This document shows, in pieces, positions 1 to 64,000 of a stretch of 64,000 nt of DNA. Under the pieces are notes generated by a model, which was not told where the DNA came from, did not search any database, and worked only from the letters and a program-made list of their open reading frames with translations. Origin of the DNA: an uncultured Flavobacteriales bacterium (GTDB lineage: Bacteria; Bacteroidota; Bacteroidia; Flavobacteriales_E; Vicingaceae). Positions within the stretch are counted from its first letter, which is position 1; the number at the start of each line of letters is the position of its first letter. Position numbers and translations under genes: made by a program. Location: contig CAJQOH010000012.1 in the NCBI GenBank assembly GCA_905479915.1, forward strand, positions 1 through 64,000, given 5' to 3'.

Positions 1-91
1 GGAGCTTTTTCTTTTGACTTTTTTCTCTTTTTCGTTGCAATTTCAACGCTGATAAACTCTCTTTAATCGTGATTTCAAATACTTTTCCCAT
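1..91 (-). mobile_element. Partial N-terminus of a probable IS630-like transposase, cut by the window edge
   Basis: An open frame starts at an ATG (91-89) on the minus strand and runs off the left edge without a stop. Its 30 residues begin MGKVFEITIKES and continue with a Lys/Arg-rich helix (LKLQRKREKSQKKKL). From memory this resembles the N-terminus of IS630-family transposases in Bacteroidota, just before their helix-turn-helix region, but the match is not verified. The placement fits an IS end: the frame points away from a surface-protein gene that begins abruptly at 122 with no signal peptide. Neither the inverted repeat nor the TA target duplication can be confirmed, because the other end lies outside the window. 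It could instead be an unrelated small gene. Confidence 0.42.
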
Positions 92-121
92 ACCTTAAAA
101 ATACACAAAATATAACGTTTT

Positions 122-1354
122 ATGAAATTAATTTGGTATAATATTAGTGGTCCTATAAATGAATATTGTGTTGATACCAATGATTTTCAAGTAATTGGTC
201 AATTTAACCACCCTAATGGTTTTGGATCTTTAAGCTATACAGCACCTCCGGCTTCATTCTCAACTATTCTAAATAGTAGTAGTGGTTTATTAATTCCTCA
301 AGATGTTGGTACACATACACTTCAATACGTATACACTTCTAACATTAGTGGTTGTCAATCAGATACGTCTGAAACAATTCTAATACATGATTTACCTGTA
401 CTAAGTTTTAATCTTGCATCTAATTTCTGTACGAATGACAGTAGTGTGATGATTGTAGGTAATCAAGTTGGTGGTAGTTTTGATGGTAATGTAACTGCTA
501 TTTTCGAAGAGAATTATTTAAGTCAAGATACAATTGACTTTATTCCTACTAACACAACAGGTGGAATTGTACATACATTTACCTATTCTTATACAGATGC
601 TAACTCTTGTTTTAATAGTGTTGATTCTACATTTAACTTACATGTTGCTCCAACTGTTGAAATTGATAGTGATACTTTAAGAGCTGGTTATTGTGAATTA
701 ACTGATCCATCATATCCTGTATCAGGATTAATTAATGGAGTAAATGTAAATGATGGTTATTTCTGGGGACCTGGAATAGTAGATGTCGATTCAACTGATG
801 GTGTTGCTCAATTTATAACCAATAATGTTGCTGTAGGTACAGGCTACCCTGTTTACTATATGTATACAGATGCTAACAACTGTTTTGATGTAGATAGTGC
901 ATTTGTTGATGTTTATCAATTACCAGTAGTTTCAATATTCGGTATTACACCATCTCATCAGTATTGTAATAATCATGATATTGTGTTTAATCCACAACAA
1001 TTTATTGGTACCCCTCAAATTACAGCAGGTTTATCATCGGGTGTTTTTGTACTTGATACAGTTACTACAAATGCCGATCAATCTATATTTGATCCTACGA
1101 TTTATACAAGTAATATATTGCACACAATTCCTATTAGCTATACTCATACCGATGAAAAAGGATGTATAAACATTGCTGAAGATACTGTTTACGTTAATCC
1201 TGCTGCTCATCCTAACTTCTCTGTAAGTGGGTTGTGTATCGTTGATTCTATAACGTATACTGATCAAACAATAACTCCACCGCTTCCTGATAGTTTACAA
1301 GCTTGGACTTGGACTATTAAAGATAGTGTTTACTACTCAGCATGCTACTCATAA
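122..1354 (+). pseudogene. 5'-truncated, frameshifted T9SS surface protein, upstream fragment
   Basis: This 410-residue frame has no signal peptide. After a few residues it reads directly into extracellular beta-sandwich repeats of the SprB/PKD-like kind common in gliding-bacterium adhesins, with recurrent Cys-plus-acidic motifs such as YTDANSCFNS, YTDANNCFDV and YTHTDEKGC about every 90-100 residues. A stop in the same frame lies at 113-115, so the original N-terminus is missing. The probable insertion sequence next to it is the likely cause. The frame closes at 1354 in the middle of a PKD-like domain whose second half continues in another frame from about 1326. I read 122-3302 as the remains of one gene. 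Confidence 0.7.
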
Positions 1355-3302
1355 GTTCTTTGTTCACGGAGATCATTCTGCTAATTTAGAAATTACAACT
1401 GCAGCAGGGTGTACATCTGATACAACTGTGATCATTTCTTTTGGTGATAAACCAACTGCAGATTTCTATTGGGTAAACGAATGTTTTGATCCATCTCTAC
1501 CTGTAGAATTCCATGATACTTCTGCTACGGTATCAATATTAGATACGCTAAATTATCAATGGAATTTTGATGATGGAGTTGGTACTGCATTTATTTCGGA
1601 CACAAACTATCAATATCAAAACCCTGGAGATTATAATGTAGAATTAATTGTTTCTACGAATTATAATTGTATTGATACTGTTTACAAAATTGTATCTGTA
1701 AAACCATACATTACTTCATTCCCTTATTTTACTGATTTCCAAGCAGGACCAGAAAGTTGGACAGGAAAAACTATTATCGATTTTGATGCTAAAAATAGTT
1801 GGGCCCATGACACTTGGTCTCTAGACCCTATTGCTACTAACATCTCGTGGTCTACATCTCCTCATACAGACTCGAGCGATTATTTTAGTAATGAACGAAG
1901 CTATGTAAGTAGCCCTTGTTTCGACTTTAGCTCTTTCCAAAAACCAATGATCCGTTTTGATACTTGGAGAGATTTTGCTGATCTTGGAGATGGTGTTGTT
2001 CTTGAATCATCTATTGATAATGGACAAACATGGCAAGTTGTTGGATTTGAACAAAGTATTGATCCAGGTATTAACTGGTACAATGAAGTTGTAATTAACC
2101 TTGGTGATGGTCCTGGTGGAGATGTAACTGGAGGACAACCATTAGGTTGGTCTGATATTAAAGATCCAAACTGGGTTGAAGTAAGACGTGATTTAGATCA
2201 TTTAATAGGAAATTCCAAAGTACTATTTAGAGTAGCCTTTTCCAGTGATGCTGGTGGACAAGATAAAGGATTTGCTTTTGATAATGTATGGATTGGAGAA
2301 CGATCTAAATATGTATTAGTTGAGCACTTTACCAATACTTCATGTACACCATGTGTGGTAACAAGCAGTCAATTAAATCCTTTCAACAATCAATACAGTA
2401 AAGATTTAATTAACATTCAATACCATACCAATGCTATTGTAGGTGATAAACTTTATACAGATTATCCTGCTGGTCCAAGTACTAGAGAGTTATTCTATGG
2501 TGCTTCTCAACTTCCACAAACAATTACTGATGGTAACATATTAAATGAAACTACAACCACATGGGTGTCTGATTCTTTAATTACAAGAAGAAGAGCTTTA
2601 GCAAGTGCTATTTTTGATATTGACTTAGTAAAAACAGTAACCGGTAGTAATTACACTGTTGATGCAACAATTACTTCTGGAGCAAACTTCACTAATGATA
2701 TTGATGTTTACATTGCTGTTGTAGAAAAACAAATATCTGCAACAAGCATAATAAATACTGGAGGTTCAGTATTAAATGGTGAAGTTGCCTTTGATAATGT
2801 TGTAAAAGATATGTTACCAGATGCTGGTGGTACCAGAATCTCTAACATATGGAGCCCTGGTGATTCTCAACTAATTTCGGAAGTTTGGGATTCTACATTA
2901 ACAACTTCTTATTTAGGAAATGATGATGTTGAAATGGTAGTTTTCATTCAGGATGCAAACACTAAAGAAATTTACCAGACAGCAACCACAGATACATCAT
3001 TCTTAAACATTACGATTGGAGTTGATGAGGCTGACGGTATAAACAACCTAGAAAAACAATTTAGTTTCAACCTATACCCGAATCCAACTTCTGGAGATTT
3101 ATTTGTGATGTTTAACCAAAGTATTAATCAAGATGCAGAAGTTCAAATATTTAACGAGTTAGGAAGTTTAGTTGAACAACGTAAACTCTCTAATGGAATT
3201 GGTTCTTCTTTCTCTACAGAAACTTACGCTGAAGGAATTTACTTCATGAGTGTTACTTATCAAGGACAACGATTTACCAAACGATTTATGGTAATTAGAT
3301 AA
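1326..3302 (+). pseudogene. T9SS-exported protein, downstream fragment: PKD, jelly-roll, Omp28-like and sorting domains
   Basis: This 658-residue frame opens inside a PKD-type domain, overlapping the previous fragment by 29 bases, so its GTG start is formal only. Domains in order: the end of one PKD-like domain and a full one with the typical YQWNFDDG and NPGDYNVELIV motifs (residues about 1-120); a jelly-roll-like segment (about 130-325); an Omp28-like segment starting YVLVEHFTNTSCTPC (about 328-345) with a thioredoxin-like Cys-x-x-Cys; and a type A T9SS sorting domain (about 579-658) with FNLYPNPTSG and a basic C-terminus. Such proteins are exported by T9SS and anchored or released at the surface. 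A strong terminator follows. It is probably a broken gene, unless the frameshift is a sequencing error. Confidence 0.72.
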
Positions 3303-3317
3303 ATTACAGAGAAAACA

Positions 3318-3349
3318 AAAAGGGCTATGAAATTCATAGCCCTTTTTTT
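3318..3349 (+). terminator. Rho-independent terminator after the T9SS surface protein
   Basis: A perfect 9-bp stem GGGCTATGA / TCATAGCCC with a 3-base loop (3322-3342) is followed by TTTTTTT and preceded by an A-run, so it could also work on the opposite strand. It starts about 16 bases after the stop codon of the plus-strand gene. Confidence 0.85.
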
Positions 3350-3408
3350 ATATCCATTTTTTTAATCAGCTAAACAAAGAGATTACCTAATTAACTATAT
3401 GATTAGCT

Positions 3409-4953
3409 TTATTCTTTAATAGAAATATCTGGAATAGCTTTTAATACCTCCCATGTTATTCCATTAAAAATCATAAATACTTTATCTTCATTATTAAATA
3501 TCATCTGACCTTTAGTTCCTATCGTTGTTTTAATTTGAAGTTTATTTAAACTCAAAATTTTAACTGTAAGCTTATTCTCAGGATCATTAGCTTCTGCATT
3601 TTTCTTCTTTTCTCTATTGGATATATTATTGATTTCTTTCAGTTTTGAAGTGGCATCGTCTGATTTTGATTCTTCTTCAACAAGCTCATCACTAGAACTA
3701 GAATTCTCATCATTACCTGATGAATTGTTTTTTTCTTTTTTCGCACTCTTTTCTTTACCACTCTTTTCTTTACTACCTTTTTCTTTCTTAACCTTTTTAT
3801 TTTTTTCTTTTGAAACCTTCTTTTGGGCGAATAAATTAGACTCCTCACTACTAGATGATAAATCCAAACAACGTCCAAGTTTAACATCAAAGTACTGGCT
3901 ATTATTTCCTAAAAAAACTGGAGACCGCATACAAACTTTTTTACTGCTTTCTGATTTTTCATACCCTACTTTTAAACTAATTTCTTTTGTTTTCATATCA
4001 GCACCACCAAACCATATTATTCTATTGTCAACAATTTCAAATGCATTGATCTGATCGCTACTAACAGAAGTTATCTTTTGTATTCCATAAAAACTAATGT
4101 CAAATGATGATACGTTATCATTTCCTGAAACCAAAATATCAAACTCACTTTCGGTTGGATATGAGTCCCCAAACTCTACTTTTAATTTACTTTTTGTATC
4201 AGATATGATACCGGGGGGAGCAGGCCCATTTGATTTTAAATAATCAAATAATATGGTATAATCTTTCACATCAACCTTTCCATTTCTATCAATATCAGTT
4301 AAAATATCAAACCCATTTTTTACAACATCTTGTTTCACTTTCCCCAAGCCTTCTTCACTCCAAGATGGCATAGCACAATCCCCTACTTCTGTTCTATAAT
4401 TATTTCCTAAGGCATCAAGAAACAAATAATTTTTGATACAATACTCGTTATCAATACCATTATTCAATTTTAAATTGAGAATTATATCTTCATCAAAGTA
4501 TCCCTTCTTAGGAGGAAGACCAACAATCTTATTTCCTATTAAGTAAATGTTTTTATCATTCTTTTGAATGGCTAAAATTTCAATATTTGAGATCTCAAAT
4601 TGAAAAGCTTTTAATTTATCGGCACTAATCCTTACCTCCAAACTTCTTTTCTGAAAATGGTAAGTTCCAAATGATATATTCACCAATTCTTTGTTTTCTA
4701 CAATATTAACGCGATGTAAATCTTTAGCATTCTCATATAAAAAATCATACAACAACACTAAATCTCTTACTGATTGATGTCCATCATCATCAAAATCGGC
4801 TAATAAATTAAAACCTTTTCCTTTAATAATATCATTTCTTAATTGTAAATAATCATTCGCATCAATAATCTCATCACCCGTAATATCTCCTGTTACTTGT
4901 GACTTACCTATTAAAGTAAAAACCAATAAAAAAAGTAATATAAAGTATCTCAT
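3409..4953 (-). CDS. Secreted dockerin-like (EF-hand) protein with a charged low-complexity region
   Basis: The ATG at 4953 was preferred over the adjacent upstream TTG; it gives 514 residues with a clear signal peptide (MRYFILLFLLVFTLIGKSQ). Dockerin-type EF-hand loops occur near residues 22-34 (GDITGDEIIDAND), 52-64 (ADFDDDGHQSVRD) and about 215-230 (TDIDRNGKVDVKDY). Together they look like one paired unit and a second single or degenerate unit. Between them is a domain resembling the cohesin-like beta-sandwich seen next to dockerins. Residues about 375-440 are almost entirely Lys, Glu, Ser and Asp. No T9SS sorting domain is obvious at the C-terminus. A calcium-stabilised extracellular role is inferred; the ligand is unknown. 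It is divergent from uvrB. Confidence 0.6.
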   Translation of the reverse strand: MRYFILLFLLVFTLIGKSQVTGDITGDEIIDANDYLQLRNDIIKGKGFNLLADFDDDGHQSVRDLVLLYDFLYENAKDLHRVNIVENKELVNISFGTYHFQKRSLEVRISADKLKAFQFEISNIEILAIQKNDKNIYLIGNKIVGLPPKKGYFDEDIILNLKLNNGIDNEYCIKNYLFLDALGNNYRTEVGDCAMPSWSEEGLGKVKQDVVKNGFDILTDIDRNGKVDVKDYTILFDYLKSNGPAPPGIISDTKSKLKVEFGDSYPTESEFDILVSGNDNVSSFDISFYGIQKITSVSSDQINAFEIVDNRIIWFGGADMKTKEISLKVGYEKSESSKKVCMRSPVFLGNNSQYFDVKLGRCLDLSSSSEESNLFAQKKVSKEKNKKVKKEKGSKEKSGKEKSAKKEKNNSSGNDENSSSSDELVEEESKSDDATSKLKEINNISNREKKKNAEANDPENKLTVKILSLNKLQIKTTIGTKGQMIFNNEDKVFMIFNGITWEVLKAIPDISIKE

Positions 4954-5008
4954 CAAAAGCTAAAGTAATTAATCTACCAACACTAAAATAAAAAAGTACT
5001 TTTATACT

Positions 5009-7012
5009 ATGTCTTTTAAAATCATATCCGACTTTAAACCCACTGGAGACCAACCCGAAGCAATAAAGCAACTTACTGCAGGAATTAACTCTGGAACAAA
5101 GGCTCAAACCTTATTAGGTGTTACCGGTTCTGGAAAAACGTTTACAATCGCTAACGTTATTGAAAAAATAAACAGACCAACTTTAATTCTAAGTCACAAT
5201 AAAACTTTAGCCGCTCAATTGTATGGAGAATTTAAACAGTTTTTCCCTGAAAATGCCGTTGAATACTTTGTTTCTTATTATGACTACTACCAACCTGAAG
5301 CTTATTTACCAGTAACAGATACATTCATTGAGAAAGACATGTCTATCAATGACGAAATAGAAAAATTACGATTAAGTACTACAACCTCTCTCCTATCTGG
5401 AAGACAGGACGTCATTGTTATTGCATCAGTTTCTTGTATTTATGGAATTGGTAACCCTGAAGATTTTCAGGATAACATCATAAAAATTAAAACAGGAGAG
5501 CTCCTAAGTAGAAATAAGTTTCTTTTACTCTTAGTTCAAAGTTTATATTCAAGAACAGAAAGTGATTTTCAAAGAGGAAATTTTAGAGTAAAAGGCGACA
5601 CTGTAGATATTTATCCGGGCTATGCAGAAATAGCATATAGAGTTTACTTTTTCGGTGATGAGATTGATGAAATTGAATCTTTTGATCCCATTAATGGTCA
5701 AACAATAGAAGAGTTTAATTACCTCAACATATACCCTGCAAGTATTTTTAACACAACCAAAGATAGAATGCATGATGCCATTTTTGAGATTCAAAGTGAT
5801 TTGGTAAGACAAGTTGAATACTATAAAGAAATTGGCAAACATTTAGAAGCAAAACGTATTGAAGATAGAGTTACGTATGATTTAGAAATGATGCGTGAGC
5901 TTGGTTACTGTTCGGGAATCGAAAACTACTCACGATATTTTGACAGGCGACCTGAAGGATCTCGTCCTTTCTGTTTACTAGATTATTTCCCGAAAGATTT
6001 TTTAATGGTTATTGATGAAAGTCATGTTACCGTATCTCAAATTGGAGCGATGTATGGTGGTGATAGATCACGTAAACAAAATTTAGTTGAATATGGGTTT
6101 CGTTTACCTTCAGCCATGGATAATAGACCATTGAAGTTTGAAGAATTCTCTTCCATTCTCGGACAAACAATTTATCTAAGTGCAACACCTGCTGATTATG
6201 AATTAGAGCAATCTGAAGGAGTTGTTGTGGAACAAGTTATTCGACCTACTGGTCTATTAGATCCAATTATTGAAGTTAGACCAAGTTTAAATCAGATTGA
6301 TGATTTAATGGAAGAAATTGTAATTAGAGCGGAAAAGGATGAGCGTGTTTTGGTAACTACCTTAACAAAACGAATGGCGGAAGAATTGGATAAATATTTT
6401 GACAATGCTGGAATACGTTGTAGGTACATTCACTCAGAAGTTGATACCTTAGATAGGGTTGAAATTTTAAGAGAATTACGTTTAGGAACTTTTGATGTGT
6501 TAATAGGAGTTAACCTTTTAAGAGAAGGATTAGATCTACCTGAAGTATCATTAGTAGCGATTTTAGATGCCGATAAGGAAGGTTTTTTACGTTCTGAACG
6601 TTCTCTTACCCAAACAGCAGGAAGAGCCGCTCGTAACGTTAATGGTATCGTGATCATGTATGCAGATAAGATTACCAAATCCATGCAAAAAACCATTGAT
6701 GAAACAGATCGTAGAAGGGAAAAGCAAGCCAATTACAATGCTGAACATGGAATTACTCCACAAGGCCTAGTTAAATCTAAAAAACAAATTTTAGGGCAAA
6801 CTAAAGTTATTGAAGAAGCCTACGATATTGAAGCAATTAGTGAAGCTCCAAGCATTGCTGCAGATCCAGTTGTTCAATACATGAAAAAAGATGAAATAGA
6901 AAAACTCCTTAAAGAAACTGAACGTAAAATGAAAAAAGCTGCTAAAGAACAAGACTTTATTGAAGCTGCTCGTTTACGTGATGAAATGATGGAGTTGAAG
7001 AAACTATTGTAG
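5009..7012 (+). CDS. uvrB: UvrABC excinuclease subunit B
   Basis: UvrB is the helicase-like damage-verification subunit of nucleotide excision repair; it is loaded by UvrA and then recruits UvrC. The 667 residues match the usual length. Visible motifs are Walker A GVTGSGKT (37-44), the beta-hairpin that grips the damaged strand (YYDYYQPEAY, about 95-104), the Walker B-type VIDESH, the helicase motif YLSATPADYE, the QTAGRAARN motif near 535-545, and a C-terminal UVR domain (about 628-667) that binds UvrC. It is divergent from the dockerin-like gene and only about 40 bases upstream of the AAA+ gene. TACTTTTA, close to the Bacteroidetes -7 box, lies just before the start. Confidence 0.97.
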   Translation: MSFKIISDFKPTGDQPEAIKQLTAGINSGTKAQTLLGVTGSGKTFTIANVIEKINRPTLILSHNKTLAAQLYGEFKQFFPENAVEYFVSYYDYYQPEAYLPVTDTFIEKDMSINDEIEKLRLSTTTSLLSGRQDVIVIASVSCIYGIGNPEDFQDNIIKIKTGELLSRNKFLLLLVQSLYSRTESDFQRGNFRVKGDTVDIYPGYAEIAYRVYFFGDEIDEIESFDPINGQTIEEFNYLNIYPASIFNTTKDRMHDAIFEIQSDLVRQVEYYKEIGKHLEAKRIEDRVTYDLEMMRELGYCSGIENYSRYFDRRPEGSRPFCLLDYFPKDFLMVIDESHVTVSQIGAMYGGDRSRKQNLVEYGFRLPSAMDNRPLKFEEFSSILGQTIYLSATPADYELEQSEGVVVEQVIRPTGLLDPIIEVRPSLNQIDDLMEEIVIRAEKDERVLVTTLTKRMAEELDKYFDNAGIRCRYIHSEVDTLDRVEILRELRLGTFDVLIGVNLLREGLDLPEVSLVAILDADKEGFLRSERSLTQTAGRAARNVNGIVIMYADKITKSMQKTIDETDRRREKQANYNAEHGITPQGLVKSKKQILGQTKVIEEAYDIEAISEAPSIAADPVVQYMKKDEIEKLLKETERKMKKAAKEQDFIEAARLRDEMMELKKLL

Positions 7013-7054
7013 TTCTTCAATTAGTAGTAACTTTCTCTTTTATTTATCTTATTA

Positions 7055-8359
7055 ATGGACTCTATAGACAATCTCATATCAGCACTTAAACATTCTCCTG
7101 AAAACATTCCCTTAAGAATATATTTGGCGAACCTCTTACTTAAAGAAAAAAGGTACAATGAGGCCGAAGAACACTTTCAAATAGTTGTTTCAGAAGATAA
7201 AAATAATTTTGAAGGAAAATTTGGTTTAGCTCAAACGTATTTTCATCTTTCAAAATACTCCCCATGTATAGTTATACTTGAAGAATTATTAGAAAAAGAA
7301 GACAATAATGAACAGTATTTACTATTAATATCAAAAGCTCACTTAAAAGAAAATGACATATACCTTTCAAGAGAGTATTACATGAAGCTAATTAAAATAA
7401 ATCCTTCAATCCAGAGTCATGAACTTGATACAGTTTTAAGATCAAGTTCTAATAATAACCACCAAGAAGAAATTGATCAAGATGAACTTAAATTCATTGA
7501 AAAACCAAACATAAGCTTTGCAGATGTTGGTGGTATGGAAAATGTAAAAGAAGAAATTGATTTAAAAATTATCAAACCTCTTCTTCATTCTGATTTATAT
7601 AAAGCATACGGCAAAAAAATTGGTGGAGGAATTTTACTTTATGGACCTCCAGGATGCGGAAAGACATATTTAGCTCGAGCAACTGCGGGGGAAATTAATG
7701 CTAATTTCATTAGCGTTGGTATAAACGATGTCCTTGATATGTGGAGTGGAAATAGTGAAAAGAATTTACATCAAATATTTGAAACTGCAAGAAAGAACAC
7801 TCCATGTGTGCTGTTTTTTGATGAAATTGATGCTTTAGGCGCAAGCAGGTCAGATATGAAACAATCTTCAGGTCGTCATTTAATTAATCAATTTTTATCT
7901 GAATTAGACGGTATAGATTCTAATAATGATGGAGTTTTAATATTAGGAGCCACTAATACTCCTTGGCATTTAGATTCTGCATTCAGAAGACCTGGCAGAT
8001 TTGATAGAATCATCTTTGTTTCACCTCCAGATGAAGAAAGTATAATGACTATATTCAAAATTAATTTAGAAAATAAGCCATGTGAAAATATTGATTATAA
8101 AGTAATTTCTAAAAAAACGTCAAAATTTTCAGGAGCAGATGTAAAAGCAGTTATAGATATTGCAATAGAAGGAAAATTAAAAGAGTCTTTTGAATCAGGC
8201 ATTCCAAAACCAATAACGACAAAAGACATCTTAAAAGCTATTAAAAGGCATAAAGCTAGTACAACCGAATGGTTTGACTCTGCTCGAAACTATGCCTTAT
8301 ATTCAAACGAATCAGGTCTCTATGATGATATTCTCAACTATTTAAAAATTAAGAAATGA
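7055..8359 (+). CDS. TPR-AAA+ ATPase (Cdc48/FtsH-like AAA module)
   Basis: Residues 1-125 form about three TPR units (FGLAQTYFHLSKYSPCIVILEELL). A linker leads to one AAA module (about 153-345) with the SFADVGGMENVKEEI entry typical of Cdc48/Vps4-class ATPases. It carries Walker A GPPGCGKT (197-204), the DMWSG pore-loop position (about 228-232), Walker B LFFDEID (253-259), the sensor-1 GATN, and the FRRPGRFDR arginine-finger region (310-318). All ATPase residues appear intact. There is no signal peptide or membrane segment, so it should be cytoplasmic. Its stop overlaps the next gene's ATG by 4 bases, implying translational coupling. An ATP-driven remodelling or unfolding role is inferred from the family; the substrate is unknown. 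Confidence 0.8.
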   Translation: MDSIDNLISALKHSPENIPLRIYLANLLLKEKRYNEAEEHFQIVVSEDKNNFEGKFGLAQTYFHLSKYSPCIVILEELLEKEDNNEQYLLLISKAHLKENDIYLSREYYMKLIKINPSIQSHELDTVLRSSSNNNHQEEIDQDELKFIEKPNISFADVGGMENVKEEIDLKIIKPLLHSDLYKAYGKKIGGGILLYGPPGCGKTYLARATAGEINANFISVGINDVLDMWSGNSEKNLHQIFETARKNTPCVLFFDEIDALGASRSDMKQSSGRHLINQFLSELDGIDSNNDGVLILGATNTPWHLDSAFRRPGRFDRIIFVSPPDEESIMTIFKINLENKPCENIDYKVISKKTSKFSGADVKAVIDIAIEGKLKESFESGIPKPITTKDILKAIKRHKASTTEWFDSARNYALYSNESGLYDDILNYLKIKK

Positions 8360-9585
8360 TTAGAATTATACAACTAATCAATCAATCTCGATTTTCAGAC
8401 GCTGAAAAAGAAATAAAAAAAGTACTTTCTGAAGAGCCTAACAATGCTTATAATATATACCTATTAGCAATTGTTAAATATGAATGTGGAATCCACCAAG
8501 AAGCTCTTCAGTTAATTAGTAATGCTATTAATATTGAATCAAATGAAGCTTCATTCTTTGAGCTTAAAGCAAGAATTTTACTTCAAGAAAACGAAATAAG
8601 TGAAGCGCAAAAACATGCTAGCAAAGCCCTTTATATTTCTCCTGATGAAACAAGTATATACGCCTTATTAGGAAGTATACACTTAATCAATAAAGAATAT
8701 AAGCAAGCATTAACAAGAATTGAAGAGGGGTTATCTCTTGATTCTGAAAATACTGAATGTTTAAACATTAAAAGTCAAATTTTAATGAAGATTGGCCGCA
8801 AAGAAGAATCAATCGACAATGCTGAGAATGTATTGAAAAGTGATCCTGAAGACCCATATTCACTTGCTAACTATGGATGGGTTCTACTTGAAAAAGGAGA
8901 GAATAAAAAAGCCCTATCCATATTTAAAAATGCATTAAAAATAAACCCTCATTTAGAAGTTGCTAAAACTGGAATGATGGAGTCATTGAAAGCAAAGTTC
9001 ATTGTATATCGCTGGTTATTAGCTTATAGTTTTTGGATGTCAAAGCAAAGTTCCAAAATTCAGTGGGGTGTTATTATTGGTTTCTATATAGGTACAAAAT
9101 ACCTTGGAAAACTTATGCAAGAAAATCCTGAATATCACTCATTCATTATCCCCTTATACATATTACTTATTGTGTTTGCTATTTCAACATGGATCATTAG
9201 CCCCCTAACAGAATTTGCATTATGTTCTAATTCATATGGGAAATACCTACTAACAAAAGAAGAAAGAACTAGAGCCTATTATATTGGCGGCAGTTTTACA
9301 TTATTCGTATCTGGAATAATTCTATTTTTAACAACAGGAAATATTAACTTTTGTTCACTAATTGTATTTGGACTTAGTTATATGATTCCTTTATCTCAAA
9401 TATTTAATGGTTTTGGGTGGAAAGGTAAGGTCCTAAATCTTCTACCTATTTACTTCTTACTTGTTGGAATTTTATCAATCGGAATTACTTTCACTAATGA
9501 TATTCTAATAAATGGAATTTCTTCGGTTTATTTGTTCTCATTATTTGGATATCAGTTTCTTGCAAACTTTTTAACTGGAAAGTGA
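8356..9585 (+). CDS. TPR protein with C-terminal multi-pass membrane domain
   Basis: This 409-residue protein starts with about six TPR units (residues 1-210, recurring motifs such as AYNIYLLAIVKYECGIHQEAL and ALSIFKNALKINPHLEVAK). Five or six hydrophobic segments follow from about 225 (WGVIIGFYIG, FIIPLYILLIVFAIS, AYYIGGSFTLFVSGII, FCSLIVFGLSYMIP and later ones). No enzyme motif was seen. The start overlaps the stop of the TPR-AAA+ gene, so the pair is almost certainly cotranscribed. It is probably the inner-membrane anchor or adaptor of the ATPase, with the TPR domain in the cytoplasm. It converges with the rhomboid gene, with only 3 bases between the stop codons. Confidence 0.72.
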   Translation: MIRIIQLINQSRFSDAEKEIKKVLSEEPNNAYNIYLLAIVKYECGIHQEALQLISNAINIESNEASFFELKARILLQENEISEAQKHASKALYISPDETSIYALLGSIHLINKEYKQALTRIEEGLSLDSENTECLNIKSQILMKIGRKEESIDNAENVLKSDPEDPYSLANYGWVLLEKGENKKALSIFKNALKINPHLEVAKTGMMESLKAKFIVYRWLLAYSFWMSKQSSKIQWGVIIGFYIGTKYLGKLMQENPEYHSFIIPLYILLIVFAISTWIISPLTEFALCSNSYGKYLLTKEERTRAYYIGGSFTLFVSGIILFLTTGNINFCSLIVFGLSYMIPLSQIFNGFGWKGKVLNLLPIYFLLVGILSIGITFTNDILINGISSVYLFSLFGYQFLANFLTGK

Positions 9586-9588
9586 TTT

Positions 9589-10476
9589 TCACTTCTTACT
9601 TGCATCAAACAAAATAGCTTTTTCATCAGCTGACAAACTATCATAACCTGATTTAGAAATTTTATCCAGGATAGCATCTACCCTCTTTTGATTATCAACT
9701 TTCTGACTGTTATAATCTTTATTAGACTTTGTTTTCCCTTGTTTTTTATAAACTACCTTCATCTTTTTTCGGGACTTAAACATTGACATTAGATAATCTA
9801 AAAATCGACTAAATCCTAAAGTAAAATCTTTTCCTTTTTTTAATTGCTGAATGAAAAAAAATCCAAAAATAGCACCTCCAATATGAGCTATATGACCTCC
9901 AGAATTAACACCCTGAATACGGACAATATCAAGAACGAAAAAAGCCATAGCGATATACTTTAACTTTACATTTCCAAAAAAAATAAATCTTACAACAAAA
10001 TTTGGTACATAAACTGCTATTGAGATTAAAATTGCCATAACTGAGACTGATGCACCTATTGCTAATCCAGTAGAATTTTGGAATACAGGAAACATATTGT
10101 AAGCTAAAATATAAATTATAGCTCCAGAAAAACCTCCCAGTAAATAAACTGAAAGAAGTTTCTTTTGACTGAAAAACTGTAAAAATATTTTACTTCCAAA
10201 GTAAAGTATAAACATATTCATAAGCATATGAAAAAAATCCTGATGCAAAAACATATGAGTCAACAAAGTCCATGGTTTAAATACCAATTCAGAAATATCA
10301 GAAGGCAACGCCAACCAATTATAAAAAAAGTCTATTCCATTCTTAACATTAAACAGGTATAATAAACTACCGATAACATTAACCATTAAAAAAATAGCTA
10401 CATTAATAAATATCAGTTTAATCAGTATAGAGCCGCTCTTGTATTGGTTTTTTATGTCTTCTATAAATGGATTCAT
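9589..10476 (-). CDS. Rhomboid-family intramembrane serine protease with C-terminal DUF6576-like tail
   Basis: Rhomboids cleave membrane proteins inside the bilayer with a Ser-His dyad. This 295-residue protein has about six membrane segments, HMFLHQDFFHMLMNM in the early helices, the nucleophile region IGASVSVMA and the partner-histidine region GHIAHIGGAIFGF. The usual GxSG reads GASV here, so the residue after the serine is changed while the dyad remains. A soluble basic tail (from about residue 220) ends in ILDKISKSGYDSLSADEK, which I recognise as the DUF6576-like domain of Bacteroidota rhomboids. It is the last gene of the mutL-rhomboid-rhomboid unit, 5 bases after its paralogue. The substrate is unknown. 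Confidence 0.85.
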   Translation of the reverse strand: MNPFIEDIKNQYKSGSILIKLIFINVAIFLMVNVIGSLLYLFNVKNGIDFFYNWLALPSDISELVFKPWTLLTHMFLHQDFFHMLMNMFILYFGSKIFLQFFSQKKLLSVYLLGGFSGAIIYILAYNMFPVFQNSTGLAIGASVSVMAILISIAVYVPNFVVRFIFFGNVKLKYIAMAFFVLDIVRIQGVNSGGHIAHIGGAIFGFFFIQQLKKGKDFTLGFSRFLDYLMSMFKSRKKMKVVYKKQGKTKSNKDYNSQKVDNQKRVDAILDKISKSGYDSLSADEKAILFDASKK

Positions 10477-10481
10477 ATTTA

Positions 10482-11228
10482 TTAAAAATTAACTTGATTT
10501 CCTCTCCATATTTTAACAAAAAGAAAGCCCATTAACGCACCCCCCAAATGAGCAAAGTGACCAATATTATCTCCAGGAAAATTTCCAATACCGAAAAATA
10601 ATTCTGAAATAAGATACGCTCCAATTAAATATTTTGCTTTTACGGGAAATGGTAATAACAATAATCGTAGTTCCAGATTAGGAAATAGCATTCCAAATGC
10701 CAACATGACTCCAAATATTGCCCCTGAAGCCCCTATCATATTACCATTTAACAATAGCACAGCTTGTTTAAAAATTGAATTTTCCAGATAAACTCTAGGT
10801 CCTTTTCCACCAGTAATTAAATCATAACCATTACTTAAAGCAAAATTAATAGCGTCTGGAGTTAATTGATCAAATACAAGCATAACTCTTAAATGAGTAA
10901 TTATTAATGATAAACACGAAGCCCCTATACCACAACCTAAATAAAACAATATAAACTTTTTACCTCCCCATATTCTTTCTAATGCAACACCACAGATAAC
11001 CAACATGAGCATATTCATTACTAAATGCCAGATATCAGATGTACTATGCATAAACATAGACGTAATAAACTGATGTGGGTAAAAAATTTCGCTCTTATAA
11101 TAATGTAATCCAAAAAAGTCTATTAAATCAAAATTCAGGCTTATCATTGTAAAAGTACCTATGTAAAATATCACATTAATAATCAACAAATTTTTAATTA
11201 CTACAGGTATGTTTCTAAAATCAAACAT
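10482..11228 (-). CDS. Rhomboid-family intramembrane serine protease
   Basis: The 248 residues form the basic six-helix rhomboid core. The L1/TM2 region reads HQFITSMFMHSTSDIWHLVMNML, the nucleophile motif is the canonical IGASGAIFG, and the partner histidine lies in GHFAHLGGALMGF. An insertion of about 30 residues (near 110-145, containing DQLTPDAINFAL) separates early membrane segments. The ATG overlaps the mutL stop by one base (TAATG), so translation is probably coupled. Two adjacent rhomboids beside mutL appear to be a recurrent arrangement in Bacteroidota (recalled, not checked). This copy looks catalytically complete; its substrate cannot be predicted. Confidence 0.9.
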   Translation of the reverse strand: MFDFRNIPVVIKNLLIINVIFYIGTFTMISLNFDLIDFFGLHYYKSEIFYPHQFITSMFMHSTSDIWHLVMNMLMLVICGVALERIWGGKKFILFYLGCGIGASCLSLIITHLRVMLVFDQLTPDAINFALSNGYDLITGGKGPRVYLENSIFKQAVLLLNGNMIGASGAIFGVMLAFGMLFPNLELRLLLLPFPVKAKYLIGAYLISELFFGIGNFPGDNIGHFAHLGGALMGFLFVKIWRGNQVNF

Positions 11229-13102
11229 TAGTAATCAAATTGCTGGTTTAAATCCTCTAAGTTTAATGTTATTGTTGTAGGTTTCCCATTAGGTAAGCTA
11301 TATGGCATTTCACAAGAAAACAATTCATCCACTAAAACTTTCATTTCTTCATAAGAAAGCTTTTTACCCGATTTAATGCTAGCACTTCTTGCCATAGAAA
11401 TTGCCAAGTTCTCATGTCTTTTCAGTTTCAATTCACTCTCGTTCATCTTAAACTGCTCTAACAATCCCTCTATAATTTTCTTTACATTCTGCTCTTTAAG
11501 CTCAACAGGAACACCAGAAACAACAAAACTACTTTTTCCCATTTTTTCAAAATCAAACCCTAATTGTTTAATCTCAACTTGTAGTTCATTAATTAATTCT
11601 GCATCAGCAGTCGTAAAATCTATAGTTTCTGGAAATAACAATTGCTGTGTTACTCCTTGTCCATTAGCAAAATTCTGAATGTATGTTTCAAATAGTATTC
11701 GAGTATGCGCTCTTTCTTGATCTATAATTAAACTCCCAGATTTTAACTGAGCCAAAATAAACTTAGTGTGCAATTGAATTAAAGTCTGTTTATCAGCCTT
11801 TTCATATACTGGTGTTTCTTCTGCATTCCAATCTGGAGAAATAACCTGCTGGTTTTCCTCATTTTCAATTTGATGCTCTAAAATATCGTTGGTATCCTTT
11901 TCAAAATCACTATAAAGAGAGTCCCAATTTTCTTTCGATTTTTTATCTTTATTCCAATCAGAGCTAGTTCTTGAACCAGGTGAAACTGTTTTTGTTTCAA
12001 AAGGATTGTAATCTTTATTGACTTTAATTGTTGGAGCTTTGATAGAATCTGTACTCCTCATTAAAGGCACATTAAACGTAGATTCTTGTTCAAAATCTAG
12101 TGTAGGAGCTATATTATGTTTTCCTAAAGCTTGCTTAACAGCAGTTCTAATTATCGCATAAATAGAACGCTCATCCTCAAACTTAATTTCTGTTTTGGTT
12201 GGATGAATGTTAATATCAATTTTTACAGGATCAATTTTTAATTTCAAGAAATAAGAAGGGTGCTGATCTTTACTTAATAATTGATCAAAAGCATTATTTA
12301 CTGCATGATTTAAATAAGAATTCTTAATGAATCGATCATTTACAAAAAAGTACTGTTCTCCTCTAGTTTTCTTAGCAAATTCAGGTTTCCCAACAAAACC
12401 ATCTATACTTACGATATCTGTATTTTCTTCAACCGGAACCAATTTTTGATTGGTTTTTTCTCCAAAAATTCCAATAATACGTTGTCTGAAACTTCCCTTG
12501 TTTAAGTTAAAAACTTCGTTGCCATTATTGTACATACTAAAAGAAATATCAGCATGAACCATTGCTACTCTCTGGAATTCTTCAATAATGTGTTTTATCT
12601 CTACAGGGTTTGATTTTAAAAAATTTCTACGTGCTGGAACGTTAAAAAACAAATTCTTTATAGAAAATGAAGTTCCTTTTGCACAGCTACATAATTCCTG
12701 TTCCTTTACTTGACTTCCTTCAATTATAATTTGAGTTCCTAAATCATTTCCCTCTACCCTTGTTTTTAATTCTACTTGAGCAATTGCAGCAATAGAAGCT
12801 AATGCCTCTCCTCTAAACCCCTTGGTATCCAAATTAAAAAGATCTTCTGCACTTTTAATTTTAGACGTAGCGTGTCTTTCAAAACTCAAACGAGCATCAG
12901 TTTCAGACATCCCAAAACCATTATCAACAACCTGAATTAACGCTTTCCCTGCGTCTTTTATAATCAAAGAAATAGTATCTGCTCCTGCATCAATAGCATT
13001 TTCTAACAATTCTTTAACTGCTGAAGCGGGGCGTTGAATAACCTCTCCTGCTGCAATTTGATTGGCAACAGCATCGGGTAATAATTTTATAATATCAGAC
13101 AT
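11228..13102 (-). CDS. mutL: DNA mismatch repair protein MutL
   Basis: MutL links MutS mismatch recognition to strand removal. This 624-residue protein has a complete N-terminal GHKL ATPase: ANQIAAGEVIQRPASAVKEL, ELLENAIDAGAD, DNGFGM and FRGEALASI. A low-complexity linker (about 340-430) leads to the C-terminal dimerisation domain. The latent-endonuclease motif DQHA(x)2E(x)4E is degenerate here, reading DQERAHTRILFE (about 461-472). The Cys-containing motifs near the C-terminus are also altered: MARSASIKSG where a Cys is expected, and LPNGKP in place of CPHGRP. It is the first gene of a three-gene unit with the two rhomboids. A -7-like TAACTTTG lies about 25 bases upstream of the start. Confidence 0.95.
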   Translation of the reverse strand: MSDIIKLLPDAVANQIAAGEVIQRPASAVKELLENAIDAGADTISLIIKDAGKALIQVVDNGFGMSETDARLSFERHATSKIKSAEDLFNLDTKGFRGEALASIAAIAQVELKTRVEGNDLGTQIIIEGSQVKEQELCSCAKGTSFSIKNLFFNVPARRNFLKSNPVEIKHIIEEFQRVAMVHADISFSMYNNGNEVFNLNKGSFRQRIIGIFGEKTNQKLVPVEENTDIVSIDGFVGKPEFAKKTRGEQYFFVNDRFIKNSYLNHAVNNAFDQLLSKDQHPSYFLKLKIDPVKIDINIHPTKTEIKFEDERSIYAIIRTAVKQALGKHNIAPTLDFEQESTFNVPLMRSTDSIKAPTIKVNKDYNPFETKTVSPGSRTSSDWNKDKKSKENWDSLYSDFEKDTNDILEHQIENEENQQVISPDWNAEETPVYEKADKQTLIQLHTKFILAQLKSGSLIIDQERAHTRILFETYIQNFANGQGVTQQLLFPETIDFTTADAELINELQVEIKQLGFDFEKMGKSSFVVSGVPVELKEQNVKKIIEGLLEQFKMNESELKLKRHENLAISMARSASIKSGKKLSYEEMKVLVDELFSCEMPYSLPNGKPTTITLNLEDLNQQFDY

Positions 13103-13125
13103 TAATTCATTTAAATTTCTACTAT

Positions 13126-13133
13126 CAAAGTTA
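13126..13133 (-). promoter_or_regulatory. Putative Bacteroidetes -7 box of the mutL operon
   Basis: On the minus strand the bases read TAACTTTG, a perfect match to the Bacteroidetes -7 consensus TAnnTTTG, 23 bases before the mutL ATG. No clear TTG stands 19-20 bp further upstream, so only half of the promoter is supported. Confidence 0.42.
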
Positions 13134-13282
13134 CTAAGAAGAATAATCTAATCTCTAATATCCCAGTTAAATTATAATTGTTTTTTAAACTTTTTAACAG
13201 CTTTTAACACCTCATGAAATAAATGATACTATTTGTCTGTTAAACGGCACAATTGTAATGAACTATTAAATAATTTAGAAGC

Positions 13283-14281
13283 ATGTTTAAGCGCTTTCTT
13301 TTCATACTGGCAATCTTATGTGCTAAGACTAGTTATAATCAAAAAATAGCAGGGGTGCATTTAGAATCTTCTAAAGAAAAAAACAATACTGATTATGTCA
13401 ATTCTGTAAAACGAATCTCTACCAATTGGGTAGCCATCGTTCCTTTTTTATTTATGGAAAGTTCGTCCCCTAACATCTCATATAACAACGGTAAAAACTG
13501 GTGGGGAAGCACGCCAGTCGGAATAAAAACTACTGTTAAACATGCAAAAAAAAATAAGCTAAAAACATTTCTTAAACCGCACTTTTGGGTTGAGAATGTA
13601 GGTTGGGCTGGCGAATTAAGTTTTTCAAAAAAGGATTGGTCTACCTGGGAAAAAAATTACACTACACTCATTTTAGATTTTGCTAAATTGGCTCATTCTC
13701 TAGATATTGATATGCTTTGTATTGGAGTTGAATTAAAATCATCAATAAATGAAAGACCAGAATTTTGGAAGCAATTAATTCCAAAAATTAAAAAAATATA
13801 TTCTGGAAAAATAACTTATGCTGCTAACTGGGATAACTATACTCAAATTCCTTTCTGGGATCAATTAGATTATATTGGTATAGACGCTTATTTTCCTCTT
13901 TCTCAACAACAATCACCTAGCAAAAAGATATTGTTACAGAAATGGTCTAACTACTCAAAAAAATTAGCTCGTTTTTCCATTAAAAATGATAAACCCATTC
14001 TTTTTACAGAAATGGGATACCGAAGTACCAATCAATGTGCAGGCAATCAATGGGAAATAGAAAACAGAAGTGATACAGCCCAAGTAAATTTTAGCGCTCA
14101 AGTAAATGCTTACAATGCTTTATTTGAAACCTTTTGGCTACAAAAATGGTTTGCCGGTGGATTTATTTGGGAATGGCATACTTCAGATAATACAGCTGGA
14201 GGAGAACACAATTCTAATTATACACCTCAACATAAACCCTCAGAAAAAATTATAAAACAATGGTACAATATTGCTCATTAA
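13283..14281 (+). CDS. GH113-like glycosidase (putative endo-beta-mannanase), secreted
   Basis: The 332 residues begin with an N-terminal hydrophobic signal (MFKRFLFILAILC). The (beta/alpha)8 barrel is of the GH113 kind, a family of beta-mannanases. Diagnostic segments are NWVAIVPFLF, the conserved NWWG, KTFLKPHFWV, the acid/base glutamate in CIGVELKS (E150), TYAANWDNY, YIGIDAYFP, and the nucleophile glutamate in FTEMGYRS (E243), ending with GGFIWEWH. Both catalytic glutamates are present. The gene overlaps the following paralogue by 22 bases. Hydrolysis of a mannose-containing polysaccharide is inferred from the family; the actual substrate is not shown by the sequence. Confidence 0.78.
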   Translation: MFKRFLFILAILCAKTSYNQKIAGVHLESSKEKNNTDYVNSVKRISTNWVAIVPFLFMESSSPNISYNNGKNWWGSTPVGIKTTVKHAKKNKLKTFLKPHFWVENVGWAGELSFSKKDWSTWEKNYTTLILDFAKLAHSLDIDMLCIGVELKSSINERPEFWKQLIPKIKKIYSGKITYAANWDNYTQIPFWDQLDYIGIDAYFPLSQQQSPSKKILLQKWSNYSKKLARFSIKNDKPILFTEMGYRSTNQCAGNQWEIENRSDTAQVNFSAQVNAYNALFETFWLQKWFAGGFIWEWHTSDNTAGGEHNSNYTPQHKPSEKIIKQWYNIAH

Positions 14282-15288
14282 TACTCCTCCTTTTTCTTTT
14301 CTCTTGTTCAAAAAAAGAATCTTGTACAAGCATGGAGGAAACTATAGAAGTCAGCAGCACTGCTGAATTTAAAGGAGTAAACTATGAATCTCCTTCTAGT
14401 CCGGTTGGACAAGAAACATTTCATTCTGTTGTAGATATTAATGCGAATGCGGTATCAATTATTCCATTCGGTTTTATCTCCAATGCTGGATCAACCGTTT
14501 CTTATAACTCTACTAACCAATGGTGGGGAGAAAAAGATGAAGGAGTCATTCTCCTAACAAAATACGCACAATCTCAAAACCTTAAAGTAATGATTAAACC
14601 TCAGGTTTGGATTTGGGGTGGTGATTATACTGGAGATTATGAACCAAATTCTGAAGCAGAATGGATTAATTTAGAAAATAGCTATTACAATTACATTCTT
14701 CATTATGCAGATATTGCTGATTCTTTAAATTGTGAATTATTTTGTATCGGTACAGAATGGAAAAAATTTCATCAAATGAGACCTACATTTTGGTCAGATT
14801 TAATAGACTCAACTAGGTCTCACTTTTCAGGAGAACTAACTTATGCCGGAAATTGGGATTCTTACAATACTTTCATTCATTGGAGCAAACTAGATTATAT
14901 TGGTATTGATGCTTATTTTCCCGTTTCAAATTCAATTACACCTACAATAGAAGAATGTAAAGCGGGATGGGGAAATACACTTATCGCAATAAACAACCAT
15001 AGAATTAAATTTAACAAACCCGTACTTTTTACCGAATACGGTTACCGAAGCATTGATAAATGTGGAAAAGAACCTTGGAGTACAAGTAATATAGGGAACG
15101 TTAATTTAGCCGCTCAAAACAATGCTTATCAGGCGCAATTTGAACTATTCTGGAATAAACCATGGTTTAAAGGAGGCTTTTTATGGAAATGGAAAGCAAA
15201 TCATACAGCTGTAGGAGGTTCATCAAACAAACAGTTTACCCCGCAAAACAAACCTGTTGAAGAAACAATAAAAAATGCTTATCAATAA
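14260..15288 (+). CDS. GH113-like glycosidase, lipoprotein paralogue
   Basis: This 342-residue paralogue of the preceding gene starts inside its 3' end. The start is supported by a lipoprotein signal (LLLFLFSC, Cys16), so it is probably membrane-anchored while its neighbour looks secreted. Conserved GH113-type segments are NAVSIIPFGF, QWWGEKDEG, MIKPQVWIWGG, the acid/base glutamate in CIGTEWKKF (E166), TYAGNWDSY, YIGIDAYFP and the nucleophile glutamate in FTEYGYRS (E259). The two proteins align along most of their length but differ in loops, for example WIWGGDYTGDYEPNSEAEW here. The overlap suggests coupled expression after a tandem duplication. It converges with the lipoprotein gene, with 3 bases between the stop codons. 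Confidence 0.78.
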   Translation: MVQYCSLILLLFLFSCSKKESCTSMEETIEVSSTAEFKGVNYESPSSPVGQETFHSVVDINANAVSIIPFGFISNAGSTVSYNSTNQWWGEKDEGVILLTKYAQSQNLKVMIKPQVWIWGGDYTGDYEPNSEAEWINLENSYYNYILHYADIADSLNCELFCIGTEWKKFHQMRPTFWSDLIDSTRSHFSGELTYAGNWDSYNTFIHWSKLDYIGIDAYFPVSNSITPTIEECKAGWGNTLIAINNHRIKFNKPVLFTEYGYRSIDKCGKEPWSTSNIGNVNLAAQNNAYQAQFELFWNKPWFKGGFLWKWKANHTAVGGSSNKQFTPQNKPVEETIKNAYQ

Positions 15289-15291
15289 AAT

Positions 15292-16047
15292 TCAATTCGT
15301 TTGAAAAGGAACTGTTGCCATTATGTTTACCCAATTATCCTCACTCACTCCCATTAAAGTGAATTTATAATTCATATTCATACCAAGAGCAGGCGCGGGT
15401 TGTACATCGCGTATATTTAAAACAACATTAGACAAATCATAAAATCTAAAGTTTTTATCATAGGTATATGTTCCTGAAATCAAATTATTAAATGAGTCAG
15501 AAATTACTTGAAAGTAGATGACGTTTTCTTTAATTGCTCCATCAGACCACTCGAAATAAGGGTGAATACTATCTTGTATAATATGAACATTTTGAGGAAG
15601 ATTTTCTGTTGGTTTAGTATTCGTTTTCAAACGAATTGCAGTACATACATGCAGTTTTCCTGAAGTAATATAAGTTACTATACCCATTCGTTCACCTTTA
15701 AACGAAGTATTCTTGAAACGTGACAAATAGCCATTAAAAACTGGCTCCAAAGGAAGTGTTTTAAGTCTATAATTCTTGTAATTTGCTGAATCTTTAATCG
15801 CACTCGTTTCAAAATATTTAAAACTGTGTGCTCCGGCTACAGGGTAAAAAAATACAGATGTAGGATATGTCTCATCTCCCATGAAACCTTCTGGCATTCC
15901 TGCTGCACAAGCAATCAACTCATTTGATAGCATTAAATCTGAATTGTCTTGAATATAATCTGATAAAGAAATCTCTACTGGCTCTTTCCCGCAAGAACTC
16001 AATATAAGAAGTACTACTATTAAAAGAGTATACCTACTGTTTTTCAT
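15292..16047 (-). CDS. Putative lipoprotein of unknown function
   Basis: This 251-residue protein has a lipoprotein signal ending in LILSSCGKE, so it is probably lipidated at the Cys. I do not recognise the rest, which is predicted beta-rich with motifs such as FFYPVAGAHSFKYFETSAIKD and PYFEWSDGAIKENVIYFQVI. It is the second gene of a minus-strand pair: its start overlaps the end of the DUF547/barrel gene by one base, so the two are probably cotranscribed and may share a role in the outer membrane. No catalytic motif was seen. Confidence 0.65.
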   Translation of the reverse strand: MKNSRYTLLIVVLLILSSCGKEPVEISLSDYIQDNSDLMLSNELIACAAGMPEGFMGDETYPTSVFFYPVAGAHSFKYFETSAIKDSANYKNYRLKTLPLEPVFNGYLSRFKNTSFKGERMGIVTYITSGKLHVCTAIRLKTNTKPTENLPQNVHIIQDSIHPYFEWSDGAIKENVIYFQVISDSFNNLISGTYTYDKNFRFYDLSNVVLNIRDVQPAPALGMNMNYKFTLMGVSEDNWVNIMATVPFQTN

Positions 16048-17651
16048 TAATTTAAAAACTTTATTCCTAAGTTAAACGACTCACCTAAACCAGCATTAGT
16101 CGCATTAACAAAATTAGTATAAAGAAACTCTAATTGTATTTTTTTAGACAATTGATATTTTAAACCACCTCCAACTGCAGTATAATTTGAGGAGATTACC
16201 CAGTCTGTTGTTTCAGCAGGGTTGGTATTGGATGTAAACCTTGGAACATACTGAGCCATTGCATAAATCGTTAGTTTTTTAGCCGGAAAATAACTTAAAA
16301 ATATACTTGTTGGCATATCTAAAAACGATATCTGATCTGGATTAGATGCGAACCTAAACAATAGATCTACCTCAGTAAATAGTTGAAATTTCGTACCAAA
16401 ACTCTTCGTATAAAAAAATTGATTCCACCATACATACCTATCCCACTCTGCCCAATATAAATTATTAGCCCCTGATGGATCAGAAAAACCTTCTGGATGT
16501 TCTATAGTTGGAAATAAAAAAGTACTCTGTAGAGAGAAATTATCGTTTCCTTTAAATGGAGCTATTTTTATTCGAAGACCTATACTGGTAACACCAAATC
16601 TAGACGAATCAGTATTACTGAAATTTAAAGGCTCAGTTAACGAACTGTATGTTGAATCAGAACTTCGAGCATTAGACTTTATATTAACATCTAATCCTAA
16701 ATTAATTCTAGCATTTTTGCTTGTTCCTAAAGTAAACTGTAACAAGGTAGAATAAAATGTTTCTCTAAATCCGCTATAGTCTGTCCCCAACCAATTTGAT
16801 TTATCTTGGGTATAAACACTATTAAAGAGGGTTACATCAATTTTCCCTTTCCTCAATAAAGTTCCTGGATTATAAGTCTGAGCATTCGTTATTTGATTCT
16901 CATCTATAGCATTATTACTTGTAGCTACCTGATCCGATTGCTTGTTTAAAGTCCAATTGTATTTAGAATAACTTAATTTATAATCTGTTGGAATTTTTGT
17001 TTTTCTATACTTATTTAAATAATCAATTTCAGTTTGGTTTTTAGAAGTAAAATCTTCTTTATACCATTTCATAATCTCTGAAACCTCCACTGTTTTATTG
17101 GTATTGTCAACTTGAATAAAACCGGTATTTACAGAAGCTAAAGCTTGCTTTTCCATCATTTCATCTAGCCTTTCAGGAAAATATGCTTCGTTAATTATTG
17201 GGGGGCACCCTATGGCACCACAAACTAAAACAAAATGGAATCGTGGATCATCATAAACTGCTCTCAATATTTTGTTTTCTATGTCGTTTAATGTCTTTTT
17301 TTCTCCAGCAATTTGATGCTTAACTCCATCAAAAAAACCTGTTACATCCATAGGGGAATTAATAGGATAGGCTGTTACAATAGAGTTAATAACCAGCAGA
17401 TTATAAGCATTTATATAAAACGCTTTCTTTTCTTGATTTGAATATTTTGATACATCAGCGCTTGAAATATCATCAATTAAGTCTTTTAAATTATTTTCAT
17501 TTTGAAGGCCTGGGTAATCTACCTTTCCTTCTACTACATACTTTTTTAATAAATCATTTGTTTGATTAAAAAATGGATCGTTAGACTGACCATAAGTATT
17601 TAAACCCGCAATTAGAACTAGACATCCTACTAAAAAACTTTTTACTCCCAT
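16047..17651 (-). CDS. DUF547 domain fused to an outer-membrane-barrel-like domain
   Basis: A signal peptide (MGVKSFLVGCLVLIAGLNTYGQ) starts this 534-residue protein. Residues about 35-215 match DUF547: KVDYPGLQ, KKAFYINAYNLLVIN, a KKTLNDIENKIL segment, the signature DPRFHFVLVCGAIGCPPI, and EIMKWYKEDF. From about 255 to the end it alternates short beta strands, ending in FNLGIKFLN with an aromatic-rich tail, as in outer-membrane barrels or transport-like proteins of Bacteroidota. DUF547 has a papain-like or transglutaminase-like fold in some reports, but its activity is not settled. The fusion is unusual, since DUF547 proteins are normally about 240-280 residues long. It is coupled to the downstream lipoprotein gene. 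Confidence 0.7.
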   Translation of the reverse strand: MGVKSFLVGCLVLIAGLNTYGQSNDPFFNQTNDLLKKYVVEGKVDYPGLQNENNLKDLIDDISSADVSKYSNQEKKAFYINAYNLLVINSIVTAYPINSPMDVTGFFDGVKHQIAGEKKTLNDIENKILRAVYDDPRFHFVLVCGAIGCPPIINEAYFPERLDEMMEKQALASVNTGFIQVDNTNKTVEVSEIMKWYKEDFTSKNQTEIDYLNKYRKTKIPTDYKLSYSKYNWTLNKQSDQVATSNNAIDENQITNAQTYNPGTLLRKGKIDVTLFNSVYTQDKSNWLGTDYSGFRETFYSTLLQFTLGTSKNARINLGLDVNIKSNARSSDSTYSSLTEPLNFSNTDSSRFGVTSIGLRIKIAPFKGNDNFSLQSTFLFPTIEHPEGFSDPSGANNLYWAEWDRYVWWNQFFYTKSFGTKFQLFTEVDLLFRFASNPDQISFLDMPTSIFLSYFPAKKLTIYAMAQYVPRFTSNTNPAETTDWVISSNYTAVGGGLKYQLSKKIQLEFLYTNFVNATNAGLGESFNLGIKFLN

Positions 17652-17711
17652 AATCGTAATATTTTAGAACAAAAAAACACATGATTAATTTATTCAGATG
17701 TCTGCTTCTAG

Positions 17712-17766
17712 ACAATACAAATAGTTTAATTCTATTTTATTTGTAATAGGATGACAATATTGTCCT
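17712..17766. promoter_or_regulatory. Dyad symmetries in a divergent intergenic region, possible operator
   Basis: Between the divergent DUF547-fusion and MORN genes lie a perfect 12-bp palindrome GACAATATTGTC (17755-17766), a second copy of its left half, GACAATA (about 17714-17720), and an inverted pair TACAAAT / ATTTGTA between them. The spacing would suit a dimeric regulator. No binding protein is implied by the sequence itself. Confidence 0.35.
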
Positions 17767-17786
17767 CGTTTTGAATACCAATAAGC

Positions 17787-18413
17787 ATGAGAATTTTTAT
17801 ACTTCTATATCTTTTCTTTTTCAGTCTGTTTCTATCTGCAGAAGATAAGGTATATGTCAAAAACTACTATAAAAACAAAGTACTCAAAGAGGAAGGTTGG
17901 GTAACTGAAAACAATATTAAAAATGGATATTGGATCCATTATGATACCAAAGGAAAAAAATCTTCTGAAGGAGATTATTTAAACAATAAGAAAAACGGTT
18001 ATTGGAAATTATATAAAAACAACAAGCTTAAAGAAGAAGGAAAATATGTAAATGGTAAAAAAGCTGAATGGTGGAAAGAATACCATAACAATGGTACTTT
18101 AAAGTGTGTTGGAAAATACATGGAAGGAAAAATGGAAGAGCATTGGGCATGTTATCACACCAATAATAAATTAAAAAATAGAGGCTACTTTTCTAAAGGA
18201 AAAAAGTATGACTGGTGGGAAGAGTATGACATTACAGGAAAAAAGATTAAAGAAGGAAGTTATGCTTCAAGTAAAAAAGACGGTTATTGGAAGTTTTACA
18301 AAAAAAACACCTTAGTTATAGAGGGTATGTTTAGAGATGAAATTAAAGTTGGAACATGGAAAATATATGATTCCAACGGAAAAGTTTCACAAATAATTGA
18401 GTTCGAAGATTAG
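17787..18413 (+). CDS. Secreted MORN-type repeat protein (YwqK-like)
   Basis: After an N-terminal signal (MRIFILLYLFFFSLFLSAE) the 208-residue protein consists of about seven or eight MORN-type repeats of 22-24 residues built around G.W..Y...G.....G.Y..GKK. Examples are NGYWIHYDTKGKKSSEG, NGYWKLYKNNKLKEEG, EWWKEYHNNGTLKCVG and DGYWKFYKKNTLVIEG. Proteins of this kind are often annotated as YwqK-family antitoxins, but the secretion signal and the absence of a toxin neighbour argue against an antitoxin role here. It is divergent from the DUF547 fusion and converges with a T9SS cargo gene. A scaffold or surface-binding role is a guess only. Confidence 0.78.
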   Translation: MRIFILLYLFFFSLFLSAEDKVYVKNYYKNKVLKEEGWVTENNIKNGYWIHYDTKGKKSSEGDYLNNKKNGYWKLYKNNKLKEEGKYVNGKKAEWWKEYHNNGTLKCVGKYMEGKMEEHWACYHTNNKLKNRGYFSKGKKYDWWEEYDITGKKIKEGSYASSKKDGYWKFYKKNTLVIEGMFRDEIKVGTWKIYDSNGKVSQIIEFED

Positions 18414-18435
18414 TTAATTACGTTAAAACGGATAT

Positions 18436-19308
18436 TTATTTCTTTACCACCTTATAACTCTCATTAAACTCATTTGAATTAATAACTAAAGTATAAATTC
18501 CCTGGCTTAAGTGCGATAAATCTATTTTTTTATAGTTCGAGAAATGATCATTAAATACTTCTTTCCCACTTAAATCTATTATCCTTAAATCAAATTCTTC
18601 TTCCTTATTTAATAAAACAGAAATATGCTCAGAAAAAGGATTAGGCCAAATACTAACCTCATCGTTAACTACAGGTATGTTTTGACCAGTTGGAAGGGTT
18701 GCTGACAAATCATCAACATATAAATAATTACAATTAGCAACTGTGGTTCCATTACATTGCCCGTCAGAAGTTAAAATGACTATAATAGAATCAGGAGATA
18801 CGTTCTGCTGAAAATAGGTTATTGGAACTTGAAAAGGTACAAAACTAACTGACAAGCCTGTATGTGCTAATTTAATTTTCCCATAACCTATGGTATCTTT
18901 TCCAGTTGGAGTTGTTTTTTTAAGAACAATTTCAATACTTGCTGAATCATTAGTAGATACAGAGGTAGTATTTTCATATAAATAATATCCATCAATAGAT
19001 GTTGGTTTTTGCGTAAATGGTGTTCCAGCATCTTCCATAATGTTTAGCGGTCTATTTGTTGGCGTATTTCCAACACTTCCATTAACAGCTAAACCTGGTG
19101 CATAATAATACCAAACATGAACGGCCATCGAATAGTTACCCGATCTTACATAAGTTGAATCTCTTTCATTACCTTCAGACCAATACCAGTCTTCAGCAGT
19201 AAAAGGGTTTCCAACTTCAAATCCAGAATTTAAAATTCCTTGAGAAAAATAGGATCTTGAAATTAATAGGCAAAAAAGTAATGCAGTAATTTTAATAGTA
19301 GCTTTCAT
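18436..19308 (-). CDS. T9SS cargo protein with jelly-roll-like N-terminal domain
   Basis: The signal peptide is MKATIKITALLFCLLISRSYFSQ. Residues about 24-205 start GILNSGFEVGNPFTAEDWYW and resemble the carbohydrate-binding jelly-roll (PCMD-like) domains found in Bacteroidota, although the full assignment is uncertain. The C-terminal 75 residues, starting near 218 with VSIWPNPFSEHISVLL and ending with LSQGIYTLVINSN and YKVVKK, are a type A T9SS sorting domain. The protein is therefore expected to cross the outer membrane through the type IX system and be attached or released at the surface. The 290-residue gene stands alone on the minus strand between two plus-strand genes. Confidence 0.82.
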   Translation of the reverse strand: MKATIKITALLFCLLISRSYFSQGILNSGFEVGNPFTAEDWYWSEGNERDSTYVRSGNYSMAVHVWYYYAPGLAVNGSVGNTPTNRPLNIMEDAGTPFTQKPTSIDGYYLYENTTSVSTNDSASIEIVLKKTTPTGKDTIGYGKIKLAHTGLSVSFVPFQVPITYFQQNVSPDSIIVILTSDGQCNGTTVANCNYLYVDDLSATLPTGQNIPVVNDEVSIWPNPFSEHISVLLNKEEEFDLRIIDLSGKEVFNDHFSNYKKIDLSHLSQGIYTLVINSNEFNESYKVVKK

Positions 19309-19459
19309 AAGTTCATCATTTAAGTCTACAATATTGGCAATCTAATTTGATTGATTAAAATCAAAAAAATGAATAAATAAGTTCAAAAATCGATGAATAA
19401 CAAAAGATATTGATCAGAAATAGAACCTTAAACCTACTTCCTTAGAACTCCTAAAATTG

Positions 19460-19478
19460 ATTACTTTCGCAAAGTAAT
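19460..19478 (+). promoter_or_regulatory. Perfect inverted repeat overlapping a -7-like box before the pseudouridine synthase gene
   Basis: ATTACTTT-cgc-AAAGTAAT (8-bp arms, 3-base loop) ends 11 bases before the ATG at 19490. It contains TACTTTCG, close to the TAnnTTTG promoter box. It may be a promoter with an operator-like dyad or a 5'-leader hairpin. Confidence 0.4.
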
Positions 19479-19489
19479 TATCAAAAAGC

Positions 19490-20413
19490 ATGGCTAAGAA
19501 ATTCAATCCTAAAAGAAAAATCAAAAAAAACAGACACAGTACTTTTAAAGTTACTGAGAACACTGAGTTACTTGTTTTTTTATTAGCTGTTATAAAAGAA
19601 AAAAGTCGCAACAAGGTAAAATCCATGCTAACACATAAGCGCTTTAAGGTTGGTAAAGATATTATTACACAGCACAACCATCCTTTAAAACCTGGTGATG
19701 AAGTTACAGTTAACTGGGATGGTGCTTTTATGAAAGAAAAATACGAAGGTGTTAAAGTTATTTTTGAAGATGATGACATCATTGTAATTGATAAAAAAAG
19801 TGGTTTACTTTCTGTTGGTTCTGAAAAAGAAAAAAAGCAAACTGCCTATAGAATTGTTACCAATCACATTCAACAACTAAATCCTGTTGCAAGATTGTTT
19901 GTTATCCACAGATTAGATAGAGAAGCTTCTGGTTTAATGGTTTTTGCAAAAAATAAACAAGCTCAAGTTGACCTAAAAGGAAGTTGGGGCGATACCTTCT
20001 CTAAAAATTTATATTTAGCTGTTACTGAAGGTACTATCGAAGAAGATACCAAAACCATTAAATCTTACTTAAATGAAAGTAAAGCGCTAATTGTTTATTC
20101 AGGTAACAACCCTAAACTAGGTAAATTAGCGCTAACCAATTATGATGTAGTAAAAAAGAATGAGTTTTATACCCTTTTAGAGGCTACTCAAGAAACGGAA
20201 AGAAAAAACCAATTGCGTGTTCATCTAAAAAGTATAGGTCATCCTATTTTAGGAGATAAAAAATACGATTCAAAAGAAAACCCAATCAATAGAACTGCCA
20301 TCCATTTAAGAAGGATCAACTTTATTCACCCTGCTACAGAAAAATTAATGGAATTTGAAACTAAGGTTCCCGAAGATTTCTTAAAAATATTCAGGCATAA
20401 TTTTTATCGCTAA
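19490..20413 (+). CDS. RluA-family RNA pseudouridine synthase
   Basis: Members of this family isomerise specific uridines in 23S rRNA or tRNA. The 307-residue protein has an N-terminal S4-type RNA-binding region (about 25-75, with NTELLVFLLAVIKEKSRNKV and GDEVTV) and a catalytic domain with DDDIIVIDKKSGLLSVG and the RluA signature HRLDREASGLMVFAKN, in which D143 is the catalytic aspartate. The later NQLRVHLKSIGHPILGDKKY matches the conserved family C-terminal motif. The first 20 residues are strongly basic. Which uridine it modifies cannot be told from sequence. It converges with the LytTR regulator gene, with 6 bases between the stop codons. Confidence 0.92.
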   Translation: MAKKFNPKRKIKKNRHSTFKVTENTELLVFLLAVIKEKSRNKVKSMLTHKRFKVGKDIITQHNHPLKPGDEVTVNWDGAFMKEKYEGVKVIFEDDDIIVIDKKSGLLSVGSEKEKKQTAYRIVTNHIQQLNPVARLFVIHRLDREASGLMVFAKNKQAQVDLKGSWGDTFSKNLYLAVTEGTIEEDTKTIKSYLNESKALIVYSGNNPKLGKLALTNYDVVKKNEFYTLLEATQETERKNQLRVHLKSIGHPILGDKKYDSKENPINRTAIHLRRINFIHPATEKLMEFETKVPEDFLKIFRHNFYR

Positions 20414-20419
20414 AATCAA

Positions 20420-21154
20420 TTAGCTAGGATTTAAAGCATTTAAAATTTCTTTTTTTCTACTTCTTGCCACAGGTAAACTATCACCATTAAGCATATTTAA
20501 ACTACCTCCTCGCCCATTTTTATACTCTTTAACATAAGAAGTATTTACTATGTGAGATTGATGAACTCTTACAAAGTCTTCTTTTGGAAGTAAATCTTCA
20601 AAATCTTTTAACGTTTTAGCAACAAATAAAGAAGTTTCGTCTTTAAAATATACATTAGAATAATTCCCGTCCGATTGGCATCGAATTATTTCAGTATCAT
20701 AAGCATATCGGATTCCTTTTGAATGTTTTATTACTATTTTTTTAGACTCTAAAGGGTTATTCAAATTTTCTAGAAAAACAGATACATTCTCTTTTTTTGT
20801 TTCAATTTTAGCCACTGCCATTTGCAAGTCAGCAATATTTATAGGTTTTAACAAATAATCTAACGCACTGTATTTAATTGCCTTTAAAGCATATTTATCG
20901 AAACTTGTTACAAAGATGATATGAAAATTAATATGCTCCATTTCTCGCAACATATCAAACCCAGTTTTACTAGTCATTTGAACATCTAAAAACACTAAAT
21001 CAGGATTGGTATCTTTAATTAAATCTTTGCCTTGATCTGCAGAACTCGCTAATCCTAAAACTTTAATATTGGTACAATACTTTTTAACTATACCATAGAG
21101 CGCCTCTCTAACATTCTTCTCATCATCAATAATAACAGCTGTAATTGGCTCCAT
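20420..21154 (-). CDS. LytTR-family response regulator
   Basis: This 244-residue protein has a receiver domain with the acidic pair in VIIDDEKN, the phosphoacceptor aspartate D57 in LVFLDVQM, the conserved Thr/Ser in FVTSFDKYAL and Lys in DYLLKPI. A LytTR DNA-binding domain follows from about 140 to the end (EIIRCQSDGNYSNVYF, DFVRVHQSHIVNTSYVKEY). LytTR regulators bind imperfect direct repeats to activate target genes. It lies 4 bases downstream of the LytS-like kinase gene and completes a globin-kinase-regulator unit on the minus strand. The kinase next door is the obvious partner. The target genes are unknown. Confidence 0.95.
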   Translation of the reverse strand: MEPITAVIIDDEKNVREALYGIVKKYCTNIKVLGLASSADQGKDLIKDTNPDLVFLDVQMTSKTGFDMLREMEHINFHIIFVTSFDKYALKAIKYSALDYLLKPINIADLQMAVAKIETKKENVSVFLENLNNPLESKKIVIKHSKGIRYAYDTEIIRCQSDGNYSNVYFKDETSLFVAKTLKDFEDLLPKEDFVRVHQSHIVNTSYVKEYKNGRGGSLNMLNGDSLPVARSRKKEILNALNPS

Positions 21155-21158
21155 AGAC

Positions 21159-22262
21159 CTAAAATGTTATTGGTATAAATAATTCAACTCTTGTTCCTGA
21201 AGGCTTATCTCCATCATAAAGATCTGTATAAAGAATATTGTACTTTTTATTGTGTTCTTCCCATAGGATAGACAACCTTTTGTTGGTCACATTTAAGCTA
21301 TGCAAGTTAACCCGTTTCTTTTCTGTTTGCTGTTGTTCAAATTGCTCATTATACTTTCGCCCTACTCCATTATCTTCAATAATACACTTTAGCGTTATTT
21401 CATCAAGCAGTTCGAACTTAATGATAACTTTACCTTTCTCTGTTTTCTTATTTATTCCATGCCATATAGAGTTTTCTAAAAACGGCTGTATCAACATTGG
21501 TGGAATTTTTGTATTCCCAACATTTAGATTCTCATCCATCTCCAATATAAAATCCCAAGGAACATCCATCCTCATTTTTTCTATAGCAACATATGTTTCT
21601 AATAAGGTTATAATTTCTTCTACAGAGACATAATCATAATAAGATTGATCAAAACTTAAACGCATTAACCTCCCAAAGTGAGACAGGTAATTAACTGCCT
21701 GCTCCATATCTTTATCTACAATAAACCCTTGAATTGAGGTTAAACAGTTAGAAACAAAATGAGGATTAATAACAGCCTGTAAAGCTCTCAATTCAATGCT
21801 ATTCCTTTCTCTCTCAAGCTCTGTATTTGTTTTTATTAATTCTGCTTTTTGGGTATTGATTAATTCTAATGACTTTTCTAGTTCCTTCTTATTTTTCTCT
21901 GCCATTTTAACATAAGAATCAAGAAGGTACTCTTTTTCCTTTTCTTTTGAATAATCCATAATGGTAATAAAAAGGTGGTTATTATTGGTTTGGGAAAATT
22001 GAATTTTTAAAATCTTAGATCTCTTGTTTTCTTTTATTTCAAGCTCTACAGAATACTTTTTCCCTTTGGATAAAGCACGTTTTAATCGCTCAATTTTTAA
22101 TGTAGGAATTCGTTTAGTAAGTTCAACAAAATTCTCTAGCCATTTTGTACATAAATCATTTTCATAGATAAGATTAAAACTATCAATCGTGTAAATTGCT
22201 ACTCCAATATCACTATTGGAAACTAGCTGATTCAATAATTCTTTCTCTATATCTTTAGTCAA
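21159..22262 (-). CDS. LytS/YpdA-type sensor histidine kinase with PAS-like N-terminus
   Basis: The 367-residue protein starts at a TTG (22262), six bases after the globin stop, with no closer in-frame ATG. Residues about 1-110 look PAS-like (SDIGVAIYTIDSFNLIYENDL). A long coiled coil follows (about 115-160), then the His_kinase domain with INPHFVSNCL (phosphoacceptor H168), the N-box in PPMLIQPFLENSIWHG, the G1-box IIEDNGVG, and GTRVELFIPI at the C-terminus. There is no membrane segment, so it is a cytoplasmic kinase. Its input could come from the PAS-like domain, from the globin encoded just upstream, or from both. It probably phosphorylates the LytTR regulator. Confidence 0.9.
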   Translation of the reverse strand: MTKDIEKELLNQLVSNSDIGVAIYTIDSFNLIYENDLCTKWLENFVELTKRIPTLKIERLKRALSKGKKYSVELEIKENKRSKILKIQFSQTNNNHLFITIMDYSKEKEKEYLLDSYVKMAEKNKKELEKSLELINTQKAELIKTNTELERERNSIELRALQAVINPHFVSNCLTSIQGFIVDKDMEQAVNYLSHFGRLMRLSFDQSYYDYVSVEEIITLLETYVAIEKMRMDVPWDFILEMDENLNVGNTKIPPMLIQPFLENSIWHGINKKTEKGKVIIKFELLDEITLKCIIEDNGVGRKYNEQFEQQQTEKKRVNLHSLNVTNKRLSILWEEHNKKYNILYTDLYDGDKPSGTRVELFIPITF

Positions 22263-22268
22263 AATAAT

Positions 22269-22631
22269 TTATTTAGGCTGTACTATCAATTCTCTTTTCG
22301 ATTCAAATGCATTAGAAATAAAATCAATATGTTCATCACTCAATTCAAAATCTTCCATTGTTTCTACCAGACATTCTTTAGTTAAGTCAAACTGATGAGA
22401 GCTAATTCCTAATCTCATATGTGCTTGTCTCAATTCTTGATCTGTAAAAGAAGCTGGACCTCCCAATAACATAGAAAAGAACTTTGATTGATGGTCTATC
22501 AACCTTTCCATATTTACATTTTCAAACAACATTGAAACTCCATCACAATCTAAAACATTATCATAAAATGCTGTTATCAATTTTCTAACGGAAGTAAAAC
22601 CTCCTATTTCATCATATACTGATTTATTCAT
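22269..22631 (-). CDS. Group 1 truncated haemoglobin
   Basis: The ATG at 22631 is preferred over the adjacent upstream TTG and gives 120 residues, the normal length for a group I truncated haemoglobin. The sequence carries the family pattern: the entry motif YDEIGGFTSV, the B10 tyrosine in AFYDNVL (Y23), the E-helix DHQSKFFSMLLGGP with distal-side His47, and RQAHMRLGI with the probable proximal haem ligand His71. It should bind haem and O2, NO or CO. It is the first gene of a unit with a cytoplasmic kinase (6-base gap) and a LytTR regulator, which suggests gas sensing or NO/O2 handling tied to signalling; that link is inference. Confidence 0.88.
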   Translation of the reverse strand: MNKSVYDEIGGFTSVRKLITAFYDNVLDCDGVSMLFENVNMERLIDHQSKFFSMLLGGPASFTDQELRQAHMRLGISSHQFDLTKECLVETMEDFELSDEHIDFISNAFESKRELIVQPK

Positions 22632-22879
22632 CAATTTCTATTTTATAATATTCGGTTAAAGTTAAAAATATTTATTAGAGCTAGTATAGCACATTTAGTA
22701 TTCTGGCCTTTTCTTGTGATATTTTGGTAAAATACATTTTATCACTTCACAATCACCCGAAAATACTATATAAAAGCCCACATGATAAACTGAGAACAAA
22801 TAAGGAAACCCCCTAAAATATATCGCGTATTTTCATTAACGATTAAGTAATTAAACTTATTTCTTTAACACTTAACATC
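22632..22879. other. Divergent intergenic region without recognised gene
   Basis: The 248 bases separate the globin operon from the large T9SS cargo gene. I see AT-rich sequence and a short dyad (AAAATA...TATTTT around a central TATCGCG, near 22815-22833), but no tRNA, no small gene and no promoter with both consensus boxes. Confidence 0.5.
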
Positions 22880-25800
22880 ATGACTATCATTAGATTAAGT
22901 ATTACAATAGCAATGATTTTTGGATTATCTAATCATTCTATATCACAAACAACATTATATGCAAGAGCGAACGGAAACTGGAATGATGCAACAGCTGTAA
23001 CAGGAACTTGGTCAACAATTTCCTCGGGTGGTGCTGCTTGTGGATGTATTCCAACCGCTCTAGATTCAGTAGTAATAAGTGGATACAATGTAACAGCAGT
23101 AGCAATAGGAATGACTAAAGATTTAACAATAGAAACATCAAGTACATTAACTGTTAACAACAGTATTGGAATAGGAATTAACAATAGTGGTACAATTCAT
23201 TTAAAAACTGGTGGAACAATAACCGGTAATGGTTCAGGATCTAATAGTTATTTGTATTTTTTTTCTGGAGCTCCCTCTTTAATTATAGAATCTGGTTTTT
23301 CATTTAACTTAGACGATATTATTATAGCAGCCTCAGATTCATTAACAATAAGTGGTGCCGGAGATTTAACCTTAACAGATGACTTTAGTTTTATTGGATC
23401 CAACGCTTATGTAACCAACAACTTAACAGGAAATTTCAACCTTACCGGTGCAGGTCTATCTAGCTTATGGTACAAATCTACTTCTAGTGGTTGTACATTT
23501 ATTAATAATGGGCCTATGTATTGTGATCGTTACCTTTATGTGCAAGGTCCTAATTCAACCTTTATAAACAATAGCATAGTAAATCTTACCAATTCTGCTT
23601 ATGGTATTGGTATGACTTCTGGAGATGCTACAGGAACAATCATTACAAACCAAGCTTCAGGAACAATTAATGTTGCTGGAAGTTTTGCAGTATCCAACAA
23701 CCAAATGACTTTTAATAATTATGGAACATTAGATTTAGAAGGAGATTTAAATGCCTGGTCTGGCTCTTCTCCAAGTGAGTTTCATAATTTTAGTGGATCA
23801 TCATTCTACTTTGGTGGAACAGGTAATTTTTATGGAGATTTCTATGCGAATTATAATAGCAATTTAGTTGAATTTGATAACGCAACCACATTACAAAATG
23901 AACTCATAACCCCACAAGATAATTATTGGTCTATCGCTTTTTCCGGGTTTCAAAAACAAATAAAAACTTCCTTAAGTGTAAAGGGTGATTGTACTATTGA
24001 AACAAATGTTTTTTTACTAAACACCAGAGATATTACCATGGACAATGGTGGAACAATGACAATTGAAAGTGGAGGATCTTTAACAAGAACAGGTGTATCT
24101 GGAACAATAAATTTTTCAAACGGATACACATACAATTTAATTGTAAATGATGTAACAACAGGTTATCAATGGGATTATATTAGAGTGAGTGATAATGTTA
24201 CACTGAACATTAGCGGAGCAGGAACAATCTTATTGGATAATGACATAAGTTTTGATGGGAATAGTAGTACCGTTAACAATGATCTAACTGGTTCATTTAC
24301 CATAAATAGAAATATATTTTTCACCGCAGCAACTTCTGACAACCATTTTGTTAATAATGAAACTATAGCTCTTTCTGATGATATCAATCTTCAAGGTAAA
24401 AATAATGCTTTAACAAATAATAAAGCATTAACCATTACAGATGATCTTCTTTTTCAAGATACGTCATGTTCTCTAATTAATAATATAAATGGAACAATAA
24501 CCGTAGGAGATGATTTTAGGTTTACATCTTCTTGGTTTTCAAAACTAACCAACAGTGGGAATATAGATGTTACAGGAGAAATAGCCTATCAAGGACAGCA
24601 AGATACAATTGACAATTCCGGAACTATTAGTACTGATAGTCAATTAAGGGTTGTAGCGAGTACAAATGACGATAACGTAATTATTAATAATACTGGAGGA
24701 ATTATTAATGTTGATATGGATTTTATATTAAGTGATGCTGATTTCTTATTTGACAATTCAGGTACATTTAATTTAATGGGGCGATTTGATGATATGGCTG
24801 GAACAGAAGCTTTTCATAACAAATCTGGAGGAATAGTTAACTATTATGGTGTCCATAATGTAAACTTGAATACTGAACTTTCATTGTATACGAATTACTC
24901 TTCAAATGAATTTAACTATGTAGGACTAGCAGATCAAGAAATAATTGTACCTCAAGATGCTTATTGGGATTTAACTTTAGGAGGTTTAGGAAATAAAGAA
25001 CCTCAAGGCGATTTAGATATTAATGGGAATGTACTAATAAATGGCACAGCCGATTTTGACGTAAACACTAATAACAATAACCTAACTGTAGGAGGTAACT
25101 GGACCTCTACTTCAACTTTTGATGAAGGAACTGAACTGGTAACTTTTGATGGAACTGGTGATCAAACAATCAATACTTCAGGAGGAGAAACCTTTTATAA
25201 CTGGATCATTAACAAAAGCTCTGGAAAAGTAATAATGGATTCTAATGTCGATTTAACCAATGTATTGGGTTTAACATCAGGAGCTTGTGATATGAACACA
25301 AATACCTTAACCATTAATCTACAAAATACAGCTGCAATTGTTCGTACCTCTGGATATTTAATTAGTGACCAAACTGACAACTCAAGTAAACTAGTTCGAA
25401 AAATTGGTACTACTATAGGATCTTTCTTATTTCCATTTGGAAAAAGTGATGGAGAATATATACCATTCACTTTAGAAACAACTGCAGGAGATATAGGTGA
25501 TGTAACAATATCAACTTACTCTACAGGGTCTGATAATCTACCCTTACCAACTACTCCAGATCTAGTCTCAAATCTTAACAGCGTAATAGGAGCATTACCT
25601 GATAATAGAGAAAATACAATAGATCGATTTTGGCAAATAGATAAATCTGGTGTATCAGGAACTGCTAACCTTACTTTTAGTTATGCCCAGACTGAAGCAA
25701 GTGGAAACGTTTCTGCAAGTGAAAATCTATTAGAAGCTCAGCGTTATAATACCAGTACTAATGACTGGGAACCTGCAATATCAGGACAAGTAGCCAATGC

Positions 25801-26428
25801 TGCTAACAATACAGTACAAGTATCTGGAGTAAGTTCATTTTCACCTTGGTCATTAGCTCTTTCTAGTGCACCACTCCCTATTACTCTAGTAGAGTTTAAT
25901 GCTGTACTTAACAATGAAAATGTAGACTTAACCTGGGTAACATCTTCTCAAATAAATAACGATTTTTTCACCTTAGAAAAATCAGAAGATGCAAAGGACT
26001 TTACTCCTTTTGCAACAGTTGATGGGGCTGGAAATAATAATACAATTATCAATTATCATGAACAGGATTATGAGGTTCAAAAGGGAATAACATATTACAG
26101 ATTAAAACAAACCGATTTTAATGGTGAGTATACATATTCGAATGTAGTTCCTGTAAACAACCTAGGTAAAACCTTATCCTTTAATGTATTTCCAAATCCA
26201 GCAAATGGTGAAGAGTTCAAAATAAAAATGAATGATAGTGAAGATGAAGATATTTTGATCATCATTAGAGATATTCAAGGAAAAGAGTGTTATTCTAAAA
26301 TGTTAAAAACAGATCCTAGTTCTAACGAATATACGATTATTCCTGAACAGCCTTTAAGTAAGGGAGTATACAATATTATTGGAACATCTAACAATAACTT
26401 ATTTAACAGTAAACTAATAATTAAATAA
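22880..26428 (+). CDS. Large beta-rich T9SS cargo protein
   Basis: This 1182-residue protein starts with a signal peptide (MTIIRLSITIAMIFGLSNHSISQ). Residues about 24-850 are repetitive, with many short segments such as SGTIHLKTGGTIT, NDLTGSF and NNINGTITVGDDFRF. Their Gly/Asn/Thr-rich pattern, repeating on the scale of one beta-helix turn, suggests a long right-handed beta-solenoid adhesin. The region near 1010-1095 (PLPITLVEFNAVL ... YYRLKQTDFNGEYTYSNVV) is the linker commonly seen just before Bacteroidota sorting domains. The type A T9SS sorting domain begins near 1099 (LSFNVFPNPANG) and ends in LIIK. A surface role is expected; the ligand is unknown. A TPR gene follows 21 bases downstream. 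Confidence 0.85.
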   Translation: MTIIRLSITIAMIFGLSNHSISQTTLYARANGNWNDATAVTGTWSTISSGGAACGCIPTALDSVVISGYNVTAVAIGMTKDLTIETSSTLTVNNSIGIGINNSGTIHLKTGGTITGNGSGSNSYLYFFSGAPSLIIESGFSFNLDDIIIAASDSLTISGAGDLTLTDDFSFIGSNAYVTNNLTGNFNLTGAGLSSLWYKSTSSGCTFINNGPMYCDRYLYVQGPNSTFINNSIVNLTNSAYGIGMTSGDATGTIITNQASGTINVAGSFAVSNNQMTFNNYGTLDLEGDLNAWSGSSPSEFHNFSGSSFYFGGTGNFYGDFYANYNSNLVEFDNATTLQNELITPQDNYWSIAFSGFQKQIKTSLSVKGDCTIETNVFLLNTRDITMDNGGTMTIESGGSLTRTGVSGTINFSNGYTYNLIVNDVTTGYQWDYIRVSDNVTLNISGAGTILLDNDISFDGNSSTVNNDLTGSFTINRNIFFTAATSDNHFVNNETIALSDDINLQGKNNALTNNKALTITDDLLFQDTSCSLINNINGTITVGDDFRFTSSWFSKLTNSGNIDVTGEIAYQGQQDTIDNSGTISTDSQLRVVASTNDDNVIINNTGGIINVDMDFILSDADFLFDNSGTFNLMGRFDDMAGTEAFHNKSGGIVNYYGVHNVNLNTELSLYTNYSSNEFNYVGLADQEIIVPQDAYWDLTLGGLGNKEPQGDLDINGNVLINGTADFDVNTNNNNLTVGGNWTSTSTFDEGTELVTFDGTGDQTINTSGGETFYNWIINKSSGKVIMDSNVDLTNVLGLTSGACDMNTNTLTINLQNTAAIVRTSGYLISDQTDNSSKLVRKIGTTIGSFLFPFGKSDGEYIPFTLETTAGDIGDVTISTYSTGSDNLPLPTTPDLVSNLNSVIGALPDNRENTIDRFWQIDKSGVSGTANLTFSYAQTEASGNVSASENLLEAQRYNTSTNDWEPAISGQVANAANNTVQVSGVSSFSPWSLALSSAPLPITLVEFNAVLNNENVDLTWVTSSQINNDFFTLEKSEDAKDFTPFATVDGAGNNNTIINYHEQDYEVQKGITYYRLKQTDFNGEYTYSNVVPVNNLGKTLSFNVFPNPANGEEFKIKMNDSEDEDILIIIRDIQGKECYSKMLKTDPSSNEYTIIPEQPLSKGVYNIIGTSNNNLFNSKLIIK

Positions 26429-26449
26429 CATATTAATTTGAGAGAAATT

Positions 26450-26878
26450 ATGACTAAAATTTATTTACTAATAATCGCATCAATGTTGATTACTAGTATG
26501 GGTATTTCCCAAAATAATATTGATAGAACTGCTAAACAACAAATGTTTAACCTTCAATATGAAGAAGCTGAAAAAACGTACTTAAGAGGTATTGCTATAG
26601 AACCAAATAATATTTCTTATAAAAATGAACTTGGTTTAGCATTAATGATGCAACACAAATATAAAGAGGCCGAAATAGTTTTTAATAAAACACTTTTATC
26701 AAACCCCAATAATGTAACAGCAATATGGTACAGTGCTCAAAGTAATTTTACTCAAGGAAATTGTGAAGTAGCAACAGAACTATTTTTAAAAGTTAAAAAG
26801 CTTACACAAAAAGCAAGTATACGACATAAAGTAGCTCATGATTTTATTGAGAAATGTAAATCAAAAAGCATGATTTAA
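26450..26878 (+). CDS. Small exported TPR protein
   Basis: The ATG at 26450 was chosen over the in-frame TTG 12 bases upstream because GAGAGAAATT precedes it at Shine-Dalgarno distance; it gives 142 residues. An N-terminal hydrophobic stretch (MTKIYLLIIASMLITSMGISQ) looks like a signal peptide. The rest is about three TPR units (NLQYEEAEKTYLRGIAIEPNNISYKNELGLALMM is one, split here only for identification). It sits 21 bases after the large T9SS cargo gene and could help in its folding or export, but that is inference from position. Confidence 0.72.
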   Translation: MTKIYLLIIASMLITSMGISQNNIDRTAKQQMFNLQYEEAEKTYLRGIAIEPNNISYKNELGLALMMQHKYKEAEIVFNKTLLSNPNNVTAIWYSAQSNFTQGNCEVATELFLKVKKLTQKASIRHKVAHDFIEKCKSKSMI

Positions 26879-26914
26879 TGTCAAAACCAGTTATCTAATT
26901 GTAAAGTAAACCCT

Positions 26915-27304
26915 ATGAAATCTACAATAATAAAATCCGCCATCTTATTTATATCTATTCCTCTGATTAATTCTATCCTATTTGGAATAGGAACGTTAAT
27001 ACATTCTCCTAATCATTCAATCATCTCTATAGAAGACTTTAATGCTTATCATCAAGCAACAATATTATTAATTACTGCAACATCTATTTCTATACTAGCA
27101 ATCGAATTACTTCATGATTTTATCGTTAAAAATGATACAGCAACAACAGCTATTTATTTAGCTTCATTTGCAATTCTAGCATTTTTAACTCAAGAGCAAT
27201 TTACTTTTAGACCCTTAGAACATGGTTTAACTTTTATATGCATTCTTTCAATTTTAGTTAGTAGACTTTATTTCAAAAACAAAGTCGTTATTAAAGGGGA
27301 ATAA
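26915..27304 (+). CDS. Small four-helix membrane protein of unknown function
   Basis: The 129 residues contain about four hydrophobic segments (near 5-28, 48-68, 75-95 and 103-122) separated by short loops, for example GIGTLIHSPNHSIISIEDF and FTFRPLEH. I recognise no family. The gene follows the TPR gene by 36 bases on the same strand and its stop codon lies in the stem of a terminator-like hairpin, so it may close that transcription unit. Confidence 0.55.
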   Translation: MKSTIIKSAILFISIPLINSILFGIGTLIHSPNHSIISIEDFNAYHQATILLITATSISILAIELLHDFIVKNDTATTAIYLASFAILAFLTQEQFTFRPLEHGLTFICILSILVSRLYFKNKVVIKGE

Positions 27305-27326
27305 AGTTTAGCTTTATCCCCTTTAA
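27292..27326 (+). terminator. Terminator-like hairpin overlapping a stop codon
   Basis: AAAGGGG-A-ATAAAG pairs with CTTTAT-CCCCTTT around a TTTAG loop, with one bulged A. Only a few T residues follow, so termination strength is uncertain. The stem includes the last codons of the small membrane-protein gene. Confidence 0.5.
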
Positions 27327-27369
27327 ATACTACAATACTTTTAAGTGAAAATTTATTCTTAAGAAAAAA

Positions 27370-28557
27370 ATGAAAATAAAAATAGCCAGTCTACTTCTAT
27401 TTTTTTCTGTCTTTTTAGCAGGATGTATTACTGTTTCAAATTTTGACCGAGGACATTTTATTCCCTCAAAAAATGAACCTGTAGAAATTGAATTTGAAAC
27501 AATATCAGATCTTATCATTATTAAAGCCAAAATCAATGGTGTATCAGGTAATTTTTTATTTGATAATGGGTATTCTTTAAGCGGTGTGAACAAAGAATTT
27601 GCTCAAAAAGCCAACATCTCATTTAATAATGTATCCAACTTAACAGATGCTAACAATAAAAAAGAAAAAACGCAAGAATCTACTGCTGATTCTATTGTTA
27701 TTAATAATCAAGTCTTTTTTAAAACAGGAGTGTATCAAGTAAATACGGATGCATTTTTACAATGCAATCATATTGATGGTATAATTGGAGCTTCTGTAAT
27801 TAATAAGGCCAATTGGAAAATTGATTTTGATAAGAAGAAAATAAAAATATCGTCCACCCCATTTAAAGAAAAAGGAAGCAAATTAGCCATGTCCATCAGT
27901 AACAATAACAGCTCTTTCACTAAGCTCTCTATACGTGGTATTTCCTATAATTTTAAAATTGATTTAGGCAGTACAGGTAGTATAAAAATAAATCAAGGAT
28001 TTATTAAAAATTCATTTGAAGGTTTACTGTCTGAAAAACGAATTGGAATTACGTCAATATCCGCCCATGGTCTTGGTAACATTGATACCGTTTATTATTT
28101 ATCAGAAGGGTTAACTCTAAAACATTTAGATACTAGTTTACCAATTAAAGAAAAAGTTACCATTAAAGATAAACTGAAATATCAAGGTTACATCGGTATA
28201 AACTACTTAAACAACTATAATTTTATTATTAACTCTACAGAAAAAGAATACATATTACAAAATCCTAAAGAGCCTATTCCTACTAATAATAGTTCCTATG
28301 GTATGAATATTTATCCAATAGGCGATACATGGAATGTGATTCAAATTGATCCTTACGATTCATTTATTTCTAAAATAAAATTAATGGAAGAAATTGTAAT
28401 GATAGATAACCTACCTATAACTCGTTTCAAAAATATTTGTGACTTCAATGAATTTATAGATCTAAAATCCGATAAAAAGGAAAGCTTAATGATTACCTTG
28501 AAAGATGGCCGATTATTAGAGATTCCTTTTAGAGAAAAAATAACTCGAAAAATGTGA
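27370..28557 (+). CDS. Lipoprotein with two aspartyl-protease-like (retropepsin-like) half domains and a PDZ-like tail
   Basis: The signal ends in a lipobox (FLAGC, Cys19). This 395-residue protein shows two half-domains of the retropepsin type. The first has GNFLFDNGYSLSGV, with DNG (65-67) where DTG or DSG is expected. The second has FKIDLGSTGSIKI, with DLGS from residue 198. A PDZ-like segment runs from about 310 to the end (IMDNLPITRF type). Bacteroidota often annotate such proteins as aspartyl-protease family proteins. The altered first motif makes proteolytic activity doubtful unless it pairs with another protein. Its stop is followed within 2 bases by the start of a related lipoprotein gene. 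Confidence 0.68.
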   Translation: MKIKIASLLLFFSVFLAGCITVSNFDRGHFIPSKNEPVEIEFETISDLIIIKAKINGVSGNFLFDNGYSLSGVNKEFAQKANISFNNVSNLTDANNKKEKTQESTADSIVINNQVFFKTGVYQVNTDAFLQCNHIDGIIGASVINKANWKIDFDKKKIKISSTPFKEKGSKLAMSISNNNSSFTKLSIRGISYNFKIDLGSTGSIKINQGFIKNSFEGLLSEKRIGITSISAHGLGNIDTVYYLSEGLTLKHLDTSLPIKEKVTIKDKLKYQGYIGINYLNNYNFIINSTEKEYILQNPKEPIPTNNSSYGMNIYPIGDTWNVIQIDPYDSFISKIKLMEEIVMIDNLPITRFKNICDFNEFIDLKSDKKESLMITLKDGRLLEIPFREKITRKM

Positions 28558-28558
28558 A

Positions 28559-29476
28559 ATGAAAAAAATACTTTATTCATTAATAATAATTCTGCTAATT
28601 GGCTGTAAGACAAAGCAAACTGATTTATCAGAAGAAATAGAATGGATACATTTTACTTGGGAAAAAGATAGTTTAGGCGGGAAATATTACGACAAATTAG
28701 GCATTAAAGTCCCCATTACAATTAACGATTCAATTACCAATTTTGCTCAATTCGATCTAGGTGCCAACACTAACATGCTCTATGAAGGCACGCTAAAAAA
28801 TTATTTTAACATTCCTAAAGTGTTTGATAAAGATACTACCGATACTGAGGAATCCTATTATTGGATACGAAAACCTAACATTAAAATTGGAAAAGAGTTA
28901 GCTCAAGTAAAAAACTGGGTTGTAAGAACCAATTATGATGCTCAGGGTTTAATAGGAACAATTGGAGCTGAAGAACTAAAAAATCGTTCATTAATAATTG
29001 ATTTCCCAAACAATAAAATGGCTATCTTAGATTCGGTTCAAAAAACTTATAAAAAACAATTTAAATTATTTGATTTTAATATTATAAATAATAAAGTAAT
29101 TCTAACGGTTCTTATAAATGGTAAAAAACATAATGTAAACTTTGATACTGGCTCAAGTATTACTCCTCTTTTTGTTTCGGATCAAAAATTATATAATGAA
29201 ATCACAGATATCAGTCTTGCTTCAGACACATTAAGAGAATTTAACTCTTGGGGGAAAACTTACGACAATATATATGGTGCTGCAATTAAAAAAAATCTTA
29301 TTATTGGAGAAAAAGATTTTGGACACCAAATGGTTTATTATCTTGATTCTGAATACCACCGAAACTTATTTCAACAAGATAGTATTGTTGCCCTTCTTGG
29401 ATCAATAGTGTTTTTTCAAGAAGAAATATTAATAGATTTTAAAAATCAAAAAATGGGGCTAAAATCAATTAAATAA
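28559..29476 (+). CDS. Lipoprotein with two aspartyl-protease-like half domains
   Basis: The lipobox is LLIGC (Cys16). The 305 residues again form two retropepsin-like halves: FAQFDLGANTNMLYEG (D66) and NVNFDTGSSITPLF (D196), the second being a canonical DTGSS site. The protein is shorter than its upstream neighbour and has no PDZ-like tail. The gene begins directly after the neighbour's stop (a TGAAATG junction), so the two are cotranscribed and probably act together in the periplasm or at the membrane surface. Peptidase activity is inferred from the motif only. Confidence 0.65.
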   Translation: MKKILYSLIIILLIGCKTKQTDLSEEIEWIHFTWEKDSLGGKYYDKLGIKVPITINDSITNFAQFDLGANTNMLYEGTLKNYFNIPKVFDKDTTDTEESYYWIRKPNIKIGKELAQVKNWVVRTNYDAQGLIGTIGAEELKNRSLIIDFPNNKMAILDSVQKTYKKQFKLFDFNIINNKVILTVLINGKKHNVNFDTGSSITPLFVSDQKLYNEITDISLASDTLREFNSWGKTYDNIYGAAIKKNLIIGEKDFGHQMVYYLDSEYHRNLFQQDSIVALLGSIVFFQEEILIDFKNQKMGLKSIK

Positions 29477-29542
29477 AAGATTCTTATCAAGTTATTACTG
29501 AACCGAATAAGTATCAAATTCTTTTAAGTACTTTTAAATTCT

Positions 29543-30565
29543 ATGAAAAGTACAGCCTATTTTTTTATCACTACAATAGCAATCGTAATTACGCTAATTT
29601 ATGGTCAGAACCTACTCCAACCTTTTATTTTTGCATTACTTCTTTGGTTTATAGTACGTAAGATAAGGTATGGATTGAACAAAGTTAAATTCATTGAAAA
29701 ATATTTTCCTTCTTGGTTAAAAAGTTTAATTCCATCAATTATTTTGATTTCAATTTTCACTTTTATTTCTAAGCTATTAATGGCTAACATTAATTCCTTA
29801 GCACAATCATATCCCACTTACGAACAAAATGTGGAAATGATGATTACTCAATTAAACGATATTTTGCAAATAAACTTAGTTGATTTATTTAAATCAAATG
29901 CTGGGGATTTAGACTTTGGAACTATCTTAAAAAAGATTTTTAAATCTCTTTCTGATCTCCTTAGTAATGCATTTATTATTCTAATTTATGCGCTATTTAT
30001 CTTTCTTGAAGAAGCAAATTTTCACAATAAATTAAAAGCTGTATTCAAAGATAAAAATCAATTTAATGAGTTAAACAGTGTATTAAATGAAATTGAGAAA
30101 TCAATAACCAGCTATATCGGATTAAAAACATTCGTCAGCTTTATTACTGGGCTAGCTAGTTATATCGCCCTTCTATTTATTGGAATTGATGCTCCTTTAT
30201 TTTGGGCATTTTTAATCTTCTTACTCAACTACATTCCAACAATTGGTTCTTTAATAGGAACACTTTTTCCTGCTATATTTTGTCTCTTACAGTTTGGAGA
30301 TTTTAACAGTGGTTTATGGGTTTTAGGAATTGTTGGAGGAATTCAAGTAATTGTTGGGAACTTATTGGAACCCAAATTAATGGGGAACACATTAAACATT
30401 AGTTCTTTCGTGGCAATTTTTGCGCTGTCTTTTTGGGGAGCTCTTTGGGGAATTACAGGAATGCTATTAAGTGTTCCTATTACTGTTATTATGGTAATCA
30501 TATTCTCCCATTTTAAAAACACAAAAGCTATTGCCATTATGCTTTCTGAAAAAGGAAATATTTAA
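29543..30565 (+). CDS. AI-2E family transporter (YdiK/PerM-type membrane protein)
   Basis: The 340-residue protein has about eight membrane segments and the family hallmarks: an N-terminal pair of helices, a variable soluble part (about 85-140), and the conserved C-terminal block FLLNYIPTIGSLIGTLFP, VGNLLEPKLMGNTLNIS and FWGALWGITGMLLSVPITV. Family members export small molecules or act in ion homeostasis; the AI-2 name does not fix the substrate. It ends 8 bases before the AlgI-like gene, so it may belong to the same transcription unit. Confidence 0.9.
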   Translation: MKSTAYFFITTIAIVITLIYGQNLLQPFIFALLLWFIVRKIRYGLNKVKFIEKYFPSWLKSLIPSIILISIFTFISKLLMANINSLAQSYPTYEQNVEMMITQLNDILQINLVDLFKSNAGDLDFGTILKKIFKSLSDLLSNAFIILIYALFIFLEEANFHNKLKAVFKDKNQFNELNSVLNEIEKSITSYIGLKTFVSFITGLASYIALLFIGIDAPLFWAFLIFLLNYIPTIGSLIGTLFPAIFCLLQFGDFNSGLWVLGIVGGIQVIVGNLLEPKLMGNTLNISSFVAIFALSFWGALWGITGMLLSVPITVIMVIIFSHFKNTKAIAIMLSEKGNI

Positions 30566-30573
30566 GCTCTTCA

Positions 30574-32001
30574 ATGCTCTTTAGTTCTATTATTTTCATC
30601 ATTCTATTCCTACCTATTATTCTTATAGGGCATACGTTCTTACCAAAGAAATTAAAGAACTTATTTCTACTACTTTTTAGTCTTATCTTTTATGCTTGGG
30701 GAGAAGGTATATTCGTTCTACTCATGATCACATCTATAATCATCAATTATGGGATAGGACTTGCTATAGAAAAATTAAGAGACAAAAATCTAGATCAACT
30801 AACTCTTATCATAGGTGTAATAATCAACATAAGCTTTATCGTTTACTTCAAATATGCTGATTTTATTTATTCATCATATTTCGATTTCTTAGGCAACAAT
30901 ACTCCATCAAATGATCTAAATATCCATTTACCTATTGGAATATCATTTTTCACTTTTCAAAGTATTTCCTATTTGATAGACGTTTACCGTAAAGACACTA
31001 TTGCACAAACTAATCCAATTAAAATAGGATTATACATTTCTTTATTCCCTCAATTAATAGCAGGTCCAATAGTAAGGTATACAGATATTTCAAAAGAGCT
31101 TTCTAAACGTAAATTAGACCTTAACCTTTTTACCTCTGGAATAAATCGTTTTATAATTGGGTTAGCTAAAAAAGTTATCATAGCCAATACCCTGGCTAGT
31201 ATTTGCGATAAAATATTTGCATTAAACCTAACTGATTTCTCAACACCAATTGCTTGGCTAGGCATTATTTGTTATACCTTACAAATCTATTTCGATTTTT
31301 CCGGTTATTCTGATATGGCTATTGGTTTAGGCCGGATGTTAGGATTTAAGTTCCTAGAAAACTTTAACTTTCCATATATAGCAAAGTCAATTCAAGATTT
31401 TTGGAGAAGATGGCACATATCTCTATCTTCTTGGTTTAAAGATTATCTGTATATACCACTTGGAGGAAATAGAAAAAATAATACAAGAACCTATTTCAAT
31501 TTAATCGTTGTATTCTTTGTTACTGGCTTATGGCATGGTGCAGGATGGAATTTTATTTTTTGGGGACTTTTTCATGGATTTTTTCTAATTCTAGAACGTC
31601 TCTTTTTAGGAAAGATACTCAACAAAATATGGTCTCCATTCTCTCACATTTACACTTTACTTGTTGTGATGATAGCTTGGGTATTTTTTCGAATTGAAGA
31701 TTTTGATATAGCTTTAGAATATGTTTTCAAATTATTTGGACAAGGCGGTCCGTTCATGTCTATTTACCACTATAGCCATTTCATAAATAATTATAATTTA
31801 ATGATCCTTATAATTGCCATATTATCTTCATTAAAGTTATTGAAAGTATTTCATGAATATATCAACAGACTCTTTTTTAAAATAAGATTAAAGAATCTTT
31901 TAACTTTTTTCAAGGTACTAACACTCATGATTCTTCTATGCTGTTGCCTATCCGAATTAGCCACTGGCACACATAATCCATTTATTTATTTTAGATTCTA
32001 A
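30574..32001 (+). CDS. MBOAT-family O-acyltransferase (AlgI-like)
   Basis: This 475-residue polytopic protein follows the AlgI/DltB pattern: SLIFYAWGEGIFVLLM near the N-terminus, LPIGISFFTFQSISYLIDVYR, FPQLIAGPIVRY, a central QIYFDFSGYSDMAIGLGRMLGF, IQDFWRRWHISLSSWFKDYLYIPLGG, and the active-site histidine region LWHGAGWNFIFWGLFHG (about 317-333). AlgI passes acetyl groups across the inner membrane for polysaccharide O-acetylation. The stop overlaps the start of the AlgX/AlgJ-like gene by one base (TAATG), which matches the AlgI-AlgJ/X partnership. Which polysaccharide is modified is not shown here; no alginate biosynthesis genes are in the window. Confidence 0.92.
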   Translation: MLFSSIIFIILFLPIILIGHTFLPKKLKNLFLLLFSLIFYAWGEGIFVLLMITSIIINYGIGLAIEKLRDKNLDQLTLIIGVIINISFIVYFKYADFIYSSYFDFLGNNTPSNDLNIHLPIGISFFTFQSISYLIDVYRKDTIAQTNPIKIGLYISLFPQLIAGPIVRYTDISKELSKRKLDLNLFTSGINRFIIGLAKKVIIANTLASICDKIFALNLTDFSTPIAWLGIICYTLQIYFDFSGYSDMAIGLGRMLGFKFLENFNFPYIAKSIQDFWRRWHISLSSWFKDYLYIPLGGNRKNNTRTYFNLIVVFFVTGLWHGAGWNFIFWGLFHGFFLILERLFLGKILNKIWSPFSHIYTLLVVMIAWVFFRIEDFDIALEYVFKLFGQGGPFMSIYHYSHFINNYNLMILIIAILSSLKLLKVFHEYINRLFFKIRLKNLLTFFKVLTLMILLCCCLSELATGTHNPFIYFRF

Positions 32002-33137
32002 TGAAATTAAATTTTAAAAATAACTGGAATAAATATATGACGATTAGTCTTTTTATGTTTATTATTCTCGGGCCTACAATACAATCATTTACTCCATTTA
32101 TGAGCTATGGAGATTTAGTACGAGACTTTGATGAAAAAAGGACTTTAGCAAAAAGTCCAAAACTTAGCTTTTCCAACATAGATTCTATTCCAAAACAATT
32201 TGATCGTTACATCAATGATAATTTTGAATTCAGAACTTGGCTAATTGCATGGAACAATTACATTAAAGTTAAAACATTTAAAATTTCCCCTAATAAAAGT
32301 ATTGGACTAGGTGCTGATGATTGGATGTATTTTATTCCAAAAAATAGTAACAAAAATATTGTAGGTAAAGCGCTATTTTCTGATAAAGAACTGGAACAAA
32401 TAAAAGAAAACATAGAAAATAAAAATGAAATAGCTAAACGTTATGGCAGCAAATTCTACCTTGTAATTGCACCAAATAAGAGCTCAATTTACCCAGAAAA
32501 TTTACCCTATTACTTAAATATCAGCTCAAATTCACAATCGAATCAATTATTTAGTTTTTTAGCACAAAACAGCAATGTAAATTGCATTTTTCTAAAAGAT
32601 GCTATTTTTGCTCAAAAATCAAATCAGTTACTATTTTACAAAACTGACAGCCATTGGAATCATAATGGTGCATTTATTGGATTTCAAAAAATTATGAAAG
32701 AACTGCGTAAAGACTTTAAATCTTTTAAATTATATACGCAAAAAGATTACGTAATCACTTCTGAAATATCTCCCTATGGTGGTGATTTAGCTAAAATGTT
32801 AGCTCTTGAAAGCGCCTATACTCGAATAAATTACAATTACAAACCAACATCTAAAATCCCTATAATAAACAATCAAAAAGATTCTTTTTATACTAATTGG
32901 GGCCAGTATAAAGACTTAATCTTCACCAAAACTTGTAGTGACAGTTCCTTACCTAAACTTGTTATGTTTCACGATTCTTTCACAGGGTATCAATGGAATT
33001 TTTTTGGAGCCAATTTCTCAAAATCTGTTTTTGTTTGGTCTCATGATTATAGTGAAGAAATTATCGCTCGTGAAAAGCCTGATGTAGTAATATTTTCTAT
33101 TGTTGAAAGAAGTTTAAGTATACTAAAAAATAAATAA
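32001..33137 (+). CDS. AlgX/AlgJ-like O-acetyltransferase (SGNH-type) partner
   Basis: The 378 residues begin with a single membrane anchor (MTISLFMFIILGPTIQSF region), placing the catalytic domain outside the inner membrane. The AlgX/AlgJ core motifs are visible: KFYLVIAPNKSSIYPENLP, the TDSHWNHNGAF block around residue 216, which normally supplies the Asp and His of the active site, and VMFHDSFTG (near 322), where the nucleophile serine is expected. It probably transfers the acetyl group delivered by the preceding MBOAT protein to a surface polysaccharide. The gene pair is translationally coupled. It converges directly with the RDD-protein gene, whose stop is 1 base away. Confidence 0.85.
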   Translation: MKLNFKNNWNKYMTISLFMFIILGPTIQSFTPFMSYGDLVRDFDEKRTLAKSPKLSFSNIDSIPKQFDRYINDNFEFRTWLIAWNNYIKVKTFKISPNKSIGLGADDWMYFIPKNSNKNIVGKALFSDKELEQIKENIENKNEIAKRYGSKFYLVIAPNKSSIYPENLPYYLNISSNSQSNQLFSFLAQNSNVNCIFLKDAIFAQKSNQLLFYKTDSHWNHNGAFIGFQKIMKELRKDFKSFKLYTQKDYVITSEISPYGGDLAKMLALESAYTRINYNYKPTSKIPIINNQKDSFYTNWGQYKDLIFTKTCSDSSLPKLVMFHDSFTGYQWNFFGANFSKSVFVWSHDYSEEIIAREKPDVVIFSIVERSLSILKNK

Positions 33138-33728
33138 TCACTTCCAAGAAACAACTGTTTTTGCAATCATATCATGTATAGTTTGCTTTTTTTCTGAAAA
33201 AGCAAAGAAGAACCCTATAAAAATTATACCTCCCCAAATACTACCGATAGTTCCGATAAACGATAATCCAACTAATCCTCCAACTAAAGACAGAATAGTA
33301 CTTGCATACTTTAAAAAAGATCTTATCCATAATGTCTTAGCATCTGCAGGTTGACCACTTACAGCCGTATTCTCAATTTTCAATATCATTTTACCTACAG
33401 ATTGTCCTTTAAGTCCTTCTAAAATAAAAAACAGTAGCGTAACTATTGAAGTTCCAGCTCCAATACGCATTACCTTGGTCATTATTCCTTCATAATCAAA
33501 TCCCATATCTTCAAGTTCAACACCAGTAGCTTCTATTTCAGCCATTTCACTTCCAAAAAAAAGCTCTACCAAATACTCTCCTGCTAAAGAACTAATAAGT
33601 AATCCAAAAATTGATATTGTTAAAAAATCTAACATATAAGATCCAAAACGTCTTCCAAAACCAACGCGTTCGTCATACATATTCATGTTATTTTCATTTA
33701 CCAATACTTCATCTAATTCTTCATTCAT
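33138..33728 (-). CDS. RDD-family membrane protein
   Basis: This 196-residue protein has three or four hydrophobic segments and the RDD hallmarks: RFGSYMLDFLTISIFGLLIS early (Arg and Asp), a middle GQSVGKMILKI, and the tail QTIHDMIAKTVVSWK. RDD proteins have been proposed to act in transport, but most have no known role. The gene lies 11 bases downstream of wecB on the same strand and is probably cotranscribed with it. A cytosolic leader of about 25 residues precedes the first segment. Confidence 0.88.
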   Translation of the reverse strand: MNEELDEVLVNENNMNMYDERVGFGRRFGSYMLDFLTISIFGLLISSLAGEYLVELFFGSEMAEIEATGVELEDMGFDYEGIMTKVMRIGAGTSIVTLLFFILEGLKGQSVGKMILKIENTAVSGQPADAKTLWIRSFLKYASTILSLVGGLVGLSFIGTIGSIWGGIIFIGFFFAFSEKKQTIHDMIAKTVVSWK

Positions 33729-33739
33729 CTTTTTATGTT

Positions 33740-34837
33740 TTAGATTTCTTTTCTTAATACTTCTACAATACGTTTGGTTGCATTACCATCCCAATTTGGT
33801 GGAATTGAACCAATTTTATAAGTACCATTTTCTATTTCATTAATTTTTTTAGCCACAGCCTCAAAATTGTATTCAACCAACTCATTGGTTCCAATTGTAA
33901 TTGTACTTGGTCTTTCTGTATTTTCTCTTAAGGTTAAACAAGGTACCTGTCTAAAAGTGGTTTCTTCTTGTATTCCTCCGCTATCAGTCAATACATATTT
34001 ACAGGTGCTAATTAACTTTTGAAAAGCCAAGTAATTTAATGCTTCTGTTATAATCACTTTAGGATTTTCTTCTAATTGATCATATAAACCATGTTTAAGC
34101 AAACTATTTTTGGTTCTATGATGAATAGGTATAACCAAATGACTACTCTCTGATACTTTATCAATAATATTTAATAAAATTTCCAAACGATCTTTTGTAT
34201 CAACATTACTAGGCCTATGCATTGTCATTAAAACAAACCCCCTCTCCTCTATTCCTAACTCTTCTAAAATTTTATGCTGTTGGATAACTTCATCAAACGC
34301 TACCAAAGTGTCAATCATAGTATTTCCTACAAAATGAATATTCTTCGCGTCCTTTCCTGCTTGGATTAAATTATCGTAACCACTTTGTTCGGTCACAAAA
34401 AAACCATCCGCCACTAAATCTGTAATTAATCGATTAATTTCTTCAGGCATTTCGTTATCATAACTTCTTAAACCACTTTCTAAATGAAATAATTTTGTTC
34501 CTGTTTTGTTTCCAACTATTGCTCCAGCTAAAGTGGAATTAACATCTCCAACTACTATTAAAGCATCCGGCTTATGTTGAATAACTGCCTTTTCTATTTC
34601 AATAATACACTGCCCTATCTGATTAGATGAGCTTCCAGGAGATACATTAAGATATTCTGGTTCTTTAAGATTAAGTTGCTTAAAAAATATGTCAGACATA
34701 TTGGTATCGTAATGCTGTTGGGTATGCACTAAAATATACTCAAACTCATCTCCATAAGCTTCAAACTCTTTTTGAAACTGTGTAATTTTTATAAAGTTGG
34801 GACGTGTACCAACTACAACCATTAATTTTTTAGGCAT
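33740..34837 (-). CDS. wecB: Non-hydrolysing UDP-N-acetylglucosamine 2-epimerase
   Basis: WecB interconverts UDP-GlcNAc and UDP-ManNAc, giving ManNAc precursors for surface polysaccharides. The 365 residues match the family length. Diagnostic motifs are VVGTRPNFIK, TQQHYDTNMSD, VVGDVNSTLAG, HLESGLRSYDNEMPEEINR, FVGNTMIDTL, TMHRPSNVD and TDSGGIQEE. All expected sugar-nucleotide contacts look intact. It is divergent from the DUF2490 gene, and TAACTTTA, close to the -7 consensus, lies just upstream on its strand. The polysaccharide genes at 53839-59056 are a possible consumer, which is inference. Confidence 0.95.
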   Translation of the reverse strand: MPKKLMVVVGTRPNFIKITQFQKEFEAYGDEFEYILVHTQQHYDTNMSDIFFKQLNLKEPEYLNVSPGSSSNQIGQCIIEIEKAVIQHKPDALIVVGDVNSTLAGAIVGNKTGTKLFHLESGLRSYDNEMPEEINRLITDLVADGFFVTEQSGYDNLIQAGKDAKNIHFVGNTMIDTLVAFDEVIQQHKILEELGIEERGFVLMTMHRPSNVDTKDRLEILLNIIDKVSESSHLVIPIHHRTKNSLLKHGLYDQLEENPKVIITEALNYLAFQKLISTCKYVLTDSGGIQEETTFRQVPCLTLRENTERPSTITIGTNELVEYNFEAVAKKINEIENGTYKIGSIPPNWDGNATKRIVEVLRKEI

Positions 34838-34889
34838 TTAATCTATTTTGAGGTTAAAGTTACCTTTTAAAAAATGAAGTAAAAATTTC

Positions 34890-34920
34890 TTGAAAGTTTT
34901 TTTACTAGCTATTATTTTTG
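34890..34920 (+). promoter_or_regulatory. Bacteroidetes-type promoter before the DUF2490 gene
   Basis: TTG (34890-34892), 20 bases, then TATTTTTG (34913-34920). This matches the TTG / TAnnTTTG promoter of Bacteroidetes. The implied transcription start lies just before the ATG at 34942, so the in-frame TTG at 34918 is inside the promoter and cannot be the start codon. Confidence 0.7.
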
Positions 34921-34941
34921 CAAAAAATAAAATTATTAAAA

Positions 34942-35640
34942 ATGAAAAATAAAATTATTCTACTTATTACTATTTCTTTCTTTTCTATTTCAAATAATGT
35001 ATCTGCTCAATTTGATGAACAACAATTGGGTGCATGGTACATGTATTTTTTCAATACTACCTTTAAAGAAAGTCCTTGGGGAATTCAAGGAGACATACAA
35101 TACCGTAATTGGGATATGGGAGGCGATTTAGAACAACTCCTACTTAGAGGTGGAGTTACCTACAAACCTAAAAATGCGAACATAAAGTTTACACTTGGAT
35201 ATGGCAATATAACCAAAGGAACTTTCGGAAGTAGTGATGTTACAACGAGTGAAAGTAGAATTTACCAAGAAGCATTAATCCCACATAAATTGAGTAACCG
35301 TTTTAATTTGACTCACCGGTTTAGATACGAACAACGTTTCAATGATGGTCAAGATTTTAGAACAAGGTACCGTTACAACCTATTTGTAAATATTCCTTTA
35401 ACTAAGAGTAGTCTGGAAGCAAAAGCGGTATATCTTGCTTTGTACAATGAAATTTTTCTTAACGGACAAAGAGATATTGGTAACGGAGCAAGGGTTGAAG
35501 TTTTTGATATAAACAGATTTTATTCTGCACTTGGATATATGATTAGTCCTAAAGCAAAAGTACAACTAGGGATGATGAGACAAATTACAAATGGTTGGAG
35601 TAAAAACCAATTACAAGTTAGTTTTCACCAGAAGTTTTGA
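34942..35640 (+). CDS. DUF2490-family outer-membrane-like protein
   Basis: The start at 34942 gives 232 residues with a clear signal peptide (MKNKIILLITISFFSISNNVSA). An upstream in-frame TTG would lie inside the -7 box. The mature part is beta-rich with motifs typical of DUF2490: EQQLGAWYMYFFNTTFKESPWGIQGDIQYRNW (read here as two blocks), HKLSNRFNLTHRFRYEQRF and RYRYNLFVNIPL, ending in NQLQVSFHQKF with a terminal aromatic as in outer-membrane barrels. Function is unknown. It converges with the DUF4834 gene, whose stop codon is immediately adjacent. Confidence 0.82.
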   Translation: MKNKIILLITISFFSISNNVSAQFDEQQLGAWYMYFFNTTFKESPWGIQGDIQYRNWDMGGDLEQLLLRGGVTYKPKNANIKFTLGYGNITKGTFGSSDVTTSESRIYQEALIPHKLSNRFNLTHRFRYEQRFNDGQDFRTRYRYNLFVNIPLTKSSLEAKAVYLALYNEIFLNGQRDIGNGARVEVFDINRFYSALGYMISPKAKVQLGMMRQITNGWSKNQLQVSFHQKF

Positions 35641-35916
35641 TTACTCCACTTCTTCAAAATCAACAAAATCGCCCATATCTTTGGTTTCCGATTCTGATTT
35701 TTTTCCTCTAGATTTTATTTTAACCTTACCTTCTTGCTCTTTGGCAAAACTTTGTTCTTGTTGTTGATTTTGATATTGCTGCTGTCCTTGATTTTGGAAT
35801 TGACCCATTTTTTTATTTACCCATCGCTTTAATAACCAAGGGAAAACATAACGAGTTAACAATTTAAACCCGTAATAGAAAAGTGCAATAATTACTATAG
35901 TTCTTAATAAACCCAT
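35641..35916 (-). CDS. Small DUF4834-like membrane protein
   Basis: The 91 residues start with one membrane segment (LLRTIVIIALFYYGFKLLTRYVF), followed by a Gln-rich spacer (about 40-55) and a charged tail ending GDFVDFEEVE. The layout and sequence match the DUF4834 family of short Bacteroidota proteins of unknown function. It ends immediately beside the convergent DUF2490 gene. The Gln-rich spacer and lack of other motifs give no clue to a role. Confidence 0.75.
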   Translation of the reverse strand: MGLLRTIVIIALFYYGFKLLTRYVFPWLLKRWVNKKMGQFQNQGQQQYQNQQQEQSFAKEQEGKVKIKSRGKKSESETKDMGDFVDFEEVE

Positions 35917-35984
35917 AATTGTTTTGTTTGCATTAACTTTTGCAAGTTCCTTACCAATTTCTTTTTCCGGTCATATTGGCATTT

Positions 35985-36127
35985 CGTCATTCTAAACACA
36001 GTTTTCAAGAAAATTTACTTTCGTAAGAAAGCAACGTGAAGAATCTAAAATAGTACTCTAACCCAATAAATTCTTCATGTCATTTTGTTTCAAACTAAAT
36101 TTTGACAAAATATCGCTCAGAATGACA
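35985..36127. repeat. Palindromic intergenic repeat (GTCATTCT...AGAATGAC)
   Basis: The outer ends GTCATTCTAAAC and GCTCAGAATGAC are inverted (about 35986 and 36126). An inner pair, TGAAGAAT (about 36038) and ATTCTTCA (about 36069-36077), is also inverted. Near-identical 'GTCATTCTGAGC ... GAAGAATC' stretches are widespread as dispersed intergenic repeats in Bacteroidota genomes, as I recall. The element fills the gap between the DUF4834 gene and the carB stop. Confidence 0.6.
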
Positions 36128-36133
36128 TTTAGG

Positions 36134-38953
36134 TTATCTACTTAAGTACAAATTACGTTCAGCATAAATATCTCTAAAGAATTTATCCTGTAAACTATCT
36201 ATAAAACGAATTGCTTCTCCAGTAGATTTCATTTCTGGTCCTAATTCTTTATCTACATTAGGAAACTTGTTAAAAGAGAATACTGGTATTTTAACAGCAT
36301 ATCCTTCTTTATGAGGCTTAAAGTCAAAGTCTTTAATCTTTTTATCACCCAACATTACTTTCGCAGCATACTTTACGTAAGGCTCTCTGTATGCTTTTGC
36401 GATAAAAGGTACCGTTCTAGATGCTCTTGGGTTTGCTTCAATTACATAAACAACATCATCTTTAATAGCAAACTGCATGTTAATTAAACCAACCGTTTTT
36501 AATTCTACAGCAACTTTCTTAGTAATGTCTTCTATTTGAGCCATTACAAGATCTCCTAAGTTATAAGGAGGTAAAACCGCATAAGAATCACCCGAGTGAA
36601 TTCCTGCAGGTTCAATGTGTTGCATAACTCCAATAATATAAGTGTCCTCACCATCACAAATTGCATCTGCTTCCGCTTCTATTGCTCCACCTAAAAAATG
36701 ATCCAATAAAATTTGGTTATTCGGCATTGACTTTAGAATATCAACTACGTGATGCTCTAATTCTTCCTCATTAATTACAATCTTCATTTTTTGTCCACCA
36801 AGAACATAAGAAGGACGAACTAACAATGGAAATCCTAAGTTTCTAGAAAGTTCTATTGCTTGTTCAGCACTTTCTACCACTCCATATTTTGGGAAAGGAA
36901 TTTCTAACTTCTCTAAAGCAGCAGAAAAACGCCCTCTATCTTCAGCAATATCTAACGCTTCAAATGAAGTTCCCATTACTTTAATTCCGTATTTCTCTAA
37001 CTTTTCAGCTAACTTCAAAGCAGTCTGTCCACCTAACTGAACAATAACTCCTTCTGGTTTTTCATGTTTTATGATATCATAAATATGCTCCCAGAAAACT
37101 GGCTCAAAATATAACTTATCAGCTGTATCAGAATCTGTTGAAACAGTTTCTGGATTACAGTTAATCATTATCGTTTCATAACCTGCCTCTTTAGCAGCTA
37201 ATATTCCATGTACACAACTGTAATCAAACTCAATTCCCTGACCAATTCTGTTTGGTCCTGATCCTAAAACAACAATCGATTTTCTATCTGTTACAATAGA
37301 TTCATCCTCCTCTTCAAAAGTTGAGTAATAAAAAGGTGTTTCTGCTGGGAATTCTGCCGCACAAGTATCAACTTGTTTATAAACTCTATTTATTCCAAGT
37401 TCAGTCCTTTTATTGTAAACTTCACTCTCTAAACATTTTAATAGATGAGCCACTTGTCTATCTGCTAAACCTTTCTGCTTTGCTTCAAGCATTAAGTCTT
37501 TTGGCAATGTATCAACAGTAAACTCTTCTATTCTTTTTTCAAGTTTTACAGAATTTTCAATTTGTCTTAAAAACCAATAATCGATTTTTGTTTTATCGTG
37601 TATCTTCTTAAAAGGTATACCTAATTTAATTGCATCGTAAACATGAAACAATCTATCCCAACTTGGATTTTCTAAACTGTGTAAGATTGCATCTTGATCA
37701 GTTAACTCTTTTCCATCTGCACCTAATCCGTTTCTATTAATTTCTAAACTCTGACAAGCTTTTTGTAATGCTTCTTGGAAACACCTTCCAATTCCCATTG
37801 TTTCTCCTACAGATTTCATTTGAAATCCTAACCTTCTATCAGATCCTTTAAACTTATCAAAGTTAAATCTTGGAACTTTTACAATTACGTAATCTAAAGT
37901 TGGTTCAAATAAAGCAGAAGTACTTCCTGTAATTGGATTTTTTAATTCATCTAACGTATATCCTATAGCTAATTTAGCCGATATTTTTGCAATTGGGTAA
38001 CCAGTTGCTTTAGAAGCTAAAGCTGAAGATCTAGAAACTCTAGGGTTAATTTCAATTGCTATAATTTCTTCTTTTTCATCATTACTTACCGAGAATTGTA
38101 CATTACAACCTCCTGAGAAGTTTCCAATTGAACGAATCATCTTAATCGATAAGTCTCTCATTTTTTGGAATGTTGTATCCGATAAAGTCATTGCTGGAGC
38201 AACTGTAATAGAATCTCCAGTATGAATACCCATTGGATCGAAATTTTCAATAGAACAGATAATAACAACATTATCATTTGCATCTCTTAAAATTTCTAGC
38301 TCATATTCTTTCCATCCTATAACTGCTTTATCCAACATCACCTCGTGAATAGGAGAAGCTTTTAATCCTCTGTGTAATGCATCCTCATATTCTGCTGGAT
38401 CATAAATTACTGCACCACCAGTCCCTCCCATCGTAAACGATGGACGAATAACCAATGGAAATCCAATTTTTTGTGCAACTTCTTTTCCTTCTAAATAAGA
38501 TTTAGCTGTTTCTGAAGGTGCCATTCCAACTCCTATCTCTTCCATCTTTTGACGGAACAACTCTCTATCTTCAGTAATTTCTATTGCCTTAATATCAACA
38601 CCAATCATCTTCACATTATGATCATCCCAAATACCCATTTCTGAACATTCAATAGCAAGATTCAATGCTGTTTGACCTCCCATAGAAGGAAGTACTGCAT
38701 CTATATCTGGATGATCTTCTAAAATTTTAACTATAGAAGCAGGTTCTAATGGTTGTAAATAAACATTATCTGCTGTTACATCATCCGTCATAATTGTTGC
38801 CGGATTAGAATTAATTAAAGTAACGATAACTCCTTCTTCTCTTAATGAACGAGAAGCTTGAGACCCCGAATAATCAAATTCACAAGCTTGACCAATAATG
38901 ATTGGTCCACTCCCTATAATCAATACGTGTTTAATGCTATTATCTCTTGGCAT
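36134..38953 (-). CDS. carB: Carbamoyl-phosphate synthase large subunit
   Basis: CarB makes carbamoyl phosphate from glutamine-derived ammonia, bicarbonate and two ATP for arginine and pyrimidine synthesis. Both ATP-grasp halves are complete: the first opens with IIGSGPIIIGQACEFDYSGSQA, the second with VLGSGPNRIGQGIEFDYS and CNPETVSTDSDTADKLYFEP. Further landmarks are PSFTMGGTGG, FDPMGIHTGDSITVAP and EANPRASRTVPF. At 939 residues it ends right after the second synthetase domain and lacks the roughly 130-residue C-terminal allosteric (MGS-like) domain of the E. coli enzyme; this shorter form is, as I recall, usual in Flavobacteriia. The small subunit gene carA is not in the window. Confidence 0.96.
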   Translation of the reverse strand: MPRDNSIKHVLIIGSGPIIIGQACEFDYSGSQASRSLREEGVIVTLINSNPATIMTDDVTADNVYLQPLEPASIVKILEDHPDIDAVLPSMGGQTALNLAIECSEMGIWDDHNVKMIGVDIKAIEITEDRELFRQKMEEIGVGMAPSETAKSYLEGKEVAQKIGFPLVIRPSFTMGGTGGAVIYDPAEYEDALHRGLKASPIHEVMLDKAVIGWKEYELEILRDANDNVVIICSIENFDPMGIHTGDSITVAPAMTLSDTTFQKMRDLSIKMIRSIGNFSGGCNVQFSVSNDEKEEIIAIEINPRVSRSSALASKATGYPIAKISAKLAIGYTLDELKNPITGSTSALFEPTLDYVIVKVPRFNFDKFKGSDRRLGFQMKSVGETMGIGRCFQEALQKACQSLEINRNGLGADGKELTDQDAILHSLENPSWDRLFHVYDAIKLGIPFKKIHDKTKIDYWFLRQIENSVKLEKRIEEFTVDTLPKDLMLEAKQKGLADRQVAHLLKCLESEVYNKRTELGINRVYKQVDTCAAEFPAETPFYYSTFEEEDESIVTDRKSIVVLGSGPNRIGQGIEFDYSCVHGILAAKEAGYETIMINCNPETVSTDSDTADKLYFEPVFWEHIYDIIKHEKPEGVIVQLGGQTALKLAEKLEKYGIKVMGTSFEALDIAEDRGRFSAALEKLEIPFPKYGVVESAEQAIELSRNLGFPLLVRPSYVLGGQKMKIVINEEELEHHVVDILKSMPNNQILLDHFLGGAIEAEADAICDGEDTYIIGVMQHIEPAGIHSGDSYAVLPPYNLGDLVMAQIEDITKKVAVELKTVGLINMQFAIKDDVVYVIEANPRASRTVPFIAKAYREPYVKYAAKVMLGDKKIKDFDFKPHKEGYAVKIPVFSFNKFPNVDKELGPEMKSTGEAIRFIDSLQDKFFRDIYAERNLYLSR

Positions 38954-39057
38954 AGAAATCTATTTTTATTGTCATTTAAATCGTCACGAAAGTACTCCAA
39001 AATCAACTAAAATTCTAAGGTAACTTTTCAACATTTATTAAAAATTTGTTCAAAAAA

Positions 39058-39082
39058 AAGGGAAGCAATAATTGCTTCCCTT
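39058..39082 (-). terminator. Rho-independent terminator of rpmH
   Basis: The stem AAGGGAAGCAA / TTGCTTCCCTT lies about 20 bases after the rpmH stop and is followed on the minus strand by a run of eight T residues (AAAAAAAA on the plus strand). It separates rpmH from carB. Confidence 0.85.
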
Positions 39083-39101
39083 ATTTAAATAATACTTAAG
39101 A

Positions 39102-39260
39102 TTATTTTTTATGTCTTGGTTCGTCAGAAACTGTTAGTTTCTTTCTTCCTTTAGCTCTTCTTGCAGAAATTACTTTTCTACCATTAACAGACTCCATTCT
39201 GCTTCTAAATCCGTGCTTATTTTTTCTTTTTCTATTTGATGGTTGAAATGTTCTTTTCAT
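39102..39260 (-). CDS. rpmH: 50S ribosomal protein L34
   Basis: This 52-residue protein was identified from its very basic L34 sequence: [18 protein letters not shown], then [20 protein letters not shown] and a short tail ending EPRHKK. L34 is an exterior protein of the large ribosomal subunit. Its own consensus promoter (39294-39323) and terminator (39058-39082) make it a monocistronic unit. In many bacteria rpmH lies next to rnpA and dnaA; here the neighbours are carB and an SDR gene. Confidence 0.97.
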
Positions 39261-39293
39261 CGCTTTTAATTTTTATCCTTTAATTTCGGATTA

Positions 39294-39323
39294 CAAAAGT
39301 AGGTTTTTTAAATTGATACACAA
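39294..39323 (-). promoter_or_regulatory. Consensus Bacteroidetes promoter of rpmH
   Basis: On the minus strand: TTG (39323-39321), 19 bases, then TACTTTTG (39301-39294), a full match to TTG-N19-TAnnTTTG. Transcription should start near 39287, leaving a leader of about 27 bases before the rpmH ATG. Confidence 0.78.
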
Positions 39324-39437
39324 ATTATAATTAAAAAAAATAAAAATATTTATTGAGCTAATCTTTTTAAGATATAGCAGTTAAAAAGTTGCCCTAAAAC
39401 AAACCATTATTGCCTTAACAATTTATACTTTAGCTAA

Positions 39438-40238
39438 ATGGATTTATCTGGCAAAGTTGTTTGGATCACTGGAGCCTCTTCTGGTATTGGTGAGGCCATT
39501 GCTTACAAATTGGCAAAAGAAAATTGTAAAATTATTCTTTCTGCAAGAAGAATTGAGGAACTAAATCGAGTAAAAGAGAACACCAAATTAGGTGATGAAG
39601 ATATTTTAGTTCTACCTATAGACCTAGAAAAACACCAAAATGCATCTGACTGGACTCAAAAAGTAATCGACAAGTTTAAGCGCATTGATATCTTAATCAA
39701 TAATGGAGGGATTAGTCAAGAAAGTTTTGCATTAAACACTACCGAATCTGTTGAACAAAAGATAATGAACATTAATTATTTTGGAAATGTTGCTTTATCA
39801 AAAGCTGTTGCTCCTATTATGCAACAACAACAAAGTGGGAAAATTGCAGTAATTACAAGTATTATTGGAAAATTTGGTTTACCAAGACTCAGTACTTATG
39901 CAGCGTCAAAACATGCATTATATGGTTTTTATGATTCATTTCGATTAGAACTTAAAAGTGACAACATTGCTGTGTTATTGGTTTCTCCCGGATTTATCAA
40001 TACCAATGTTACTTTAAATGCCGTAACAGGAGATGGAAGCAGTTTTAACAAAAACAGTCCTGCACAAGAAAACGGAATGAAAACAACTGTTTTTGCCAAT
40101 AAATTTGTTTCCGCGCTTAAATCAAATAGCAATCATAAATACATCGGGAACAAAGAATTATTGTCAATTCCTTTTAAGACATTCTTTCCAAATCTATTTT
40201 ATAGCATAATGCTTAAAATGAGTAACAATAAGAAATAG
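39438..40238 (+). CDS. Short-chain dehydrogenase/reductase (SDR)
   Basis: The 266-residue protein is a classical SDR. It has the cofactor motif TGASSGIG (11-18), the NNGG variant of the NNAG motif, a serine in ITSIIG (about residue 140), and the catalytic YAASK (Y154, K158). A basic residue pattern after the second strand (SARRIEE) favours NADPH. SDR subfamily DHRS7-like members act on steroids or retinoids in animals; the bacterial substrate is unknown. The L,D-transpeptidase gene starts 6 bases downstream, so the two may be cotranscribed. Confidence 0.9.
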   Translation: MDLSGKVVWITGASSGIGEAIAYKLAKENCKIILSARRIEELNRVKENTKLGDEDILVLPIDLEKHQNASDWTQKVIDKFKRIDILINNGGISQESFALNTTESVEQKIMNINYFGNVALSKAVAPIMQQQQSGKIAVITSIIGKFGLPRLSTYAASKHALYGFYDSFRLELKSDNIAVLLVSPGFINTNVTLNAVTGDGSSFNKNSPAQENGMKTTVFANKFVSALKSNSNHKYIGNKELLSIPFKTFFPNLFYSIMLKMSNNKK

Positions 40239-40244
40239 ATCGAA

Positions 40245-40925
40245 TTGGAAAAGCATTTTCAAATACTTATCACTTCTATTCTTATTGTCTTTCTATTCTC
40301 TTGTAAATCCACAAAAGTGCTTGATGAACCAGTTATTCCTATTCCTGAAGTAATTGAAAAACCTAAAACAGAACCTTCTAACGAAACCATAGCCAATTTT
40401 TTATCTGAGTATTTAAACCTTAAATACAAAAACAGATCATTTCAAAAATACATGTACGTATCGGTAAAACATCAACGTTTATACCTTATAGAAAATGATT
40501 CTACAATCAGAAAATATTCAATTTCTACAGCAAAAAAAGGAATCGGAAGTAAAGCAAATAGCTTTAAAACACCACCAGGATTACATACCATTAAAAGAAA
40601 AATAGGATCTACAGTTCCTTTTGGAGGGATTATGGTTTCAAGAATGTACAACGGAAAAATTGCCAAAATATTAACAACAAAAACAAAGACCGATGGTGAT
40701 TATGTAACATCTAGAATTATGTGGCTTCAAGGAGAAGAACCTGGAATTAATAAAGGAAGAAATATGGACTCTTACAACAGGTACATTTACATACACGGAA
40801 CTGCCGAAGAAGGTTTTATCGGCCAACCGGCTTCGCATGGTTGTATTAGAATGTACAACAAAGATGTTATAGAGTTATTTGATTTAGTTGAAGAGGGAAC
40901 ACCCATTTTAATTTTGAAATACTAG
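40245..40925 (+). CDS. L,D-transpeptidase (YkuD-type) lipoprotein
   Basis: The gene starts at a TTG (40245), which is needed to include the lipoprotein signal (VFLFSC). The preceding in-frame codons lead directly back to the SDR stop, so no earlier start is possible. The 226-residue protein carries the YkuD domain (about 65-226) with FKTPPGLHTI and the catalytic block YIHGTAEEGFIGQPASHGCIRM, in which C200 is the nucleophile. Enzymes of this family form 3-3 crosslinks in peptidoglycan or attach proteins to it. Lipidation would place it in the periplasm. Confidence 0.88.
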   Translation: MEKHFQILITSILIVFLFSCKSTKVLDEPVIPIPEVIEKPKTEPSNETIANFLSEYLNLKYKNRSFQKYMYVSVKHQRLYLIENDSTIRKYSISTAKKGIGSKANSFKTPPGLHTIKRKIGSTVPFGGIMVSRMYNGKIAKILTTKTKTDGDYVTSRIMWLQGEEPGINKGRNMDSYNRYIYIHGTAEEGFIGQPASHGCIRMYNKDVIELFDLVEEGTPILILKY

Positions 40926-41021
40926 CAATTAAAGTTGCCGCTCAATTTCTTTAAACAAACCAACTTTCATACGTTAAAACTCACAAACTTTATCTTATCT
41001 TTATTGCCTTAGAATTATCGA

Positions 41022-42362
41022 ATGGATTTAATGGGTATTTTACTTTTAATTATAGGGCTTGTTGCTGGTTTTTTTATTGGGTTTCTTTTTAAAAAGACCA
41101 ATAACCCTCCGCAATTAACAGTAGAAAATAATGAAGAAAATCTAAAAATTGAAGTTGCAACTTTGAGTACAAGATTAGAGTCTGCCATCGAAAATTATAA
41201 AGAACAAAAAGAAAGCATTGAAAGTTTATCTCATCAAAAAAATGAACTTCTAACAGAAAATGCTCAATTAAAAGAAGCCAATCAAAATTTAGAAGCAAAA
41301 CTAAAAGAACATAAACTTGAAGTTGACCAGCTTCAGAAAAAATTCGCTCTAGAATTTGAAAACATAGCCAATAAACTACTCAAACAAAACACCACTGATT
41401 TTGCAGAGGCAAACCAAAAAAGATTAAGTGAGATACTAAACCCTCTCAAAGAAAATATTAAAACTTTTGAGCAAAAAGTTGAAGAGAAATATGTTAAAGA
41501 GGTTAAGGAGCGTTCTGCTTTAATGACAGAAGTGAAGACCTTATCTGAACTAAACCAGCAAATGCGTGAAGATGCTCAGAGCCTTACAAAAGCGTTAAAA
41601 GGAGATTCTAAAGCACAAGGGAATTGGGGTGAATTGATCCTAGAAAAAATTCTAGAAAGCTCAGGGCTAATTAAAGGTGAAGAATACAACACAGAAGATT
41701 ATTATACTAACCAAGAAGGTGGTGGAAGTAGATTGGATGTCATCATCAAATTGCCTGATGAAAAACAAATTATTATTGATTCTAAAGTATCAATAACAGC
41801 CTATACAAATTACATCAATTCTGAAGATGAAGATGAGAAGGCATCTCAAATTAAAGCCCATCTAACCTCTGTAAAGAGTCATATTGATATACTATCCAAA
41901 AAAGATTATAGTCAAATACCCGGTTTAAACACTCCTGATTTTGTTTTGATGTTTATGCCTTCTGAACCTTCGTTTAGCTTTACCCTACAAAATGATAGTA
42001 ACATCTATAATTATGCTTGGGATAAGAAAATTGTAATTGTTAGTCCAACAACATTACTGGCAACCTTAAAGACTGTTGCATCGGTATGGAAACAAGAAAG
42101 ACAAACAAAGAATGCTCTAGAAATTGCCAGACAAAGTGGAGCTCTTTATGATAAATTTGTTGGTTTTATGACTGATTTAGAAAAAATCGATAAAGGATTA
42201 AAATCATCTCAAGAAGCTTACAATGGAGCCATTAACAAATTAAAGTCTGGCTCTGGAAATTTAATTGGACGAGCAGAAAAAATTAGAATTTTAGGAGCTA
42301 AAACATCTAAGCAAATTGACACAAAATATTTAGAAGAAGACAATCATCAAATTGAAGAGTAA
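41022..42362 (+). CDS. rmuC: DNA recombination protein RmuC
   Basis: RmuC limits inversions at short inverted repeats in E. coli and contains a PD-(D/E)XK-like nuclease fold. This 446-residue protein shows an N-terminal membrane anchor (MDLMGILLLIIGLVAGFFIGFLF), a long coiled coil (about 45-190), and the RmuC core with KALKGDSKAQGNWGE, ILESSGLIKGEEY, RLDVIIKLPDEKQIIIDSKVSI and PDFVLMFMPSEPSF. The expected acidic and lysine residues of the nuclease fold (D...DSK) are present. The GWxTD gene starts 11 bases before its end. Confidence 0.93.
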   Translation: MDLMGILLLIIGLVAGFFIGFLFKKTNNPPQLTVENNEENLKIEVATLSTRLESAIENYKEQKESIESLSHQKNELLTENAQLKEANQNLEAKLKEHKLEVDQLQKKFALEFENIANKLLKQNTTDFAEANQKRLSEILNPLKENIKTFEQKVEEKYVKEVKERSALMTEVKTLSELNQQMREDAQSLTKALKGDSKAQGNWGELILEKILESSGLIKGEEYNTEDYYTNQEGGGSRLDVIIKLPDEKQIIIDSKVSITAYTNYINSEDEDEKASQIKAHLTSVKSHIDILSKKDYSQIPGLNTPDFVLMFMPSEPSFSFTLQNDSNIYNYAWDKKIVIVSPTTLLATLKTVASVWKQERQTKNALEIARQSGALYDKFVGFMTDLEKIDKGLKSSQEAYNGAINKLKSGSGNLIGRAEKIRILGAKTSKQIDTKYLEEDNHQIEE

Positions 42363-43617
42363 ACTAGTAATCATATTATCCCTAATTGCTATTGTATATG
42401 GATGTTCCTCATCCAAAAACACAACTACCAATAAAAATGTTGCAGGAATTTATATGCCTGGATTAAATCTAATTAATCCTTCCTATAAAATCTTTCACAA
42501 AAATGACACCCTAAGTGAGCTTTACTTTAGATTAAATTCAGAGAACATTCTATACACTAAAAAACGAAATGATACTGCTTTCAGTGCAAACATTCTTATC
42601 AAATATGAACTTACTGATAAAGCTACTGAAACCTTAACTGATAGTGCTTCAATATCTTTTACCGATCACGGAAATAATAATCAAAAGAAATTTTTAGATG
42701 GTCTAATTAAATTAAAAACTAGTCCAAAAAAAATGTATGATTTAGTAATAACTGTAAATGATTTAACACGAGACCACTATATCAAAAAGCGTTTAACAGT
42801 TAATCGATCTGACATCTACAACCATCAAAACTATCTCATCCTGGACTCAAACAAAAGTGTTGTTTTCAAAAATCATTTTAACACCAATGACAAAGTATAC
42901 ATCAAAAAAAATGAAGCCAATCCTGCAAATACTATTAACTTAAAATATTACAGCACAAAACTCCCAATCGCTAAACCTCCTTTCACTACTGATGCTGAAC
43001 AAGAAACAAAAGCTTTTAGACCTCAGCTGACTTCTCAATTGAACTTTGATTCTACCAACACACTCACCTATATTATTAAAGATAAAGGATTGTACCATTT
43101 TCATGCATTAGAAAACAATAGTGCTGGACCAACATTATATAATTTTCAAGAACACTTTCCTAAAGTACAAAGTCCTGAAAATATGATTGGACCAATGCGA
43201 TATATTTCTACAAAAAAAGAATATGCTCTATTAACAGAAAGTGAAAACAAAAAATTAGCTGTAGATAAACATTGGATTAATGTTGCCGAGAGTAACGAAA
43301 GAGCTAGAACATTAATTAGAGCGTATTATACTCGAGTAGAAAATGCCAATAATTATTTCACTTCCTACCTAGAGGGCTGGAAAACAGATAGAGGACTCAT
43401 TTATATTATATATGGTACTCCCAATGTAGTCTATAAAAATAAAGATTACGAAAACTGGATTTATGGAGAAGAAAACAATATGATGTCTATCAGTTTTGTT
43501 TTTCACAAAGTAGAAAACCCTGTAAGTAATAATGACTTTAGCTTAAGTAGATCCCCAGTCTTTAAAAGTAGCTGGTTTAGAGCTGTTGATAGTTGGAGAA
43601 ATGGAAGAGTCTATTAG
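42352..43617 (+). CDS. GWxTD domain-containing lipoprotein
   Basis: The 421-residue protein starts at a TTG inside the rmuC 3' end; this start gives a lipoprotein signal (IAIVYGCSSSK). The C-terminal part contains the GWxTD motif (YLEGWKTDRGLIYIIYGTPNVVY, about residue 341 onwards), a family found mainly in Bacteroidota and of unknown function. The middle is beta-rich. It converges with the next gene, with the two 3' ends overlapping by 4 bases. Confidence 0.82.
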   Translation: MKSKLVIILSLIAIVYGCSSSKNTTTNKNVAGIYMPGLNLINPSYKIFHKNDTLSELYFRLNSENILYTKKRNDTAFSANILIKYELTDKATETLTDSASISFTDHGNNNQKKFLDGLIKLKTSPKKMYDLVITVNDLTRDHYIKKRLTVNRSDIYNHQNYLILDSNKSVVFKNHFNTNDKVYIKKNEANPANTINLKYYSTKLPIAKPPFTTDAEQETKAFRPQLTSQLNFDSTNTLTYIIKDKGLYHFHALENNSAGPTLYNFQEHFPKVQSPENMIGPMRYISTKKEYALLTESENKKLAVDKHWINVAESNERARTLIRAYYTRVENANNYFTSYLEGWKTDRGLIYIIYGTPNVVYKNKDYENWIYGEENNMMSISFVFHKVENPVSNNDFSLSRSPVFKSSWFRAVDSWRNGRVY

Positions 43618-44060
43618 CAATCACAAGCCTTTGGCTTTTGAGTAATATTCTCAAAACTTCTTAACGAAGCAACTCCTTCACCTTCACAATCAAAACAAGT
43701 TTCACAATTTTCAATAAAAACAGCTACTTCCCTGCCATCTTTTAATTTTGATTTGATATAATGTTCTGGGCAAGGTTTACGCTTTGTTGCACTTAAATCA
43801 AAATCTACCTCAGCATTTACCCAAAACGTACTATCCATAAAATTTTCAGGAATTCCTTCACAAGACAATTCGCACTTTAATTGCTCACTAATCGATATAT
43901 CTGTTTTTTCTAAAAACTGTAACACTCTACCTTCTGGTAGCCATGATGATCTTTCATCACGTCCATTATACAATGTGGCCCAAACAGCAATACAGCCTAA
44001 ACCAAATCCAAATCCGTAAAATTTTAATCTATAAAAAAGTCTTTTTTTGTCTATTGCCAT
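43614..44060 (-). CDS. Small Cys-rich protein with N-terminal membrane anchor, unknown function
   Basis: The 148 residues start with a basic segment and one hydrophobic helix (FYGFGFGLGCIAVWATLY). The rest contains about nine cysteines, several in close pairs (CELSCEG, CETCFDCEG and the terminal CDC), suggesting metal or disulfide binding outside the cytoplasm. I do not recognise the family with confidence, although similar proteins sit beside ald genes in related bacteria (recalled, not verified). The gene lies one base downstream of ald on the same strand, so the two are probably cotranscribed. Confidence 0.6.
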   Translation of the reverse strand: MAIDKKRLFYRLKFYGFGFGLGCIAVWATLYNGRDERSSWLPEGRVLQFLEKTDISISEQLKCELSCEGIPENFMDSTFWVNAEVDFDLSATKRKPCPEHYIKSKLKDGREVAVFIENCETCFDCEGEGVASLRSFENITQKPKACDC

Positions 44061-44061
44061 T

Positions 44062-45276
44062 TTACATTGCCATTAATAACAAGTTAATATCTTTATAAGG
44101 CAAACCAAAAGTATCTGCTAAATATTTATTTGTTAGAACCCCTTTATAAATATATACTCCATTTTGAATTCCTTGATATGATTTTATCATTACTTCTAAC
44201 CCTCCAAATTCTCCTGTATCTAAAATTGTAGGTGTAATTACATTACTTAATGCATAAGAAGCTGTTCTTGCTACTCTTGAAGCTATATTAGGTACACAAT
44301 AATGAATAACACCATACTTAGAAAATATAGGTGCATCATGACTTGTTACTTCAGATGTTTCTATACACCCTCCTTTATCAATACTTACATCTACAATTAC
44401 AGAAAAGTCTTTCATATTACTAACCATATCTTCAGTAACAATAATAGGAGCTCTTCCAATAGTAGAACTAATAGCTCCAATAACAACATCTGCAGATTTT
44501 AACGCTTTTGCTAAAACTTTAGGCTGTATTATTGATGTAGCAACTCTTTGCCCTAAAATAGTCTGCAATCTTCTTAATTTGTGCGTATTATTATCAAAAA
44601 CTTTAACCGTAGCTCCTAATCCTAAAGCAGATTTTGCAGCAAATTCACCTACTGTTCCAGCTCCTAAAACAACAACTTCGGTAGGCGATACACCCGAAAT
44701 ACCTCCAAACATCTGACCTTGACCTTTTCGAACATTACTTAAATATTCTGCAGCAATTAAGATGGATGTATTACCAGCTATTTCACTCATCGCACTTACA
44801 ATAGGTAAAATTCCTTCTGGATCTTTAATATAATCAAAAGCAATAGCCGTTATTTTTTTCGCCATTAATTTCTTGATGAAATTTTTAGGTTGAATAGGCA
44901 GTTGTAAGGCTGATATCAACAATTGCCCTTGCTGCATCCAATCAATCTCCTGAAGAGTTGGTGGTTCAACTTTTAAAATCATATTCGCTTTATACACCTC
45001 ATCTGTAGAATAAACTACCGTTGCTCCAGCTTCAGAATAATCTTTATCACTAAAACTTGAACCATCTCCTGCTCCAGTTTCTATAATAACTTCATGACCA
45101 TTATTAACCAATACCGCAACAGCGTCTGGTACAACTGGAACTCTTTTTTCTTGTATCGAATTTTCTTTAGGGATACCTATTTGAAGCGCACTTTTTTTGC
45201 GAGCTACTTCTAGCATTTCTTCTTGAGGCATAAATCCTTGCGCTAAGGATTTCAGTAAATCATCTGATGTAGACAT
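44062..45276 (-). CDS. ald: Alanine dehydrogenase (NAD-dependent)
   Basis: Alanine dehydrogenase interconverts alanine and pyruvate plus ammonia. The 404-residue protein has the AlaDh/PNT N-terminal domain (IGIPKENSIQEKRVPVVPDAV, EVIIETGAGDGSSFSD) and the NAD-binding domain with VVVLGAGTVGEFAAKSALGLGATVKVFD. It carries an N-terminal extension of about 30 residues, as is usual in Bacteroidota. The pyridine nucleotide transhydrogenase alpha subunit is a relative, but no beta-subunit gene is adjacent. Its consensus promoter lies inside the end of tsaE. It may be cotranscribed with the small Cys-rich gene downstream. Confidence 0.88.
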   Translation of the reverse strand: MSTSDDLLKSLAQGFMPQEEMLEVARKKSALQIGIPKENSIQEKRVPVVPDAVAVLVNNGHEVIIETGAGDGSSFSDKDYSEAGATVVYSTDEVYKANMILKVEPPTLQEIDWMQQGQLLISALQLPIQPKNFIKKLMAKKITAIAFDYIKDPEGILPIVSAMSEIAGNTSILIAAEYLSNVRKGQGQMFGGISGVSPTEVVVLGAGTVGEFAAKSALGLGATVKVFDNNTHKLRRLQTILGQRVATSIIQPKVLAKALKSADVVIGAISSTIGRAPIIVTEDMVSNMKDFSVIVDVSIDKGGCIETSEVTSHDAPIFSKYGVIHYCVPNIASRVARTASYALSNVITPTILDTGEFGGLEVMIKSYQGIQNGVYIYKGVLTNKYLADTFGLPYKDINLLLMAM

Positions 45277-45293
45277 ATTATAGCGGTTTACTA

Positions 45294-45323
45294 CAAAGTT
45301 AAAAAATAGTACTTATTGAGCAA
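45294..45323 (-). promoter_or_regulatory. Consensus Bacteroidetes promoter of ald
   Basis: On the minus strand: TTG (45323-45321), 19 bases, then TAACTTTG (45301-45294), 17 bases before the ald ATG. The TTG box lies within the final codons of tsaE (stop at 45313), so ald can be transcribed separately from tsaE and porX. Confidence 0.72.
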
Positions 45324-45729
45324 CAGAAATCAATCTAATATTATCTTCCCCCTCACTTATCGTTACTTTAAGGGCATCTTCAGGTAAAAGGTTAGGAATT
45401 TTCTGTGGCCATTCAATAAAACAAAAATTATCACTATAAAGATAATCTTCATAACCCATATCCAAAACCTCTTCCTCTTTTTCTATTCTATAAAAATCAA
45501 AATGATAAACAGGTTTATCATCTCTTGATGCATATTCATTCACAATAGAAAATGTTGGACTATTTGTTGGTTCGTCAACTCCCAATTCTTCACATAAAAC
45601 CTTAATTAAAGTAGTTTTACCAGCTCCCATTTCGCCATAAAAGAGGATTACTTTTTTATCAGAAAAAGTTTCAAGTAAATCTTTCGCAATTAAGGGTAAA
45701 TCTTTCTCAGAAATAGCTTTATACTGCAT
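45313..45729 (-). CDS. tsaE: tRNA threonylcarbamoyladenosine biosynthesis ATPase TsaE
   Basis: TsaE is the ATPase that supports TsaB/TsaD in making t6A37 on ANN-decoding tRNAs. The 138-residue protein has the short P-loop fold with Walker A GEMGAGKT (32-39), the switch motif SPTFSIVNEY, the HFDFYRI block, and the conserved FIEWPQKI. The length is normal for the family. Its start is one base after the porX stop, so it is translated from the same message as porX. Confidence 0.95.
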   Translation of the reverse strand: MQYKAISEKDLPLIAKDLLETFSDKKVILFYGEMGAGKTTLIKVLCEELGVDEPTNSPTFSIVNEYASRDDKPVYHFDFYRIEKEEEVLDMGYEDYLYSDNFCFIEWPQKIPNLLPEDALKVTISEGEDNIRLISVAQ

Positions 45730-47283
45730 CTATCTTGGGCTTAGTTTAACAATAGGAATTAACATTTCCTCCATTGAGATTCCTCCATGCTGAAAAGTAT
45801 CTTTATAATACTTTACATAATGATTATAGTTATTCGGATAAGCAAAAAACTTATCATCTTTCGCAAAAACAAACGACTGACTTACATTTACTTTAGGCAA
45901 GTGAATATCTCCTGGATTTTTAACTGCCAAAACATCTTTAGAATTATAATCTAAACTCTTTCCTTGTTTGTACCTCAAGTTAGAATTTACATCTTTATCA
46001 CCCACAATTTTTGATGGTTCTTTAACTCTAATTGACCCATGATCTGTTGCAATAACAACCTTACCTCCTCTTGCAGCAATTTCTTTAAAAATGCTTAATA
46101 AGGTAGAATGTTCAAACCAAGATTTAACAACAGATCTATAAGCTGATTCATCGCTAGCCAATTCTTTAATAATTTGAAGATCTGTTCTTGCGTGTGATAG
46201 CATATCAACAAAGTTATATACGATCACATTTAAAGGGTTATTAAACATTCCTGGCACTTCTCTTAATACCTTACCCCCATAATTCTCATTTAATACTTTA
46301 TTGTAGGAAAACTTAATATCTAGCCCATTTCTTTTTAATTGTTCAGAAATGTAAAACTTCTCACTTAGGTTTCTTCCCCCTTCATCATCATCATTTACCC
46401 ATTTGTCTGGGTATCTTCTTTCAATATCAGAAGGCATCATTCCTGCAAAGATTGCATTTCTTGAATACTGAGTTGTTGTAGGTAGAATACTATAAAAAGC
46501 ATCTTCATTTTCAATCCAATAATCCTGCACGAGAATCGATCTTAATGTTTTCCATTGATCATATCTTAAATTATCAATAACCATAAAAAAAACAGACTTA
46601 TCATCACTTTTTATCTCTGGAACAACATGTTTACTAAAAAGATTATGAGACATTGTTGGAGCATCTTCAGGATGATTCAACCAATCCACATAATTACGCT
46701 CAACAAATTTCCCAAACTGTGCATTGGCTTCAGTTTTTTGCATTTGAAAAACCTCATCCATACCACTTTCCTTTGATCTATCTAGCTCTAATTCCCAGTA
46801 AACAAGTTTTTTATACAACTCAATCCATTCATCCTCATCCAAATGATCATTCAACATCATTCCAATCTCTCTAAACTCTTTCTGATAATTTGAAGTGGCT
46901 TTTTCACTAACCAATCTCGTAGTATCTAAATTCTTTTTTACTGAAAGTAAAATTTGTTTAGGATTTACTGGTTTAATCAAATAATCAGAGATTTTTGCAC
47001 CAATTGCCTCTTCCATTATATACTCCTCTTCACTCTTGGTGATCATGATTACTGGTAAACTTGGAAACTTTTCTTTCATTATTTCCAATGTCTCAAGCCC
47101 CGACAAACCAGGCATATTTTCATCAAGGAAAACAATATCAACACGTTCTTCATCTAAGATATCTAACGCCTCATCTCCACTTTGTGTAGACAAGACTTTA
47201 TACCCTTTTTCTTCTAAAAATAAAATGTGAGGCTTTAATAAGTCAATTTCATCATCTGCCCAAAGTATTGTAATCGCTTCCAT
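45730..47283 (-). CDS. porX: PorX-type regulator: receiver plus PglZ/alkaline-phosphatase domain
   Basis: PorX with the sensor kinase PorY controls type IX secretion genes in Porphyromonas and also affects secretion directly. The 517 residues consist of a CheY-type receiver (1-120, phosphoacceptor D54 in VFLDENMPG) and a PglZ domain of the alkaline-phosphatase superfamily, with the metal-site motif FFMVIDNLRYDQWK (about 225-240), the Thr-containing TTQYSRNAIFAGMMPSD and VVIATDHGSIRV. Unlike ordinary response regulators it has no DNA-binding domain. Several T9SS cargo genes lie in the same window. The porX ATG is 92 bases from the divergent HD gene. The porY gene is not visible here. Confidence 0.93.
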   Translation of the reverse strand: MEAITILWADDEIDLLKPHILFLEEKGYKVLSTQSGDEALDILDEERVDIVFLDENMPGLSGLETLEIMKEKFPSLPVIMITKSEEEYIMEEAIGAKISDYLIKPVNPKQILLSVKKNLDTTRLVSEKATSNYQKEFREIGMMLNDHLDEDEWIELYKKLVYWELELDRSKESGMDEVFQMQKTEANAQFGKFVERNYVDWLNHPEDAPTMSHNLFSKHVVPEIKSDDKSVFFMVIDNLRYDQWKTLRSILVQDYWIENEDAFYSILPTTTQYSRNAIFAGMMPSDIERRYPDKWVNDDDEGGRNLSEKFYISEQLKRNGLDIKFSYNKVLNENYGGKVLREVPGMFNNPLNVIVYNFVDMLSHARTDLQIIKELASDESAYRSVVKSWFEHSTLLSIFKEIAARGGKVVIATDHGSIRVKEPSKIVGDKDVNSNLRYKQGKSLDYNSKDVLAVKNPGDIHLPKVNVSQSFVFAKDDKFFAYPNNYNHYVKYYKDTFQHGGISMEEMLIPIVKLSPR

Positions 47284-47328
47284 AATATTTTCAATTATTT
47301 AGTATTTTTTGTCTTCTCTTAATCAAGT

Positions 47329-47345
47329 CAAAAATAGTACATTTG
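47329..47345. promoter_or_regulatory. Back-to-back -7 boxes between porX and the HD phosphohydrolase gene
   Basis: TATTTTTG on the minus strand (47336-47329) and TACATTTG on the plus strand (47338-47345) are both perfect TAnnTTTG boxes, separated by one base. Their implied start sites point toward porX and the HD gene respectively. TTG partners are at non-ideal spacing, so strength is uncertain. The two polymerases would compete for overlapping DNA. Confidence 0.5.
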
Positions 47346-47374
47346 ACCTTCAATTAAAGGACTTTTAACACTTT

Positions 47375-48604
47375 ATGACTAAGCTGAATAAAAAGAAGAT
47401 ATTTAACGACCCAATTTACGGTTTTATTACACTAAATCGTGATATTATTTTCGATCTCATTGAACACCCTTATTTTCAGCGTTTAAGAAGAATAAAACAA
47501 CTTGGATTAACGCATTTGGTTTACCCTGGAGCTTTACATACTAGATTTCATCATGCATTAGGAACAATGCATTTAATGCAAAAAGCTATTGAGGTAATTC
47601 GTTCTAAAGGAACTACAATTACAGAAGAAGAAGCAGAAGGTGTTTCCATAGCAATTTTATTACACGATATTGGTCATGGTCCATTTTCACATGCCTTGGA
47701 ACATAGTATTGTTAGTGGAATTTCGCATGAAGAAATTTCTACACTTTTCATGGATGAACTCAATAAAAAGTTCAAGGGGAAATTAGATTTAGCACTCAAA
47801 ATATTTAGAAATGAGTATAAAAAGAAATTTTTATACCAATTGGTTTCTAGTCAATTAGATATGGACAGAATAGACTATTTAAAAAGAGATAGTTTTTACA
47901 CTGGAGTATCTGAAGGAGTTGTAAATACAGATAGAATAATCACGATGTTAACTGTTAAAAATGATGAGTTGGCAATTGAAGAAAAAGGAATTTATTCTGT
48001 TGAACAATTTATTATTGCAAGAAGATTAATGTACTGGCAGGTGTATCTGCATAAAACGGTTCTTGCAGCTGAAAATCTATCTGTTAAAATTTTAAAGAGA
48101 GCGAAAGAATTAGCATTAAACGGTGAAGATTTGTTTTGCACTCCAGCATTAAAAGAATTTTTATACAATAAACACGATTTAAGTTCTTTTCAAAATAATC
48201 CTAAACTATTAGAAATATTTGCAGAGCTTGATGATGTTGATATTATGTCATCTATTAAAGTATGGAAAAACCATTCTGACAAAACACTTTCCAGCCTTTG
48301 TAAAATGCTTATAAATAGAGATTTATACAAAATTAAACTTCAAAGAAAAAAGTTTGACAAAACTGAAATAGATCAAATCTCGGAAAAGGTTAAAACCAAA
48401 TTTAAATTATCGGATAAAGAAACACCTTATTTTGTATTTCAAGACAACATAATTAACAATGCCTATAATCCGAAAATGGACAATATTAATATCTTACTAA
48501 AAAACGGTAAAACTCTTGATATTAAAGAAGCTGCTGACACCTTTAGTATTAGTGCACTATCCACTCCTGTAAAAAAATGGTTCTTATGTTTTCCTAAACA
48601 TTAA
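47375..48604 (+). CDS. HD-domain phosphohydrolase (dGTPase-like)
   Basis: The 409-residue protein has the HD metal site: RFHHALGTMHLM (H60), LLHDIGHGPFSHALEH (H97, D98) and a later QLDMDRIDYLKRDS segment with the final aspartate. The start FNDPIYGFITL and the YFQRLRRIKQLG block are typical of the SAMHD1-like/YwfO-like subgroup, which hydrolyses dNTPs. It is therefore a probable dNTP triphosphohydrolase, although nucleotide preference cannot be read. It sits directly before lpxD, an arrangement that appears conserved in Bacteroidota (recalled). Confidence 0.9.
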   Translation: MTKLNKKKIFNDPIYGFITLNRDIIFDLIEHPYFQRLRRIKQLGLTHLVYPGALHTRFHHALGTMHLMQKAIEVIRSKGTTITEEEAEGVSIAILLHDIGHGPFSHALEHSIVSGISHEEISTLFMDELNKKFKGKLDLALKIFRNEYKKKFLYQLVSSQLDMDRIDYLKRDSFYTGVSEGVVNTDRIITMLTVKNDELAIEEKGIYSVEQFIIARRLMYWQVYLHKTVLAAENLSVKILKRAKELALNGEDLFCTPALKEFLYNKHDLSSFQNNPKLLEIFAELDDVDIMSSIKVWKNHSDKTLSSLCKMLINRDLYKIKLQRKKFDKTEIDQISEKVKTKFKLSDKETPYFVFQDNIINNAYNPKMDNINILLKNGKTLDIKEAADTFSISALSTPVKKWFLCFPKH

Positions 48605-48668
48605 CCGGTTAAAAACTTCAACTTAAAAAGTTAGTTAAATCCTTTACAAACTATTATTTTTGGGTTCA

Positions 48669-49688
48669 ATGGAATTTACAGCAGAACAAATAGCAGGACT
48701 ATTAAACGGAGAGGTAGAAGGCAACCCTGATGCGATAGTAAATACACTATCTAAGATTGAAGAGGGAACCTCCCAATCCTTATCATTTTTAGCCAACTTA
48801 GCTTATGAAGAACATCTTTATACTACAGATTCTTCAATTGTAATTGTAAATAAAAGTTTAACCTTAGAAAAACCTATTAAATCTAGTTGTACCTTGGTAA
48901 GAGTTGATGATGCCTATCAATCTTTTAGTAAATTATTAGAGGTTTACAATCAATTTAAAAACAACAAACTAGGAATTGATAAACAAACGTCCATATCAGA
49001 AAGCGCAACATTAGGTGAAGACCTTTATATTGGAGCATTTTCTGCAATTAATGACAATGCTATTGTGGGTGATAATGTTAAGATATATCCTCAATGTTTT
49101 ATTGGAGATAATGTTAAAATCGGAAACAACACTATCATTTATGCTGGTGTAAAAATCTATCATGATTGTGTAATTGGTTCAAATTGTATTTTACATGCAG
49201 GTGCTGTTATTGGTTCTGATGGATTTGGATTTGCTCCGAAAAAAGAAGGCGGTTTCGATAAAATCCCTCAAATCGGAAATGTTATCATAGAAGACGATGT
49301 TGAAATTGGTCCAAACAACTGTATTGATAGAGCTACTATGGGCTCTACAATTATAAAACAAGGGGTAAAAACAGACAATTTAGTTCACATTGCACACAAT
49401 GTTGTTGTTGGAGAGAATACTGTTCTTGCTGGACAAACCGGTATCTCAGGATCATCCAAAATAGGTAAAAACTGTATGACTGGTGGTCAAGTAGGAATTA
49501 CTGGACACATAACAGTTGGTGATAATGTAAAAATTGCAGGACAATCAGGAGTTTCTAAAAGCATTAAAGACAATCAAGCACTTCAAGGGTCTCCAGCATT
49601 TAGCTATAAAGATTACATGAGATCTTATGCGGCTTTTAAAAATTTGCCAAGCATAATCAATAGAATAAACGAATTAGAAAAGAAATAA
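48669..49688 (+). CDS. lpxD: UDP-3-O-(3-hydroxyacyl)glucosamine N-acyltransferase LpxD
   Basis: LpxD adds the N-linked acyl chain in the third step of lipid A synthesis. The ATG at 48669 was chosen because the in-frame TTG at 48660 lies within a -7-like TATTTTTG (48655-48662). The 339-residue protein has the N-terminal uridine-binding domain (about 1-95) and the left-handed beta-helix from about 105, with many hexapeptide turns ([I/V]GxN). The active-site region is [25 protein letters not shown] helical tail ends [17 protein letters not shown]. lpxC/fabZ starts 3 bases downstream. Confidence 0.95.
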
Positions 49689-49691
49689 AAT

Positions 49692-51104
49692 ATGTCTAAA
49701 CAAAAAACCATCAAAGCACCATTTTCAGTAATTGGTATTGGTTTACATACAGGTCAAAAAGCAACATTAACAGTTAATCCTGCAGCCGAAAACCATGGAT
49801 TCAAATTTCAACGAGTTGATGTTGAAGGTGAGCCTATTATTAATGCAGATGCAGATTTAGTAGTTGACACTTCAAGAAGTACTACATTAGAAAAAAATGG
49901 AGTTCGCGTTCATACAACTGAGCATATATTAGCGGCTTTATCAGGAATGGAAATTGACAATGCTCTAATTCAGCTAGACGGACCTGAAATCCCAATAATG
50001 GATGGAAGTGCATTCCCTTTTGTTGAAGCGATTAATCAAGTTGGAATCGTTGAACAAGAAGCTGACAAAAAATACTTTGTTGTTACAGAAAATCTTACAT
50101 ACGAAGATTCTGAAAGACAAACAGAAATGCTATTAGTTCCTCAAGATGAATTTCGTTTAACGGTAATGGTAGACTATAATTCTCCAACTCTAGGAACCCA
50201 ACACGCTCATATGTATCATATTGGCGAATTTGAAAGTGAAATTTCAAAATGTAGAACTTTTGTTTTTCTAAGAGAATTAGAAATTCTTGCTAAAAATGGA
50301 TTAATTAAAGGTGGTGATGTTGATAATGCAATAGTGTTAGTAGACAAGCCTTTACCTCAAGAAAAATTAGATGAAATAGCTGACTTACTTGGGAAACCAC
50401 ATATTAAAATAGAAGAAGCTGGTGTTTTAAACAACATTAAACTTCATCATCAAAATGAACCTGCAAGACACAAGTTATTAGATATCATTGGTGATTTAGC
50501 ACTAGTAGGAAGACCTATTAAAGGTCATGTTTTAGCAGCAAGACCCGGGCATAAAGGGAATGTTGACTTTGCTAAAATCATTAAAAAAGAAATTAAAAAA
50601 TCGTTAAAACAAGGCCCTAAAGTTGATTTAACTAAAGATCCTGTTTTCGATATTAATGATATTGAAAAATTACTTCCTCATCGATACCCTTTCTTACTAA
50701 TTGATAAGGTAATGGAAGTATCTGAAACACACATTGTTGGTGTTAAAAACATTACTCAGAACGAACCTCAATTTACAGGTCACTTTCCAGGAAACCCTGT
50801 AATGCCCGGAGTATTACAAGTTGAAGCTATGGCTCAATGTGGTGGTATCATGGTTTTAAAAAACCTACCAGATCCAGAAAACTACATGACCTATTTCATG
50901 AAAATTGATAACGTTAAATTTAAAAGAAAAGTAATTCCGGGCGATACTATTGTTTTCCATTTAGAGATCCTTACCCCTATTAGAAGAGGTATTTGTCATA
51001 TGGGAGGAAAAGGTTACGTAAATGGAAATGTTTGTGTGGAAGCAGAGCTTATGGCTCAAATAGTCAAAGAAAAAAACATTGAAAAAGTTACAGAAGCTGT
51101 TTAA
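49692..51104 (+). CDS. lpxC/fabZ: Bifunctional LpxC / FabZ
   Basis: The N-terminal half (1-310) is LpxC, the zinc deacetylase that commits UDP-GlcNAc to lipid A. It shows GLHTGQKATLTVNP, VHTTEHILAALSGMEIDN, PEIPIMDGSAFPFV and HKLLDIIGDLALVG, with the zinc-binding histidines present. The C-terminal half (about 320-470) is FabZ, the 3-hydroxyacyl-ACP dehydratase, with LLPHRYPFLLIDKV and GHFPGNPVMPGVLQVEAMAQ containing the catalytic His and Glu. The 470-residue fusion is characteristic of Bacteroidota. It joins competing uses of hydroxyacyl-ACP for membrane lipid and lipid A, and lies between lpxD and lpxA. Confidence 0.97.
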   Translation: MSKQKTIKAPFSVIGIGLHTGQKATLTVNPAAENHGFKFQRVDVEGEPIINADADLVVDTSRSTTLEKNGVRVHTTEHILAALSGMEIDNALIQLDGPEIPIMDGSAFPFVEAINQVGIVEQEADKKYFVVTENLTYEDSERQTEMLLVPQDEFRLTVMVDYNSPTLGTQHAHMYHIGEFESEISKCRTFVFLRELEILAKNGLIKGGDVDNAIVLVDKPLPQEKLDEIADLLGKPHIKIEEAGVLNNIKLHHQNEPARHKLLDIIGDLALVGRPIKGHVLAARPGHKGNVDFAKIIKKEIKKSLKQGPKVDLTKDPVFDINDIEKLLPHRYPFLLIDKVMEVSETHIVGVKNITQNEPQFTGHFPGNPVMPGVLQVEAMAQCGGIMVLKNLPDPENYMTYFMKIDNVKFKRKVIPGDTIVFHLEILTPIRRGICHMGGKGYVNGNVCVEAELMAQIVKEKNIEKVTEAV

Positions 51105-51136
51105 TAAATTTATCTTAGCCAAAATACATTGATACG

Positions 51137-51919
51137 ATGGAAAAATTCCCAATGACAAATATTCACCCAGAAGCAAAAATTGGAAAAGATGTTGTAATTG
51201 AACCCTTTACTACAATTAATAAGGATGTAGTAATTGGTGACGGTACTTGGATTGGATCAAATGCAACTATTTTTGATGGTGCAAGAATTGGTAAAAATTG
51301 TAAAATTTTTCCAGGAGCTGTTATCTCAGGAATTCCTCAAGACTTAAAATTTGATGAAGAAATTACCACTACAGAAATTGGTGACAACTGTATAATTAGA
51401 GAGTTCTGTACGATTAGTAGAGGAACATCAGATAGGAACAAAACAGTTATAGGAAATAACTGTTTATTAATGGCTTACGTTCATGTAGGGCACGATTGTC
51501 TTATAGGAGACTACTGTATTTTAGCCAATTCAGTTCAAATTGGTGGTCACGTAGTTTTAGAAGATTATGTTATCATTGAAGCTGTAGCTGGAGTTCAACA
51601 ATTTGTTCAGATTGGGCAACATTCATTTATAGGTGCAGGAGCAAATGTTAGAAAAAATGTTCCTCCATATATTAAAGCTGCTAGAGACCCACTAACTTTT
51701 GCTGGTGTTAATTCTGTTGGATTAAGACGAAGAGGTTTCTCAAATGAATCTGTTTCTCAAATAGAAGATATTTATAGAAATATTTATACCAGAGGTCTAA
51801 ACGTTTCTAATGCTGTAAAAGTAATTGAACAAGAAGCTCCTAAGTCTAAAGAAAAAGAAAGTATTCTAAAGTTTATCGAAGAATCAACTAAAGGAATAAT
51901 CAGAGGGCCTCTTAATTAA
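51137..51919 (+). CDS. lpxA: Acyl-ACP--UDP-N-acetylglucosamine O-acyltransferase LpxA
   Basis: LpxA carries out the first acylation of UDP-GlcNAc. The 260 residues form a left-handed beta-helix with regular hexapeptides (IHPEAKIGKDVVIEPF, GNNCLLMAYVHVGHDCLIGDYC with the catalytic His region, SVQIGGHVVLEDY) and a helical C-terminal domain (YRNIYTRGLNVSNAVKVIEQEAP). An alternative ATG lies 15 bases downstream and would remove only MEKFP. It follows lpxC/fabZ by 32 bases and completes the lpxD-lpxC-lpxA set. Confidence 0.96.
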   Translation: MEKFPMTNIHPEAKIGKDVVIEPFTTINKDVVIGDGTWIGSNATIFDGARIGKNCKIFPGAVISGIPQDLKFDEEITTTEIGDNCIIREFCTISRGTSDRNKTVIGNNCLLMAYVHVGHDCLIGDYCILANSVQIGGHVVLEDYVIIEAVAGVQQFVQIGQHSFIGAGANVRKNVPPYIKAARDPLTFAGVNSVGLRRRGFSNESVSQIEDIYRNIYTRGLNVSNAVKVIEQEAPKSKEKESILKFIEESTKGIIRGPLN

Positions 51920-51968
51920 TCATTAAAGCACCAAAACAAACCTTTTATAATTTATAAAAACAAAGCAA

Positions 51969-52535
51969 ATGGTAGGTACATCAGATATAAAAAAAGGATT
52001 ATGTATTAGATACAATAATGGGATTTATACGATTATTGACTTTCAACACGTAAAACCCGGAAAAGGTCCAGCTTTTATTAGAACTACATTAAAGAATGTA
52101 GAAACAGGTAAAGTAATTGATAATACATTTACTTCAGGTCATAAATTAGACAACGTAAGAGTTGAAAGAAGAACTTACCAATTTCTTTACAAAGAAGATA
52201 CTACCTATCACTTTATGAATAACGAGAGTTATGAGCAAACTTTTATTGATGAAAAAATAATTAACGCTCCTCAATTCTTAAAAGAAGGAAACAATGCAGA
52301 AATTGTTTTTGATGCAGATAATGAATCTGCATTAATTTGCGAGCTACCCGCTTCAATAGTATTAGAAATTACTTATACTGAACCTGGAGAAAAAGGAAAT
52401 ACAGCAACTAATGCATTTAAACCTGCAACAGTTGAAACCGGAGCTGAAGTAAGAGTTCCTTTATTTATTAATGAAGGTGATCATATTAAAATAAGTACTG
52501 CTTCTGGAGATTACTCAGAAAGAGTAAAAGTCTAA
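51969..52535 (+). CDS. efp: Translation elongation factor P
   Basis: EF-P relieves ribosome stalling at polyproline stretches. The 188-residue protein has the KOW-like N-terminal domain with the loop VKPGKGPAF, where K32 occupies the usual modification position, the central VERRTYQFLYKEDTTYHFMN OB domain, and the C-terminal ITYTEPGEKGNTATNAFKPATVETG signature. It follows lpxA by 49 bases. The gene for a K32-modifying enzyme is not in the window. Confidence 0.97.
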   Translation: MVGTSDIKKGLCIRYNNGIYTIIDFQHVKPGKGPAFIRTTLKNVETGKVIDNTFTSGHKLDNVRVERRTYQFLYKEDTTYHFMNNESYEQTFIDEKIINAPQFLKEGNNAEIVFDADNESALICELPASIVLEITYTEPGEKGNTATNAFKPATVETGAEVRVPLFINEGDHIKISTASGDYSERVKV

Positions 52536-52641
52536 GCAGCCTATTATATATTTAATCCGTCTTAGTTATAGATAAAATGGATTTTTTTACATAATTCATC
52601 TTTCTACAAAATGTTTATTCATAGAGAATAGATTATCTTTT

Positions 52642-53862
52642 ATGAGTCAATCAAAAAACATAAAAAAAAGGTTAGAATTAGGGAAACTTAAGTTAGCTAC
52701 GCTACTTGAGGTTACTAAGGCTATTAATAATAATTTAGCTAAGGAAGAACTACTCGAACTTTACAAAACAGTATTACTTGATGATTTAAAGATTGGAAAA
52801 ATTCTACTTTACAGCTTTGATAAGGTTGAATGGTCCAAAGAACTCTGCATTGGAACAGATTGCAATGAAATCAATGTTAAAAATGATTTAGTTGACATCA
52901 AAGAAATAGAGCTTCTTTCAAATAATATAAACGATAAGTTAAAACCCTTTGATGTAATAGTTCCTGTCTTTCATAAATCGGAACCACTAGCATATCTCCT
53001 ATTAGGTGATTTTGATGGAGAAAAAATTGAAGTTAGCCCAATCATTAAACACCTTAGCTTCATCCAAACATTAACGAACATTATTATTGTTGCAGTTGAA
53101 AACAAAAGACTTTACAAAGAGAATTTAGACCGAATTGTTATTCAAAAAGAAATGGAATTAGCATCAGAAATGCAAATGATGTTATTCCCTAAAAATCTTC
53201 CTAATAACGATGAAATAGAAGTCTCTGCGAGCTACAATCCTCATCATTTAGTTGGTGGAGATTATTATGACTTTATAGTATTAAATAGAGATGAAATTGC
53301 ATTCTGCATTGCTGATGTTTCAGGAAAAGGTGTACCTGCAGCTTTATTAATGTCAAACTTTCAAGCTAGCTTAAGATCTTTGATTAAAAGAACATCATCT
53401 CTATCTGAGTTGGTAATCGAATTAAATAAAAATATTTTAGCTAACGCAAATAGAGAAAAATTTATTACTGCGTTTATTGGAAAATACAATATACAAACAC
53501 GTAACCTTCAATATATAAATGCTGGTCACAACCCTCCTTTACTTCTTGTAGGGCATCAATTTAAATCACTATTTGACGGATGTACTGTGTTAGGTGTTTT
53601 TGAAAATTTACCTTCTGTAACTGAAAAGAACATGACAATTCCCAGAGATTCTATTTTAGCATGTTATACGGATGGAGTTGTAGAACAGCCCAACGCTAAA
53701 AATGAAGAGTTTGGAATGAAAAATCTAGAAACTTCGCTTCTCTTAAATAAAGAAGAATCTACCAAAGACATTATTCAATCTATAACACAGGAATTGAATA
53801 GTTATAAGAAAGAAATAGAGTACAAAGATGATATTGCACTAATGTGCCTTAAAATCAAGTAA
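52642..53862 (+). CDS. SpoIIE/RsbU-type PP2C protein phosphatase
   Basis: This 406-residue protein has an N-terminal sensory region with a GAF-like pattern (about 15-160), a helical linker with LYKENLDRIVIQKEMELASEMQMMLFP (read as the signalling helix), and a SpoIIE-type phosphatase (about 190-406). Metal-binding acidic motifs are LVGGDYYDFI, CIADVSGKGVPAALLMSNF, YTDGVVEQ and the C-terminal YKDDIALMCL. Such enzymes dephosphorylate anti-sigma-factor antagonists in partner-switching systems. No antagonist or anti-sigma gene is next to it. Its last 24 bases overlap the convergent polymerase-like gene. Confidence 0.9.
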   Translation: MSQSKNIKKRLELGKLKLATLLEVTKAINNNLAKEELLELYKTVLLDDLKIGKILLYSFDKVEWSKELCIGTDCNEINVKNDLVDIKEIELLSNNINDKLKPFDVIVPVFHKSEPLAYLLLGDFDGEKIEVSPIIKHLSFIQTLTNIIIVAVENKRLYKENLDRIVIQKEMELASEMQMMLFPKNLPNNDEIEVSASYNPHHLVGGDYYDFIVLNRDEIAFCIADVSGKGVPAALLMSNFQASLRSLIKRTSSLSELVIELNKNILANANREKFITAFIGKYNIQTRNLQYINAGHNPPLLLVGHQFKSLFDGCTVLGVFENLPSVTEKNMTIPRDSILACYTDGVVEQPNAKNEEFGMKNLETSLLLNKEESTKDIIQSITQELNSYKKEIEYKDDIALMCLKIK

Positions 53863-55293
53863 TTTCTTACTGTGATAGACATCTATTGCAACAATCAATG
53901 CAATAAATCCCCAAAATGGAACTGATGCTTTATCAGTATCCAAATAATTATTTAAGAATCCATGAGCCACATACGTGAATAAACTCAATAAACAAAACAG
54001 TACAGCTGTCTTTAATTCACCATTTGGCAATTTATGATATAGAATAGAGCCTTTATAAAAAACGGTAACAATTAAAGCTATAAAAGTTAACATCCCTAAC
54101 AATCCAGACTCAGCTAAAGGGCCTATATATTCACTGTGGGCATTACCTAAACCTCCACCATTTGTACTAATAATAGTCTGCTCATTAGACATTTGAAACG
54201 GTGCATACTGAAACATATATGTTCCTGGGCCCCAACCAAAAACTGGTCTTTCTTGAAACATTCTCCATGCAGAACTCCATCTATTTATACGCTCTAAGTT
54301 TGACGCATCAGAAGATACATTAGATATGGATTCCACATGCTCAGACAATTTATCAGAAGAATCTTGATTGTTTCTTTCTAAATTCATCATCAAAGTACTC
54401 CAGCTAAAACCAATCACCATCAAGACTAAGATCCCTAATCCAAATAAAACTTTAAACTTTATTTTATACTTGTATATAAAATACAACACTAAAGCTCCGG
54501 CCAAACTAACCCATGCAGCTCTTGTATAAGAAAGTATCGTTCCTATAACAAAAATAGAAATTAAGAGTAACGCTATAAGTCTTACTCTTGATATATTCCT
54601 TTTATTAAAAAAGATAAATAACATTGGTAAATACATTGCTAAAACAGCACCATAAGAAGTATGATCTTTAAAAAAAGGATTCATTACAGAATGTGCTGGT
54701 TTCTGAGCAAAATCATACATCCATAAATGAATAACAGCATATATTATTATTCCTGTTAAAGAAGTAATGTAAGCCCATAAGAACTTCTTGTAATTATCTT
54801 TTTTAGCAAATAATTGTGTCATCACAAAGTAAAAACAAACTACAAACCAAACCCTAGCCAGTAAAAACTTTAAAGAAACAGCAGGCATTTCTGAAGTAAT
54901 TGATGTTATTGCTATCCATACAATATTTACAAAAATAGCAAGTGTAATAGGGTGTTTAATAACTTTAGAATCAAACCTTTTTTCATGAATTAACCGAAAA
55001 AAGAAGAGAAGCATAACTCCAAACATTAATGGCTCTGTAGGAAGGTACATACCTATACCTCCTATTTCTAATTCTTCTAGATTTAAGGATAATGGAGTTG
55101 AAAATACTATAAACCACATCAGTTTATCCAGCTTAAAAAATGCCATAAAAACTAACACTAGTATAAAAGGAAGGATTGCTAAGTAATAAAATTCTTGAGT
55201 AATTAACCAACTATTCAATCCAATAAAAACAAAACCAGCAATGTAAATCCAGTTTGTTTTTAATATGTGAAATAATCCCTTAAAGTTACTCAT
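53839..55293 (-). CDS. O-antigen ligase/polymerase-like membrane protein (Wzy or WaaL type)
   Basis: The 484 residues form about 11-12 membrane segments with a large external loop (about 305-380) that contains RPVFGWGPGTYMFQYAPF and NAHSEYIGPLAESGLLGM. This is the Wzy_C/O-antigen-ligase domain signature, including the conserved His-Ser-Glu block. It either polymerises repeat units or ligates finished chains; sequence alone does not decide. It is the last gene of a minus-strand polysaccharide unit and overlaps the SpoIIE-type gene by 24 bases. Confidence 0.87.
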   Translation of the reverse strand: MSNFKGLFHILKTNWIYIAGFVFIGLNSWLITQEFYYLAILPFILVLVFMAFFKLDKLMWFIVFSTPLSLNLEELEIGGIGMYLPTEPLMFGVMLLFFFRLIHEKRFDSKVIKHPITLAIFVNIVWIAITSITSEMPAVSLKFLLARVWFVVCFYFVMTQLFAKKDNYKKFLWAYITSLTGIIIYAVIHLWMYDFAQKPAHSVMNPFFKDHTSYGAVLAMYLPMLFIFFNKRNISRVRLIALLLISIFVIGTILSYTRAAWVSLAGALVLYFIYKYKIKFKVLFGLGILVLMVIGFSWSTLMMNLERNNQDSSDKLSEHVESISNVSSDASNLERINRWSSAWRMFQERPVFGWGPGTYMFQYAPFQMSNEQTIISTNGGGLGNAHSEYIGPLAESGLLGMLTFIALIVTVFYKGSILYHKLPNGELKTAVLFCLLSLFTYVAHGFLNNYLDTDKASVPFWGFIALIVAIDVYHSKKLLDFKAH

Positions 55294-55318
55294 AATAGCA
55301 GTAAACTCTTTTTTATAA

Positions 55319-56335
55319 TCAATCTTCTTTAAAAGAAACCGACTTTATAGTTTCAATAAAAAGTAAGGCAACTAAAGTCAATAAAAAAGCAGAGCATGTA
55401 GATCCCAATACAATTAACCATCTTATTGGGTATGATTTTTTTTCTGCTGGAAAAGCATTATTTACAATAAACTTATGCTGTAAATCTTGTTCAGCATCAA
55501 TTTTAGCCTCACGATATTTAGAACGAACCAATACTAATCTTTTTTGCTCTAATTCAATTTCTTCTCGAAGCTGAATAAATGCTCCTGAATATTTAGCCAA
55601 AGTATCTAATTTACTTTGTAATACTTCTGTAGCATGCTTCTTTCCACCTAAAATAGCAATCCCCAACTGTTCTGTTAATCTTTCTGTTTGAGCTCGAACA
55701 TCAATAAGTCCTAATCGCTTCATTGACTGTAAAGAATCATCTAACATCTTGATATAATTAGATTGGTTCTCGTACTCATCTTTTACAATCCGAAAAGAAG
55801 CAACAGCAATTTCTCTTCTCATTCTATTCTTTACCGTATCCAATAATGCCGCAATATCATTTGCTATCATTGCTGCAGTATCAGCATTATGATCTAAAAC
55901 ATTTATCTCAACAGACATAAACTTAGTTCTTTTAAAAGTAACATTACTTTCATATTCTCTTTGAAGCATCGTATTTTGATATTCACCTTCAATATCATAA
56001 TGCTGCATTAAATCATATTTTTGAATGATTTTACTTCTAATTTCATCAGAATTTAAAATCTGAAGCATTTGTTCAGCTTCCTCTTCCTCTCCTAATCTCA
56101 ACACATCTTCTTTCCCTCCATTATTTTCAGACAATATTGCCTTAGATATAGAACTAGTTGTAGTAGGGAATAAAACTACTGTTGACTGAAATTTATTCTG
56201 CATTAGAAGTGAAACAACAACAGAACACAACATTGCTACTAAACTTATTATGATAAGTGGCTTTTTCCATTTATAGAAAAACACTATTAAATTTTCAGAA
56301 TTTAAATTTGAATTGGTTTCTGAACTATTTTCCAT
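55319..56335 (-). CDS. Wzz-type polysaccharide chain-length determinant
   Basis: This 338-residue protein has two membrane segments (PLIIISLVAMLCSVVVSLLMQ near 33-53 and WLIVLGSTCSAFLLTLVALLF near 307-328) bracketing a helical periplasmic domain, as in Wzz/PCP proteins. The N-terminal YKWKKPLIII and the segment just after the first helix (FQSTVVLFPTT) fit the Wzz domain; no tyrosine-kinase domain is attached. It probably sets the length of the chain made by the neighbouring polymerase. It lies 25 bases upstream of that gene on the same strand. Confidence 0.88.
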   Translation of the reverse strand: MENSSETNSNLNSENLIVFFYKWKKPLIIISLVAMLCSVVVSLLMQNKFQSTVVLFPTTTSSISKAILSENNGGKEDVLRLGEEEEAEQMLQILNSDEIRSKIIQKYDLMQHYDIEGEYQNTMLQREYESNVTFKRTKFMSVEINVLDHNADTAAMIANDIAALLDTVKNRMRREIAVASFRIVKDEYENQSNYIKMLDDSLQSMKRLGLIDVRAQTERLTEQLGIAILGGKKHATEVLQSKLDTLAKYSGAFIQLREEIELEQKRLVLVRSKYREAKIDAEQDLQHKFIVNNAFPAEKKSYPIRWLIVLGSTCSAFLLTLVALLFIETIKSVSFKED

Positions 56336-56411
56336 TGTAATCGATCAATAAATTAGTATTAAATCTCTTTTTTTTAAGAGCGGTAAAAGTACCTATTTTT
56401 TATTAAAAGAC

Positions 56412-57857
56412 TTATGCTTCTTTGTTCACAAGAATCTTAACTATTTTTTTAATGTTAATGATACCCATAACAACGGATAATATCCCAGATATTGTAATAA
56501 AGACAAGAAATTGTAAAGATAATCCCTCTATGTATAATTCAATAAATTTCATAAAGGATATTACTAATACTAGATAAACCAATATTGAAATAATAAATCT
56601 ATAATTTACACGAAATGAAAACAACCTTTTTGCGGCAATTATTTGTAAAAAAACAATTAAAAACTGAGTAATTAAGCTAGCCATTGCAGAACCCAATGCA
56701 TTGTATTTGGGTATCAAGATTAAATTCAAAATAAAGTTTAAAATCATACCTCCAATAGCTAAAGAGTTTAACAATTTCAAACTCCCATTGGCGGTTAACA
56801 AGGTTCCAAAAATGTATGTAGATGCTATGGCTACAAAACATGTCATTAACAATCCAAATACAGGTGCCGAAAACGATACATTAATAGTATAAAGTGCATC
56901 CATTATCTCTAACGAAAAAGAAAATGAGAAAATAGCAATCACAATAGCCGGAACAAAAATTAAACTAAAAGATAGTTTCACCAATTCATCCAACTTCACC
57001 TTGTTTTTAATCATATTCGCAAACATTGGCAACAATAAAGAAGCAAACATAACTCCCATCTGAGTTCCGGCATCCATTAAACGATAAGCTTGTGCATATA
57101 TAGAAGCTTGTCTTTCTCCATCTTCCAACATTAAATCCAACATTACACTATCTAAACGATAATAAAAGGTCATTGTTAAAACCAATAAAGCATAAGGATA
57201 CGTCTGTTTAAGTATTAGAATCGATAATGCCTTATTGAATTTAAACGTGAACTTTTTAACTTTTAACAATACAATTGTAAACACAGTAATGAGAACTATA
57301 GAATATGAAAGTGTTTGCGCATATACAAAGTCCATTAACTTAAACGCTGTATCAAAAATATTACTCCATAACAATACAGAACAAAACAGTATCATCAATC
57401 CCCTATCCATAACCGAAAGAAAACTATATGTTCTAAACATCTGAAGCCCTGACACATTGGATACTAAGTTTTGAATAAATGAAATCAAAAATTGATTGAA
57501 TGATAAAAACAACATCATTTTAAAACGAGTAGAATCATACCCCACAAAATATCCCACTACAAACGTAGTAATGAAATATAGTATAGCTAAAAAGAGTTTT
57601 AAAACTACAATACCAGAAAAATACTTAGTAAGCAATTGTTGGTGTTGAGCTATATTCTTATTGTTAAAATTGGTTATCCCAAAATCCAATAAAATATTAA
57701 ACAACATTGCAAAATTGAACAATGCAAAGTAAGTTCCATATTCTTCAGGAGAAACAGAATTTTGAACCGTTCTATCTATTCCAAATATCCAGAAGGGCTT
57801 AATTAAAAAATTAAGAAATAGCAGTAACGCTAAATTGGTTATAAATTTTTTTTGCAC
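56412..57857 (-). CDS. Polysaccharide flippase (Wzx/MATE-like oligosaccharide transporter)
   Basis: The 481-residue protein has 12-14 hydrophobic segments and the typical start FITNLALLLFLNFLIKPFWIFGIDRTVQN, with EYGTYFALFNF following. It belongs to the MOP/MATE polysaccharide biosynthesis group that flips lipid-linked repeat units across the inner membrane. It starts at a GTG (57857). A -7-like TATTTTTG lies about 18 bases upstream on the minus strand, so it probably leads the wzx-wzz-wzy transcription unit. The glycosyltransferase gene diverges from it. Confidence 0.88.
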   Translation of the reverse strand: MQKKFITNLALLLFLNFLIKPFWIFGIDRTVQNSVSPEEYGTYFALFNFAMLFNILLDFGITNFNNKNIAQHQQLLTKYFSGIVVLKLFLAILYFITTFVVGYFVGYDSTRFKMMLFLSFNQFLISFIQNLVSNVSGLQMFRTYSFLSVMDRGLMILFCSVLLWSNIFDTAFKLMDFVYAQTLSYSIVLITVFTIVLLKVKKFTFKFNKALSILILKQTYPYALLVLTMTFYYRLDSVMLDLMLEDGERQASIYAQAYRLMDAGTQMGVMFASLLLPMFANMIKNKVKLDELVKLSFSLIFVPAIVIAIFSFSFSLEIMDALYTINVSFSAPVFGLLMTCFVAIASTYIFGTLLTANGSLKLLNSLAIGGMILNFILNLILIPKYNALGSAMASLITQFLIVFLQIIAAKRLFSFRVNYRFIISILVYLVLVISFMKFIELYIEGLSLQFLVFITISGILSVVMGIINIKKIVKILVNKEA

Positions 57858-57928
57858 TCAGAATTGATTTGGAACAAAAATAACTTATCTAAGCCAATAT
57901 TATTACATTCGCATTAAAATTAGATTTT

Positions 57929-59056
57929 TTGAAAATTGCTGTAGATACTCGATTGCTAATAAAAGACCAGATGGATGGTTTAGGTCTCTTTACAGAAAAT
58001 TCTTTCAAACACATTGTTACAGCAAACCCTTCAGTAGCGTTTATTTTTATTTTTGATAGAAAACCACACCCTGATTTTATTTCAAGCAAAAATGTTACCG
58101 CTAAAGTTATTGGACCTCAAGCCAGGCACCCTTTTCTATATTTAATATGGTATGAATTTTCATTAAAACGATTATTAAAAAAAATTAAACCCGATATTTT
58201 TGTTGGATCAAATGGAATGATCCCTTTAAACACGAATACAAAAACATTAAGTGTTATTCATGATTTAAATTTTGAACATCACCCAGAACAATTGCCTCAA
58301 ATACTTAGAAAGTATTACTGTAAATACTTTCCTCAGTTTGCCCAAAAAGCAGATAGAATTGCATCAGTATCAGAGTTTTCAAAACAAGATATTGTAAACA
58401 CTTATAATATTGATTCTAACAAAATTGATGTTGTATACAATGGACCAAACGAACAATTTAAGCCAATTTTACATGAAGAAAAGATAGCTCTTCAAAATAA
58501 ATACTCAGATAGCAACCCCTTCTTTTTATTTGTTGGAACCTTGCATCCTAGAAAAAATCTAACTAATCTTTTTAAGGCATTTGATGATTTCAAATCTCAA
58601 ACAGAATCAAATTTTAAATTGGTTATTGTTGGAAGAAAAATGTGGTGGACCAGCGAAATTGAAAAGACATATCAAAACTTAGCCTATAAATCAGATGTTA
58701 TTTTTACTGGAAGACTAGCCGAAGAGGAATTGTATAAGATTACTGCTGCTGCACATGCATTAACTTATGTACCGATATTTGAAGGCTTTGGAATCCCTTT
58801 AGTTGAAGCAATGAGCTGTGGAACACCAGTAATCACTTCTAATATTACATCAATGCCAGAAGTAGTTGAAGATGCTGGTTTGTTGGTAGATCCTTTTGCA
58901 ATTGAAGATATTACAAAAGCGATGATCACTATTTATTCTGACGATAAATTAAGAACAAGTTTAATCGAAAAAAGCCTCCTCCAATCTAAAAAATTTAGCT
59001 GGAAAAGGACTGGCGATTTACTTTGGGCATCTATTTTAAACACTATTGATGCTTAA
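57929..59056 (+). CDS. Glycosyltransferase family 4 (GT-B)
   Basis: The start is a TTG (57929); it places [18 protein letters not shown] at the N-terminus, as usual for GT4 members. The 375 residues follow the GT-B two-domain plan: acceptor domain to about 175, then [29 protein letters not shown] and the donor-site motif [23 protein letters not shown] with the E-x7-E pair. NDP-sugar donor and acceptor are unknown. Its position opposite the wzx-wzz-wzy unit suggests it builds the same surface polysaccharide. rnhB starts before its stop. Confidence 0.93.
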
Positions 59057-59648
59057 AAGTTATTTCAAAAAAGGATTAATTGAGGCTGGTTGTGATGAAG
59101 CCGGTAGAGGTTGCTTAGCAGGCCCTGTATATGCTGCTTCAGTTATTCTACCTTCAGACTACAAAAACAAAATACTGAATGATTCAAAGCAAATTTCTGA
59201 GAAGAAAAGAGAAATCTTGCGAAAAGAAATCGAAAAAGAAGCCATTGCATTTGGTGTTGGAATAGTTGATAATATAGAAATCGATAAAATAAACATCCTA
59301 AACGCTTCTTTTTTAGCGATGCATCGAGCAGTTGATCAATTAAAAACTTCTCCTGAGCTGTTATTAATTGATGGAAATAGATTTAACCCCTACCCTAATA
59401 TATCTCATGAATGTATTATTAAGGGAGATGCAAAATTTTTATCCATTGCTGCAGCATCAATATTAGCAAAAACTTATCGTGATGATTTTATGTTTGCTGC
59501 TCATGAAAAACACCCTGAATATGCTTGGAATAAAAATAAAGGTTATCCAACAAAAGTACATCGAGAAGCTATTGCCAATATTGGGACCACAGATATTCAT
59601 AGAATGTCTTTTCAACTTCTACCTAAACAATTAGAATTAGACTTATAA
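59049..59648 (+). CDS. rnhB: Ribonuclease HII
   Basis: RNase HII removes single misincorporated ribonucleotides and RNA of hybrids. The ATG at 59049 is used instead of the TTG just before it and gives 199 residues, the normal length. Signature motifs are [20 protein letters not shown] (catalytic D16, E17), LLIDGNRF (catalytic Asp near 108), the [17 protein letters not shown] block, and a Lys/Gly-rich [15 protein letters not shown]. The start overlaps the 3' end of the glycosyltransferase gene by 8 bases, so its translation may be coupled. Confidence 0.96.
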
Positions 59649-59730
59649 ATTTTAATGTTTTTAGAGTTTTAAACATTCTTTCTTTTTGACTTAGTTCCGT
59701 ATATTTACGATCCATTATAAAAGGATTTAA

Positions 59731-61014
59731 ATGACTTACGAAAATAGTTTAACCTTTGCTCAAAAGTTAGACGAGCAAGATGAATTAAAAGCATACAGAA
59801 ATAAATTTCATATACCCGTAATAGATGGAAAAGAAACCATCTACTTTACTGGAAATTCTTTGGGTTTACAGCCAAAATCAACAATAGATTATATTAATAC
59901 TGAATTAAAAGATTGGGCACAATGGGGGGTTGAAGGTCATTTTCTTGCTAAAAATCCTTGGTTTGCTTATCATGAAATGTTTGCTGAACCTATTGCTAAA
60001 ATTGTTGGAGCTAAATCAGAAGAAGTTGTTGTAATGAACAACCTAACCGTAAATTTAAATTTATTACTGGTCTCTTTTTACCGACCAACAGAAAACCGAT
60101 ACAAAATAATTTGTGAGGCCAAAGCTTTTCCGTCAGATCAGTATGCATTAGAAATGCAAGTTAAAAATGCTGGATTAAATCCTGAAGAAACTATAATTGA
60201 AATTGCTCCAAGAGAAGGAGAAAGAACAATACATAATGAAGATATTATTGCTGCTATTGAAGATGCAGGAGATTCTTTAGCTTGTGTTATGATTGGAGGA
60301 GTAAATTACTTTACTGGTCAAGTTTTCGATATGAAAGCAATTACTGATGCAGCACATAAAGTTGGTGCTAATTGTGGTTTCGATTTAGCACATGGCGCAG
60401 GAAATATTGAATTAAAATTACACGAATGGAATGTTGATTTTGCTTGTTGGTGTTCTTATAAATATTTGAATTCAGGCCCTGGTGGAGTTTCTGGAGTTTT
60501 CATTAATGAACGTCATTGTAACAATACTGACCTACCTCGTTTTGCTGGTTGGTGGGGACAAGAGAAAGAAACTCGTTTCTTAATGGAAAAAGGATTTAAA
60601 CCTATGAAAACAGCTGAAGCCTGGCAAATGAGTAATGCTCCTGTATTATCCATGGCAGCACACAAAGCAGCAATCGATATTTTTGATGAAGTTGGAATGG
60701 ATAAATTGCTCAAAAAGCAAAAAATGATTTCAGGTTATTTGGAATTTATTGTTGATGATGTAAATGAACTATTAACCTCATCAGACAAATCATTAGAAAT
60801 AATAACTCCTAGAGATTGGAAAGAAAGAGGTTGTCAAGTTTCAGTAATTGCTCATGGTTATGGAAAAGACTTATTTGATACCTTAACAAAAGAAGGTGTT
60901 ATTTCTGACTGGAGAGAACCAAATGCAATTAGAATGGCTCCAATACCTTTGTATAATTCATTTGAAGACATTTATCGTTTTGGTGAAATTTTAAAATCAG
61001 CAATTGATAATTGA
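59731..61014 (+). CDS. kynU: Kynureninase
   Basis: Kynureninase cleaves 3-hydroxykynurenine to 3-hydroxyanthranilate and alanine, using pyridoxal phosphate. The 427-residue protein has the typical FTGNSLGLQPKST, DFACWCSYKYLNSGPGGVSG with the PLP lysine K244, FAGWWGQEKETRF and GCQVSVIAHGYGKDLF motifs, and ends normally. The kmo gene follows after 129 bases of short repeats, and together they supply two successive steps from tryptophan toward NAD. The stop codon lies inside a seven-base tandem repeat. Confidence 0.96.
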   Translation: MTYENSLTFAQKLDEQDELKAYRNKFHIPVIDGKETIYFTGNSLGLQPKSTIDYINTELKDWAQWGVEGHFLAKNPWFAYHEMFAEPIAKIVGAKSEEVVVMNNLTVNLNLLLVSFYRPTENRYKIICEAKAFPSDQYALEMQVKNAGLNPEETIIEIAPREGERTIHNEDIIAAIEDAGDSLACVMIGGVNYFTGQVFDMKAITDAAHKVGANCGFDLAHGAGNIELKLHEWNVDFACWCSYKYLNSGPGGVSGVFINERHCNNTDLPRFAGWWGQEKETRFLMEKGFKPMKTAEAWQMSNAPVLSMAAHKAAIDIFDEVGMDKLLKKQKMISGYLEFIVDDVNELLTSSDKSLEIITPRDWKERGCQVSVIAHGYGKDLFDTLTKEGVISDWREPNAIRMAPIPLYNSFEDIYRFGEILKSAIDN

Positions 61015-61035
61015 TAATTGATAATTGATAATTGA
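61003..61035. repeat. Tandem heptanucleotide repeat across the kynU stop
   Basis: ATTGATA is repeated four times in direct tandem, followed by a partial copy (ATTGA). The kynU TGA (61012-61014) lies in the second unit. Stops occur in every frame, so slippage would have little effect on the protein. Confidence 0.85.
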
Positions 61036-61067
61036 AGCGCTGAAAACAAATAAACACTTAACCTTAT

Positions 61068-61138
61068 AACTTTTCAACTTTATGAACTTTTCAACTTTAC
61101 AAACTTGTTAACTTTAATACTTTAATACTTTTAAACTT
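61068..61138. repeat. Degenerate AACTTT-type repeats upstream of kmo
   Basis: About nine imperfect units of AACTTT with short spacers (such as AACTTTTC and AACTTTAC) fill the region just before the kmo ATG. No complete promoter was identified inside them. Confidence 0.6.
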
Positions 61139-61143
61139 AATTA

Positions 61144-62481
61144 ATGAAAACAGCAACAATAGTCGGAGCAGGTTTGGTAGGTTCACTTTGGGCAGTTTAC
61201 CTATCTAAAGCAGGATATAAGGTAACTATTTTTGAAAGAAGATCAGATATTCGTAAAGCAGAAATATCTGCTGGTAAATCAATAAATCTAGCTCTTTCTG
61301 ACAGAGGGTGGAAAGCCTTAAAAACAGTTAATCTAGAAAAAGAAATTGAGCCAATAGCTATTCCAATGCCTGGAAGAATAATGCACGACACAGAAAGCAA
61401 CCTTTCGTATCAGCCCTACGGAACTGAAGGTCAGGCCATTTACTCTGTATCTCGTGGAGGTTTAAATGCTAAAATGATGGATATTGCAGAAACTCATGGT
61501 AATGCAACTATTCACTACAATGAAAAATGTATAGGAGCTGATTTAGAAAATGGTATCGTTTATTTAGAAAATTCTCAAACTAAAGAGAAATCTGAATATA
61601 AATCGGATGTTGTTTTTGCTTGTGATGGAGCATTTTCTGCTGTTCGATATAACTCCATGCAAAAATTAGATCGTTTTGAATACAGTCAGCATTTTATAAA
61701 TGATGGATATAGAGAATTATTACTTCCTGCTAATAAAGATGGCTCGTACAAATTAGAAAAAAACGCACTTCATATATGGCCTAGAGGAAGGTTTATGCTA
61801 ATTGCATTACCTAATGAAGATGGTTCATTTACTTGTACTTTATTCATGCCTTCCACCGGAGAAAATTCTTTTGAACAATTAACTTCAAAAGATGCTGTAG
61901 ATCAATTCTTCAAAACTACATTTCCTGATTTTTACGAGTTGATGCCAAATGTTGGTAACGCTTGGGAAGATCACCCTCTTTCTTCTTTAGCAATTGTTAG
62001 ATGTTATCCTTGGACTTCTGGAAAAGTTGCTTTAATGGGAGATGCAGCTCATGCAACAGTTCCTTTTTATGGACAAGGCATGAATTCAGGAATGGAAGAT
62101 TGTACTGTTATGTGGGAATTGATGCAAAAACACAATGAAGATTGGACAAAAGTTTTTGCTGAATACCAAGAAATTAGAAAACCTGACGGTGATGGGGTTC
62201 AGGATTTATCATTACACAATTATTATGTAATGAGAGATTATGTTGGTGATCCAACGTTTTTATTGCAAAAGAAAATAGAAGCTCACTTTTCAGCCAAACA
62301 CCCTGACAAATGGCTTCCTCTTTATAGCCAAGTAACTTTTAGTCATATTCGTTATTCTGTAGCCTGGGAAACAGGACAAAAACAAGATGCCATTATGAAA
62401 AATGTAATGGCACAATTTGATAACATAGAAAACGTTTGGGATAGTATAGAGGTTGAACAAGCGATTCTATCTAAAATTTAA
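61144..62481 (+). CDS. kmo: Kynurenine 3-monooxygenase
   Basis: KMO is the FAD- and NADPH-dependent enzyme that hydroxylates kynurenine before kynureninase acts. The 445 residues carry the FAD-binding GAGLVGSLWAVYLSKAGYKVTIFERR (GxGxxG at 8-13), the GDAAHATVPFYGQGMNSGMEDC motif of group A monooxygenases, and SDRGWKALK in the substrate domain. Length and C-terminus match the bacterial enzymes. It follows kynU on the same strand. The two genes suggest kynurenine degradation or de novo NAD synthesis from tryptophan; the tryptophan dioxygenase and 3-HAO genes are not here. Confidence 0.96.
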   Translation: MKTATIVGAGLVGSLWAVYLSKAGYKVTIFERRSDIRKAEISAGKSINLALSDRGWKALKTVNLEKEIEPIAIPMPGRIMHDTESNLSYQPYGTEGQAIYSVSRGGLNAKMMDIAETHGNATIHYNEKCIGADLENGIVYLENSQTKEKSEYKSDVVFACDGAFSAVRYNSMQKLDRFEYSQHFINDGYRELLLPANKDGSYKLEKNALHIWPRGRFMLIALPNEDGSFTCTLFMPSTGENSFEQLTSKDAVDQFFKTTFPDFYELMPNVGNAWEDHPLSSLAIVRCYPWTSGKVALMGDAAHATVPFYGQGMNSGMEDCTVMWELMQKHNEDWTKVFAEYQEIRKPDGDGVQDLSLHNYYVMRDYVGDPTFLLQKKIEAHFSAKHPDKWLPLYSQVTFSHIRYSVAWETGQKQDAIMKNVMAQFDNIENVWDSIEVEQAILSKI

Positions 62482-62496
62482 ATTTCCTAATTGACT

Positions 62497-63336
62497 ATGC
62501 GATTCTTAAAATTTTCTACCATTGTATTAATTCTAATCCCTTTTATAGGGTTTACTCAAGCTTATAAACCCGGAAAAGGTAATGGCTTATACAGTACAGG
62601 AAAAAATAATGTAGATAAAGGTTGGTACTTTGGATTAGGCCTAACCTACATGGCAGGATATAATAACGTTACTTCAGAAGTTACTGATAGCCTTAACACT
62701 TCTATTCGAAACAAGTATATAGGAGATCCTTGTGGTAAAATTGGCGGATTTGCTGAAATTGGCAAATTCAAAATGAACGATAGAAAATTTATTAACTACA
62801 TAGATTATGGCCTAGCATGGAAATGGTTTCGAGGTGGTGAAGACTATACCAATGAACTTTATGTAGATGACGTTTTAACCTCCACAACTACTTCGGAAGG
62901 ATCTTATGGTGATCATTTAATTTCTGCACATTTTAATCTTGGGTATCGATTTGATGCTTCTGAAAATCTATTTTATGTTAATGGTTTAGGATTAAATGCT
63001 GATTACCACATATTAAAAGGAAGAACAGCAACGCCTCAAATACCAAATAATACTGATTATGTTAATGGCCCTGATGATTTTTTAGGAGAATTGCATTACT
63101 TCTTTGGTATAGGGTTTAAAACCAGTGGTCGATTGATTATTATGCCAATTGTAGAAACTCCAATTTTAGCTTTATTCCCTTTTAATCACATTAAATCAAC
63201 TCACCCCTATTTCAATTCAAGAGCTCGTCCTTTTTTATTGAGAGTACGATTTATGTTCTTAAAGAAAGGATCTAAATCTTGTCCGGCAGTATTTAATCCT
63301 ATGGGGATTGACCCTAATGGAAACGGACCAAAATAG
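62497..63336 (+). CDS. Outer-membrane-barrel-like protein of unknown family
   Basis: The ATG at 62497 was preferred to the TTG six bases earlier; it gives 279 residues with a signal peptide (LKFSTIVLILIPFIGFTQA). The rest is beta-rich with alternating aromatics (GWYFGLGLTYMAGYNNVTS, ISAHFNLGYRFDASENLFYVNGLG) and ends in a Pro/Gly-rich tail (NPMGIDPNGNGPK). I recognise no family. It starts 15 bases after kmo but has no obvious relation to it. It converges with a PorP/SprF gene. Confidence 0.65.
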   Translation: MRFLKFSTIVLILIPFIGFTQAYKPGKGNGLYSTGKNNVDKGWYFGLGLTYMAGYNNVTSEVTDSLNTSIRNKYIGDPCGKIGGFAEIGKFKMNDRKFINYIDYGLAWKWFRGGEDYTNELYVDDVLTSTTTSEGSYGDHLISAHFNLGYRFDASENLFYVNGLGLNADYHILKGRTATPQIPNNTDYVNGPDDFLGELHYFFGIGFKTSGRLIIMPIVETPILALFPFNHIKSTHPYFNSRARPFLLRVRFMFLKKGSKSCPAVFNPMGIDPNGNGPK

Positions 63337-63348
63337 AACTATTCTTTC

Positions 63349-64000
63349 TTAAAACTTAGCACAAGGAACGAAGAACCTTTTACTTCTTCTTTTTTTCTTT
63401 TTACTCGCTACTTCATAAATCAAAGAAATTTCGTGAGAACCTGCGGAATTAAATCCTAAGCGAGAGACAGTTGCATCATAGCTATAACCAATATTTAAAT
63501 TGTAATCAATCACTTTATATCCTAAAATAATAGCTAAAGCATCATTATTGGCAACTCCCTTATATGATTTTAAACCAGGTATACCTCTATACCATACACC
63601 ATAAGTAAAAGGTTCTCTAGTATAATAAAGGCCTAAATCAAATTGATCAAATTTTTGTTGAGCTTTATAATGAACAACTGCATTTAAAAATGAAGTATTT
63701 AATGATTTTCTGCCTCCTTCAGATAAATCAAATTTATATCCTCCATGAGCTGAAAACTTCATAAACAAAGGGCTTTCATCACGTGTTAATGATTGATTAG
63801 GTTCATTTATATGATTAAAAGAGACTCCTGCCCAAAATTTCTGTGAATAAATCAACAACCCAGCAGTTATATCCATGTAACTTACATTATCAAATTCAAT
63901 ATCATCAGTAGTAAATCCACTCCCGCCTCTTGCCAATTGATCATTAAAAACCAATTTAGAAAAATCCAAACTTCTAGTAATATAATTAAACTTTAAACCA
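63349..64000 (-). CDS. PorP/SprF-family T9SS-associated outer-membrane protein (5' end outside window)
   Basis: The frame is open to the right edge; the first residues visible are GLKFNYITRSLDFSKLVFNDQLARGG, read in two blocks, which is the standard interior of PorP/SprF proteins. It continues with ITAGLLIYSQKFWAGVSFNHINEPNQSL and YYTREPFTYGVWYRGIPG, and ends in a basic tail (KKKRRSKRFFVPCAKF). PorP/SprF proteins partner with large T9SS adhesins or gliding proteins, helping their secretion or anchoring at the outer membrane. An adhesin partner is usually encoded upstream, beyond the window. No start was assigned. Confidence 0.88.
   Translation of the reverse strand, partial: GLKFNYITRSLDFSKLVFNDQLARGGSGFTTDDIEFDNVSYMDITAGLLIYSQKFWAGVSFNHINEPNQSLTRDESPLFMKFSAHGGYKFDLSEGGRKSLNTSFLNAVVHYKAQQKFDQFDLGLYYTREPFTYGVWYRGIPGLKSYKGVANNDALAIILGYKVIDYNLNIGYSYDATVSRLGFNSAGSHEISLIYEVASKKKKRRSKRFFVPCAKF

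Follow-up and report, generated by a model that had tools for sequence, protein, structure and literature searches.

Within the window (the whole stretch of DNA analyzed, 64,000 nucleotides from an uncultured Flavobacteriales bacterium), three consecutive genes on the minus strand encode a group 1 truncated hemoglobin (trHb1) of 120 aa (22269..22631; PF01152), a soluble LytS-type histidine kinase of 367 aa beginning with TTG (21159..22262; PF06580, 3.6e-17), and a LytTR response regulator of 244 aa (20420..21154; PF00072, 9.6e-18; PF04397, 3.3e-17). Only 6 bases separate globin from kinase, and 4 bases kinase from regulator; this order and spacing, already described in an initial annotation, was confirmed from the open reading frames and the Pfam matches. 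The phospho-acceptor H168 of the kinase and the phospho-site D57 of the regulator were found where they had been placed, the N box and the G boxes of the kinase are intact, and its assignment to the cytoplasm agrees with the lack of a transmembrane segment (highest hydropathy over 19 residues, 1.06). The globin gene is the only trHb-family gene that a search of the source genome revealed. Next to it lies a divergent intergenic region (22632..22879; no strand), which likely carries the operon promoter and possibly a LytTR site, followed by the gene for a large secreted surface protein transcribed from the plus strand (22880..26428).

The globin and its heme pocket

The globin had been described as a 120-residue group I globin, which its match to the Bac_globin profile supports (65.7 bits, E 5.6e-18). 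Its best alignment in a phmmer comparison was to HbN of Mycobacterium tuberculosis (7.4e-15), and this alignment fixes the pocket residues as B10 Tyr23, E7 Leu44, E10 His47, E11 Gln48, and F8 His71. Tyr23 and the proximal His71 thereby retain their proposed positions. His47, previously called the distal histidine, is indeed a distal-side residue but occupies position E10, position E7 being Leu44. The AlphaFold2 (AF2) model is a 2/2 globin (pLDDT 90.7) that superimposes on HbN with a TM score of 0.87–0.88. By profile, 2/2 fold, F8 His, and B10 Tyr, the protein belongs to the group 1 truncated hemoglobins. Its Protoglobin score is 13.8 bits (cut-off 25), so that it does not qualify as a 3/3 sensor globin, and an H-NOX identity was rejected as there is no match to HNOB and the model is a 2/2 globin.

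With HbN and cyanobacterial GlbN, the protein shares the fold, B10 Tyr, E11 Gln, and F8 His, and with GlbN also E10 His, which in the Synechocystis protein is the distal iron ligand. HbN is an enzyme reactive toward O2 and NO, an NO dioxygenase, in which B10 Tyr and E11 Gln stabilize bound O2. Here, in contrast, the trHb1 gene is tied to that of a signaling protein.

The N-terminal domain of the kinase

The initial annotation also ascribed a PAS-like N-terminus to the kinase. The AF2 model of residues 1–145 (pLDDT 83, pTM 0.66) indeed predicts a PAS fold that continues into a helix of 40 residues, unbroken from residue 105 to 144. The PAS domain (residues ∼1–103; 21954..22262, minus strand), supported by AF2, Foldseek, and hhalign, is proposed to dock the globin and to transduce its signal, and the modeled signaling-helix (coiled-coil) segment (residues ∼105–150; 21813..21950, minus strand) leads from it to the phospho-acceptor region. 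The top Foldseek matches of the PAS model were PAS domains of sensor kinases and of NifL (E 3.5e-5 to 7e-4), and its structural neighbors include the heme-binding PAS domain of SrrB. Pfam did not recognize the PAS domain in the window kinase; that of a Novosphingobium relative matched PAS_8 weakly (24.4 bits; cut-off 21.8). Homology of the domain between lineages was evident in hhalign comparisons of the kinase N-terminus between Flavobacteriales and Colwellia (2.4e-7) and of the PAS-helix profile with the Novosphingobium cyclase (4.3e-14). In the PAS part of 12 aligned proteins, Asn35 alone is invariant, and Trp41 and Arg81 are almost so. As no His or Cys is invariant among these 12 proteins, the PAS domain has no obvious heme ligand.

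The three-gene unit in Flavobacteriales

Uniqueness of the gene order, set beforehand as a refutation of the proposed split sensor, does not hold: the trio recurs in a sister species (G005; loci L003 and L027; globin identity ∼66–67%, kinase 66%) and in Flavobacteriales MAG.175 (locus L026; globin identity ∼66–68%). Among the genomes surveyed, the LytS/LytTR form is confined to these three; no further example was found in 395 Bacteroidota genomes (globin search) or in 247 (PAS-domain search), and the other Bacteroidota trHb1 genes from the 395-genome search had no PAS-helix partner. In the remaining 12 genomes of the genus, no close globin was found, and their kinases, among the matches listed, matched the C-terminal part only. 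A scan of the species genomes with a two-sequence globin alignment relied on weak peptide patterns and returned five loci, and thus under-reports. The kinase begins with TTG or GTG at all three Flavobacteriales loci (window 22262; L003 1481; L026 5370), and its amount may therefore be below that of the globin.

The sole conserved neighbor in the Flavobacteriales loci is the divergently transcribed large secreted protein, a homologue of which stands at the same position in both other loci; it is a candidate target of the LytTR regulator, suggested by its position. Neither an alignment of the three genomes nor a repeat scan brought out a convincing LytTR site conserved between the divergent genes, and no Bacteroidota TAnnTTTG box was found upstream of the globin.

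The globin and PAS-helix pair in other bacteria

The conserved unit is the globin together with the PAS-helix domain, irrespective of the output attached to it, and was found in Flavobacteriales, in relatives of Colwellia, and in a second pseudomonadotan class, in which Novosphingobium is the closest named member. The 25 pairs comprise 3 with a LytS kinase (window, L003, L026), 6 with a HisKA kinase, either hybrid (L028–L030, L084, L085) or plain (L087), 1 with a GGDEF domain (L088), and, most commonly, 15 with a class III nucleotide cyclase (L050, L054, L055, L086, L103–L113), a count that includes two broken genes (L107, L109). In all of them, globin and partner are encoded by separate genes. 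In Colwellia MAGs (L028–L030), the globin gene overlaps that of a hybrid HisKA kinase with a homologous N-terminus, and a second Colwellia globin gene overlaps a PAS-GGDEF gene (PAS-helix profile, 7e-7). Among plasmids, the globin nearest to that of the window (42.7% identical) is encoded on pLA3 of Novosphingobium pentaromativorans; 4 bases separate its gene from the next, which encodes the PAS-helix domain fused to a class III cyclase.

The association was equally apparent from the PAS side. The PAS-helix profile alone retrieved four non-seed genes from 60 Colwellia-family genomes, all with a trHb1 gene directly upstream, and 11 strong non-seed matches from 289 genomes of the class to which G799 belongs (probably Alphaproteobacteria), again all with trHb1 directly upstream. 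Over both searches, trHb1 thus immediately preceded, on the same strand, 15 of 15 strong non-seed matches, and none of the weak matches resembling ordinary PAS proteins. A search starting from the globin gave strong members (118 bits or more) in 10 of 245 genomes, nine of which also have the PAS partner. The tenth (G1192) has a partnerless globin of the partnered type adjoining a Rieske-type dioxygenase, and such globins may therefore also work alone.

Wherever simple patterns were readable, the partner cyclases carry the adenylate-type Lys of KT[IV]GD and Asp of YD[IVL]FG; cAMP is therefore their predicted product. In the cyclase on pLA3 (L050 6362-7411), the customary transition-state Asn and Arg are missing, and this enzyme may for this reason be weak or inactive. 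Beyond the pair, no neighboring gene family is generally conserved, except that genes for an OsmC-family protein and an FAD-oxidoreductase lie near the globin in a few loci (L050 2717-5914; L091 3383-5253; L176 4563-5646), perhaps a hint at peroxide or redox stress.

The partnered globins form a separate clade

In a tree of 98 trHb domains, all 24 partnered globins lay beyond a single branch (support 96/91; 98% of 200 bootstrap trees), the number of alignment columns underlying this tree being small. E10 His and E11 Gln were present in 24 of 24, and B10 Tyr, E10 His, E11 Gln, and F8 His were invariant among them, the lone gap being due to a fragment. In 75 other globins, position E10 was Lys in 56 and His in 11, one of the latter (L113) being itself partnered. 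Three unpartnered globins (L032, L051, L052) also have the Tyr/His/Gln/His set, and the pocket alone is therefore insufficient to define the group. Across 22 pairs, distances among the globins correlated with those among the PAS domains (r 0.75, a value reached in 0 of 5,000 permutations), which shared ancestry would also yield.

Several other arrangements of trHb genes were encountered. In a member of Bacteroidota (L098 5178-7469), a trHb1 gene starts 3 bases past a gene for a GAF-sigma54 activator; this is a different arrangement, and the locus was rejected as a member of the pairs. In several members of the class to which G799 belongs, apparent CheA proteins contain an internal trHb1 domain, behind the Hpt-like N-terminus and ahead of the remainder (L177 2182-5157; L158, L159, L160, L162), and small pseudomonadotan genomes have trHb1 genes or domains in tandem, up to three in a row (L057–L081; for example L060 1459-2735). 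In two loci, trHb1 is directly followed by a ferredoxin-reductase-like gene (L155 502-1836; L165 481-1857), likely an enzymatic pairing distinct from the signaling one. Finally, trHb proteins with apparent signal peptides have atypical pocket residues (L034–L036, L038, L040–L042, L046), and at L035, L036, and L041 their genes adjoin one for a conserved large secreted protein.

Comparison with known sensor systems

H-NOX and NosP are established examples of heme sensors encoded apart from the kinases or cyclases that they regulate (PMC8846402). The split H-NOX/kinase and H-NOX/diguanylate cyclase systems (HnoX-HnoK, H-NOX-Dgc1) and NosP-NahK likewise combine a small separate heme protein with a soluble output. 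Their sensor, however, is an H-NOX or FIST protein, whereas here it is a 2/2 truncated globin whose partners share a specific PAS-helix domain. As in split H-NOX systems, a stand-alone candidate sensor gene adjoins a soluble kinase gene, the comparison being one of working arrangement and of genes only. The source genome itself contains an H-NOX gene that overlaps the gene for a PAS/HisKA hybrid kinase (L180 4613-5152; G000:C14:48615-49091); upstream, an NtrC-like regulator is encoded. This pair is a canonical split H-NOX system and a direct parallel in design.

Globin-coupled sensors (DgcO/YddV, AfGcHK) also join a globin input to a kinase or cyclase output, but the known ones have a 3/3 globin fused to the output in one chain. 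Membership in that group was rejected for the globin of the window, since a stop codon separates the two genes, giving two chains, and the fold is 2/2. The soluble guanylate cyclase type HNOB-HNOBA-cyclase has in common with the present pairs a heme sensor, a PAS domain, a signaling helix, and a class III cyclase. It differs in that its sensor is an H-NOX domain, whereas here the globin is on a separate chain and the cyclases are of the adenylate type by their Lys and Asp. The HNOBA profile matched, with its C-terminal helix, the helix segment only, and only in cyclase versions (none in the window kinase), one of which (L086) exceeded the Pfam cut-off (25.0 vs 23.4 bits). The kinase and the adjoining regulator are those of a LytS/LytTR two-component system, except that the multi-pass membrane sensor domain of such systems is absent; the kinase has a PAS-helix N-terminus, together with the globin. 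Signaling helices are well established as connectors of sensor to effector domains (PMC1592074), and trHb domains fused to others, for example kinases, have been mentioned (PMC7082302). No description of a separate trHb1 with a PAS transducer was found in full-text searches that covered open-access papers only.

Discussion

The pairing of globin and PAS-helix domain recurs in distant bacteria while the signaling half is exchanged, which suggests a role of the globin as a detachable gas sensor. The initial annotation had proposed a split sensor for this one locus; the proposal is supported, and it gains generality from the recurrence of the pair across two phyla with varied outputs. For the window, we put at roughly 70% the probability that trHb1 serves as the detachable sensor subunit of a soluble two-component system, acting through the PAS domain and the helix on the kinase and thereby on transcription via the LytTR regulator. 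In this mechanism, a ligand would bind the heme of trHb1, probably displacing E10 His; the globin so altered would act on the N-terminal PAS domain of the kinase; the signal would travel along the helix and set kinase activity; and the LytTR regulator would then alter transcription. The four pocket residues invariant among the partnered globins make a GlbN-like His/His switch at the heme plausible. As ligand we would favor O2, at about even odds, because the genome already has an NO-type sensor and because B10 Tyr and E11 Gln stabilize O2 in HbN; NO appears less probable, and a redox or other signal would be the least expected. The analysis shows the genes and their order, the homology of the PAS-helix domain across outputs, its tight linkage to one trHb1 clade, and the invariant pocket residues; that the globin binds heme and touches the kinase, which ligand it takes, in which sense it regulates, and which genes are the targets is what we infer from them, and operon linkage is not proof of contact between globin and kinase. 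Against the mechanism count the partnerless globin of G1192, the two broken cyclase partners (L107, L109), and the fact that HbN, an NO dioxygenase, has the B10 Tyr and E11 Gln pocket as well.

An accidental or hitch-hiking gene order, which would make the adjacency meaningless, might be suspected from the restriction of the LytS/LytTR form to three related genomes. It was nevertheless rejected, and is extremely improbable, given that every one of the 15 strong non-seed PAS-helix matches has the globin directly upstream while output, neighbors, and phylum vary. That the globin is instead an effector enzyme, an NO dioxygenase or a scavenger of O2 or NO, and that the PAS protein senses separately and controls or shares its expression, we consider unlikely. 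Such a role would accord with the HbN-like B10 Tyr and E11 Gln, with the partnerless globin of G1192, and with the fact that PAS domains often bind ligands of their own; yet it is a specific PAS-helix domain, and not any one output, to which the globin is tied, the partnered globins form a clade of their own, and no reductase gene is generally linked to them, unlike in the loci L155 and L165. Many PAS domains bind heme, and the globin could, in principle, be an upstream modifier that delivers heme, electrons, or ligand to a heme- or redox-sensing PAS domain; the resemblance of the model to the PAS domain of SrrB is in line with this, but the lack of an invariant His or Cys speaks against it, and we regard it as a distinctly improbable explanation.

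The sensor-subunit reading may extend well beyond the window. We think it fairly probable, with somewhat less assurance than for the single locus, that two-piece gas receptors of this design form a widespread family, in which members of a dedicated trHb1 clade dock on their cognate PAS-helix domain and, by switching from His/His to ligand coordination, control any of four types of output, namely, LytS kinases with a LytTR regulator, HisKA kinases, nucleotide cyclases, and diguanylate cyclases. As part of that proposal, the family would be the globin counterpart of the H-NOX partner systems. The role of many bacterial truncated hemoglobins is unsettled, and the roles proposed are mostly enzymatic (NO dioxygenase) or in transport; a trHb1 clade tied to a signaling domain offers a direct and testable role. 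If the proposal is true, truncated globins would join the short list of separately encoded heme sensors, next to H-NOX and NosP, and the exchangeable outputs would provide a natural system for studying how a docked globin drives a unit of PAS domain and signaling helix.
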